DNA of 43,903 nucleotides, taken from contig JAQBVV010000010.1 of NCBI GenBank assembly GCA_027622905.1, positions 1 to 43,903 of the forward strand, written 5' to 3'. The translations under genes and the position numbers were made by a program. Below the pieces are notes generated by a model that was given only the letters and a program-made list of their open reading frames with translations, ran no database searches and had not been told where the DNA came from. Shown one piece after another: positions 1 to 43,903 of the stretch. This DNA is from Acidobacteriota bacterium. GTDB lineage: Bacteria > Acidobacteriota > Vicinamibacteria > Vicinamibacterales > UBA2999. Numbering within the stretch: the first letter of the stretch is position 1; each line of letters begins with the position of its first letter.

Positions 1-1345
1 CGAACGCGACACGGTTCCTGAACGCCTTCAAGATGTCGGACCGTTTCCAGGACGCTTTGAGGCTGTAGAAGTTGTTCCAGACGTTCTGGGTGCCTTGTCG
101 GATCTGCTCGCCCGACATCACCGGATGCGGTGTCAGCAGCTTCGGCCGCTTGCCTTGCGGAATCAGCCAGTGGCGCGACACCGGGATACCGTCGACCACC
201 GGCATGTCGGCGCCCTTTTCACGCTCCCACTTTTCAAAGTCCAGTGTTCCAGGGAACGGCGTCAGCGTCACGAACTGCGCGAAGGTGATGTCGGCCCGCT
301 TGGCCAGATCGGCCGTCGCGTCGAAGGTGTGTGGACGGTCGCTTGGCAGACCGAAAATGAACGAGCCAAGAATGTAGATGCCGTGTTTCCGGAACGTCTG
401 AAGACGCTCCACGAGCTCATCACCCGCAAGATTGAAATCCTTGTAGACGTCCTTCAATCCTTCGGGGGTCACCGCCTCGATGCCGACGAGGGCGCCTTTG
501 ATGTGCGCCGCTCTCATCGCGTCAAGGAACTCCGGATCCTCGGCGGACTCCATGGTGATCTGCGTGAAGAAATTCAGATCGCCCGGGAGTTGCGCCATCA
601 GGGCCATCAGCTCGAACCGCTCGTCGCGAAGCGCCTTGAGCTCGTTGTACCTGGTCTTGTCCTCGCGCCGGGCGGCCATCTTCAGGTCTTTGAGGGTGAC
701 CGGGTAGAAATTGTCATCGGCCAGGGCGATGAACCTGAAGCCCATCCGCCGCAGTTCGACGATCTCTTCGATGACCGGGTTGACCTCGCGCTGGCGAGGC
801 TTCTGGCCATCGGTGCGCCACACCGAGCAGAACGAGCAATGCTTGGGGCATCCGCGCACCGTCTGCACCGATGCCCAGCAATAACTCTTGCGCTGCATCA
901 GGTCCCAGCGCGCTTTTCGGAACTTGCTGGCGTCTATGCGCCCACCGTTGTAGATCCGTTTCGGCGCTCCACCGACGCAATCCTCGATCACCTGGCTCCA
1001 AGCGACGTCGCCGTCACCCTTCACCACGGCATGCGCACCGCCACGCTCGAACGCCTCTTCCGGAAACAACGTCGGGTGGCTGCCACCGTAGATCACCCAT
1101 GCCCCGCGCGCCCTGGCACGTTGCCCGAGTTCGTAGCCGACCAGAGCGTTGCCGGTGTGGACGCCGATACCGATCACGTCACCTGTCTCGAGTTGATTGG
1201 TGTCGAACGGCTCGAGCGACTCGTCGCTCAGGACGGGATCGCCCCACTTGGCTGGTGTGGCTGCCGCCAGCACGAACATCCAGCGCGGAGTGATGAAACC
1301 GGTCCCGAAGGAAAAGTGACTTGGATTGACGATGTGTACGCGCAC
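1..1345 (-). CDS. B12-binding-domain radical SAM protein (BchE/HpnP-like), 3' part outside the window
   Basis: The minus strand is open from a GTG at 1345 to the window edge, giving about 448 visible residues. The first ~125 residues resemble a cobalamin-binding fold, with GIGVHTGN followed by a GGSHPTLFPEEA stretch. Next comes the radical SAM cluster motif CPKHCSFC (CxxxCxxC), which binds the 4Fe-4S cluster used to cleave S-adenosylmethionine, and later the FGLPSDRPHTF segment typical of this class. The GTG start is chosen because GGGAG lies 6-7 bases upstream and the B12 domain begins at once. Enzymes of this class methylate or rearrange unactivated carbons, for example in hopanoid or bacteriochlorophyll synthesis. 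The substrate cannot be read here. The gene is divergent from the metallo-hydrolase to its right. The C-terminus is missing only because the window ends. Confidence 0.88.
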   Translation of the reverse strand, partial: MRVHIVNPSHFSFGTGFITPRWMFVLAAATPAKWGDPVLSDESLEPFDTNQLETGDVIGIGVHTGNALVGYELGQRARARGAWVIYGGSHPTLFPEEAFERGGAHAVVKGDGDVAWSQVIEDCVGGAPKRIYNGGRIDASKFRKARWDLMQRKSYCWASVQTVRGCPKHCSFCSVWRTDGQKPRQREVNPVIEEIVELRRMGFRFIALADDNFYPVTLKDLKMAARREDKTRYNELKALRDERFELMALMAQLPGDLNFFTQITMESAEDPEFLDAMRAAHIKGALVGIEAVTPEGLKDVYKDFNLAGDELVERLQTFRKHGIYILGSFIFGLPSDRPHTFDATADLAKRADITFAQFVTLTPFPGTLDFEKWEREKGADMPVVDGIPVSRHWLIPQGKRPKLLTPHPVMSGEQIRQGTQNVWNNFYSLKASWKRSDILKAFRNRVAF

Positions 1346-1655
1346 GCATTCTCCCAGTGATGTCCGAAAAGTCGGCCGACCACACGTAGGTGAGTACCGC
1401 TCCGACGGCCCCGTAATAGTACCTGAGTCGCCCCCGAATCGCTCTAAATTATCGTGCTGTGGCTGCCCAGGAACCGGGCCTTTCCGGTCCATACGACCTC
1501 GATGTCGACTTCCGGACGGTTTCGGAAGCCTGAAAGATGGCCGCCAAACAACTCCGCCCTGGGTCGAAACCTCGGTGTATAAGAGTATCGGTCCGGGACA
1601 ACCACAATGGACATCCCGGGTGAGTGACTTCTACGATAGGTTGAGGATGAGAACC
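1346..1655. other. Divergent intergenic region between radical SAM gene and metallo-hydrolase
   Basis: This stretch of about 310 bases separates two divergent genes, and no coding sequence in it is convincing. It holds a small inverted repeat, CTTCCG at 1509-1514 and CGGAAG at 1523-1528 with an 8-base loop, and a TATAAG box at 1578-1583 on the plus strand that lacks a good -35 partner. On the minus strand TACTAT (1416-1421) could be a -10 box for the radical SAM gene, again without a clear -35. Promoters for both genes are expected here, but I cannot place either with confidence. Confidence 0.4.
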
Positions 1656-2498
1656 ATGTATCACCACCGAGTCAGATACGCATTGCTTGCACTGAGTCTG
1701 CTGTGCTGGCCAGGCGTCGCGGATGCGCAGCGTACGCCTCCCCCACTCAGCGAAATGGCGAAAGAGCCTTTCAAGGTGTTCGACAATCTGTACTTCCTGG
1801 GAACCGGCGAAGTCGCGAGCTATGTCATCAGCACGAGCGATGGACTGATTTTGCTCGATACGCTCTATGGTGGCCCGTATACCGGATACCTGATCGAGAA
1901 CATGCGCAAGATGGGGCTGGACATCGCCGATGTCAAATATGTCCTGATCATGCAAGGGCACTGGGACCACTACGGCGGGGCGCGTGAGTTGCAGGACCAG
2001 CACACCAAGGCCCTTTTCGGGGCGGCGGAGGAAGACTGGAAGATGATTGAGGCGGACCTGGGAAATCAGGCGCCGCGCCGCGACTTCGTCATCGAGGAGG
2101 GCGACTCACTCACGCTCGGAGACACGACGATCAACTTCGAGATCACGCCTGGGCACACGCCCGGTACCACGTCCATGCGGTTTGCCGTGTTCGACAACGG
2201 CACGCGGCACGAAGCGTACTTCCACGGCGGCGCGGCGGTTCGTAGCCGCGACGCAGGGGTGATCCGAACTTTCATCGCCGACCTGGAGCGCATCGGGATG
2301 ATTCCGGACATCGAGGTCCAGATCACCAATCATTTCGACACCGCAGCGACCGGCGCGCCCGACTTGTTCGGGCGAGCCGAGCGGCTGGCTCGTCGGAAGC
2401 CCGGAGAACCGCATCCCTGGGTGGCGCCGGATGACTTTCATGCCTGGATCGATGAGACGGTCGCGAACACTCGCGAACTGCTGGCGGACGCACAATAG
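1656..2498 (+). CDS. Secreted subclass-B3-like metallo-beta-lactamase-fold hydrolase with Gln in the first zinc position
   Basis: The protein has 280 residues and a Sec signal peptide (hydrophobic residues 6-20, likely cut after ADA), so it acts outside the cytoplasm. The zinc motif reads QGHWDH (Gln100, His102, Asp104, His105), followed by His167 in TPGHTPGT and His226 in NHFD. These match the B3 ligand layout except that the first His is Gln, as known for the GOB-type B3 enzymes. The family includes beta-lactamases and other periplasmic hydrolases, and substrate cannot be assigned from sequence. The start at 1656 is preferred because GAGG lies nine bases upstream. An ATG at 1647 is a close alternative that adds three residues. 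The gene converges with the DUF6152-like gene, with only 27 bases between stops. Confidence 0.85.
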   Translation: MYHHRVRYALLALSLLCWPGVADAQRTPPPLSEMAKEPFKVFDNLYFLGTGEVASYVISTSDGLILLDTLYGGPYTGYLIENMRKMGLDIADVKYVLIMQGHWDHYGGARELQDQHTKALFGAAEEDWKMIEADLGNQAPRRDFVIEEGDSLTLGDTTINFEITPGHTPGTTSMRFAVFDNGTRHEAYFHGGAAVRSRDAGVIRTFIADLERIGMIPDIEVQITNHFDTAATGAPDLFGRAERLARRKPGEPHPWVAPDDFHAWIDETVANTRELLADAQ

Positions 2499-2525
2499 CG
2501 AGAGCCTCGAACGCCTCGCTCGGTG

Positions 2526-2927
2526 CTACCCAGGAGGCTGACCGTAGTTGTCGTTGCGAATCATTTCCTCGCCGGTGTCGGTCAGGACGAGTCTCGCCCG
2601 CTCCGTCATGTTCATGTAAGGGGCGCCGCTCTTCAAGCGCCGGCCTTCAAGCGTGATCCGCGTGCCAGGCTTCACCTTGGCCGCCCATCCCATTCTGATG
2701 AATGCCTGCGCGCCGCCCAGCTCCGCCTGCCATCGAACTATCGTCCCGTCGTTCATGACGTCGAACACGACAATCGAATGAGGGTTGATGAGCTGGGTCT
2801 CGACGACAATCCCCGTCACTTCAACGATTTCTTCGATGTATCGTCCCGCATCGCCGTGGTGGGCCGACGCAGAGCCGGACAAGGCCAGCACCACCGCGGA
2901 CGCCACCAAGCATGAGATCGTCTTCAC
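2526..2927 (-). CDS. Secreted DUF6152-like small protein
   Basis: This is a 133-residue protein with a clear signal peptide (hydrophobic residues 5-20, cut near ASA-HH). The mature part starts with HHG and continues with VTGIVVETQLINPHS and a C-terminal MNMTERARLVL segment. This looks like the DUF6152 family of small exported proteins, whose function is unknown. The start is GTG at 2927, supported by AGGAGGG six bases upstream. It lies downstream of and co-directional with the cytochrome-LolA gene (136-base gap) but has its own likely promoter at 3002-3030 and a hairpin in the leader. Family assignment rests on pattern memory and not on a search. Confidence 0.75.
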   Translation of the reverse strand: MKTISCLVASAVVLALSGSASAHHGDAGRYIEEIVEVTGIVVETQLINPHSIVVFDVMNDGTIVRWQAELGGAQAFIRMGWAAKVKPGTRITLEGRRLKSGAPYMNMTERARLVLTDTGEEMIRNDNYGQPPG

Positions 2928-2944
2928 TGAACACCCTCCTGCGC

Positions 2945-2979
2945 TTTCGGGGATTCACCGTTGCGGCGATTCCCCGAAA
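2945..2979 (-). promoter_or_regulatory. Nine-base-pair inverted repeat in the leader of the DUF6152-like gene
   Basis: TTTCGGGGA at 2945-2953 and TCCCCGAAA at 2971-2979 are perfect inverted copies separated by 17 bases. The structure lies between the predicted transcription start (about 2994, minus strand) and the ribosome binding site of the gene starting at 2927. It has no T-run, so it is not an ordinary intrinsic terminator. It could be an operator or a leader hairpin affecting translation or mRNA stability. Confidence 0.5.
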
Positions 2980-3001
2980 CTCTTTCGCGGACCTCGGCGC
3001 C

Positions 3002-3030
3002 AATATATACCCGGCTCCCTCGTGCGACAA
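3002..3030 (-). promoter_or_regulatory. Predicted sigma-70-type promoter for the DUF6152-like gene
   Basis: On the minus strand TTGTCG (3025-3030) is followed after exactly 17 bases by TATATT (3002-3007). This gives a start point near 2994 and a leader of about 67 bases. The AT-rich box stands out in a GC-rich background. Confidence 0.5.
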
Positions 3031-3063
3031 CGCGCAATGGCGACAGGAGCCGGCTTGTGCAAG

Positions 3064-4212
3064 CTAGTACGGGCTCGGCGGCGCCGGCCTGGCGAATAGG
3101 CTCGGAGGAATCGCCACGTTCGGTTCAACCTCTCTCAACTCGAAGTTCGACCGACCGTCCAGCCACGTCGTGGTCCATCTGAATGGCATCATGAGCCCGG
3201 CGACGTCACGGTAATCAGAGTAATCAATCCTGACCGGCAGCCGGCCAACGGGCGAGGGCGTCGAGCGCACCAGGCGCGTCATCAGGCCCGTCTCTTCGTC
3301 GAAGTACATCGTGACGATGGCCGCGCCCTTGAAGCCCTGCACGACCTTGAGAATACGACCGTCGATGAAGTCATCGCTCGCGCGCATGCCGGTGAGCACC
3401 TGCTTGATGTTGACCGGAAAGGTCAATTCCGCTTCGGCCCGGGCCGATTCGAGTTCCGCCTCGTGAAGTTCGAGCACGTCATACGGCCGGAAGGGCGCCG
3501 AATGCCACGCCGCGGTGCCGCTGAAGGTCGTCGTGTTGTCGCCGGCGCCAGGTTCGCGTATCACGATCGTCTTCTGATTCGGTGCCCTCGCGTAAATCTC
3601 CACCGGGCGGGGCGTGCCCTCCGGCCCGTATCCCGAGTAGGTCCCCCTGGCAACCCAGCCGGTCATAGCAGTAGCCGCCTCCACACCCCCGACGGCCTCG
3701 AGGTACCGGTCCAGGATCTCCTCGACGGTCGGACCGCCAGGAAAAGCCGGCGGCACGAGCACATCGAGCTCGTCGGGAGGCGGCGCTCCATACAGGAGAT
3801 TCAGGCTCGGCACGACGAGCGGCCTGCCGGTGCTGCCGCGGTGGCACGTGAAGCAGGTCACGACCTGTCGGCCGCCGAAATGTCGCTCGTTGATGTCGGC
3901 CATCAACCGCACCATTCGACGCGCCGTCTCCTTGAACGGGGTCTCCTCCGCGTAGAGCGCCCAGTTGTCGGACGACGCCGTATGACAGTTCTCGCACGAC
4001 AAACCCAGCGCCGCGGAGAAAACGCCCATCGTTCCCATGAACTGGTCCACCGTGAGGCCGGTCAGCACCGTCACGTTCTGGAAGTACTCCTCTGACAGCA
4101 TCTGGTTCCGCGCCGCGTCCTGCGCGGGTGCCGCCACGGCCAGCACGCTCAGCAGCCACAGGACCGCCGTGCCAGTCACCGCACATACCACCAGCCTCGA
4201 TCGGACCTTCAC
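3064..4212 (-). CDS. Di-haem reaction-centre-type cytochrome c domain fused to a LolA-like domain
   Basis: This is a 382-residue exported protein. Residues ~8-30 form a signal peptide. Two haem-binding CxxCH motifs follow (CENCH at 73-77, CFTCH at 120-124). They lie in a segment like the cytochrome subunit of photosynthetic reaction centres, a domain widespread in non-photosynthetic acidobacteria. From about residue 165 the protein changes to a beta-rich segment (EILDRYLEAVGG, later YFDEETGLMTRL and PFRWTTTWLDG) that resembles outer-membrane lipoprotein-sorting (LolA/LolB-like) domains. It probably carries electrons in the periplasm, but the partner is unknown. The start is GTG 4212 with GGAGG four bases upstream. 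It lies 82 bases downstream of the amidohydrolase on the same strand. Confidence 0.85.
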   Translation of the reverse strand: MKVRSRLVVCAVTGTAVLWLLSVLAVAAPAQDAARNQMLSEEYFQNVTVLTGLTVDQFMGTMGVFSAALGLSCENCHTASSDNWALYAEETPFKETARRMVRLMADINERHFGGRQVVTCFTCHRGSTGRPLVVPSLNLLYGAPPPDELDVLVPPAFPGGPTVEEILDRYLEAVGGVEAATAMTGWVARGTYSGYGPEGTPRPVEIYARAPNQKTIVIREPGAGDNTTTFSGTAAWHSAPFRPYDVLELHEAELESARAEAELTFPVNIKQVLTGMRASDDFIDGRILKVVQGFKGAAIVTMYFDEETGLMTRLVRSTPSPVGRLPVRIDYSDYRDVAGLMMPFRWTTTWLDGRSNFELREVEPNVAIPPSLFARPAPPSPY

Positions 4213-4280
4213 GCTGCCTCCGATGGAACCATGTGCGTCGTGGGTGCGCTGTCGACGCTGGGCGTCGAATGCAGAGGGGC

Positions 4281-4293
4281 CCTCGTCACGAGG
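4281..4293. repeat. Short palindrome between amidohydrolase and cytochrome genes
   Basis: CCTCGT-C-ACGAGG is an almost perfect 13-base palindrome just after the amidohydrolase stop codon (minus strand). There is no T-run after it. It could be a protein-binding site or a weak processing hairpin. Confidence 0.3.
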
Positions 4294-4294
4294 T

Positions 4295-5365
4295 CTAGGT
4301 AATCCGCAACAGCTTGATCAGGTTCCCGCCCAGAATGGCTTCCTTCTCGGCATCGTTCAGGAACCCGGCTTCGAGCACCAGGTCCACCGTCACCGGCCAG
4401 TTGAACGGATTGTCGGTCCCGTAGACGATCTGGTCCACGCCCATCTCGGCCACCAGGTGCCGAAGGCCCTCGTCGGAAAAGACCATCGTATCGACGAGAA
4501 TCTTCGACCGCAGATACTCCGTCGGCCGCTTCGTGTTGGCGCAGTCGGCGTTGGCGCGCACGTCACACGCCGCCTCGGTCCGGCCGAAGTAGGACGGCAG
4601 ATAGCCGCCCGCATGCGCGCCGCAGACGCGCAGCGCGGGATGCCGGTCGAAGACGCCGTCGAAGATCAGGCGAGACAGGAAGTAGGTCGTCTCGAGCGGG
4701 TTACCCATGACGTTCCCCAGGTCGCCGCGTCCGCCAAATGCCCCGTCCCTGATGATGTTGTCGGCGCCCCCAGGGTGCATGAAGACGAGTTCACCCATCT
4801 CGGCCGCCTTCGCCCAGAACGGGTCGAACTTCGGCAGCGACAGATCCTCGCCGTTGACGTGACCGCCGAGCGTGACACCTCGCGCGCCGAGCCGCGTGAC
4901 AGCATCCTCCAGCACCTCTGCCGCGAGATCCGGAAACTGCAACGGGACCGACGCCATCGCAACGAAGCGATCGGCATGGTCTCGGACCGATGCCGCCAGC
5001 TGCTCGTTCTGTCTGTTGCAGATGGCGCGCGCCAGGCCGCGATCCGTCGCCTCGTACCACCAGAACCCGTTGATGCTGAGCGCCTGCATGTCGAGGCCGT
5101 TCTCGTCCATGGAGAGCAGGCGCTCCTCGAGCCCGGGATCGGCGTCGGCCCGGTTCTCGAATGGCGTGCCCCTGACCACGTCGCCGAGTGGCATGTTGCA
5201 GTGCGCATGCACGTCGATGACCCGGATCCGCCGGCCACCAATCGAGACCTGACGTCTCGCCACAGGGGCCTGCGCATCAGCGTTCCCACCGCGCGTCATG
5301 ACGTACATCCCGGCCGCCGCGCCAGCAACGCTCTTGAAGAACTCTCTGCGACCTTTGACCGTCAT
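4295..5365 (-). CDS. Tat-exported amidohydrolase of the ACMSD-like family
   Basis: The 356-residue protein has a twin-arginine N-terminus (GRREFFK, then a hydrophobic stretch), so it is likely folded before export. The metal centre is visible: HAH at 53-55, His197 in FMHPGG, His251 in CGAHAGG, and Asp318 in YGTDNP. This is the order found in aminocarboxymuconate-semialdehyde decarboxylase-type amidohydrolases, which decarboxylate or hydrolyse small carboxylates. The substrate is not known. The start ATG at 5365 has AAGGAG seven bases upstream. It leads a minus-strand set with the cytochrome gene and is divergent from the NHL lipoprotein. Confidence 0.87.
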   Translation of the reverse strand: MTVKGRREFFKSVAGAAAGMYVMTRGGNADAQAPVARRQVSIGGRRIRVIDVHAHCNMPLGDVVRGTPFENRADADPGLEERLLSMDENGLDMQALSINGFWWYEATDRGLARAICNRQNEQLAASVRDHADRFVAMASVPLQFPDLAAEVLEDAVTRLGARGVTLGGHVNGEDLSLPKFDPFWAKAAEMGELVFMHPGGADNIIRDGAFGGRGDLGNVMGNPLETTYFLSRLIFDGVFDRHPALRVCGAHAGGYLPSYFGRTEAACDVRANADCANTKRPTEYLRSKILVDTMVFSDEGLRHLVAEMGVDQIVYGTDNPFNWPVTVDLVLEAGFLNDAEKEAILGGNLIKLLRIT

Positions 5366-5397
5366 GCGCGTCTCCTTCTCAATACGATGAGGCGAAC

Positions 5398-5424
5398 TCT
5401 ATACCTCGCTTCAGGCGAGTTCAA
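5398..5424 (-). promoter_or_regulatory. Possible promoter with internal inverted repeat upstream of the amidohydrolase
   Basis: On the minus strand TTGAAC (5419-5424) and TATAGA (5398-5403) are 15 bases apart, shorter than ideal. Between them lies the inverted repeat CTCGC-TTCAG-GCGAG (5405-5419), in a position where a bound protein would block RNA polymerase. Confidence 0.35.
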
Positions 5425-5532
5425 TCAGCAGAGGTCCCCCGGTCGCGGATCTCACTCGCCCAACCTGGTTCGCGCGCGTGCACGGGAAACGAGCACCTGC
5501 GCCGGCCGCCCGGCGGCACCGACGGCTCTCGA

Positions 5533-5561
5533 TTGACTCCACCATGAGGCGGGCGTATGGT
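5533..5561 (+). promoter_or_regulatory. Predicted sigma-70-type promoter for the NHL lipoprotein
   Basis: TTGACT (5533-5538) and TATGGT (5556-5561) are separated by exactly 17 bases. The predicted start near 5568 gives a leader of about 100 bases before the ATG at 5671. The leader contains the inverted repeat GCCGCA (5602-5607) / TGCGGC (5615-5620) with a 7-base loop. Confidence 0.55.
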
Positions 5562-5670
5562 GAGCACGGTTTGACCGTTCGGCAAGTCCGCCGTCCACCC
5601 AGCCGCAACGACTGTGCGGCGCGATCCGGGGAACGCGACCACTCGATTCACGCATCGCGGAGGTAACGAT

Positions 5671-6957
5671 ATGAAACGCCCATCGCTGAAGGTTGCGGGT
5701 GTCTGCATGGCCACGTGCGCGGCCGTCCTCGTCGCGAGCTGTTCGGGCACGGTCGAGGGGCAGGAGGAGGGCTACGTGCCAGGGGAGGGGTTTGCGGCCG
5801 TCCCCGGCCTCAAGGGTGGGCAGGACGTGTTCGGCCCCTACGATCCGGTGGAGGGCTGGCCAAAGCCGTTGGCCGAAAGCCTGCCGGACCACGAGGGGTG
5901 GACATGGTCACAGGCCACCGATGTCTTCGCGGAGAGTCCAGACCGCGTGATCGTCGCACAGAAGGGCGAGTTACCCGTGCTTCCGGACTCGATCCCCAGG
6001 ACATGGCTTCCCGAGCTCGGGGCTGGCATCAAGTTCCCCGTCGGCGGTGGCGTGCCGGAACGCGAAGCCGCCAGTACCACCCCCAGCCACGGCCGCGCGG
6101 CGGCGGATGGGAGCAACGGCCGTCCGGGCATCGACTGGCGATGGGAGCACCTCATTGCCGTGTTCGATCGCCAGGGCAACATGATCGAGGACTGGTCGAA
6201 GTGGGACGACATGTGGGGCCGGCCGCATGACGTGGAGATCAGCCCGTACGATCCGGAAAAGCACGTCTGGATCGTCGATGCAGACAACCATGCGGTCCAC
6301 AAGTTCACCAACGACGGATCGGAGTTGCTGCTGACGCTGGGTACCCCCGGCGAGCCCGGCACCGATGACACGCATTTCGGCCGCCCGACGTTCCTGGCCT
6401 TCATGGACGCCAACACGATGTACCTGGCTGACGGGTACGACGGCACCCGCGTGATCAAGTACGACATGGACGGCAACAAGATCATGGAATGGGGCATGAA
6501 GGGCACGCCGCCCGACGAACAGCGCCCCGGCTACTTCAGCAGCGTGCATGGGATCGCCGTCGACCCGACGACGCGGCGCGTGTTCATCAACGACCGCAAC
6601 AACGGCCGCGTGCAGGTGTTCGACGAGAACGGCGAGTTCCTGGACCAGTGGAGCATGGGTCCGCGCCCGCCGATGAACATCCACGACATCTACATGGGCA
6701 GCGACGGCGTGCTCTGGGCCGCCGATCAGGGATCGAGCAAGCTCAACGCCTACACCGCCGACGGGCAGTTCATCTATTCGTGGGGAACGTTCGGCACGTG
6801 CCAGGGCTGCATGTGGGGCGTGCACGGCTTCCACACGGATACGGAGGGCAATCTCTACACCTCGGAGGTGAGAACCGGCCGGGTCCAGAAGTACGCACCG
6901 CGCGAGGGCGCCAACCCCGCCTTCCTCGTGGGCAAGCCCTGGCCGAGGGTCTGGTAG
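5671..6957 (+). CDS. NHL-repeat beta-propeller lipoprotein
   Basis: This is a 428-residue protein with a lipoprotein signal: hydrophobic N-terminus, then VAS-Cys24, the lipid attachment site. The mature protein shows repeated propeller blades with the pattern His-Asp/Gly-Ile/Val and aromatic-Gly starts, for example GRPHDVEI, SSVHGIAVD, MNIHDIYM and GVHGFHTD, each followed by YLADG- or VFDENG-like turns. This is the NHL/six-bladed propeller type known from peptidyl-glycine lyase domains and many bacterial secreted proteins. Function is unknown, and such proteins bind ligands or partners at the cell surface. The ATG at 5671 is favoured over upstream starts by CGGAGG eight bases before it and by the lipobox. 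It converges with livF. Confidence 0.85.
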   Translation: MKRPSLKVAGVCMATCAAVLVASCSGTVEGQEEGYVPGEGFAAVPGLKGGQDVFGPYDPVEGWPKPLAESLPDHEGWTWSQATDVFAESPDRVIVAQKGELPVLPDSIPRTWLPELGAGIKFPVGGGVPEREAASTTPSHGRAAADGSNGRPGIDWRWEHLIAVFDRQGNMIEDWSKWDDMWGRPHDVEISPYDPEKHVWIVDADNHAVHKFTNDGSELLLTLGTPGEPGTDDTHFGRPTFLAFMDANTMYLADGYDGTRVIKYDMDGNKIMEWGMKGTPPDEQRPGYFSSVHGIAVDPTTRRVFINDRNNGRVQVFDENGEFLDQWSMGPRPPMNIHDIYMGSDGVLWAADQGSSKLNAYTADGQFIYSWGTFGTCQGCMWGVHGFHTDTEGNLYTSEVRTGRVQKYAPREGANPAFLVGKPWPRVW

Positions 6958-6987
6958 AGCAGGCCGGCACGGGCAAAGGTCCGGGGG

Positions 6988-7764
6988 TCAGGTTCGACTG
7001 TCGGACCTGATGGTCGTGGGCGGCACGCCCACCGGGGCCGGTACACCCAGCAACTGCGTCTTGATCTCTTCGTTGTCCCAGAGCGCCCCGGGGTCGCTGG
7101 AATGCACGACCGCCCCCTTGCTCATGACATGCACGTGGTCGGCGACTTTCACCGCGAACGCCGCGTTCTGCTCGGCCAGAAGAATCGACGTCCCCTCGTC
7201 CCTGAGCCGCCCGATGACGGCGGCCACCTCGGCGACCAGCATCGGCGCCAGGCCCTCGGTCGGCTCGTCCATGATCAGAAGCTCCGGGCGCGCCACGAGC
7301 GCGCGGGCGATGGCCAGCATCTGCTGCTCGCCGCCGCTCAGTTCGTTTCCGCGATTACCGCTACGCTCCAGCAGACGAGGGAACACGGAGAACACTTTCT
7401 GGAGATCCCATCCTGGCGCGGCGGAGGCGCCGGATGGCCGCGACCGCGGCGGCCTCACCGCGATCGCCAGGTTCTCCTGCACGGTGAGCGACGGGAAGAT
7501 CCGGCGGCCCTGGGGGACCAGGCTGATCCCTGCGTCGAAGATCCGGTGCGGCGGCAACCTGGCGATCTCGACGCCGTCAAAGAGGACGCTGCCCTCCCGC
7601 GGGGGCGTCAAGCCGATGATCGAGCGGCACAGCGTCGTCTTCCCGACGCCATTGCGGCCAAGGACCGCCGTGACCGTGCCCTTCGCCACGTCGAGCGTCA
7701 CACCCTGGAGCACGTGGCTGTCTCCGTAGTAGGCGTGCAGCTCGACGACCTTCAGTACGGTCAT
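6988..7764 (-). CDS. livF: Branched-chain-amino-acid-type ABC transporter ATPase LivF
   Basis: This is a 258-residue ATPase, the second nucleotide-binding subunit of a HAAT-family importer. Walker A is GRNGVGKTT, the signature is LSGGEQQ and Walker B is LLIMDEPTEGLAP. The switch position reads LLAEQN, with Gln in place of His, which is usual in LivF. It powers import together with LivG. Its ATG overlaps the livG stop codon (ATGA), so the two are translationally coupled. It is the last gene of the minus-strand run and is followed after 30 bases by the convergent NHL gene. Confidence 0.92.
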   Translation of the reverse strand: MTVLKVVELHAYYGDSHVLQGVTLDVAKGTVTAVLGRNGVGKTTLCRSIIGLTPPREGSVLFDGVEIARLPPHRIFDAGISLVPQGRRIFPSLTVQENLAIAVRPPRSRPSGASAAPGWDLQKVFSVFPRLLERSGNRGNELSGGEQQMLAIARALVARPELLIMDEPTEGLAPMLVAEVAAVIGRLRDEGTSILLAEQNAAFAVKVADHVHVMSKGAVVHSSDPGALWDNEEIKTQLLGVPAPVGVPPTTIRSDSRT

Positions 7765-8516
7765 TCCGCCGCGCCCATCCCGAGATAGATCTGCTGGACT
7801 CCCAAGTTCGCACTCACCTCGTCCTTGTGGCCTTCGGTCAGCATGCGCCCCTGATGGAGCACGGTGACCCGCTCGGCGAACGCAAACGCGATGTCCATGT
7901 CGTGTTCGATGAGCAGCACGGCAATCGCCGGGTCCAGTTGCTCGAGCATGGCATGCATCGACGTGCTCTCCCCGGCCGACAGGCCGGCCATCGGCTCGTC
8001 CAGCAGTAGCAACCGCGGTCGGCCCGCCAGCGACAGCGCCACCTCGAGCTTGCGTTGTTCGCCGTAGGACAGGTTCCTGGCAACCTCGTGCGTCCGACCT
8101 GATAAACCGAACTGCTCGACCAATGCCGCCGCACGCTGGTTCAGATCCGCATACGACGACACCGCTCGGAACATCACCAGCTTGCGTCGGTCCAGCGCTT
8201 CACATGCGAGCAGCATGTTCTCGATCACGGTCATGTTCGGGAACAGCTTCGTGATCTGAAATGTCCTCGCTATGCCACGTGCGGCCCGCTGGTGCGGCGC
8301 CAGGCGCGTCACATCCTCGCCGAACAGCGAGATCTGCCCCCCTGTCGCGGGGAGCTCGCCACTGATCACATTGAACAGGGTTGTCTTGCCGGCGCCGTTC
8401 GGCCCGATGAGCGCGTGGCGGGCACAGGGCTGGATGGTGAGGCTGACATCGTCCACGGCCTTGAGTCCGCCAAAGTGTCGGGAGACGTGTTCGAGGACCA
8501 GCGCGGGAGGGTTCAT
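7761..8516 (-). CDS. livG: Branched-chain-amino-acid-type ABC transporter ATPase LivG
   Basis: This is a 251-residue ATPase with Walker A GPNGAGKTT, signature LSYGEQR, Walker B LLLLDEPMAGLS and switch LIEHDMD, all standard for LivG. It pairs with LivF and docks on the LivH/LivM permeases. It sits 15 bases downstream of the binding-protein gene and overlaps livF by four bases, so the importer genes form one operon. The substrate is not set by this subunit. Confidence 0.92.
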   Translation of the reverse strand: MNPPALVLEHVSRHFGGLKAVDDVSLTIQPCARHALIGPNGAGKTTLFNVISGELPATGGQISLFGEDVTRLAPHQRAARGIARTFQITKLFPNMTVIENMLLACEALDRRKLVMFRAVSSYADLNQRAAALVEQFGLSGRTHEVARNLSYGEQRKLEVALSLAGRPRLLLLDEPMAGLSAGESTSMHAMLEQLDPAIAVLLIEHDMDIAFAFAERVTVLHQGRMLTEGHKDEVSANLGVQQIYLGMGAAE

Positions 8517-8531
8517 GACTGGTGGCCTGTC

Positions 8532-9740
8532 CTAGCGCGCGTAGAGCGGCTGCGCGAGATACTCCGCGGGGTTGTAGTTCCAAAACTGGGAGACCCGCGG
8601 AAACGTATCAATGACCGTGTTCTGCAGTTCGCCGTTCACGCGGTCGACCCGCCGGACGTAGACGTTCTCGATCGGGTTGCCGTACGCGTCCAGCTCCACC
8701 GACCCCCGCGGCAGGTCAGTCAGCCTGGCGGCTCGCAACGCATTCAACAGCACCTCGCGATCATCGACCTGACCGTCGAGCGCCTCGATCGCGGCGATCA
8801 CCCATTTGCCGCCCGAATACATGCTCTCGGCGTAATAGCTCGCCAGCTTGTTGTACCGCGCGCGATACGCGGAGACGAACGCGCGATTGGCCGGGCTGTC
8901 CAGCGCAGCACTGTAGTGCAGCGCGGTGATCACGCCCAGCGCCTCGTCGCCCATGAACGGCAGCGCGTGCTCGTCAGTGGTCGTGCCGGCACCGATGAGG
9001 GGAATGCGATCCTTCAGCCCGTACTCCTCGTACTGGCGCATGAACTGCAGCGTGGCGCGGCCGAGAAACAGCGCATAGACAGCGTCGACGTTTCTCGAGA
9101 TCTGTGCGAGGTACGGCGCGAAGTCATGCACCGATACCGGCGTCCACATCTGCTGCGTGACCCGACCACCGGCCTCCTCGAACGTCCGCTGGAAACCGCC
9201 AACCGATTCCCAGCCGAACGAGTAGTCGAGCGCGATCGTGGCGATGGTCCGGTAGCCGAGCGTGTGGTACGCGTAATCGCCGAACGGATGGTTCGGCTGA
9301 CTGCCGGTGTATCCCGTACGCACGATCCACTTGCTGCCCCGCCGCTGCGTCAGATCGTCGGCGGACACCACCGGGTACACCATCGGAATCTGCATCGAAT
9401 CGATATACGGTGCCAGCGCGTAACCGGTCGACGACAGCAGTCCCCCGGCCATCAGGTGCACGCCGTCGCTTTCGACGAGCTTCCTGGCCTTTGTCAGCGC
9501 AACCGCCGGGATCCCTTCGGTGTCTTCAGCAAGGAGCTGAATCTCGCGGCCGCCGGCGCGATATCCGATCTCGTCGAGGAGCAGAAGGAAGCCGTTCAGA
9601 ATGTCGCGCCCGTTCTGCGCGTACGGGCCTGACAACGGTACGAGGAAGCCGATCCTGATCGGACCCTCGACGGTCTGCCCCTGAAGCAGAACACCCGCAA
9701 CCAGCAGCGCCGCGACGACCACGCACTGCAGCTTCTTCAT
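8532..9740 (-). CDS. livK: Periplasmic substrate-binding protein of the Liv-type importer
   Basis: The 402-residue protein begins with a signal peptide (KK, then a hydrophobic run to about residue 20). The mature part starts with the family pattern IRIGFLVPLSGPYAQNG and has the type-I periplasmic binding fold of leucine/amide-binding proteins (AGGLLSSTGYALAPY, later TIALDYSFGWE). It captures the solute outside the membrane. The ATG at 9740 overlaps the livM stop by four bases, which fixes the start; the reading frame stays open further upstream but only as antisense to livM. Binding proteins of this family take amino acids, amides, aromatic acids or other carboxylates, so the name livK states the family only. 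Confidence 0.9.
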   Translation of the reverse strand: MKKLQCVVVAALLVAGVLLQGQTVEGPIRIGFLVPLSGPYAQNGRDILNGFLLLLDEIGYRAGGREIQLLAEDTEGIPAVALTKARKLVESDGVHLMAGGLLSSTGYALAPYIDSMQIPMVYPVVSADDLTQRRGSKWIVRTGYTGSQPNHPFGDYAYHTLGYRTIATIALDYSFGWESVGGFQRTFEEAGGRVTQQMWTPVSVHDFAPYLAQISRNVDAVYALFLGRATLQFMRQYEEYGLKDRIPLIGAGTTTDEHALPFMGDEALGVITALHYSAALDSPANRAFVSAYRARYNKLASYYAESMYSGGKWVIAAIEALDGQVDDREVLLNALRAARLTDLPRGSVELDAYGNPIENVYVRRVDRVNGELQNTVIDTFPRVSQFWNYNPAEYLAQPLYAR

Positions 9741-10729
9741 CGACTCCGTCCCGAGGGCCCCAGGTTCCACACGCCCTTCGGCGCAACAAGAATAGTCACG
9801 ATGTAGACGATCCCGAGAACGAGGAGCCACCGCGCGGTGTACGCGCTCATCACGTTCTTGAGCAAGACGATCGCCGTGGCGCCGAGGACCGGGCCGACGA
9901 GCGTGGCAGGTCCGCCGAGCGTCACCATGAGAAACAGTTCCGACGAGGCCGTCAGATCGAGATAGGTCGGGCTCACGAATCCGTTGTAGTACGCCCAGGC
10001 CACGCCGGCGACGCTCGCGAACGCACCGGCAATGACGTAGCTCAGGTAGCAGTGCAGCCACGTGTTGAACCCGAGGCTCTTCATGCGCCCTTCGTTCTCG
10101 CGGATGCCGCGGAGGGTCAAACCGAACGGCGATTTGACGATCAGAGCCATCACGCCCGCGCACGCGATGAAGACGAGCAGCGTCACGTAATAGAGCGCAA
10201 GCGGACCGGCGAACGGCAGTCCCGAGTGCGCCGCAAGCGTGGGAATATCCGAGATGCCGTTGTCGCCACCGGTCACCGGAATCCAGCGAAAGCTCAGGCC
10301 CCACAGCACCATGCCCAGCGCCAGGGTGATCATCAGGAAGTACACGTCGCGCACGTGCGACACGATCAGGCCGAGCACCGCGCTCAGCAGGGTGCCGACC
10401 AGGAGTCCGCCGGCAACGCACGTCCAGAACCCGGCGCCGTGGACCGTTGCCAGCACACCCACCGCGTAGGCCGCCACGCCGAAGAACGCGGCGTGGCCCA
10501 GCGACGGAAGTCCGGTGTAGCCAAGCAGGATATCCAGGCTCATCGCGAGAATCGCGAGGATGACCATCTGGGTCAAGAGTCCGACCCAATAGGAGGAGAA
10601 CAGCAAGGGGCCGGCAGAAAACACCAGGCCGAGGACGAGCACGATGGCGAGCCGCCAGCCGCGCGGCGACATGGACTCGGTGTTCGAAGGCGGCCTCGGT
10701 CCGCCGAGAGCTGCGTCAGGCTCGGCCAT
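9737..10729 (-). CDS. livM: Liv-type ABC transporter permease LivM
   Basis: This is a 330-residue polytopic membrane protein with the LivM pattern: hydrophobic segments from about residue 25 onward, GYTGLPSLGHAAFFGVAAYA, and later SPFGLTLRGIRENEGRMKSLG. Together with LivH it forms the membrane channel. The ATG at 10729 is preferred: it overlaps the end of livH by 14 bases and begins a short hydrophilic leader before the first membrane segment. Longer starts would run deeper into livH. Confidence 0.9.
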   Translation of the reverse strand: MAEPDAALGGPRPPSNTESMSPRGWRLAIVLVLGLVFSAGPLLFSSYWVGLLTQMVILAILAMSLDILLGYTGLPSLGHAAFFGVAAYAVGVLATVHGAGFWTCVAGGLLVGTLLSAVLGLIVSHVRDVYFLMITLALGMVLWGLSFRWIPVTGGDNGISDIPTLAAHSGLPFAGPLALYYVTLLVFIACAGVMALIVKSPFGLTLRGIRENEGRMKSLGFNTWLHCYLSYVIAGAFASVAGVAWAYYNGFVSPTYLDLTASSELFLMVTLGGPATLVGPVLGATAIVLLKNVMSAYTARWLLVLGIVYIVTILVAPKGVWNLGPSGRSR

Positions 10730-11570
10730 ATAACCCCCGCGGCCTGATTGCCAGGACGAGCACCATCGGCGCAAACAGCGTGAAGTACGACAGCTCGGGC
10801 ACGAGTGCCTTGCCGAAGTTGTCGATCATGCCGACCACGACGCTGCCGGCGACGGCTCCTTTGAGGCTCCCCATTCCACCGACGATGACGACCACGAACG
10901 CCAGGGGCAGCAGGTCGAAGTCGATGCCCGCATACCCCCCCAGAATCGGCCCCCCCATGACGCCGCCAAACGCCGCCAGACCTGCACCCGCCGCGAAGAC
11001 AAGACCGGACAGCAGCGCCACGTTGATCCCGGTGGCCGACGCCATCTCCGGGTCGTCAACCGTCGCACGCAGCCGTGCGCCGATCAGTGTCTTCTCGTTG
11101 ACCAGCCACAGGGCCACGCCCACGAGCCCGGCCACGAAGATGACGAACAACCGGTACAGGGGAAACACCACCTCGCCGGCTTCCATCGATCCGCTCAGTC
11201 CAGGCGGATACTGCAACGTGAAAGCGTCGCCGCCCCAGATCATCAGCGCTCCGTCGCGGAACAGCAGCGCGAAGCCCATGGTCATCATCATCTGTGCCAG
11301 CGGGTCCGACCCGAAGCGGCGGAGAAAGAACCGCTGCATGACGAAGCCGAGCGACCCGACCACGACGATCGCCGCCAGCGCCCCGAGCAGCAGGCTCCCG
11401 GTCCGCAGGACAACGGAATAGGCGACATACACGCCGAGCATGTAGAAGGACCCGTGGGCGATGTTGACGATCCGCATGACACCGAAGGCGAGCGTCAACC
11501 CGCTGGCAATGAGGAACAGCAGTGCCGCAGAGAACAGGCCGTTGAGTGTCTGCGTGATGAGGTATGTCAT
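10716..11570 (-). CDS. livH: Liv-type ABC transporter permease LivH
   Basis: This is a 284-residue polytopic protein with hydrophobic segments throughout and the LivH hallmark MRIVNIAHGSFYMLGVY near residue 40, then ATGINVALLSGLVFAAGAGLA. It forms the translocation path with LivM. It is the first transporter gene of the operon, 39 bases after the alcohol dehydrogenase stop, so import and metabolism genes are probably co-transcribed. Confidence 0.92.
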   Translation of the reverse strand: MTYLITQTLNGLFSAALLFLIASGLTLAFGVMRIVNIAHGSFYMLGVYVAYSVVLRTGSLLLGALAAIVVVGSLGFVMQRFFLRRFGSDPLAQMMMTMGFALLFRDGALMIWGGDAFTLQYPPGLSGSMEAGEVVFPLYRLFVIFVAGLVGVALWLVNEKTLIGARLRATVDDPEMASATGINVALLSGLVFAAGAGLAAFGGVMGGPILGGYAGIDFDLLPLAFVVVIVGGMGSLKGAVAGSVVVGMIDNFGKALVPELSYFTLFAPMVLVLAIRPRGLYGRA

Positions 11571-11609
11571 GGCGAAGGAATCGGGAGTCGCCCGTCTGCC
11601 AGCGGGTGA

Positions 11610-12629
11610 CTAAGCGACGTCGTGCTCGAGAATGATCTTCATCCGTCGGCCACCACCCTCGGAGCCGAGCATGCCGACGGCGGCTTCCAGCTCTCCGAGT
11701 GGCATCACGTCGCTGACCAGCGGTTCGAGTCGCACCAACCCGCGCTGCACCAGACCGATCGCCCCCGGGTAGTCCTCACCCTTGGCGACGCGCGCGCTGA
11801 TGAGCGAGAGCTCCTTGAAATACAGATCGTAGAACGGCAGCGCGCCTTCGGTGGCCGTGATGATACCGAACATCAGCACGCGTCCGCCCGACCGCGTCAT
11901 GTTGATGCCCGCCGACAACTGCGACACGACACCCGTCGTCTCGATGACCACATCGGCCCCACGGCCCTCGGTGGCCTCGCGGACCCGGTCCACGGCCCCG
12001 TCGCCTCCGGGGATCGTCACGTCCGCACCCAGCGTTTCGGCGAGCGCGCGCTTCTCGGCGCTGCGCGTCACGCCGATCACCGTCGCGCCCCGCGCCCTCG
12101 CCAGCTGCACGTGGAGCTGCCCGGTGACTCCCAGGCCAAGGACCACCACGTACTCACCGGGGAAGATCTCGACCTGTCGCTGCGCGTGGAGACAGGTCGT
12201 GAGCACCTGGATCATCGGCGCCGTTCGGATATCGAGATCGTCGGACAGTTTGAACACCTGGCTCGACGGCGCGGCGAGATAATCGGCGAAACCGCCGTCG
12301 GCATCGCGCCCGAGCAGAAGGCCATTCGGGCACAGATGCGTCTGACCGATACGGCAGTGGAAGCAGCTGCCGCAGTAGAGTTCGGGGTCGACGATGACCT
12401 TGTCGCCGGCGCCAAGCGCGCTGTTGCCGGCCTCCACGACCTCACCGACCATCTCGTGGCCCATGATGCGGGGATACCGAACGGGAATCGAGCCGTTGAA
12501 GATCTTGAAATCGGTACCGCAGATGCCGCTGTGTGTCACCCGGACCAGCACCTGCTCCGGCGGGCCCGCTGGCCGCGACACGTCGTCCTGCGCCAGCGCC
12601 CCTGGCGCCGTCAGGACCATGGCTTTCAT
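11610..12629 (-). CDS. Zinc-dependent medium-chain alcohol/polyol dehydrogenase
   Basis: This is a 339-residue medium-chain dehydrogenase. Cys37 (SGICGTD), His58-Glu59 (GHE) and a later acidic residue form the catalytic zinc site. Cys86, Cys89, Cys92 and Cys100 form the structural zinc site. GLGVTG marks the NAD(P)-binding fold. It resembles the threonine/sorbitol dehydrogenase branch, which oxidises secondary alcohols. The exact substrate is unknown. The ATG at 12629 begins the family-typical MKAMVLTAP; a GTG at 12644 adds five residues but lies in a tandem repeat. It lies between the hydroxyacid dehydrogenase and livH on the same strand. Confidence 0.88.
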   Translation of the reverse strand: MKAMVLTAPGALAQDDVSRPAGPPEQVLVRVTHSGICGTDFKIFNGSIPVRYPRIMGHEMVGEVVEAGNSALGAGDKVIVDPELYCGSCFHCRIGQTHLCPNGLLLGRDADGGFADYLAAPSSQVFKLSDDLDIRTAPMIQVLTTCLHAQRQVEIFPGEYVVVLGLGVTGQLHVQLARARGATVIGVTRSAEKRALAETLGADVTIPGGDGAVDRVREATEGRGADVVIETTGVVSQLSAGINMTRSGGRVLMFGIITATEGALPFYDLYFKELSLISARVAKGEDYPGAIGLVQRGLVRLEPLVSDVMPLGELEAAVGMLGSEGGGRRMKIILEHDVA

Positions 12630-12642
12630 GGGGCCACGACCC

Positions 12643-12685
12643 ACCCGTTGCGTGTCGTCACGGCCGACCCGTTACGTGTCGTCAC
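12643..12685. repeat. Two-copy tandem repeat between hydroxyacid and alcohol dehydrogenase genes
   Basis: ACCCGTTGCGTGTCGTCAC (12643-12661) and ACCCGTTACGTGTCGTCAC (12667-12685) differ by one base and repeat with a 24-base period. The second unit contains the stop codon of the hydroxyacid dehydrogenase, so the duplication arose at the gene end and lengthened the spacer before the alcohol dehydrogenase. Confidence 0.8.
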
Positions 12686-13653
12686 TGCAGTACGTCCGGA
12701 TTGACAGGGTTTCGTGGAGCCTTGCCGCTGAGGACGGCCGCGACCTCCTCGGCCGCCTTAGTCTGCAGATCCACGAGTGACTCTTCCGAGTAGAAACTCG
12801 TGTGCGGCGTGATGATGACGTTGTCCCGGCCATACAGCGGTGACGACGCGCCGGGAGGCTCCTGCTCCATCACGTCGAGTGCCGCGCCGGCGATCTCGCC
12901 CGCGTCGAGCGCCGCCGCCAGCGCCGCTTCATCGACGATCGGGCCGCGCGCGGTGTTGACCAGATAGGCCGATTGTTTCATTTGTCGGAAGGCGTCGGCA
13001 CCGAACAGATGCTTCGTCTCCGGCACGAGCGGGCTGTGGATCGAGATGTAGTCCGCGGTCTTCAGCAAGGTCGGAAAATCGACGCTCTCCACACCGGCGC
13101 CGGCAAACACTTCTGGCGACGCGTACGGATCGTAGGCAACAACCGTCAGGCCAAACGCCTTCGCCTTGGGAGCGACGAGCTGAGGAATGCGTCCGAACCC
13201 CACCAGGCCCAGCACGCTGCCGCGGAGGCGATGAATGGGCACCACCGCCGGCATCTTCCATGTGCCGCCATGCACCTGCGCGTTGATGAAGGGAATCTTA
13301 CGCACGACAGCCAGCAGCAGCGCCATCGTGTGGTCCGAGACCTCGTCGATGCAATAGTCCGGCACCTTGGTCACGACGATGCCCGCCGCGGTGGCTGCCG
13401 CGATGTCGATGTTATCGGTGCCGATACCCATCCGGGAGATGATCCGGCACTTCGTGAACTGCCGGATCATGTCGCCGGTGATCTGCGCGTAGGTCACGAG
13501 TACGGCGTCGGCGTCCCTGGCAACCTGCAGGATGGCTTCGGGGGTCGCCTCCGCGGCGAGCTGCACGTCTCCGTCAATCTTCGATACGACGTCGCGGACC
13601 GGGTCGAGGCTGGGAAAGGGAGAATCCGCGACAGCTATCTGGACGGCCGCCAT
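12682..13653 (-). CDS. NAD-dependent D-2-hydroxyacid dehydrogenase (CtBP-like)
   Basis: This is a 323-residue protein of the D-isomer-specific 2-hydroxyacid dehydrogenase family. The NAD-binding turn is GLVGFGRIP, and the catalytic triad is Arg236 (NTARGPIVDE), Glu265 (EQEPP) and His284 (TPHTSFYS). The PHTSFYSEES ending of the catalytic region is typical of the C-terminal-binding-protein branch. It interconverts a 2-oxo acid and a D-2-hydroxy acid. The start ATG directly abuts the stop of the M24 gene (13654), so the two are co-translated. The product may feed the neighbouring alcohol dehydrogenase, but no order of reactions can be proved. Confidence 0.88.
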   Translation of the reverse strand: MAAVQIAVADSPFPSLDPVRDVVSKIDGDVQLAAEATPEAILQVARDADAVLVTYAQITGDMIRQFTKCRIISRMGIGTDNIDIAAATAAGIVVTKVPDYCIDEVSDHTMALLLAVVRKIPFINAQVHGGTWKMPAVVPIHRLRGSVLGLVGFGRIPQLVAPKAKAFGLTVVAYDPYASPEVFAGAGVESVDFPTLLKTADYISIHSPLVPETKHLFGADAFRQMKQSAYLVNTARGPIVDEAALAAALDAGEIAGAALDVMEQEPPGASSPLYGRDNVIITPHTSFYSEESLVDLQTKAAEEVAAVLSGKAPRNPVNPDVLQ

Positions 13654-14970
13654 CTAGCGGCCCACCATGGCCTCTTCCATGTGCTCCATGCGCGTGAAGA
13701 TCACCGGACCCTCCTTGGTCACGAGCACGTTCTCTTCCAGGCGGCACGTCTGCGGCAGCTCGGGATGCCCGGCGAAGGTCTCGATCGCGAAGTACATGTG
13801 CTCCTTGATCTCCGCCGGGTACTTCATCGAGTACGCCCGGGACATCCACATGCCCTCGTAGAGGGTGATGCCGATACTGTGCGCGAACTGCTGGAGCGTC
13901 ACCGTGCCGTACGTGTCGTCGTCGTACTCCGGGAACGCCTTCACCACGTCGGCCGACGTGTTGCCCACGCGCAACTGCTCGATGCCCGCATACATGGAGT
14001 CGTAGACCTCACGGTAGAGATCGATCTCCTTGCCGGTCATCTTCGCTTGAACCCCACCATACGGCCCAGCGCACTTGAAGCAGCGGACAAAATCGATGAA
14101 GTACCCGGAGGGACCGACGGCGTTGATGTCAACGATGACCAGGTCGCCCTGGCGGATGAGCTTGTCGGTCGCCCACCGCCGGTACGGACTCGTGTTGCCG
14201 CCGGAAGCCACGATGATGTCGTAGATGATCTCGCAGCCGCGCTCGAGCATGAACTCGTGCACTTTGGCTTCGATTTCACGTTCGCGTACGCCCGGCTTGA
14301 GCCATTCGTACTTGATCTTCCACATCGCGGCGTCGCCGATGCTCGAGGCCTGCTTCAGCAACTCGATTTCATCGCGTGTCTTGACGACGCGCGCCCGGGA
14401 CACCGCCGGCCACCCGTTGACGATGTTGATGTTGAGCTTCTTGAAGGCCTCCAGCGCCGGCATGTCGAGATTGTCGATGCCGATCTTCTCCTTCTGAACG
14501 CCGTGCTCCTTGAGCACATCCAGGATGCTCTCGGCCATGCGCCCGGCCATGAACGGCACCGCGCCTTCGGCCCACTGCCAGGTGATCGCCGGACGGATGC
14601 GATCCGCCATCCAGGGCAGATCGATGATCGCGCACTGCAAGTCGGAGCCCGCGGTCTCGAAAAGCGTCGGCTCACCGGTGGCGGGCACGACGGCGTAGCG
14701 GATGTTGATGTTGTACTTCCAGTTGCCCTGGTAGGACGCGGTCGCATAGCGGATGTTGGCGCCGGCAAACAGCACCAGGGCGCCAAGGTCGTCGGCCCTC
14801 ATCTCCGCCTGAAGCTTGGCCAGACGCTCCTTTCGCAGACGATCGAAATCGACGCGGTACTGCCAGTCCGCGCCGGTCTGGCTGTACAGCCGGCCCGGAT
14901 CGTGCTCGTGAGGCTTACCAAGCCAGGTCAGGTCCATCCCGTTGCTCTTAGTCGGATCCACTTTGCTCAT
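13654..14970 (-). CDS. M24-family (creatinase/Xaa-Pro-peptidase-like) metallohydrolase
   Basis: This is a 438-residue pita-bread-fold enzyme. The N-terminal creatinase-like domain includes NIRYAT. The catalytic domain carries the five M24 metal ligands: Asp281, Asp293, His364, Glu397 and Glu412. The usual GHGIG reads AHSIG here. Besides peptidases, this fold includes creatinase, ectoine hydrolase and the DMSP lyase DddP, so the call stays at family level. Start ATG 14970 has TAGGAG five bases upstream; an upstream start at 14997 lacks such a site. It is probably the first gene of the M24-dehydrogenase-Liv operon, with a TATAGT box upstream at 15015-15020. Confidence 0.87.
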   Translation of the reverse strand: MSKVDPTKSNGMDLTWLGKPHEHDPGRLYSQTGADWQYRVDFDRLRKERLAKLQAEMRADDLGALVLFAGANIRYATASYQGNWKYNINIRYAVVPATGEPTLFETAGSDLQCAIIDLPWMADRIRPAITWQWAEGAVPFMAGRMAESILDVLKEHGVQKEKIGIDNLDMPALEAFKKLNINIVNGWPAVSRARVVKTRDEIELLKQASSIGDAAMWKIKYEWLKPGVREREIEAKVHEFMLERGCEIIYDIIVASGGNTSPYRRWATDKLIRQGDLVIVDINAVGPSGYFIDFVRCFKCAGPYGGVQAKMTGKEIDLYREVYDSMYAGIEQLRVGNTSADVVKAFPEYDDDTYGTVTLQQFAHSIGITLYEGMWMSRAYSMKYPAEIKEHMYFAIETFAGHPELPQTCRLEENVLVTKEGPVIFTRMEHMEEAMVGR

Positions 14971-15014
14971 CGAACTCCTACCCTCCAGGCGAGACACTCG
15001 CGGAAAAGGACAAC

Positions 15015-15020
15015 ACTATA
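15015..15020 (-). promoter_or_regulatory. Possible -10 box for the M24-dehydrogenase-Liv operon
   Basis: TATAGT on the minus strand lies about 45 bases upstream of the M24 start in otherwise GC-rich DNA. No good -35 hexamer is seen at the right distance, so an activator or another sigma factor may be needed. Confidence 0.35.
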
Positions 15021-15058
15021 CACTTCGCGCCTCGACGTCTTCGGCCCCTCGGGCGCGT

Positions 15059-15072
15059 ATGCCGCGAGGCAT
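15059..15072. repeat. Small hairpin after the LVIVD lipoprotein gene
   Basis: ATGCC-GCGA-GGCAT is a perfect 5-bp stem with a tetraloop, 9 bases past the stop of the lipoprotein gene (minus strand). No T-run follows, so termination by it alone is doubtful. Confidence 0.35.
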
Positions 15073-15080
15073 CCCCTGCG

Positions 15081-16559
15081 TCACTCGGTACCGCCGGTGT
15101 ACTCGAGCACGAAAAGCCCGGACCCGACCCGATCCGTCGCGTAGGAAAGCCCCCGGTGGTCGATCGTCACATCGTTGATCTGAATCACCGCCGGCTGCCC
15201 TTCGACGATCGGGTGGGACAGCGCATTCGACTTCGGAATGTAGTAGCCAAGTTCCTGCATGTGGTACGGATCCGAGAGGTCGAGCACCCGCACGCCTGCG
15301 TTGAAGTAGGCCAGCCAGGCAATTCGGTTCTCATGCCGGTTCAGGCGCCCGTTCACGAACTCCGCGTGCTGGTGTACCCCGAACCGTCCGCCCTTCGTGC
15401 AGAAATCCCCCACCGGCACCTCCCACTGGGACACCTTCGTCGGGTGGGTCTCGTGCGTCACGTCGAACATGTACGCCCTGGTCCGAACGCCGCTCGTGCA
15501 CGGAGCGGTGTCTTCTGCCCCGGCCGCTTCGTCTGTCATGAAGATGTAGTTGCGCGGGAGGGCGTCTCCGTGAAAGTTCGGCAACTGGTCGTAGACGATC
15601 GGCGTCAGCGTGTGCGGTCCGCGATTGGGCGGGTTGGTGTCGATGGACCAGATAAGCATCGGGTTCGTCAGGTCGGCGATGTCCCAGGCCCCCATCAGCC
15701 CACTGGTGTTCCGGAAACCGATGTACATCCGATCGTTGGCCTCGTCGACCGTCGGATGGTGCACGTACTGACCCTGATAGAGCGCCTCGTCCTCGGTGTT
15801 CTTCATGCCCGGCAGCCAGGCCCGGCTGACAAACTTCGGGCTCGTCGGATCCCGGAGGTCCCAGATGTGCAGCAGCGTGTTGCGGAAGCCGGGCTCGCCG
15901 GAAGCGGTGTAGTAGTAGCCCGACTCTTCGGACCAGAAGCCCTTGTGCGCGCGGATGATGAACGGCCCGCCGCAGCCGGGCCCGCACGAGTCAGGGGGCG
16001 TCCCGGTGATCTCCGAGACCAGCGTGATGGCCTCCGGGTTGGTGGCACGATCGGTGATGTCGAAGATCTGGAACCGGAAGTCTTCGCCAGTATCGGAACT
16101 GCGGACCAGATAGTCGCGGCCGCTTGCGTCGTGCGTGTAGTCGTACACGACCGACACGGCGCGGTGGTTCGCACGCGAGATCCCGGGAATGTGCCAGGCG
16201 AGCACCGGGTTGGCGGGATCCGTGATGTCGAGCAGCGACGTCCCGTTGATCTCGGCCTCCCCGGTAACGGGATTCATCCGGGCCTCATCGTCACCCGGCC
16301 GGTCGTTCGGCTGATGGCCCACGTACGCCCAGTTCCCGTTCGCCTCGTCCGAGCGGGTCGTCAACTGCAGCGACTGGCGCCCCTGCAGATCGTGGTGGCC
16401 AACGAGCCGCACGTTTTCGGCACCGTCCGAGAGTGGATCCGCCTCCGCCTGATCCACCTCGGGTCCGGGCGCACCGCAACCGACGGCCGCCACCACCAGG
16501 AGCGACGCCATCGTCGCGACGACCGGCCCATGCACGATCCGTCTCATCGTCTGACTCAT
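15081..16559 (-). CDS. LVIVD-type beta-propeller lipoprotein
   Basis: This is a 492-residue protein with a lipoprotein signal ending at Cys28 (AVGC). The mature part has repeated units of the type SLLDITDPANPVLAWH, FQIFDITDRATNPEAITL, LHIWDLRDPTSPKFVS, AWDIADLTNPMLIW and VRVLDLSDPYHMQELGYY, the hallmark of LVIVD repeats, which form a propeller. It is exported and membrane-anchored. Catalytic function is unknown and a binding or scaffold role is likely. The start at 16559 is set by AAGGAG seven bases upstream; an in-frame start at 16607 lacks support. It lies between the molybdoenzyme and the M24 operon on the same strand. Confidence 0.83.
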   Translation of the reverse strand: MSQTMRRIVHGPVVATMASLLVVAAVGCGAPGPEVDQAEADPLSDGAENVRLVGHHDLQGRQSLQLTTRSDEANGNWAYVGHQPNDRPGDDEARMNPVTGEAEINGTSLLDITDPANPVLAWHIPGISRANHRAVSVVYDYTHDASGRDYLVRSSDTGEDFRFQIFDITDRATNPEAITLVSEITGTPPDSCGPGCGGPFIIRAHKGFWSEESGYYYTASGEPGFRNTLLHIWDLRDPTSPKFVSRAWLPGMKNTEDEALYQGQYVHHPTVDEANDRMYIGFRNTSGLMGAWDIADLTNPMLIWSIDTNPPNRGPHTLTPIVYDQLPNFHGDALPRNYIFMTDEAAGAEDTAPCTSGVRTRAYMFDVTHETHPTKVSQWEVPVGDFCTKGGRFGVHQHAEFVNGRLNRHENRIAWLAYFNAGVRVLDLSDPYHMQELGYYIPKSNALSHPIVEGQPAVIQINDVTIDHRGLSYATDRVGSGLFVLEYTGGTE

Positions 16560-16644
16560 CACGATCTCCTTCGTAAACAATCTCACCACTGACTCGGCGA
16601 ATCTCATGGCGTCCTGCCGACACCCGAAGAATGCACTGGACGGG

Positions 16645-16656
16645 TGCGCGCGCGCA
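16645..16656. repeat. Alternating CG palindrome in a spacer
   Basis: TGCGCGCGCGCA is a 12-base perfect palindrome of alternating purine and pyrimidine in the spacer between the molybdoenzyme stop and the lipoprotein start. Such tracts can adopt left-handed DNA. No function is implied. Confidence 0.4.
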
Positions 16657-16684
16657 TCCTCATCTGCTGAAGATCAGTTCGACA

Positions 16685-19423
16685 CTACGCACACTGCGCC
16701 GAAACGGCCGGAGCCGACCGCCGGCGGGACTTCGGCAACGAGGGCTTCGCGGCTGGCGCGTCGTCCATGGGCAGCGTGAAGCGCCGGATGCCGTCAAACG
16801 AGTGCAGGGCGCCGGCCACGGCGCCGGCCGTCGAGACGCAGCCGATCTCACCGACGCCCTTGGCACCATAGCCACCGATCTCGTCGGGTACTTCGATGAG
16901 AATGACGTCGACCTTCGGCATGTGCTTGGCAGCGACGATGCCCAGCGTGCGCAGCGCCAGCGAGTCCGGCACGCCGCCGGTGGACGTGAAGTTTTCGGAC
17001 AGCGCGTAGCCGAGCCCCATGTGCACGCCACCCTCCATCTGTTCGGCACAGAGCCTGGGATTCAGCGCCCGCCCGACATCGTGGGCGGCCACCACACGCG
17101 TTACGAGGCCCTGATCGTCAAGAATGACGACCTGGGTGGAGTAGCTGAAGGTCAGATGCGTGTCCTTGTTCTTCACCCATTCCGGCGTGCCGGGACGGGT
17201 CGTGAAGCTGAGCACGTACTCTCCCTCGTACTCGCGGCCGACGAGCTGCTCGAGCGGCTGATCCTTGAGATCCGCCGCCAGCTTCTCCGCCGCGATCTTC
17301 GCCGCCGCGCAGCTCAGGGTCGTGCCGCGAGAGGCCCACGTTTCACCGCACTTGTTGCCGAGATCCTTGTCCCATAGCACCTGCATGATGCCGGGGGGGA
17401 GGCCTGTCTCCTGGCACACGGTCTGCAGCGTTGCGGTGAAGATCCCCTGGCCCATCTCGGTATAGCCGTTGAGGAGCTCCAGCCGTGGCCCGTCAACCAC
17501 GCGGATCGTGATGTATCCCCCCTCCGTGGTCCCGTTGCCGAGCCCCGTGCTCTTGATGCCGCAACCGATGCCCTTGTATCGCGCGGTCTTGTAGACATCC
17601 TTCACGGCTTCGAGCGACGCCTTCATCCCCCGGACGCTGTCGCGCATGATCTGGCCGGTGGCGAATGCGTCGCCGGGGTCGAGCACGTTCCGCATGCGGA
17701 TATCCCAGCCGTCCACACCCACTTTCTGCGCGAGGATATCCATCGCGCCTTCCATGGCGAACTGGGCCTGGTTGCTGCCGAAACCGCGCATTGCACCGGA
17801 GTTGGGATTGTTGGTATAGACGGCCTTGGCCTCGACGTCGACGTTCGGCACGCGGTACGGACCGCAGGAGTGGCACGCGGCCCGCAGCGCGCACTTGGCG
17901 CTGGTCGTGTGGTAGCCGCCGGCATCGGCCACGATGCGCGATCGCACGGCCAGCAGATGCCCTTCGGCGTCGGCGCCGACCGTCAGCGCGATCGTCATCG
18001 GATGACGCTTGACGTGGTGCTGCGTGGACTGCTCACGGGTGAGCACGGTCTTGACGGGCCGGCCGAGCAGATGTGCCGCGATGGCCGTCTGCGCCTGGAT
18101 CGACAGCTCCTCCTTCGCGCCGAACGCACCACCGCTGGCAGCCAGTGCGATCTCGACGTCGTCCGGCGGGATGTCCAACACTCTGGCAATCTGCTGCTGG
18201 TCGTAGACCGATCCCTGACTCTCGGCATGAACTTTCACGCACTGCCGGGTACCGTCGCGTCGCGGAACCACGAGGCACGCTTCCGGCTCGAGAAACGCAG
18301 GTTCGACCGCGCTGGTCGCAAACGTGGTGTCGACGACATGCGCCGCGGCTGCCAGCGCCGTCTCCACATCGCCGCGCGCGAAGGCGGTGATCGGCTCCAG
18401 GACATTCGGCGCCGGAAAGAACGTGTCCGCCGCATGCACCTGTATCGCCCCTGGCTTCAACGCCTCGACAGGATCGGTCACCGGCTCGAGGACCTCGTAG
18501 TCCACCCGCACTTTCGCAGCGGCCTGCCGCGCGCGAAACTGGGTATCGGCAACCACCATCGCGACGAAGTCGGCCACGCAGCAGGTCACTTCCCCTTCGG
18601 CGACGAACACCGGCTGGTCGGGGCTGTTGAGTCCGGTGCCCCGCGACCCGGGCACGTCTGCAGCGGTCAGCACCCGGACGACGCCAGGCATCGCCTTCGC
18701 CGCGTCCGCATGAATCTTCAGGACCCGCGCGCGCGGGTGCGCCACTGGCACCATCGCACCATGCAGCATCCCAGGCGCGGCCATGTCGGCGACAAACGGC
18801 TGCTCACCCAGCGACTGCTCCAGGCCCCCATGCCGGGGAGCCGAACGGCCGATTCCGTGTGGCGATCCTCCGCCGTTGGCGAACGCGGGATTGCGGCTGA
18901 GTCCGAAGTCCTCGCCGAAGAAGTGGTGGCGCCGGGGCACATCCGGTAGCTGACCGCCGTTGGCGGTCGCTTCTCCGGCGGTCTGAATCGCATCGATGAT
19001 GCGTCCGTACCCGGTGCAGCGGCACAGGTGGCCGTCGAGGGCCTTGGCAATCGCCCCGCGGTCGCCGCTCTTGCCACGCTCGATCAGCGCCGCGGCCCGG
19101 ACCACGATCCCTGGGATACAGAACCCGCACTGGACACCGCCCTCGAGCACGAACGCGTCTCCGATGATCTGGCGCGTTTTCTGCGGCAGGCCCTCGAGCG
19201 TGACGATGTCATGCCCGTCCATCTGCTCCGGCTTCTGGAGGCACGAGAGCGCCGGCCGGCCGTCGATATTGACAAGGCAGCAGCCGCAGGCCCCTTCCGG
19301 AGAGCATCCGTCCTTGGCGCTGACGACCCCGCACGACTCCCGCAACACTTCGAGCAAGCGCATCCCGGGTTCGTACGTGGCCTCGGTGGCGTTGCCGTTG
19401 AGCGTGAAATGTACGGTGGGCAT
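16685..19423 (-). CDS. Mop/xanthine-dehydrogenase-type molybdoenzyme with fused 2Fe-2S domain
   Basis: This is a 912-residue single-chain oxidoreductase. Residues 1-150 carry two 2Fe-2S clusters: Cys40, Cys46, Cys49 and Cys61 (plant-ferredoxin type), then Cys99, Cys102, Cys134 and Cys136. From about residue 200 the molybdopterin-binding part follows, with GGAFGAKEE, AMRGFGSNQ and, near the end, KGVGE, whose Glu859 is the catalytic base. There is no FAD domain and no FAD-subunit gene beside it, so it is built like the Desulfovibrio aldehyde oxidoreductase Mop (Fe-S plus Mo only). It would hydroxylate an aldehyde or N-heterocycle. Start ATG 19423 begins the family-typical MPTVHFTLNG; the longer frame upstream is not supported. 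No signal peptide is seen. Confidence 0.87.
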   Translation of the reverse strand: MPTVHFTLNGNATEATYEPGMRLLEVLRESCGVVSAKDGCSPEGACGCCLVNIDGRPALSCLQKPEQMDGHDIVTLEGLPQKTRQIIGDAFVLEGGVQCGFCIPGIVVRAAALIERGKSGDRGAIAKALDGHLCRCTGYGRIIDAIQTAGEATANGGQLPDVPRRHHFFGEDFGLSRNPAFANGGGSPHGIGRSAPRHGGLEQSLGEQPFVADMAAPGMLHGAMVPVAHPRARVLKIHADAAKAMPGVVRVLTAADVPGSRGTGLNSPDQPVFVAEGEVTCCVADFVAMVVADTQFRARQAAAKVRVDYEVLEPVTDPVEALKPGAIQVHAADTFFPAPNVLEPITAFARGDVETALAAAAHVVDTTFATSAVEPAFLEPEACLVVPRRDGTRQCVKVHAESQGSVYDQQQIARVLDIPPDDVEIALAASGGAFGAKEELSIQAQTAIAAHLLGRPVKTVLTREQSTQHHVKRHPMTIALTVGADAEGHLLAVRSRIVADAGGYHTTSAKCALRAACHSCGPYRVPNVDVEAKAVYTNNPNSGAMRGFGSNQAQFAMEGAMDILAQKVGVDGWDIRMRNVLDPGDAFATGQIMRDSVRGMKASLEAVKDVYKTARYKGIGCGIKSTGLGNGTTEGGYITIRVVDGPRLELLNGYTEMGQGIFTATLQTVCQETGLPPGIMQVLWDKDLGNKCGETWASRGTTLSCAAAKIAAEKLAADLKDQPLEQLVGREYEGEYVLSFTTRPGTPEWVKNKDTHLTFSYSTQVVILDDQGLVTRVVAAHDVGRALNPRLCAEQMEGGVHMGLGYALSENFTSTGGVPDSLALRTLGIVAAKHMPKVDVILIEVPDEIGGYGAKGVGEIGCVSTAGAVAGALHSFDGIRRFTLPMDDAPAAKPSLPKSRRRSAPAVSAQCA

Positions 19424-19644
19424 GATGAAGTTCTTGGCGTCCGATCCTATCCCGCGGTCGGGGCCGTGCGCGACGATAATCGCCCATGGATACCCCAGAA
19501 TCACCGTAAAGGCCAGTCCCAAATCGAGACGTCATCGTCCCGTAACTTGGGTCGTGCCAGCCTAACCTGAAGTTCCCCGCGTCGTTAGACAGTATCCCCT
19601 ATGCGGTCTATAAGATAGCTCGGGATGCCGGTGCGGGCTTCTGG

Positions 19645-21354
19645 CTACATCTGGATGGATGTCAGCAGGTCGTAGGCGCGCTGTTGGATCGGGTTGGGGG
19701 TGGTGACGACGTTGAAGGTGGGCTCGCCGGTGGTCGATGCGCCGTGCCGGCGACACGTGTTGCTGACGATGCTACTCAGATTCTGGAGCAGCGTGTGAAA
19801 GCTGTGAACTGGGGTGCCGTCGTTGAGGAACTTGGTATGCACCTTGGCGAGGGCAGCGTCCGAGCGTGTCGCGGGCGCCACCGGATCGCGGGTAGCTTTG
19901 GCCTGTTGGTCTTCATCGGCAAAGAGCAGCGGGCGCCACGATTCCATCATGTGCCACGCAACATAGTGCGCCAGCATGCAGAGGAAGATGTGCGCCTTGA
20001 CGCGATCCTCGAGCCAGTGTCGGATCGGCCGGACTTCGAGGTCGACGGTCTTCAAGGATCGAAAGGCGCGCTCGACCTGACCGAGCATCTTGTAGCTACG
20101 CACCACATCGTCGGTGGCCAGGCGTTGAGCGGGTACACTCGTCCGGACGACGTAGAGGCCATCCAGCGCCGCCTCTGCTGACACCTTGTCGGCATCGAGG
20201 TGGAAATCGAATCCGTCCTCGCGAATATCCAGCACCAGGTGCTTGGACATCTTGTACTTGTCGACGACTTTGCCGACGCGGACGCCGATCGCGCCGCGCC
20301 CTGTAAGCCTGCCGCGCGCGATCATGCCGCGCACTTTCTCCAACTCGCCGGACGTGGCGTCAAGCAGCGCGTGGCGCTTGTGGGCACGGAGCAGCGCCAA
20401 CTGCGGATTTCGACACGCGACGAGTCGTTCGCCGGGGAAATCCGGATGCGTGACTTCGAACAGGTGGCGGTCGTCGAACAGGCCGATCTGGAGGTGCCCC
20501 CCGTCGACTAAGTTGCGAATGGCGCCGGTCCTGAGGGCGGTAATCCACTCGAGGCCCTCTCGCTGCCTGAGGGCATTGATTTGCTTCTGCGAAATCATCC
20601 CGCGATCGCCCACGAGGACGAGCCGGTCGATCGCGAAGGTCTTCTGCAGTTTCTCGACCTGCGGCATCAAGGTCGTCGGGTCGCCCGTGTTCCCTGCGAA
20701 CACGGACACGGCAACGGGACACCCCCGCGGGTCGGTGAGCAGGCCGTAGTTGACTTGGAGCTTGCCGGTCTTGCCATCGCGGTTGTACCCGCGTGCGGCC
20801 AGCGGGCTGGTCGTCCCTTCAAAGTAGCTCGAGCTCAAATCGTAGAGCACGAAGCCTCCCGTCTTGAGATGGCGGGCCGCCAGCTTCTTCTCGATGTGCG
20901 CTTGGCGCGTGATCAGCCAATCGAGCGCGGCATACAGGTCATCTGCGTCCGCGTCCGTCACGCCGAACGCGTCGGGCAGCGTCGTGGTGTGCCACCACCG
21001 GGTGGTCGCCAGTTTACTGGTGGGCTCGAGGATGCGAGCCGTTACCATGGCGAGCACCAGGTCCCGGTCGCGAGAGGGCCGAGACGCGAGGAGCGACGCG
21101 AAGCCGAGCCGTGTCATGGCGGCCCGCACGGCCTGCACATGGCCCTGATGGCGCGAGTGCACGATCTCGAAGAGCTCAGCGGCCGGCACCAGCGTCTCGC
21201 CCTTCAAGGTCCGCCGAATCGCCTCGACTTGCGCGGGCGAGAGTGCGGACAGATTCGCCAAGGTGCGTTTGCGCACCTTGGCGCCCTGCCGGTACGACTC
21301 GCGGAGGAGGACCGCCGGCGGCGAGTTGCGGTTGGGGACGACGTCGATGTGCAT
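19645..21354 (-). CDS. IS1634-family DDE transposase
   Basis: This is a 569-residue intact transposase that cuts and joins the element ends. The catalytic acids are visible as Asp172 in YDLSSSYFEG, Asp250 in VGDRGM and Glu428 in QVERAFRSLKT, the IS4/IS1634 pattern with the YREK-like region around the last residue. ATG 21354 is favoured over the GTG at 21360 because the promoter -10 box ends at 21361, so a transcript would begin at or near the ATG. Full length and intact motifs indicate a recent or still mobile insertion. Confidence 0.9.
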   Translation of the reverse strand: MHIDVVPNRNSPPAVLLRESYRQGAKVRKRTLANLSALSPAQVEAIRRTLKGETLVPAAELFEIVHSRHQGHVQAVRAAMTRLGFASLLASRPSRDRDLVLAMVTARILEPTSKLATTRWWHTTTLPDAFGVTDADADDLYAALDWLITRQAHIEKKLAARHLKTGGFVLYDLSSSYFEGTTSPLAARGYNRDGKTGKLQVNYGLLTDPRGCPVAVSVFAGNTGDPTTLMPQVEKLQKTFAIDRLVLVGDRGMISQKQINALRQREGLEWITALRTGAIRNLVDGGHLQIGLFDDRHLFEVTHPDFPGERLVACRNPQLALLRAHKRHALLDATSGELEKVRGMIARGRLTGRGAIGVRVGKVVDKYKMSKHLVLDIREDGFDFHLDADKVSAEAALDGLYVVRTSVPAQRLATDDVVRSYKMLGQVERAFRSLKTVDLEVRPIRHWLEDRVKAHIFLCMLAHYVAWHMMESWRPLLFADEDQQAKATRDPVAPATRSDAALAKVHTKFLNDGTPVHSFHTLLQNLSSIVSNTCRRHGASTTGEPTFNVVTTPNPIQQRAYDLLTSIQM

Positions 21355-21360
21355 GGCCAC

Positions 21361-21389
21361 ATTATATACATCGTCCCAATGTGAATCAA
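21361..21389 (-). promoter_or_regulatory. Transposase promoter
   Basis: On the minus strand TTGATT (21384-21389) and TATAAT (21361-21366) are exactly 17 bases apart, close to sigma-70 consensus. The predicted start point falls at about 21354, the first base of the ATG, implying a leaderless transposase mRNA. The rest of the stretch to the right inverted repeat (21390-21466) holds no gene. Confidence 0.65.
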
Positions 21390-21565
21390 GTAATTACATG
21401 GCTACGTTATGCACGGCGTATTGCGCCCATCTCTATCGAAACAATGGGCTTCTGCAGATTCGGGGTGGGGAACTTCAGCCTAGACCGAAACGAAAAGCGC
21501 TCCAGTGACCCGCACGTGGCGTTCTCGCGTGACCGTTTCACCCCAAGTAACAGAATTTATTGATG

Positions 21566-21594
21566 TTGCGCGACCATAACCAATGTGGCACAAT
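21566..21594 (+). promoter_or_regulatory. Possible infA promoter
   Basis: TTGCGC (21566-21571) and CACAAT (21589-21594) are 17 bases apart. A start near 21601 would leave a short leader holding the AAAGGA ribosome binding site. Both hexamers are only partial matches. Nothing else is evident between the insertion sequence end (21478) and infA. Confidence 0.4.
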
Positions 21595-21624
21595 CATTGC
21601 TAAGTTGGGCGAAAGGATGACTGA

Positions 21625-21843
21625 TTGAGCAAAGACGATCTAATCGACATGCAAGGCACCGTCGTCGCAGTCCATTCAGGTGGGCTGTATCGCGTCGAAT
21701 GCGATGCCGGGCATGAGGTCCTTGCGCAACTGAGCGGCAGGATGCGCCGCTTCCGTATCAAAGTCGTGCCTGGCGACCGAGTCACCGTTGGTGTGTCCCC
21801 GTACGATCCGGTGCGCGGCATCATTACCTTCCGCGCACGATAG
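21625..21843 (+). CDS. infA: Translation initiation factor IF-1
   Basis: This is a 72-residue single OB-fold protein. It begins SKDDLIDMQGTVVAV, continues with YRVECDAGHEVLAQLSGRM and RIKVVPGDRVTV, and ends with YDPVRGIITFRAR, matching IF-1 in length and order. IF-1 binds the ribosomal A site during initiation. The start is a TTG at 21625 with AAGGA seven bases upstream. The gene stands apart from the ribosomal-protein operon and is followed by a DEAD-box helicase, which suggests a second, possibly stress-linked copy. The genome would have to be searched for another. Confidence 0.92.
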   Translation: MSKDDLIDMQGTVVAVHSGGLYRVECDAGHEVLAQLSGRMRRFRIKVVPGDRVTVGVSPYDPVRGIITFRAR

Positions 21844-21979
21844 CCCACAGTTGACAGCGAACCCCACGCAGCCGTCACAGCCGAGCAGAACTCGGCAGGG
21901 CTCGTCGCGCCGACGCGGCGCACGCTCGGCCGGGCGACCGAAACGACCGGAAACTCTCTCGACCACCGGCGATTTGACC

Positions 21980-23122
21980 ATGCACGGCTACGAACCGTCA
22001 CCCTTCGATCCCGCACCGGTCGCGTTCGACAAGATCGGACTGGACGCCCGGCTGTTGAGCGGCATCCGCGATCTGGGCTGGCGCGACACGCGGTCCGTCC
22101 AGAGCGGCGTGATTCCATTCGCCCTCGCTGGCGACGACGTGATTGCATGTGCGGAAACCGGGACTGGTAAGACGGCTGCGTTTCTGGTGCCGATTCTCCA
22201 GCGTTTTCTCAACGCCGTGCCGACCCGACCAGCCGCCACTCGGGCGCTAGTGCTGGCACCCACTCGTGAACTTGCCGTGCAAATAGAAGATCAGGTTCAA
22301 GGCCTGACGTATCACACGGCGATCTCGAGCGTGGCGGTCTACGGTGGAGTCGCGATGGACATCCAGGAGCGCGCGCTCCGCGCCGGCGTTGACATCGTCG
22401 TCGCGACGCCCGGTCGTCTCATGGATCACATGCGGCACGATTCGACGAATTTCGCGGGACTTGAGGTCATGGTCCTGGACGAAGCCGACCGCATGCTCGA
22501 CATGGGATTCTGGCCCGACGTGCAGCGGATCCTGAGCGGGCTCCCGGCCACCCGACAGACCCTGCTGTTTTCCGCCACGATGTACGGCGAGGTGCTGAAG
22601 CTCACGAAGGAATTCCTGCGGAACCCGAAGTTCGTTCAGGTCGGACGGAGTGGCGGACCGGCGCAGACCATTTCGCATGCCATGCAGGCCGTCGCGAAGG
22701 GCGACAAGGCTTCCTGGCTTGCCCGGTGGCTGCGTGATGACGCGGAGGGGCCGGTGCTGGTCTTCTGCCGAACGAAAATTGGCGCCGATCGGTTGGCCTC
22801 GAGTCTCAGCCGGACGGGCATCCGGAGCGCCGCGCTTCATGCCGACCGGACGCAGCAGCAGCGCATGTCTGCCGTGGAAGGGTTCCGCACCGGCAGGTAT
22901 CCGGTGCTCGTAGCCACCGATGTGGCGGCGAGGGGCCTCGACATCGACGGGATCGCCCACGTTGTCAATTTCGAGGTCCCCGACACACCCGAAGCGTACG
23001 TGCATCGCGTCGGACGAACCGGTCGTGCCGAAGCAACGGGTAGTGCCTTGACACTCGTCGCTCCCGAAGAAGTGGGCGCGCTGCGGGCGTTGGAGAAAGC
23101 CGTTGGCGTCCAACTTCAATAA
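21980..23122 (+). CDS. DEAD-box ATP-dependent RNA helicase (RhlE-like)
   Basis: This is a 380-residue helicase with all core motifs in order: Q-motif region SVQSGVIPFAL, AETGTGKT, PTRELAVQ, TPGRLMDH, DEAD, SAT, VFCRTK, ATDVAARGLDI and HRVGRTGRAEATG. It stops soon after motif VI, without the basic tail of many RhlE or CsdA proteins, so it is a minimal helicase. It unwinds structured RNA using ATP, for example in ribosome assembly or cold adaptation. The ATG at 21980 has no clear ribosome binding site; the frame stays open upstream to 21788 but that part overlaps infA and looks non-coding. It is 136 bases downstream of infA, same strand. Confidence 0.9.
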   Translation: MHGYEPSPFDPAPVAFDKIGLDARLLSGIRDLGWRDTRSVQSGVIPFALAGDDVIACAETGTGKTAAFLVPILQRFLNAVPTRPAATRALVLAPTRELAVQIEDQVQGLTYHTAISSVAVYGGVAMDIQERALRAGVDIVVATPGRLMDHMRHDSTNFAGLEVMVLDEADRMLDMGFWPDVQRILSGLPATRQTLLFSATMYGEVLKLTKEFLRNPKFVQVGRSGGPAQTISHAMQAVAKGDKASWLARWLRDDAEGPVLVFCRTKIGADRLASSLSRTGIRSAALHADRTQQQRMSAVEGFRTGRYPVLVATDVAARGLDIDGIAHVVNFEVPDTPEAYVHRVGRTGRAEATGSALTLVAPEEVGALRALEKAVGVQLQ

Positions 23123-23414
23123 CAGCGACACACATGCATCGCCGACTGATTCGCCGACCGGTCGCGCCGACACGCCGGACGACGACGTCGCGAACACGCC
23201 CGACGCCCCGCTGTCTGATGCCCTGACGCGGTTCCGTGCGTGCCGATGGATGCAGCCCGCGGAAGACAGTAGCCCTGAGTTCTGCACCCACCGTGAAGTC
23301 AAGCCATACGCCGGCAGCAGCGCGTTCGACGCCGAGGCCTGGTGTCCAGACTGTACGTTCTACAAGCTGCGTCGCGTGCCGAAGAAGCGCTCTCCTGACG
23401 ACTACCGCTACTAG
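23103..23414 (+). CDS. Small four-cysteine protein downstream of the helicase
   Basis: The reading frame gives 103 residues from a TTG at 23103 that overlaps the helicase stop by 20 bases; the true start may lie further in. The first ~40 residues are acidic, Thr/Asp/Pro-rich and probably disordered. The second half is compact, with Cys47, Cys61, Cys81 and Cys84 (C-x13-C-x19-C-x2-C), which could bind zinc. It ends in a basic FYKLRRVPKKR stretch suited to RNA or ribosome contact. I do not recognise the family. Its position in an infA-helicase set suggests an RNA-related job, which is inference. Confidence 0.6.
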   Translation: MASNFNNSDTHASPTDSPTGRADTPDDDVANTPDAPLSDALTRFRACRWMQPAEDSSPEFCTHREVKPYAGSSAFDAEAWCPDCTFYKLRRVPKKRSPDDYRY

Positions 23415-23434
23415 CCAGGTCTAAGCCAGGTCTA
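23413..23434. repeat. 11-base tandem duplication between two convergent stop codons
   Basis: AGCCAGGTCTA occurs twice head to tail (23413-23423 and 23424-23434). The two copies overlap the stop codons of the four-cysteine gene (plus strand) and of the MerR/TPR gene (minus strand). Confidence 0.8.
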
Positions 23435-24244
23435 GTCCGAAAACTCCTTCGCCAGGTCGACCCACTCGCCCTCGGGCGCGAGTTGCTGGTAGGCGCGCCA
23501 GTGCGCGCGCGCCTCGCGAGATTGCCCGTTCTTCTCCAACGTCACCGCCAGATAGAAATGGGCATCGGCGTACGACGGATTCAGCCGGAGCGCGTCGCGG
23601 TAACACATCTGTGCCGCCGCATACTGCCCGAGATCATGGAGCACGTTCCCAAGGTTGAAATGCGCCTCGAAGACGTCGGGGTCGAGCGTGATTCCCCGCT
23701 CGTAGAGCGCCTGCGCCTCCGCGATCTCATCACGTGCGTAGTGAATATTTGCGAGATTGATCAGCGCCGGGACGAGATCCGGGTCAACCCCGAGTGCTCT
23801 GCGATAGATCCGTGAGGCCTCCTCGTGACTCCCTGGGTCGCCGCTGTCGAACTCCGACGCCGCGTGAAACAGTTCCTCGGCTGAGGACGTCGTGTCCACC
23901 GGGGTCGGATCCATGAGCCCCGCCAGCGGTGGCGGCTCCCTGCGCCTGAGCTGTAGCACCTTCGCCGGCTCCGCTTCGATACGAAAATCGAGCGTCAGCT
24001 GTCCCGACCGAGACGCGACCAGCTTGCGAAGCACGGCCCTGAAGCTCACGCCTTCGGCGAGCGCTTCATCCGCCTGTCGGATCACTGCCAGATCCTGGAA
24101 CGCGTGGCCGGATTCGCCGTCGGCGCTCCGAACCGACCGGATCAATCCCCACTTCTGCATGTACCGCAGGTGATCCTCACGGACATGGGGGTAGCGCTCG
24201 AGAAGTTGCCGCCGAGAAGAAGACGAAGAACCTGGGGACGCCAC
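23432..24244 (-). CDS. MerR-like DNA-binding domain fused to TPR repeats
   Basis: This is a 270-residue protein. Residues ~12-75 look like a MerR-type winged helix (YPHVREDHLRYMQKWGLI, then FQDLAVIRQADEALAEGVS). Residues ~120-265 form at least three tetratricopeptide repeats (ALINLANIHYARDEIAEAQALY, EAHFNLGNVLHDLGQYAAAQ, DAHFYLAVTLEKNGQSREA as guides, each within a 34-residue period). It therefore appears able to bind DNA and to hold a protein partner. Its targets are unknown. Start is GTG 24244 with no ribosome binding site, but a TATAGT box ends eight bases before it, so the mRNA may be leaderless. It is divergent from thiS. Confidence 0.8.
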   Translation of the reverse strand: MASPGSSSSSRRQLLERYPHVREDHLRYMQKWGLIRSVRSADGESGHAFQDLAVIRQADEALAEGVSFRAVLRKLVASRSGQLTLDFRIEAEPAKVLQLRRREPPPLAGLMDPTPVDTTSSAEELFHAASEFDSGDPGSHEEASRIYRRALGVDPDLVPALINLANIHYARDEIAEAQALYERGITLDPDVFEAHFNLGNVLHDLGQYAAAQMCYRDALRLNPSYADAHFYLAVTLEKNGQSREARAHWRAYQQLAPEGEWVDLAKEFSD

Positions 24245-24252
24245 GCGCGTTC

Positions 24253-24260
24253 ACTATAAT
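24253..24260. promoter_or_regulatory. Overlapping -10 boxes for the divergent MerR/TPR and thi transcripts
   Basis: TATAAT at 24255-24260 on the plus strand is a perfect -10 box, and on the minus strand the overlapping bases 24253-24258 read TATAGT. The plus-strand box would give a thi leader of almost 200 bases; the minus-strand one would start almost at the GTG at 24244. Matching -35 boxes are weak on both sides. Confidence 0.4.
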
Positions 24261-24346
24261 CCACGGATGCTGTGGGCAATCGACATCGCGTTCGTCCTGG
24301 CGCTGCCTCCGCTCGCGTGCTCGCAGGAGATCGAACGTTGACACAG

Positions 24347-24441
24347 CCAGGGGTGCCGACCGTCGAGAGTCGCAGCGTCACTGAGCCCGTCATGCGTCAA
24401 CCGCTTACCTTGACGGCCCGCGTACCACGCAGTACCCTTGG
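24347..24441 (+). promoter_or_regulatory. thiS leader: Candidate thi leader element with partial TPP-riboswitch features
   Basis: The 95-base stretch begins CCAGGGGTGCC and ends ACCCTTGG. The ends can pair as an 8-bp stem (CCAGGGGT with ACCCTTGG, one G-U pair). Inside are CACTGAG, CCCG and AACC in the order seen in TPP riboswitches. Against this, the conserved 3' half (the CTGAT stretch and the TGG-TAAT-CCA arm) is not recognisable. It lies in the right place, just before thiS. It may be a divergent or decayed TPP sensor, or chance. Confidence 0.25.
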
Positions 24442-24463
24442 ATTTCCACCCAGCAACGGTCCA

Positions 24464-24664
24464 TTGCGCATCACGCTCAACGGAGAACCCTACGAACTCG
24501 ACGAACCGATCTCGGTCGCGGATCTACTCTCGCGCCTGTCGATCGATTCGCGTCGCGTCGCTGTCGAGCACAACCTTCTCATTCTCAAGCGGCAGCGCTT
24601 CGCCGACACGCCCGTTGAGAACGGCGACCGCATCGAGATCGTGAACTTTGTAGGAGGAGGCTAG
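24464..24664 (+). CDS. thiS: Thiamine biosynthesis sulfur-carrier protein ThiS
   Basis: From a TTG at 24464 the protein has 66 residues, the usual ThiS size. It begins RITLNGEPYEL, has the ubiquitin-like fold pattern SVADLLSRL and VAVEHN, and ends in the di-glycine tail IEIVNFVGGG. That tail is turned into a thiocarboxylate to donate sulfur to the thiazole ring. An ATG at 24392 in the same frame would add 24 residues with no family match and would run through the possible leader element, so the short form is preferred. Next is thiG, 48 bases on. thiF and thiH are not in the window. Confidence 0.85.
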   Translation: MRITLNGEPYELDEPISVADLLSRLSIDSRRVAVEHNLLILKRQRFADTPVENGDRIEIVNFVGGG

Positions 24665-24712
24665 TGGCGTGTCTCGATTGCGGGAGGCCCTCGATGACGC
24701 TGGTGTCTGTAC

Positions 24713-25489
24713 GTGGTTGACACGCCGTTCACCATCGCGGACCGCACGTTCACATCGCGGTTGATCGTTGGCACGGGGAAGTACACGTCCCACGCTGTCA
24801 TGGCCAAGGCGCATGCCGCGTCGGGCGCCGACATGGTGACCGTCGCCGTCAGACGCGTGAACATATCCGATCGTTCCAATGAGTCGTTGCTCGACTTCAT
24901 CCCGTCTGACATCTTCGTCCTGCCGAACACCGCAGGCTGCTACACCGCCAGCGAGGCGATTCGCACGGCTCGCCTCGGACGCGAGGCCGGCCTCTCGAAC
25001 TGGGTCAAGCTCGAGGTGATCGGCGACGAGCGGACGCTGTTCCCCGACAACGAGGCACTCATCGAAGCGACCAAGGTCCTGGCCGACGAGGGATTCGTCG
25101 TGCTGCCGTACACCAACGACGATCCGATCGCGTGCCGCAAGCTTGAAGACGCGGGAGCCGCCGCGGTGATGCCCCTGGGTGCGCCTATTGGCTCAGGACT
25201 CGGCATTCAGAACATCAACAACCTCCGGATCATCCGCGAGTTCTCCCGCGTGCCGCTGATCGTGGACGCCGGGGTCGGCACGGCGTCCGACGCGGCTCTC
25301 GCCATGGAACTGGGCGCGGACGGCATCCTGATGAACACAGCCATCGCCGGCGCGGACGATCCGCTGTCGATGGCTGAAGCGATGAAATACGCCGTACGGG
25401 CTGGACGCCTCGCCTACCTGTCGGGACGCATACCAAGAAAGTTGTACGCGACTGCCAGCAGTCCCGTCGACGGCATGGTCGGGCGCTGA
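24713..25489 (+). CDS. thiG: Thiazole synthase ThiG
   Basis: This is a 258-residue TIM-barrel enzyme that joins the ThiS thiocarboxylate, deoxyxylulose phosphate and dehydroglycine into thiazole phosphate. Typical segments are [38 protein letters not shown] with Lys99 as Schiff-base lysine, [12 protein letters not shown] and [18 protein letters not shown]. Start is GTG 24713. It directly follows thiS and ends four bases before the methyltransferase of the polysaccharide locus, so these genes may share a transcript. Confidence 0.93.
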
Positions 25490-25493
25490 CCGC

Positions 25494-26741
25494 ATGGATG
25501 ATCCAACGCCGCCTCGTCCGGCGCCCGTTCCGCCTCCAGACAGACATCAACTCGAACGCCTGAACGAGCTGTACGACCTCACGGTGAGCGACCTGCCGGC
25601 TGGAGCCGGATGGCGCGACACACTACTGGACCGCGTGCGCGCGTTCCTGGTCCGGCTGCTCTTCCGCCAGCAGGAGTTCAACGCAGCCGTCGTCGATCAC
25701 ATCAATCGCAACGCGCTGGTGGGTATCGAAGCGCACCATGCCAGTGAACGCACGATCGCGTGGGTCGAGCGGACGGTGCAGGACAGCGTTGACAGGCTGG
25801 CCGGTCAGACTGACGAACTGCGCCGCCACCAGGAGGCACTCGGCGCCTGGGAACAGCGAAGCGGCGATGCCGTCGCACGGCTCACCGCCTCGCACGAAGA
25901 GCTGAGGACATCCATCGGTGTCCTTCAACAGGCGGCCCACGCGCTGAAACGAGACGTCGGCAGGCTCACCGCAAGCGGCGCGATGCCGCCCGCTGTTGCA
26001 CCGAGTTCAGCGGAGCCGGCAAGTCCGGCCGCGGTAGCCGCCGGTCAACTCGAGTCGGCCGACAGCCACACGTACGTGGGATTCGAGGATCTCTTTCGCG
26101 GCTCCGCCGACGACATCACCGAGCGGGTGTCGGAGTATCTTCCGTTCGTGCAGGGCGCCAGTGACGTCCTCGACATCGGCTGCGGGCGCGGCGAATTTCT
26201 GGCGCTCCTCCGGGAACACGGCATTCGGGCCAAGGGCATCGATATCAACGGCTCGATGGTGGAGGTCTGCCGCCAGCAAGGCCTCGACGCCACCGAAGCA
26301 GATGCGTTGTCATACCTTCGGGCGCAACCTGACAACTCGCTGGGCGGACTGTTCGCCGCACAGGTGGTTGAACACCTCGAACCGCGCTACCTCACAGGGC
26401 TGCTCGACATCGCCTTCGACAAGCTGCGCCCAGGCGCACCGATCATCCTGGAGACGATCAATCCTGCGTGCTGGTTCGCGTTCTTTGAGAGCTACATACG
26501 AGACATCACCCATGTCCGGCCTATTCACCCTGACACGCTGACGTACCTGCTCGTTGCCAGCGGATTCCAGCACGTCGACGTTCGCTACCGCGCTCCTTAT
26601 CCTGAGCACGACAAGCTGCAGCGAATCGCGCCGCAGGCGTCACTCGGCGACAGCGTCGACACGCTCAACGCCAATGTTGAGCGGCTCAACAGCCTGCTGT
26701 TCACGTGGCTCGACTACGCCGCGATCGGCCGCCGGCCGTGA
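25494..26741 (+). CDS. SAM-dependent methyltransferase with N-terminal coiled coil
   Basis: This is a 415-residue protein. Residues ~85-160 are rich in charged heptads and likely form a coiled coil, followed by an Ala/Pro linker. Residues ~195-400 are a class I methyltransferase: the SAM-binding loop is LDIGCGRGEF (226-235), then IDINGSMVEVC, and FAAQVVEHLE as the post-II region. Coiled-coil methyltransferases occur in polysaccharide loci, where some cap the growing chain, as with WbdD. Here no kinase domain is seen, so chain capping is only a possibility. Start ATG is four bases after the thiG stop. Confidence 0.82.
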   Translation: MDDPTPPRPAPVPPPDRHQLERLNELYDLTVSDLPAGAGWRDTLLDRVRAFLVRLLFRQQEFNAAVVDHINRNALVGIEAHHASERTIAWVERTVQDSVDRLAGQTDELRRHQEALGAWEQRSGDAVARLTASHEELRTSIGVLQQAAHALKRDVGRLTASGAMPPAVAPSSAEPASPAAVAAGQLESADSHTYVGFEDLFRGSADDITERVSEYLPFVQGASDVLDIGCGRGEFLALLREHGIRAKGIDINGSMVEVCRQQGLDATEADALSYLRAQPDNSLGGLFAAQVVEHLEPRYLTGLLDIAFDKLRPGAPIILETINPACWFAFFESYIRDITHVRPIHPDTLTYLLVASGFQHVDVRYRAPYPEHDKLQRIAPQASLGDSVDTLNANVERLNSLLFTWLDYAAIGRRP

Positions 26742-26798
26742 TCAGCATCGAGTTCCCCCTTTCCGATCCGTGACCTCCCGCCCACGCCGAGCCACTGG

Positions 26799-28172
26799 AT
26801 GAATCTCCTGCTGCTGCTCGCTGCGCTGCTGCCGTGGGGACACACAGCTGTCTCGATCTTCACGCGCGTCTACATCGCGATCAGCATCCTCGCGGTGGAG
26901 ATGCAGGTGGCGACGGTGACTGGCCTCGGCACGCTGTATTCGCTGGTAGCCTTCAACACAGTCCTGGCCCTGTTGCTCGTCGCCTGGCAGCGCAGCCGAG
27001 GCGAGGCCTTTCTCGGCTGGCCCGCCGCGATCCAGCCTCCGCGGCCGTGGCTCGCATGGGCGATGCTCGGCGGGGTCATCCTCCTCCTCAATCTGTGGCT
27101 CCCCGTGAAAGCCGCGGATCCCTATCACCTTGACCGCGTGGCCCAGATCGAACGGCTCGGGACGATCGAGTACGATCCCGACGCCAATTCGAAGGCGAAT
27201 GTCCTGGGGTGGGTCTACGAACTGGCCATGGCCGACGTACGACAGATTCCGCTCGTCGGCCACGGACTCGTCCGCATGCACGGACTGCTGAGTCTCCTGC
27301 TGTTCGGCGTCACGGTGGCTGCGGTACAACCATGGCTCCGTATAGGACCGTCTCGATGGCCCATCGCCATCCTCCTTGTCGTGCCTCCCCTGTTCCACCA
27401 GCTCGTGCTCATCAAGAACGACCTGCTCCTTGCCCTTCCGGCTTTCGTGGCGCTGGTATGGCTGGTCATGCGCTCACGCTGCGCTTCGTGGCAGGAGACA
27501 GCGTGGGCAGGATGGCTGGCCGGGCTCGCTGTCGTCGGAAAACTGACAAACCTTCCCGTCGCATTCGCGATGATGACGGGAATCGGCTCTTTGTCCTGGC
27601 GGAGACGCGACTGGCGGCTAGCCGGCGGGTTGGCGATCGGGGGACTCGCGGGCGGCGTCATGGCCGGCCAGCTGTTCACGTTCGCGGAGAACGCCCGCTG
27701 GTACGGCGACGTCCTGGCCCGTGGGCCGATTGCTGACATGGGAAACATGACGTCCGGTCCTGCCGAAGCCCTTGAGAGCCTCGGGCGCTTCGCCATCAGC
27801 CTCGTTGACCTCGGTCAACTGACAGGTCAGATGTGGCCGGGCCGAGGAGGATGGGGCGGTACCCTTGGCCTGCCGTTCATCTGGGCAGCGGTGGTGCTCG
27901 TACTCCATTACGCTCGTGCTCAGGAAGCACGCTGGACCATATGGATCGTGGTATTTCACCTTGCGGCCTTCGCCGCGGTCTATCCTGACGCCGACCTACA
28001 TCATCGCCTCGCGCTGGCGCCCGGATTGCTCGCGGTGGGCGTCGCCGTCAGCTTGTTGCGCCGAGGTGAGAAGTACTCCGACGTGGCGAGGCTCGCCCTG
28101 GTGCCGGTGCTCGTGCTGTCGAGCGCACAACTCCTTCGGAGTTCGGTCCTGTATCTTTTCCGGGTTAGCTGA
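26799..28172 (+). CDS. Polytopic membrane protein, GT-C-like
   Basis: This is a 457-residue protein with many hydrophobic segments across its length and a soluble loop after residue ~105 (DPYHLDRVAQIERLGTIEYDPDANSK). Loops of this kind, with acidic and His residues after the first membrane spans, occur in GT-C glycosyltransferases that use lipid-linked sugars. I do not recognise a named family. It starts at ATG 26799 without a clear ribosome binding site, 57 bases after the methyltransferase, and its end overlaps the convergent fusion gene by eight bases. A degraded copy of its last ~50 codons lies at 30414-30566. Confidence 0.7.
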   Translation: MNLLLLLAALLPWGHTAVSIFTRVYIAISILAVEMQVATVTGLGTLYSLVAFNTVLALLLVAWQRSRGEAFLGWPAAIQPPRPWLAWAMLGGVILLLNLWLPVKAADPYHLDRVAQIERLGTIEYDPDANSKANVLGWVYELAMADVRQIPLVGHGLVRMHGLLSLLLFGVTVAAVQPWLRIGPSRWPIAILLVVPPLFHQLVLIKNDLLLALPAFVALVWLVMRSRCASWQETAWAGWLAGLAVVGKLTNLPVAFAMMTGIGSLSWRRRDWRLAGGLAIGGLAGGVMAGQLFTFAENARWYGDVLARGPIADMGNMTSGPAEALESLGRFAISLVDLGQLTGQMWPGRGGWGGTLGLPFIWAAVVLVLHYARAQEARWTIWIVVFHLAAFAAVYPDADLHHRLALAPGLLAVGVAVSLLRRGEKYSDVARLALVPVLVLSSAQLLRSSVLYLFRVS

Positions 28173-29571
28173 ACCGGCGCCCAACGATCAGCCTCAGCAT
28201 CGACACGAAGGCGCGCAAGGTCTGGTCCGGTTCTTTCACGCCCTTTCGCCGCACTGCGAAACTTACCGGGATCTCGATGATTCGCATCCGGCACTTCAGG
28301 GTCTCAAGGAACATCTCAACGGAGTACTCGGGTCCGGATGTCTGCAGATTGCCGCGGATCAGGCGGTAGGTGGAGTTCCAGACGGCCCGGTAGCCGCATC
28401 CGGTGTCCGTGAACCTCGGCTCGTAGCCCCACCAGACGATTTCCAAGAGCTTGGCGAGCAAGATGTGCGCGAAGCGGACGATGCCGCGCATGTTCGTGCC
28501 CTGCTCGATCAACTGCCGCGTCGTGCGGGTTCCGACGACGAAGTCCGCCTCCTTCAGGTATTCGATGAACTTCGGCACATCGCGTGCACGGCAGGAGCCG
28601 TCTGATTGCGCGCAGATGAGAATGTCGGCCGACACCGCGTCAAAACCGGTGCGCATCATGTCCCCGTATCGTGACGACGACGCGGACACGCATTCGACGC
28701 TAGGTTCCGTATTCGGGGAGGCGACACCAGGGGGAAGCACGAGGACGATCTGGTGAAATCGTCCAAGGGCGCGGAACTCATCGATCGAACGTGACGTTTC
28801 CTCTATCGAGCCCTTCATCATCAAGGCGAGCCCGAGCGTGCAGGCCGGAAACTCGTGCGCGCGGACGACGATGGCGGCCAGATTCAGGGCATCACGGTTA
28901 TTGATGTTGACGTAGGGTCCACGCACGTGGAACACGCCGACCCGTTCGCCAGCCTCGCACAGCCGGCCAAGCACGCTCACCGGGTCTGATAACGATTCGG
29001 TAGCCAGCGCAGCTTCCAGATGCTCATAAAACCTCGGGCTGACGACAAACGTCCCGAGTCCGAGCAGCGCCCCATCCGTGTGTTTAGGCTTCTCTACCAA
29101 GCGCCGAACGAAACCCCGCTCCGCGTACACCGCGTAATTTTGCCTGATGAGATCCGTGTCGTTCGTCACCTGAACGGCACACGTCGCGACGCAACTCCGG
29201 TAGTCGGTGGCCAGGATCTCTTCGTGATTCGAATCCACGTAGCATTCATCGGCCAGCATGACGCAGGCGTAGTCGTCTACGTGGGAACGCGTGAGCAGGA
29301 GCGAGTAGCCCAGACCGCGCTCGATGGCATCGTTCTCCACGTAGACAATCGCCACACCGAAGCGCGCTCCGTCCTCGAAATACTGACGAATCTGATCGCC
29401 ATACGCGCCGACGACGACGACGATGCGTACCACGTGAAGCTTGTCACGCATGATCGCCACGACGCGCTCAAGGTTCGGCTTCCCCGCCACGTCCACCATG
29501 CTCTTGGGAACACCCTTCGAGTAGGGGTAGGCCCGCGTGCCATGCCCAGCCGCCAGGATGACGCCGATCAT
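28165..29571 (-). CDS. Sugar nucleotidyltransferase fused to a GT2 glycosyltransferase
   Basis: This is a 468-residue two-domain protein. Residues 1-~235 are a nucleotidyltransferase: LAAGHGTRAYPYSKGVPKSM is the nucleotide loop with its downstream lysine, VMLADECYV holds the metal-binding acid, and VEKPKHTDG is the sugar-1-phosphate loop. Residues ~240-468 are a GT-A glycosyltransferase with AQSDGSCRARDVPKFIEYL (dolichol-phosphate-mannose-synthase-like), DTGCGYRA and PVSFAVRRKG. The fusion would activate a sugar and pass it on in one protein. The ATG overlaps the stop of the upstream GT2 gene (ATGA), showing coupling. Confidence 0.83.
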   Translation of the reverse strand: MIGVILAAGHGTRAYPYSKGVPKSMVDVAGKPNLERVVAIMRDKLHVVRIVVVVGAYGDQIRQYFEDGARFGVAIVYVENDAIERGLGYSLLLTRSHVDDYACVMLADECYVDSNHEEILATDYRSCVATCAVQVTNDTDLIRQNYAVYAERGFVRRLVEKPKHTDGALLGLGTFVVSPRFYEHLEAALATESLSDPVSVLGRLCEAGERVGVFHVRGPYVNINNRDALNLAAIVVRAHEFPACTLGLALMMKGSIEETSRSIDEFRALGRFHQIVLVLPPGVASPNTEPSVECVSASSSRYGDMMRTGFDAVSADILICAQSDGSCRARDVPKFIEYLKEADFVVGTRTTRQLIEQGTNMRGIVRFAHILLAKLLEIVWWGYEPRFTDTGCGYRAVWNSTYRLIRGNLQTSGPEYSVEMFLETLKCRMRIIEIPVSFAVRRKGVKEPDQTLRAFVSMLRLIVGRRFS

Positions 29572-30296
29572 GTCCGACGCGCAACGCGGAACCGAAGCCA
29601 GGCCGTGACGATGTACCAGACGTAGGTCACCGTCTCACGCAGGTGGCGCATCTTTGACACGCCGCTGGCGCGCGGGGCATATCTCACGGGAATCTCATGA
29701 ATGCGGTGCCCCGCTTGCGCCAACTGGACACCCATCTCGGCCACGTGCTCGAACCCGTCGCGACGAAGCGTCAGGGAGTCCAGAGCATCGCGTCGCAGCG
29801 CCTTCATCCCGGTATACAGGTCCGTTGTCGCCTGGCGAAAGAGGATGTTGAACACACCACTGATCAGGCCGTTGCCGCACCTGCGAATCCACGACATGTC
29901 TGGCTGTCCGTCGCCGAGGAAGCGTGAGCCGTACACCACAGGGTGCCGATCGAGAGCCGCCAGCAGATCGGGGATTGACTCGGGCGGGTACTCCAGATCG
30001 GCATCGATGATCACGATGGCCGCGGCATCGGATGCTGCGATCCCATCACGGATCGACGCGCCGTATCCAGCGTTGCGGTCGTGCCTCACGAGCCGTATGT
30101 CCGCATGATGCTCTATACGCTGAACCGTCAGGTCAGTCGATGCGTTATCAACGAAGATCAGCGCCTCGCGCAGCCCGACGGCGGTAACACGATCGACGAA
30201 CTCGTCCACGCACGCCTCTTCGTTGTAGACGGGCACGATGATGTCCACGGCTCTCTGCAATGTGGCTCCAACTGACGGAAAACTGCTTGTGTTCAT
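29568..30296 (-). CDS. GT2 glycosyltransferase, polyprenyl-phosphate-hexosyltransferase-like
   Basis: This is a 242-residue GT-A enzyme. It starts with DIIVPVYNEEACVDEFV, has FVDNASTD, the metal-binding DADLEYPPESI, and the acceptor-side TTDLYTGMKALRR, then ends with a basic region and a weak hydrophobic stretch. It resembles dolichol-phosphate mannosyltransferases that load a sugar on a polyprenyl phosphate. The ATG at 30296 is preferred over a GTG at 30308; no ribosome binding site is evident. It is coupled to the downstream fusion gene. Confidence 0.85.
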   Translation of the reverse strand: MNTSSFPSVGATLQRAVDIIVPVYNEEACVDEFVDRVTAVGLREALIFVDNASTDLTVQRIEHHADIRLVRHDRNAGYGASIRDGIAASDAAAIVIIDADLEYPPESIPDLLAALDRHPVVYGSRFLGDGQPDMSWIRRCGNGLISGVFNILFRQATTDLYTGMKALRRDALDSLTLRRDGFEHVAEMGVQLAQAGHRIHEIPVRYAPRASGVSKMRHLRETVTYVWYIVTAWLRFRVARRT

Positions 30297-30413
30297 TGGG
30301 GGTCGCACGGTAGGCGCGATGGGACGTGCCAGCGCACATTATGCTGCAGGACAGATGTGAGCGCACGCACAGCCAGATGACCGTGCCGGAGGCCAAAGCC
30401 TACGACGGTCTTT

Positions 30414-30566
30414 CCTGACGCCAACCCCCGTCAGCGGCCGGCGCTGGCTTCCGGGTCGCTCGTGGTGCGCGTCACCGTGAGTCCGCTCCTCCGAGATGAG
30501 AAGCGCTCCGACGCGGTAAGACCGGCCCTGGCAGTCCGGTGCCTCAGGCTGTCCGATGAGGGCTGA
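30414..30566 (+). pseudogene. Degraded second copy of the 3' end of the membrane-protein gene at 26799-28172
   Basis: Bases 30414-30531 align without gaps to 27984-28101 with 87 of 118 identical, counted by hand; weaker similarity continues with small gaps on both sides, from about 30361 to the TGA at 30564-30566. The translated remnant reads PDANPRQRPALASGS against PDADLHHRLALAPGL in the intact protein. No start or 5' part remains. As at the intact copy, the remnant ends against the 3' end of a minus-strand glycosyltransferase gene. The stretch 30297-30360 holds nothing I can identify. Confidence 0.75.
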
Positions 30567-31289
30567 CTACCGATAATGCCCCGACACGTAGCGACCCATG
30601 ACGCCGAGAGTGCGCAGGCCGTACCAGATCGGATTCAAGTGCGAGACCTCGCCGGCGTAGCGCGTCGGGATGGCAAGTTCGTCGACAACGAGCCCCTTGC
30701 TCGACGCCCACGCGATGAACTCAAGGTCGAAATCAAAATAGCCGCTGAGCCGATCGATGGGAACCGTGAGCAGCGCTCTTCTGCTGTATACGAGAAACCC
30801 AGAATGATAGTCGGTCATCCGCAGACCGAAGGTCTTATTCTCCAGCCACGTCAGGCCCTTCCCGGCCACGTACTTGTAGAACGGCATCCCTCCCGCAAGG
30901 GCACTCCCCGCCTTGTGTCTGGACCCCTGCAGGACGTCAATGCCACAGGCATGCATGTGGCGGACGAACTCACAGAGCTGCTCCGGCGGGTACTGGCCGT
31001 CGGCGTGCAGACAGGCCACGTAGTCAGTACCGGAGGCCAGGCACCGCGTCATCCCCTGACGAACAGCCTCGCCGTAGCCCTGATTCGGATGCAGGGAGTG
31101 AACCTGTACCTTGGGGAACTCTGTCTCGAGGAGCTTCGCGACCTCGGCAGTGTCATCGATGCTGCCGTCGTCTATCACGTGAACGACATCGATCATTCGC
31201 CACGCCTCGTCAGGAATTCTGTCGACGACTGCCCGAAGAGTGGCGGCTGCGTTGTAGGCGGGAACAAAAACACTCAGCGACGGCGGCAT
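30567..31289 (-). CDS. GT2 glycosyltransferase
   Basis: This is a 240-residue GT-A enzyme with SVFVPAYNAAATLRAVVDR at the start, HVIDDGSIDDT, the metal site HADGQYPPEQL and the acceptor region MTDYHSGFLVYSR. It belongs with the polyprenyl-phosphate-linked hexosyltransferases and lacks membrane spans. The start ATG has TAGGAG four bases upstream. It lies 41 bases downstream of the interrupted ArnA-like gene on the same strand and may suffer reduced expression from that early stop. Confidence 0.85.
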   Translation of the reverse strand: MPPSLSVFVPAYNAAATLRAVVDRIPDEAWRMIDVVHVIDDGSIDDTAEVAKLLETEFPKVQVHSLHPNQGYGEAVRQGMTRCLASGTDYVACLHADGQYPPEQLCEFVRHMHACGIDVLQGSRHKAGSALAGGMPFYKYVAGKGLTWLENKTFGLRMTDYHSGFLVYSRRALLTVPIDRLSGYFDFDLEFIAWASSKGLVVDELAIPTRYAGEVSHLNPIWYGLRTLGVMGRYVSGHYR

Positions 31290-31330
31290 ACGCTCCTAAC
31301 AGCCTCTTGACGCCTCTGCGCGCTGGTGAC

Positions 31331-32488
31331 CTAGGCCTGGGTCACAGCGGCCCCGCGCTGCGTCTTCGGCCAGTCACGATACTGGTCGTAGTAGTACGTC
31401 ACCGTTTCCAGGAGCGTCTCCTTGAGCGAGCGCGTCGGCTCCCAACCCAGAAGATCCTTGGCTTTGGTCAGGTTGGGCATTCTGCGATCGCAATCCTCGT
31501 AGCCTTCCCCGTAGAACTCGAGGCCCGACACATTGACGATGGGGTGCTTCAGGTGAGTCGCGTCGCTGGTACACTCCGCATACGCCTCGCGCATCAATTC
31601 CGCAAGTTCCTTCATCGTCACTTCGTTGTGTCGATTGCCGACATTGAAGATCTGATTCACCGACCACTCGCGATTGTTGATCATCAGCACGATCGCCCGG
31701 ATCGCGTCATGGATCGAGACGATCGTGCGCCGCGCCATGCCTCCGTCCACGAGTTGCATCGGTTGACCGTCCAGGAGCGCCGTCATGAAGCATGCGAGCA
31801 CCCTGGGGACACCTTCGCCGTCTCGGCCAGGAATGAAGTCCATCTTCGGGCCAAAGAAATTCAGCGGCCTGATCGTCGTGAACGGTAGACCGGCCTCCTT
31901 GTGTCGGCCAAAGATGTACCGCTCCATCAGCTGCTTCGATGTCGCGTAGGACCATCGTTGATTCCCGATCGGGCCCATGATGAGCGGAGTCGAATCCTCG
32001 TCGAGTTCGTACAATTCTGGATTCGAATAGTCGACATCTCCGAGGTAGCTAGCAAGCGTCCTGCCATAGACTTCGCTCGTGGAGAAGTGAATCAGCCATT
32101 TCTTCTGCTGCACGCAGACGTCGACGATCTTCACCGGCTGCAGAAAATTGGCGTCGATCACGCTGATGGGATTGACGTTGTATTCGGAAGGATTGCAGAT
32201 TGCGGCCAGGTTGATCACCGCGTCCGCGGCTCAAATCGCCTCTCTGAACTCCGGCAGGTCCTCTGCCGATAGCGAGTTCTGGCGGACGTTGAGATGTGGG
32301 TTCGAGAGGTGCTGTGAAATCTTCTCGACGTGCGGGTCCCATCCGTCGATGCGGATGGAATCGTCCTTCAGCAGGGCATCCAGTAGGTGGCTGCCGATGA
32401 AACCACCGCAACCTACCACAGCTAAGCGCATGCGCTCGCCCTCAGCACGCGCAGGGTCCTTTGGCTCAGCCTCTTCGTCCGTCGACAT
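31331..32488 (-). pseudogene. ArnA-like NAD-dependent sugar epimerase/decarboxylase interrupted by an in-frame TGA
   Basis: Both halves are in one frame, with a TGA at 32231-32233. The first half carries the dinucleotide loop VVGCGGFIGSHL. After the stop come INLAAICNP, STSEVYG, YATSK (catalytic Tyr and Lys), RPLNFFGPK and FYGEGYEDCDRRMP, the last matching the C-terminal decarboxylase domain of ArnA, which acts on UDP-glucuronate. Everything except the stop looks intact, at about 385 residues. A single C-to-T change from CGA (Arg) would produce the stop, and a basic residue fits there. It could be a real nonsense mutation, a sequencing error, or a site of readthrough. MRLAVVGC at 32431 is an alternative start with GAGGG upstream. 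Confidence 0.85.
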
Positions 32489-32507
32489 CCTACTGCCCTT
32501 ATCTTAC

Positions 32508-32537
32508 ATCCGATGCCTGGCGCCAAGTCCGTGTCAA
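32508..32537 (-). promoter_or_regulatory. Possible promoter upstream of the ArnA-like gene
   Basis: TTGACA on the minus strand (32532-32537) is a perfect -35 hexamer. At 18 bases the only -10 candidate is TCGGAT (32508-32513), which is weak; TAAGAT at 32501-32506 is too far. The site lies in the 123-base gap after the GT-C-like gene. Confidence 0.35.
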
Positions 32538-32611
32538 TCCACAGTGTGACCCGTGGCCACCGTCGTACCGCAGCCCGCCGTCGCTGGCTACGCGCCCATT
32601 CACCGAGTGGC

Positions 32612-34018
32612 TCAGGTGGCGGCCGCCGCCGTAGCGTCAGCTGGCGCCGGCTCGTCATCGGTGAGAAACGCGGCCAGGACCAACGCCGGCCAGACCTGAA
32701 CCAGCAGTCGGTCAACCGTCGTCATCACGAGCCATTCGATCTCCATGGACGTCAGGAGATAGATGCCGTAGTAGCCGGCAAACATCACGCCGATCACCGC
32801 GAGGATCGAGCGCGTCGACCTGCCAATTCGCGTAACCGCAACCAGAGCAGACGCGACCAGACTCAGCGGCACCACGCCGCCAGCCAGTGGGCCTCCCCAC
32901 GCACTGGCATATTGCCACAACAACGGGTCGACGACGGCGTGACGTTCGGGCCCAAGAAACCGCTCCAGGAGCAGCGCAATCGTCGGGGCTTCCGTCAAGT
33001 ACGCAGGCGCCACGGGCGCCACAACCAACTTGAACCATGCAAGAGTCACCAACGCCGGAGCCGCGCCGACCACCCACCATCCCGCCAGACGAGGCCGTGC
33101 CTGGGGAAGCGCGCGCCACACGACCAAGGCTGCTGTGGCCGCCACGACCAGGAGACCTTCGTTCTTTGTCCATGCCGCCAGACCGGCGAGCGTCCCTGCG
33201 AGCAGGAACGAGCCGACCGGATCGCCTTCCGTGCGACCGATGGCGACCGTGGCCTCGCGGAGCACGACAAGCGTCGAGACAAGAAAGAACGCAAACGGCA
33301 CATCCGCCTGCTGGGACGCGACCTGCTGCACAAAGGTCCCAGCCGCGAGCAGGACTGAGCCCGCAATCCACGCGCGCGCGCGGCCCGCATCAAGCGCACC
33401 GACAACAGCGGTGACGATCGACGCGCCGAACACCATGGCCACCGTCACCGGCACGATCGTAAGCTCGGCACCGGCATACGCCCACAACCTGGCCACTATC
33501 GTCGGTACAAGGAGGGGGTGGCCGGGGTTCGACCAGTCGTTCGCCAGCAGCGCCGACCAGCCGGCATCGCCGCGGTACAGGAATCGTGCCTTCTGGTTCC
33601 AGACAGCCCAGGCGTCCCATTCGCCGTGGGGCGCAGCCGTGTACGCCACGATTGCCGAAACGACCGCCATCACAGCGACGACGGCAAATACCCCACGCGC
33701 GAGCCAATCGGTGGTGGTCACTGGGCGTGGCGACTCTGCAGCCCGCCTCTGTGAGGCCGAAGGGAGACGTCGGATATGCCACCACGCAATGGCTCCGACG
33801 AATGTCCACAGCATTGAATCGACGACCACGAACGAACGGCCGATGACCATGCCGAGGGCGAGGAGCCATGTCGTTGTCAGGGAAGACAGGCCGAGGCCGA
33901 CGCAGACCACGAGAGCGAGAAGGACGGCGCGGGACCGAATGCCCGAATGGAGCCGCAACGCAACGATCGCGGCCCCCACGGCTGCGACCGGAAGCAGGAG
34001 GCCGGCAACGGCTCCCAT
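32612..34018 (-). CDS. Polytopic GT-C-type glycosyltransferase-like membrane protein
   Basis: This is a 468-residue protein with hydrophobic segments throughout. After the first spans comes an extracytoplasmic loop with EWDAWAVWNQKARFLYRG and DWSNPGHPLLVP, where the Asp and aromatic residues resemble the catalytic loop of PMT/ArnT-type (GT39/GT83) enzymes. Such enzymes transfer sugars from polyprenyl phosphate donors outside the membrane. The ATG at 34018 shares a base with the stop of the small gene upstream (TGATG), so the pair is coupled; a GTG at 34021 is also possible. Confidence 0.7.
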   Translation of the reverse strand: MGAVAGLLLPVAAVGAAIVALRLHSGIRSRAVLLALVVCVGLGLSSLTTTWLLALGMVIGRSFVVVDSMLWTFVGAIAWWHIRRLPSASQRRAAESPRPVTTTDWLARGVFAVVAVMAVVSAIVAYTAAPHGEWDAWAVWNQKARFLYRGDAGWSALLANDWSNPGHPLLVPTIVARLWAYAGAELTIVPVTVAMVFGASIVTAVVGALDAGRARAWIAGSVLLAAGTFVQQVASQQADVPFAFFLVSTLVVLREATVAIGRTEGDPVGSFLLAGTLAGLAAWTKNEGLLVVAATAALVVWRALPQARPRLAGWWVVGAAPALVTLAWFKLVVAPVAPAYLTEAPTIALLLERFLGPERHAVVDPLLWQYASAWGGPLAGGVVPLSLVASALVAVTRIGRSTRSILAVIGVMFAGYYGIYLLTSMEIEWLVMTTVDRLLVQVWPALVLAAFLTDDEPAPADATAAAAT

Positions 34019-34449
34019 CACGGAACGAGCCGCCGATACACGCGATGACCACTCGGAAATATTCTGATGAGGTGGTAGCCCTCAAGCCGTGGGTCGCCAC
34101 CCGAGCGCTCCGTCCCTCGAGCGACGATCAAGAACTCCGGCCCTACGCGTCCAACGACGACGCGGGGCGCCAGCGCATACTGCGCCGCAAAGTACATGCG
34201 AACCGCGGCGTCTGTGCCAGCGTCGTCGCCATACGCCTCGAGATAGCCGACCAACCCGCTCGGGGGGAGGTCGAAAACCAGCGCCAGAAACTCTGCCTCC
34301 AGGTCGGCTATCGGATCGGGCTCTCGCGCGAGCCCTACTCGCACTGCTGAGATGGCTGCGAGAAGGCTCCAGACGAGCAGTGTGCAACCGATGGCCGACC
34401 GCCCCCAGCTACGCACTCGGAACATGAGCATTCGCAGAGGATGTGACAT
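34018..34449 (-). CDS. Small membrane-anchored protein of unknown function
   Basis: This is a 143-residue protein with one hydrophobic segment (residues ~18-36) and a soluble C-terminal part containing LVFDLPPSGLVGYLEAY and LAPRVVVGRVGPEFLIV. It probably sits in the membrane with its C-terminus outside. I do not recognise the family. No ribosome binding site is visible at ATG 34449, and internal ATG codons nearby may be used. Coupling to the following GT-C-like gene suggests the two proteins work together. Confidence 0.6.
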   Translation of the reverse strand: MSHPLRMLMFRVRSWGRSAIGCTLLVWSLLAAISAVRVGLAREPDPIADLEAEFLALVFDLPPSGLVGYLEAYGDDAGTDAAVRMYFAAQYALAPRVVVGRVGPEFLIVARGTERSGGDPRLEGYHLIRIFPSGHRVYRRLVP

Positions 34450-34494
34450 TCGCGATCAGCGGCGCGTCCTGCCACCCGGAAAGTGGCATCCTTC

Positions 34495-35787
34495 TTACAG
34501 CCTGAACACGTGCGGCGCCTCGACACCTTTCAGCGCGTTACGGGTGTCAACCACGATGGGAAAGCGCCTCACGATGCTCGGATAGTCGAACACACGATGA
34601 TCCGTACAGATGACGGCGCAGTCGATGCCCTCCCCTGCGCCCTCCTCCGGGACCGAGGTCAGATCGATCGATGCATGGCGCAACGACGGCACGAACGGGT
34701 CGGTGTAACTCATCGTGGCGCCACGCCCAGACAACAGCTCCAAAATATCAAGCGCCGGCGATTCACGCATATCGCTGACGTCTTTCTTGTAGGCCACCCC
34801 GAAGAGATGAATCCTGGAGCCGTTGACCGATTTCTTGATCGTATTCAGCGCCTCGCTCACACGCTCGACCACGTATGCGGGCATCGACGCGTTGACCTGA
34901 CCCGCCAGTTCAATGAATCGGCATTCGAACCCGCTTTGACGCGCCTTCCAGGAGAGGTAAAAGGGATCGATCGGGATACAGTGCCCACCTAGACCAGGCC
35001 CAGGATAGAACGGCATGAAACCAAACGGCTTCGTACCCGCGGCGTCGATGACCTCCCAGACGTCAATATTCATGCGATGCGCCATCAAGGCAATCTCGTT
35101 GACAAGCCCGATGTTCACCGCGCGAAACGTGTTCTCAAGCAGCTTCACCATCTCCGCCACGCGCGTCGAGCTGACCGGCACAACTGTCTCGACAATCGCG
35201 CGGTACAGATCTGACGCCAGCTCCGTACTCTGCTTGTCGAAACCACCGACGACCTTCGGGATCGTGCGGGTGTCGAAATTCGGGTTGCCCGGGTCCACAC
35301 GTTCTGGCGAAAAGGCGAGGTAGAAATCGGTGCCTGCCCTCAGACCGTTCTCTTCGAGCGCCGGCTGGACGACCTCATCTGTCGTTCCCGGATACGTGGT
35401 CGATTCAAGAATCACCAGCTGGCCACGGGTCAGACTCGCCTTGACTGCGTCGACGGCCTGAATCACATACGACAGATCCGGATCCTTGGTCTTGCGCAGC
35501 GGCGTCGGCACACAGATGTCGATGGCATCCATGTCCTTCAAGGTCGACATGTCGGTCGTCGCTCTCAGCCGCCCTGCCTCGACACACGCCGCGACATCCT
35601 CCGTCCTGACATCAAGGATGTAACTGCGACCTGCGTTGATCTCGTCGGTCTTCGGAACATCGACGTCGAAGCCGGTCACGTCGAAACCCTTCTTCGCAAA
35701 CTCGACCGCCAGCGGCAGTCCAACATAGCCGAGACCGATCACGCCAATCCGCGCGGTACGATCTCGAATCCTTGCCTTCACGTTCAC
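34495..35787 (-). CDS. UDP-sugar 6-dehydrogenase (UDP-N-acetylhexosamine type)
   Basis: This is a 430-residue enzyme that oxidises C6 of a UDP-sugar twice to the uronic acid. RIGVIGLGYVGLPLAVEF is the NAD loop, EMVKLLENTFRAVNIGLVNE holds catalytic Lys215 and Asn219, and GPGLGGHCIPIDPF holds nucleophile Cys270. The C-terminal part (VAYKKDVSDMRESPA) closes the site. It resembles the WbpA/WecC branch, hence UDP-GlcNAc or UDP-ManNAc as likely substrates. The GTG start at 35787 has GAAGGGG upstream; a longer frame to 35910 overlaps the neighbouring gene and lacks family match. It follows gmd by 41 bases. Confidence 0.9.
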   Translation of the reverse strand: MNVKARIRDRTARIGVIGLGYVGLPLAVEFAKKGFDVTGFDVDVPKTDEINAGRSYILDVRTEDVAACVEAGRLRATTDMSTLKDMDAIDICVPTPLRKTKDPDLSYVIQAVDAVKASLTRGQLVILESTTYPGTTDEVVQPALEENGLRAGTDFYLAFSPERVDPGNPNFDTRTIPKVVGGFDKQSTELASDLYRAIVETVVPVSSTRVAEMVKLLENTFRAVNIGLVNEIALMAHRMNIDVWEVIDAAGTKPFGFMPFYPGPGLGGHCIPIDPFYLSWKARQSGFECRFIELAGQVNASMPAYVVERVSEALNTIKKSVNGSRIHLFGVAYKKDVSDMRESPALDILELLSGRGATMSYTDPFVPSLRHASIDLTSVPEEGAGEGIDCAVICTDHRVFDYPSIVRRFPIVVDTRNALKGVEAPHVFRL

Positions 35788-35828
35788 GATGTCCCCTTCG
35801 CGTCTGTGGCTGTCGTCATCCCTGCTGC

Positions 35829-36797
35829 TCACGCAGACTTGGACAATCGCGCGACGTCCGCATCGACCATCATCGCAACGAGCTGCTCGAAGTTGACCTG
35901 TGGCTCCCAACCAAGAACCTCTCGCGCACGAGAGGCGTCACCGATCAAGTGATCCACCTCTGCCGGCCGCAGAAACGCGGGATCAACCTGGACGAACTTC
36001 TGCCAGTCGAGCCCGGCGTGTCCAAAGGCAGCCTCCACGAGCTCCCGAACCGAATGCGACACACCTGTGGCGATGACGTAGTCGTCAGCCGTGTCCTGCT
36101 GCAACATCAGCCACATCGCACGAACGTAATCCCCGGCGAAGCCCCAGTCCCGGCAGGCGTCGAGATTACCAAGGCCCAGGTGACTGGCAAGCCCCAGCTT
36201 GATGCGAGCCACCCCGTCAGTCACCTTCCGCGTGACGAACTCGAGCCCACGACGCGGGGACTCGTGATTGAACAGGATGCCTGAGGACGCGAACATGCCG
36301 TAGCTTTCACGGTAGTTCACGGTGATGTAGTGCCCGAACACCTTCGACACGCCGTACGGGCTTCTCGGATAGAAGGGCGTCATCTCCGTCTGCGGCACCT
36401 CCCTCACGCGCCCGTACATTTCGCTGGACGATGCCTGATAGATACGGATATCCGTATCAACATGGCGAACCGCCTCGAGCACCCGCGTCACACCCTGGGC
36501 GTTGAACTCGCCTGTGAGCAACGGTTGATCCCATGAGGCTGGTACGAAGGACATCGCGGCGAGGTTGTAAACCTCGTGCGGCCTCACGTCCTGGACCACG
36601 CGTATCAGTGACAGTTGATCGAGCAGATCGGCGGGTCGGAGCGTGATGCGATCGAGCAGGTGCTCGATCCGCCAGAAATTCGCGGCGCTCAGCCGGCGCA
36701 CGACGCCGGTGACCTCGTATCCCTTGCTCAGCAGCAATTCCGCGAGATACGAGCCGTCTTGCCCTGTAATACCTGTAATAATCGCCCGCTTAGCCAT
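35829..36797 (-). CDS. gmd: GDP-mannose 4,6-dehydratase
   Basis: This is a 322-residue SDR enzyme that converts GDP-mannose to GDP-4-keto-6-deoxymannose. It begins [18 protein letters not shown], continues with [28 protein letters not shown] (Tyr148, Lys152) and [11 protein letters not shown], and has the family signature [16 protein letters not shown]. The ATG at 36797 has AGG five bases upstream. It follows the RmlD-like reductase by nine bases; together they could make a GDP-6-deoxyhexose such as GDP-rhamnose. Confidence 0.93.
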
Positions 36798-36806
36798 ATA
36801 ACCTGT

Positions 36807-37676
36807 CTATGTTATCCCGCCGCCCGCCACGCGCGTGAGTCGCCGCCGTAGCGCGTCGTTCCAGGAGGGCATCGCAAAGCCTGCCGCTGCGAGCTTCCGA
36901 CCGGCCAGCGCGCAGTATCGTGGGCGCGATGCCCGAAACGTCGCCCGGTCCATCGTGACGCACCGAAACTGTGGGTGCACGCCCAGCAGGCGTGCAGCCT
37001 CCGCCGCCACCTCGTGCCACGTCGCGTGACCGTCGTTCACGCAGTGGTACAAACCGGGTGCAACCCGGCCGTCAAGCAGATGTCTGACGGCACCAACGAT
37101 GTCATGGACGTAGCTCGGTGATACCACCCGGTCGGTGAACACCGTCACCTCACGGCCCTGCTCCAGACTCGCAATGATAGCGTCCAGCGATCCAGAACGA
37201 CCTGACCATCCCACAGGAGCGCCAAAGAGGCTCTCCACGCGAAGGACGAACCCACGCGGTGCATCGAGCGCAAACCATTCGCCGAGCAGCTTGCTGAGTC
37301 CGTACACGCTCCGCGGTGCGACGGCGTCGGTCTCGACATACGGCTCCGCAGCCTCGCCGTCGAACACGAAATCAGTACTGAAGTGAACGAACAGCGCCCC
37401 GCACGCCTCGGCCGCGCGTGCCAGGCTACGAACACCGAAGGCATTGACAGCGAAAGCCTTCTCTGGATGATCCTCGGCGCCGTCCACGTCGTTGAACGCC
37501 GCGCAGTTGATGACCGCCGCTGGCGCCGTCCCCGTGATGGCCTGACGTACCGCGTCCGGATCGGTGATGTCGAGCGTCGCATGCGTATGGGCGACGACAT
37601 CCGCGCCGCCACTGGCCGCGACGATCGACGCTCCGAGCCGACCGGCCGCGCCAACGACAATCACGGGGCCAGTCAT
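36807..37676 (-). CDS. RmlD-like 4-keto-6-deoxysugar reductase
   Basis: This is a 289-residue extended SDR: PVIVVGAAGRLGASIV is the cofactor loop, AVINCAAFNDVDGAE, FSTDFVFDG and VYGLSKLLGE (catalytic Tyr and Lys) follow, as in dTDP-4-dehydrorhamnose reductases. No rmlA, rmlB or rmlC is present, while gmd is next door, so the substrate is more likely GDP-4-keto-6-deoxymannose than a dTDP sugar. That is inference. The start has CAGGG five bases upstream. It is divergent from the flavoprotein gene, sharing a 62-base control region. Confidence 0.85.
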   Translation of the reverse strand: MTGPVIVVGAAGRLGASIVAASGGADVVAHTHATLDITDPDAVRQAITGTAPAAVINCAAFNDVDGAEDHPEKAFAVNAFGVRSLARAAEACGALFVHFSTDFVFDGEAAEPYVETDAVAPRSVYGLSKLLGEWFALDAPRGFVLRVESLFGAPVGWSGRSGSLDAIIASLEQGREVTVFTDRVVSPSYVHDIVGAVRHLLDGRVAPGLYHCVNDGHATWHEVAAEAARLLGVHPQFRCVTMDRATFRASRPRYCALAGRKLAAAGFAMPSWNDALRRRLTRVAGGGIT

Positions 37677-37679
37677 GGC

Positions 37680-37721
37680 ACCCTGTATCCGCCAGTTAGA
37701 GCCACTTGCAAACCCTGTATC
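37680..37721. repeat. 10-base direct repeat in the shared divergent control region
   Basis: ACCCTGTATC occurs at 37680-37689 and 37712-37721, 32 bases apart (about three helical turns), between the RmlD-like gene and the flavoprotein gene. This spacing suits a dimeric regulator binding one face of the DNA. Confidence 0.5.
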
Positions 37722-37738
37722 GTACCATCTTCGAGCAT

Positions 37739-38845
37739 ATGCACAGCACGTCCAGGATAGACACCGCGATCATCGGAGCGGGAGTGGTCGGCCTCGCTGC
37801 GGCGTGGGCGGTTGCCCGTCGCGGCCACAGTGTCTGCGTGCTTGAACGCGAGCGACGTCCCGGGACGGCCACGAGCACGCGCAACAGCCAGGTCATTCAT
37901 GCAGGTCTGTACTACCCGGCTGGAACGCTCAAGGCTCGATCCTGTGTCGAGGGCGCGCGGCTGCTGTACGAGTTTTGCGAGGCGCACGGTGTGCCGCACG
38001 CACGATGCGGGAAACTGATCGTAGCCTCAACCGACGAAGAGACTGACGGGCTCCTGGCACTGAAGGCGCTCGGTGAAGCCAACGGCGCGAAGGGCCTGGA
38101 CATCGTCGACCAGCGGTTCGTCCGAGCGCGCGAACCGCACGTGCGCGCCTCGGCAGCGCTCTACTCTCCACACTCGGGCATCGTGGACGCTGAGGCACTC
38201 ATCCGCACACTGGAGACCCTCTGCGCCGATCGTGATGCTGTCGTCCTCCCTGGCACTCCGCTGCTCGCCGGGGAACATCACGCCGATAACGTCGAGCTTC
38301 GTACCCCCGCTGAGCGGATTCTGGCGCGGGCCGTCGTCAATGCGGCTGGGCTCTACGCGGACGAGGTCTCCGCCGCCCTTGGCGGCGAAGCGTTCACAGT
38401 CTTTCCGTGTCGCGGAGAGTATGCCGAACTCATTCCGTCGAAGTCGTCGCTCCTCCGCGGCCTGGTCTACCCTCTTCCGCACGCATCCGGACATTCGCTC
38501 GGCGTCCACTTGACCAAGACGACGCACGGGACCGTGACCCTGGGTCCCACAGCGCGCTTCCAGTCACGCAAGGACGACTACGAATCCGACCGCGTGCCTC
38601 TCGAGGAGTTTCTTGGCCCGGCCCGAACACTATTGCCGGAGCTACTCCTCGAGGATCTCCGTCTTGGTAGCAGCGGCATCCGCCCGAAGCTTCACCCTCC
38701 TGACGGTTCGTTTGCCGATTTCTGGGTAGCGCGGGACCGAAACTGTGAGCGCTTGATTCAGGCAGCGGGGATCGAGTCGCCAGGGCTCACGGCGTGCCTG
38801 GCTCTCGGTGAGCGTATCGCGGATCTGGTTGAGGCTGCGATCTGA
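37739..38845 (+). CDS. FAD-dependent oxidase of the L-2-hydroxyglutarate dehydrogenase (LhgO) family
   Basis: This is a 368-residue flavoprotein with the FAD loop [13 protein letters not shown] (Gly13, Gly15, Gly18), the [15 protein letters not shown] segment typical of LhgO/L2HGDH, and [10 protein letters not shown] near the end. Such enzymes oxidise L-2-hydroxyglutarate or related hydroxy acids to oxo acids. ATG 37739 is preferred; a TTG at 37706 lies in the control region. It is the only plus-strand gene in this part of the polysaccharide locus, so it may be a resident gene rather than part of the pathway. Confidence 0.87.
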
Positions 38846-38856
38846 GCACCAGCACG

Positions 38857-39753
38857 TCACGCATCGGATGCCTCCACGCGTCCGTCTGGAGCATCCTGGA
38901 TGCCCAATCGAAGATGTAACCAGCACCGTACCGAAAGAAGTACTCTCGCCAGCCACCTCTTCGATGAGGAGTTCGAAGCGACGTGGGTCACGTAGTACAG
39001 GTACGCGCTGTCATGAAACGCGCGTATCGATGACGCGCGAACGCTTCGGCTTGACTGGCCTACGCGATGAGTCGCGGTCGCGGCTGGCACGTACCGGATC
39101 TGAGCGCCTACTCCTCGCAGCCGCCTGCACAAGTCGGCGTCTTCCCAGTACAGGAAATACCGCTCGTCGAATCCGTGCACACGCTCGAGCGCCTCGCGAC
39201 GCGCGAGCAGGCAAGCGCCGGACAGCCAATCGACCGCCACGCTCTGCTCCCCCTGGCGCCCGGCGTCGCTGCTCACGACGTTCCGCCTCGCGACAGCAAG
39301 GTCCGGCAACAGCCGCCGCAACACAGTGGTCCGCCCGAACAGCCCGGTGAACATATCCGGATCGCCCCTGGCGCTCCCCTGGACTGTGCCGTCAGGATTG
39401 AGAATGCGAGGACCGGCGACTGCGTACGCACCGGCGCTCGCCAGCTCCCGCGTCAGGATGCCGACGGCACCGGCCCCAAGTCTGCAGTCTGGATTCATCA
39501 GCAGCACGAGGGCTCCGGACGTGGCCGCCAACCCCTGATTGACGCCCCGCGCGAAGCCGACGTTCTCGGGGTTCCGTACGAGCCGCACGTGCGGAGCGAA
39601 GTCGACGACCACCTCGGCGCTACCGTCAGAGGACGCGTTGTCCACCACGACCGCCTCCCACTGCTGGCCCGCAAGCTCGATGGCAATCGAGTTCAGGGCA
39701 CGAGCGAGCTCTCGTCCAGCGTTGTAATTGACGAGGACCGCGCTAATCTGCAA
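38857..39753 (-). CDS. GT2 glycosyltransferase, rhamnosyltransferase (WbbL)-like
   Basis: This is a 298-residue enzyme starting ISAVLVNYNAGRELARAL, with VVDNASSDGSAEVV, NVGFARGVNQG, the metal site LLMNPDCRL, WLSGACLLARREA, and YFLYWEDADLCRRLRG as the catalytic-base region. This is the WbbL-type rhamnosyltransferase pattern. It starts at TTG 39753, overlapping the end of the upstream GT2 gene by 11 bases. It would add one sugar, perhaps a rhamnose-like 6-deoxyhexose, to the lipid-linked repeat unit. Confidence 0.87.
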   Translation of the reverse strand: MQISAVLVNYNAGRELARALNSIAIELAGQQWEAVVVDNASSDGSAEVVVDFAPHVRLVRNPENVGFARGVNQGLAATSGALVLLMNPDCRLGAGAVGILTRELASAGAYAVAGPRILNPDGTVQGSARGDPDMFTGLFGRTTVLRRLLPDLAVARRNVVSSDAGRQGEQSVAVDWLSGACLLARREALERVHGFDERYFLYWEDADLCRRLRGVGAQIRYVPAATATHRVGQSSRSVRASSIRAFHDSAYLYYVTHVASNSSSKRWLARVLLSVRCWLHLRLGIQDAPDGRVEASDA

Positions 39754-40819
39754 CCTGGTTGTCTTTTTCCCGGGACAGCCCCGAATCGAATCGCTTTTCG
39801 CGAAGCTTCGTCGCGAACCATCGTCGCTCCAGGTACGGCTCGATCCCCGCGGCGCCGACGACTCGACTCCGCTGAATCAACCGGCGCTTCCGCAGCACCT
39901 CAGGCAGTCCGCCAATGGCCGCCATCTTCGCTCTGATGAATGGCATCAGCACACCCAGCCGTGAGAAGTGAGCGGCAGCGGCCACGGTATACACAAGATG
40001 GCCCGGCAAGGTTCGCAGGAGGAGCGACGCGGGAGTGTTCTTCAGATACAGCCACTCCAGATTTCGCTGTCCATGGAACACCGACTGCGCGGTGGCCGTT
40101 CCGAGCGTCGCGCTACCGTGATGCCGCACGATCGCGTCAGGGACATATCGACAACGGTAACCGCGCAGCCGTGCCCGGTACGACAGGTCCACGTCCTCGT
40201 GGGACGCAAAGAAATCGTCGTCGAATCCGCCGATCTCCTCAAAGACCGACTTTGGCATCAGGCACGCGGCTCCGCACACACCGAATACCTCTGTAGCAGC
40301 GTCTGCCAGTTCGGCCGACTGCCCATGATGCCACTTGAACGCGCCGCCCCATCGCAGTAATCCGTCACCGGCACTGTCGATGACACGTGGGTCATGCATG
40401 TACACGATCCGTGAGGTCACGAGCGCAAAGCCGGCGCTCATGTCGACCCCGGCGCGCAGTGCCCGGAGCCACGTGTCCTCGGCGACCGTATCGTTGTTCA
40501 GAAACGCGACGTATGCACCGCGCGCCTCACGCGCGCCGGCATTATTGCCACCCGTAAAGCCGCGGTTCTCGGTGAGCTCGACAACCCGGACATGCGGAAA
40601 CCGTGCGCGTACGAACTCCGCGCTCCCATCGGTTGATCCATTGTCCACGACGATGATCTCTGCACTCACGCCTTGCTGCGCCTCGGCGGCACGCAGGCAG
40701 GCGTCCAGGTACTGGCGGCCATTCCACGTGACGATGATTATGGAAATCTCCGGACCCTGTCGTTCGCATGACGGTTTCACACTCGCACCCGACCCCGTGG
40801 GCCGATCTCCCGGTGTCAC
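39743..40819 (-). CDS. GT2 glycosyltransferase
   Basis: This is a GT-A enzyme of about 358 residues. The catalytic domain starts ISIIIVTWNGRQYLDACLRA, then VVDNGSTDGSAEFV, NRGFTGGNNAGA, FLNNDTVAEDTWL, GACLMPKSVFEEIGG and FASHEDVDLSYRARL, followed by a C-terminal region with a hydrophobic stretch. The start is uncertain: GTG 40819 is chosen, GTG at 40840 or 40780 is possible; the frame continues upstream to 41065 but that part overlaps the GT4 gene and is not coding. It lies between the GT4 gene and the WbbL-like gene, all overlapping or nearly so. Confidence 0.85.
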   Translation of the reverse strand: MTPGDRPTGSGASVKPSCERQGPEISIIIVTWNGRQYLDACLRAAEAQQGVSAEIIVVDNGSTDGSAEFVRARFPHVRVVELTENRGFTGGNNAGAREARGAYVAFLNNDTVAEDTWLRALRAGVDMSAGFALVTSRIVYMHDPRVIDSAGDGLLRWGGAFKWHHGQSAELADAATEVFGVCGAACLMPKSVFEEIGGFDDDFFASHEDVDLSYRARLRGYRCRYVPDAIVRHHGSATLGTATAQSVFHGQRNLEWLYLKNTPASLLLRTLPGHLVYTVAAAAHFSRLGVLMPFIRAKMAAIGGLPEVLRKRRLIQRSRVVGAAGIEPYLERRWFATKLREKRFDSGLSREKDNQVAD

Positions 40820-40829
40820 GACGCCGCGT

Positions 40830-41951
40830 TCATCGCGCACACACCTGCCGGTAGGCCTCCAGCGTGAGCGTCGCCGTACGGGCCCATGTAAACTCCGCGC
40901 TCCGCCGCAGCCCGGCTGCGCGGCAGCGTGCGCGCGTCCGTTCGCTGCCGACGACGTCGATGATGGCCTGTGTCCACGCGCCCCGGTCGCTGGGATCGAG
41001 AAGTATCCCGGCGTCACCCAACACCTCAGGCATCGATGCAGCACGCGACGCGATGACCGGCACACCGCATGCCATCGCTTCGACTATTGGCAATCCGAAA
41101 CCTTCATAGAGCGACGGGTACACGAGCGCAATGGCGCCAGCATACAGACGGCGAAGGTCTGCTTCGTCTACCGCACCCAGTCGAACCACCGCGTCGGCCT
41201 CTCCTGACCGCTCGGCGATCGCGCGCAACGTGTCGCCGACGCCTCGGTCTTCACCAGCCAGCACCAGCGACAGCGCTTGGCGTACCGGGCTGGAATCTCT
41301 CCTGGCCTCCAATACGGCCTCAACGAGCATCGCCAGGTTTCTCCGCTCGTGCAGATCGCCGACGTGAAGCAGATACGGCTGACGAATACCTGCCAGGGGA
41401 TCACCGGGGCGGTCGACATCGCCCGGCAGGAACCCGCCGTCCACACCGAGCGGCGTCACAGCGATACGTTCAGCTGGAATGCCGTACGCGGCCATGATCT
41501 CCGTCTCGGAAAAATGGGAGATCGTCAGCACGCGAGAGGCCGCGTGCGCGCTGGCCCGATAGAACGCGCGCCGCACCCAGTCGCGCCGGTAGGGGTACCA
41601 CTGCGGATGCCGCTGGTAGCTCACGTCGTGAATCGTCAGGACGACTGGCACCGGCGACCACAATGGTGCCGTGTAGGCCGGGGCATGCACCACATCAACA
41701 CCGGCACGCCACGCGGCCTGGGGAAGTCCGACCATCGTCCAGCCGAGATTGGTGGGGAGGTGCGGAGGCTCCGCAACGTGGCCCACGCCTTCGGGAATCA
41801 CGCTCGGATTCGTCCCCCCAAGCGCCACAACAGACAGTGGCTCCCCCAGCGCGAGCAAGGCACGTGTCAGTCCGTTCACGTAACGACGAACGCCGGCCGC
41901 CGGAGACGAGAACGCGCGACCGTCGAGTCCGATTCGAAGCGTCTCGGTCAA
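40830..41951 (-). CDS. GT4-family glycosyltransferase
   Basis: This is a GT-B enzyme of about 373 residues. The N-terminal half has LRIGLDGRAFSSPAAGVRRYV and VLTIHDVSYQRHPQWYP. The C-terminal half has LLHVGDLHERRNLAMLVEA and the donor-binding E-x7-E motif in YEGFGLPIVEAMACG. Retaining transferases of this type often add mannose or related sugars. The TTG at 41951 with GACGGA upstream is preferred; a GTG at 42068 in the same frame would overlap the WecA-like gene by 37 bases. It is the second gene of a run that starts with the WecA-like gene. Confidence 0.87.
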   Translation of the reverse strand: MTETLRIGLDGRAFSSPAAGVRRYVNGLTRALLALGEPLSVVALGGTNPSVIPEGVGHVAEPPHLPTNLGWTMVGLPQAAWRAGVDVVHAPAYTAPLWSPVPVVLTIHDVSYQRHPQWYPYRRDWVRRAFYRASAHAASRVLTISHFSETEIMAAYGIPAERIAVTPLGVDGGFLPGDVDRPGDPLAGIRQPYLLHVGDLHERRNLAMLVEAVLEARRDSSPVRQALSLVLAGEDRGVGDTLRAIAERSGEADAVVRLGAVDEADLRRLYAGAIALVYPSLYEGFGLPIVEAMACGVPVIASRAASMPEVLGDAGILLDPSDRGAWTQAIIDVVGSERTRARCRAAGLRRSAEFTWARTATLTLEAYRQVCAR

Positions 41952-42031
41952 CGGCCATCCGTCACGATCGGACGCCGATACACGACACGTCGAACGGTCA
42001 AGGTGGGGAGACTCACCCTGCGCGTCACACC

Positions 42032-43828
42032 CTATCGAATCTCCATGTGCAATCGCCGCACCGGACACTTCAGATGCGCGCAGACGTCCCGGATCCGCTG
42101 TTCAATGTCGCCGGCGATCGCCGGGCTACTCAGGATCACCTCGTCCGCAGCGCAGCGGCGGATCGTGCCCTCCAGGTCCTCGACTGTGCCCCGGACTTGA
42201 ACGCCCATGAGCCAGCGATGCCCCTTCGTGGGGTCGTCGTCGATGAATGCAACCGGGTTCATGTTCCAGAGACTATTGGCCCGCATTTCCCTCACGAGGG
42301 TCTGACCGAACGCGCCAGCGCCATACACCACCACACGAAGACTGCGCTTGCTGCGCGCGGCAGCCACCAGGTTCATCGAACGAAAGGACGCGCGGGTCGA
42401 GATGATCGCCACACTCAGCAGCAGCGCGTCCAGCACGAACACGGCCCGAGAGAACCCTTCTAAACGATACACATACGCCGCGCTCAGAACGGCGAACAGC
42501 GACCCCATCCAGACACCGCGCAGAGCCACGGCCAGGTCACGCAAACCGAACGTGGACCAGGATCGCTGATACAGGCCCGAGCCGTACAGCGCCGCGAGCT
42601 TGCAACCGAGCACAACAGGCAGCGACGCCGTGAAGGTCGGCAAAAACTGGTCGAGGTCCTCCCCCTCGAACCGCAGACGAAAGGCAAGGTAATAGCACAC
42701 GGCGATCAGCACCATGTCGAGCATGACCTCCGCCACGTGCCATCGGAACGCCAGGTCTTGCAAGAACGGCGCGAACGACGATTTCTGCAGCGCGACGAAA
42801 TCCCCGGCGTCGTATGCCGGCACGCGGGCAAGATAAATCCCGACGAGAGTCAGGAGCACGCCGAACACGGCAACCAGAGGGAGCATCGGCTCGATACCAC
42901 GTCCGCGCAGCAGCAGCCACGCCGTGCCTCCTCCCGCCAGGCCGAGTAGATAGAGGATTCGCACGGCGCTTCGATCGGAAAAACCGAGCGAGACAAGCCG
43001 GTGTGACACGTGATCCGTTCCACCCTTCGTCGCCTTGCGTCCAGCCAGACGGCGGAGCACGAGCACGAACCCGGTATCGAAGAGCGGCACGATCAGAATC
43101 AACATGACGATCACGGCGGGATTGATGAACGCAAGCGGGGCGTTGTACACCGGAACCAGCGACGCCGCCCCGAGTACGCCGCCGATAAACAAGCTTCCGG
43201 AATCGCCCATGAACAGCCGCGCGCGGCTGCGATTCCAATACAGAAATCCCAGCAACGCACCGGAGAGCGCCGTCAGGAGCACGACCAGAGCCGGCCCGAG
43301 CGCATCGGCAAGTAGCGCAGCCAGAAACACCGCGGCGATGAGTCCGATACCTGCGGCGAGGCCGTCCATGTTGTCGAGCAGATTCGTCGCATGACAAATA
43401 CCTGCGAACCACACCGTGGCCACGAGCGTGAACAACGACGGCAACGCCCCCCCGGGACCGACGCCGGCCAAGGCCGACACCAGAAATGCCCCGATCGCAA
43501 GCGACGTCACCAGCTTGGCCAGCGGAGACAACTGGAGACGATCGTCGAGTACGCCCACGATGAACATGCCGACGGCTGCGAGCGGAACCGGATACCATGC
43601 GGTCGACGCGCCGAGGAGACCAGGACGAACCAAGGCGACCGCAAATCCCGCCATCGTTGCTGCGGCGATCGCCAGTCCGCCCATCGTCGGCGTCGGGGAC
43701 GTGTGCCACCGGTCGGGCCGCGGCGGCACCACGGCGCCGCTGGACGCCGCAAACCGTCTGACCACCGCGCCGCCGGCGAGACTGCACACGGTGGCGACCA
43801 GAAACACCGCGATAAGGACGATCAGCAC
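42032..43828 (-). CDS. WecA/TagO-type polyprenyl-phosphate sugar-1-phosphate transferase fused to a CapD-like N-terminal region
   Basis: This is a 598-residue membrane protein. Residues 1-~325 are a WecA/MraY-family transferase: PTMGGLAIA, GVLDDRLQLSP, NLLDNMDGLAAG, ARLFMGDSGSLFIGG and GGTDHVSHRL are the magnesium- and nucleotide-binding loops. They attach a sugar phosphate to undecaprenyl phosphate and start chain synthesis. Residues ~355-480 add further membrane spans, and ~495-598 form a Rossmann unit with VVYGAGAFGQTLVREM, as in the N-terminal half of CapD/FlaA1-type dehydratases. The catalytic SDR domain of those enzymes is absent. Start is GTG 43828 with AGGG five bases upstream. The promoter is not evident. 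Confidence 0.88.
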   Translation of the reverse strand: MLIVLIAVFLVATVCSLAGGAVVRRFAASSGAVVPPRPDRWHTSPTPTMGGLAIAAATMAGFAVALVRPGLLGASTAWYPVPLAAVGMFIVGVLDDRLQLSPLAKLVTSLAIGAFLVSALAGVGPGGALPSLFTLVATVWFAGICHATNLLDNMDGLAAGIGLIAAVFLAALLADALGPALVVLLTALSGALLGFLYWNRSRARLFMGDSGSLFIGGVLGAASLVPVYNAPLAFINPAVIVMLILIVPLFDTGFVLVLRRLAGRKATKGGTDHVSHRLVSLGFSDRSAVRILYLLGLAGGGTAWLLLRGRGIEPMLPLVAVFGVLLTLVGIYLARVPAYDAGDFVALQKSSFAPFLQDLAFRWHVAEVMLDMVLIAVCYYLAFRLRFEGEDLDQFLPTFTASLPVVLGCKLAALYGSGLYQRSWSTFGLRDLAVALRGVWMGSLFAVLSAAYVYRLEGFSRAVFVLDALLLSVAIISTRASFRSMNLVAAARSKRSLRVVVYGAGAFGQTLVREMRANSLWNMNPVAFIDDDPTKGHRWLMGVQVRGTVEDLEGTIRRCAADEVILSSPAIAGDIEQRIRDVCAHLKCPVRRLHMEIR

Positions 43829-43903
43829 GATGCCCTAGCAGCCCGTGGTGAAAACGGTCCTGGCGGACACGTGTAATCGACGATCGTCACAGTGCGCGAG
43901 TCG
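43829..43903. other. Right window edge, upstream of the WecA-like gene
   Basis: These 75 bases contain the ribosome binding site of the WecA-like gene and no further feature I can support. Any neighbouring gene lies outside the window. Confidence 0.4.

Follow-up and report, generated by a model that had tools for sequence, protein, structure and literature searches.

The polysaccharide locus studied here raises the question of why a spacer between two minus-strand genes carries DNA that resembles the 3' part of a nearby membrane-protein gene, and of how this second copy arose. The stretch analysed, referred to as the window, comprises 43,903 nt of an Acidobacteriota bacterium (assembly GCA_027622905.1, contig JAQBVV010000010.1). 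In this window, the intact gene (26799-28172, plus strand, 1374 nt) encodes a membrane protein of 457 aa with many predicted helices. It converges with a minus-strand gene for a nucleotidyltransferase (AglF/GlmU-like) fused to a GT2-like domain (28165-29571, 468 aa). The upstream gene of the same operon encodes a GT2 glycosyltransferase (AglJ-like; 29568-30308, minus strand), and the two minus-strand genes of this operon (28165-30308) overlap by ATGA. The best named models for the operon products are archaeal enzymes of N-glycosylation, all of them scoring below the model cutoffs, and the complete nucleotidyltransferase-GT2 fusion has no match in 161 other genomes of the order, where its halves alone were detected. 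The start of the AglJ-like gene is followed by 30309-30405, presumably the upstream region of the operon, then by a decayed fragment of the membrane gene 3' part on the plus strand (30406-30553), and finally by another GT2 glycosyltransferase gene that faces the fragment (30567-31289, minus strand, 240 residues) and is not paralogous to the partner of the intact gene. Further along, an NAD-dependent epimerase/dehydratase gene (31331-32482, minus strand) is intact by Pfam except for one in-frame TGA near 32231-32233, which is either a nonsense mutation of very recent date, a variant of this strain or a mistake in the assembly.

A repeat search recovered the two copies as a direct pair, 27976-28101 and 30406-30531, which is ungapped over 126 nt, identical at 94 of these positions (75%) and spaced by 2430 nt. 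It is the sole long direct repeat between positions 25500 and 33000 of the window. The count of the original prediction, 87 matches in 118 ungapped positions for 30414-30531, is exact, corresponding to 94/126 minus 7 of the first 8 positions. Local alignment extends the pair weakly to 28120 and 30553 (148 columns, 73.6% identity, insertions of 2 and 1 nt), so that the fragment is homologous to 27976-28120, i.e., to codons 393-441 of the 457 in the intact gene. The similarity was also found by blastn against the window (E 1.3e-19) and by tblastn with the membrane protein as query, which matches 30408-30530 with 56% identity over 41 residues (E 4.5e-6). The original prediction had made the homology depend on a score better than that of shuffled sequences; the alignment score of 64 was reached by none of 500 dinucleotide-preserving shuffles of the spacer (mean 12.1, maximum 21), which excludes chance. 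An assembly artefact might be considered, as the genome is split into 239 contigs and has 4% contamination, but a chimeric join would yield identical or unrelated DNA and not a 74% copy that is unique in the assembly: at genome-search thresholds, no further match to the spacer or to the membrane protein was found in the rest of it. Taken together, artefact or chance similarity is highly improbable. Thus, the spacer contains a dead, truncated homologue of the membrane gene 3' part, and this remnant probably has no function now.

The extent of the remnant had to be redrawn. An interval of 30361-30566 had originally been proposed; it does hold the remnant, but the real match begins at 30406, and 30361-30405 are not part of it. 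The 97 nt at 30309-30405 show no similarity beyond shuffles to the membrane gene or to the gene's upstream region. The remnant therefore opens abruptly inside the gene, at codon 393, directly after unrelated DNA. At the other end, the remnant had been described as ending in a stop, just as the intact copy does, and this correspondence did not hold up. Homology stops 52 nt short of the intact stop and 13 nt short of the remnant TGA (30564-30566), and the last 52 nt of the membrane gene have no counterpart at the remnant, the comparison lying within shuffles. Only GCTGA is common to both gene ends, which was equalled in 185 of 500 shuffles. Since the flanking comparisons lie within shuffles, the remnant TGA is not shown to be the old stop of the gene. 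The remnant frame is open through to this TGA; this is no evidence for a preserved frame, because at 70% G+C chance alone would produce an open stretch of 53 codons in about one case in three (p ~0.35). In total, the remnant represents about 145 of the 1374 nt of the gene; it is cut on both sides and neither gene end is present.

The substitutions were examined for signs of constraint. Over 120 aligned positions, 24 changes could be polarised with one outgroup homologue, which differs at 48% of positions. On the remnant side, the 14 changes comprise 10 non-synonymous and 4 synonymous ones, where the random expectation is 2.6:1 (261:99); on the side of the intact copy, 4 of the 10 changes are non-synonymous and 6 synonymous. 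Between remnant and intact copy dN/dS is 0.63, compared with 0.30 (whole gene) and 0.45 (tail) between two intact homologues. Mismatches are distributed over the codon positions as 7/13/12, and the third-position share (12/32) is lower than in the functional pair (0.47), though not significantly so (p 0.19). These values, which stem from few changes and a distant outgroup, point to an absence of constraint on the remnant and to some constraint on the intact copy. The stretch could also have been kept as a regulatory or RNA element, e.g., as a terminator or leader between two minus-strand transcription units, and its position between two minus-strand genes would suit such a role. However, promoter-like, terminator-like and Rfam matches are all absent, folding is no better than in shuffles (z -0.9), and the changes are spread over all codon positions with no conserved core, which makes retention as such an element very unlikely.

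How much was copied, the membrane gene alone or the gene together with its convergent neighbour? The original prediction favoured the latter: a membrane gene and a GT2 gene would have been duplicated as a pair and one membrane gene would then have been lost. It was based on the 3' end of a minus-strand glycosyltransferase gene following both copies, which is partly correct, as a GT2-type domain is encoded in both cases, but the partner of the intact copy is the nucleotidyltransferase-GT2 fusion and not a plain GT2 gene. The two partners thus differ in domain make-up, and they are unrelated (fusion 28165-29571 vs GT2 30567-31289, BLASTP E 0.34). No alignment beyond that of shuffles exists between the two sites in the DNA past either stop, and the junctions are unlike, with an overlap of 8 nt between membrane gene and fusion gene and a remnant TGA that merely abuts the GT2 gene at 30567-31289. 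When the window's three GT2 proteins were analysed by maximum likelihood together with relatives from the order, each was placed in a different clade (support 97-100), alongside genes from other genera and families; the window proteins sit on long branches, so that their exact place within a clade is unsure. The AglJ-like GT2 (29568-30308) and the GT2 facing the remnant (30567-31289) share 26% identity, are related only as members of the GT2 family, and each has its nearer relatives elsewhere in the order (best 38-44%). Co-duplication was rejected on the BLASTP result, the DNA comparison and the tree; a protein under selection, copied next to unconstrained DNA that is still 74% identical, should far exceed 21% identity. 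Judged from these comparisons, the convergent neighbour was evidently not copied along with the remnant, and duplication of the pair has a very small probability. Only the membrane gene, or the tail thereof, is present twice. It is possible that a second membrane gene was once complete here and was then lost. A caution follows for similar loci: a neighbour of similar type, here a GT2-type gene facing the gene end, does not equal shared descent, because the genes facing the remnant and the intact copy are different genes.

The intact gene and the remnant are oriented alike and enclose precisely the two genes of the operon 28165-30308, which is unrelated to the flanking partner. The explanation we favour is a scar of recombination, formed as a block with this operon landed between the gene and its old tail; we hold it tentatively, at somewhat less than an even chance. 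In the earlier order, the membrane gene would have faced the GT2 gene at 30567-31289. A block carrying the operon, and perhaps its own version of the membrane gene, might then have joined by recombination. One junction would have been anchored by homology, inside the membrane gene or in the flank upstream of it; the other one, at about 30405/30406, would have been illegitimate. As a result, the block would have an intact membrane gene on its left border and the tail of the old gene on its right border, where the tail would have decayed as neutral DNA. The abrupt start at codon 393 after unrelated DNA is as expected at an illegitimate junction, and insertion by one homologous and one illegitimate junction, coupled to deletion of resident DNA, is known as homology-facilitated illegitimate recombination (PMC3240628). 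The structure in the window could be a product of this process. The meningococcal capsule island is a described case of the same arrangement and mechanism: an acquired polysaccharide block lies there between an intact galE1 and a galE2 that has lost its first 402 nt, and galE2 was explained as a resident gene cut short when the incoming block recombined illegitimately (PMC5349592). Both loci thus have polysaccharide genes enclosed by an intact gene and a 5'-truncated remnant of it. However, galE1 and galE2 lie in inverted repeats and are highly conserved, and their model is backed by population data, whereas the copies in the window are direct and 74% identical, and the remnant is only about 150 nt long. 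Origin as a scar is further in line with a repeat far above chance, with the separate origin of the genes facing remnant and intact copy, and with the unconstrained changes of the remnant (copy-to-copy dN/dS 0.63).

An incoming block would agree with the AglJ-like and nucleotidyltransferase genes being adjacent in another genome of the order as well (G049:C1, 3019522-3020160 and 3020249-3020818); because this pair lies side by side there too, the operon may move as a unit. Against such an entry, G+C and GC3 of the operon are unremarkable: they do not stand out from the neighbours, and no foreign base composition was detected. Three further points argue against a scar: no pre-insertion genome was found among the relatives searched, the changes on the remnant (only 14 assignable, with an outgroup that differs at 48% of positions) fit a copy dead from the start, where a resident gene truncated late should also carry older, mostly synonymous ones, and the last 52 nt of the gene are missing as well, which demands a further deletion. 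A broader version, in which the remnant marks an integration point through which the AglJ/nucleotidyltransferase operon enters Acidobacteria polysaccharide loci by recombining within a rare membrane gene, with scars recurring wherever the operon moved, we regard as very unlikely.

Alternatively, the membrane gene or its 3' part could have been copied within the genome to a site beside the GT2 gene at 30567-31289, with no incoming block, and this copy either never worked or soon lost its 5' part. The ratio of 10 non-synonymous to 4 synonymous changes on the remnant is the expectation for a copy that was dead from the start, and both gene ends are absent, as in a partial copy. There is also precedent: in Salmonella galactose-initiated O-antigen clusters, wzy remnants were degraded by serial deletions, and group D3 duplicates part of wzy (PMC3715488). 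As in these clusters, a degraded piece of a membrane-protein gene lies between glycosyltransferase genes of a polysaccharide locus; the Salmonella remnants, however, were compared across serogroups that keep the intact gene in place, whereas no such relative of the remnant in the window turned up among the genomes searched. Local diverged copies in other spacers of the same genome also agree with a local duplication. On the other hand, duplication and decay leave the exact bracketing of one unrelated operon unexplained, as the copy must be placed beyond the operon. In comparison with the recombination scar, this explanation accounts a little better for the missing constraint and a little less well for where the remnant lies, and we consider it nearly as likely.

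A relative with an intact second membrane gene was searched for in the genome itself, in 59 relatives, in 43 genomes of the family, 162 of the order, 193 of the class and 396 of the phylum, in a scan of 84,980 species and in viral contigs, and none was found. Finding one in relatives was precluded because the membrane gene itself was detected just once outside its own genome. All family members searched belong to different genera, and of these 43 genomes a single one was found to carry a homologue, G008:C382, which is 50% identical at the protein level and is the one clear homologue identified. No further homologue was found in the order (162 genomes) or class (193 genomes), and the phylum sample (396 genomes) gave a marginal partial match of 108 residues (E 4e-4). 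A peptide-pattern scan of the 84,980 species returned one locus, JABFRY010000073.1 of an Acidobacteria metagenome-assembled genome, which shares its match with G008:C382 and is presumed to be that contig. The G008:C382 contig measures 6.7 kb and ends inside the homologue gene, and its neighbours differ from those in the window, with frames that, judged by eye, resemble those of a dTDP-sugar 3,5-epimerase and an oxidoreductase. The membrane gene is thus rare. Its product (26799-28172), which the original prediction called GT-C-like, has no Pfam match even at E 10 and no NCBIfam match, and an AlphaFold2 model built from a two-row alignment reached a pLDDT of 39, too low for the model to be usable.

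Gene remnants in polysaccharide loci are well known, and the remnant in the window is an ordinary member of that kind. It is a small, clear-cut case of a scar from recombination or duplication in a polysaccharide locus. The bacterium is only distantly related to the well-studied pathogens, and the case illustrates that such loci bear the same kind of historical trace in it; beyond this example and the caution on neighbour type, it changes nothing. Within its own genome, the case was set against a sample that covers 0.80 of the 3.43 Mb and whose genes were called roughly, from which 244 spacers of at least 100 nt were compared with the sample. Some match at E <1e-5 was obtained for 48 of the 244 spacers, many of these matches being dispersed repeats or contig-end overlaps, and about half a dozen spacers, including that with the remnant, match DNA less than 10 kb away on the same contig. 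Local diverged copies are therefore uncommon, yet not unique to this locus. Diverged local spacer matches (71-82%) were noted for L073 (238-368 / 1098-1236), L061 (3780-3855 / 12351-12426) and L095 (3056-3126 / 5263-5329), and are possible further duplication scars.

A dispersed repeat also emerged from this survey; it is about 103 bp long, has palindromic arms (AGCGTTTTTCGATTTGG...GAAAAGCGCTCTAGC) and occurs at L043 11250-11352 (G000:C3) and in at least 24 other places, with a piece at 21479-21505 of the window. Among 151 candidates in this genome, 25 copies were scored, with 94-100% identity, and none was found in 34 relatives. By its appearance, the repeat is an element of the REP or MITE type that is restricted to this lineage. 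In the window, 69 nt within 21410-21483 are identical to the ends of contigs L044 and L049 and adjoin a DDE transposase gene (19648-21360); this sequence is an assembly-breaking repeat.
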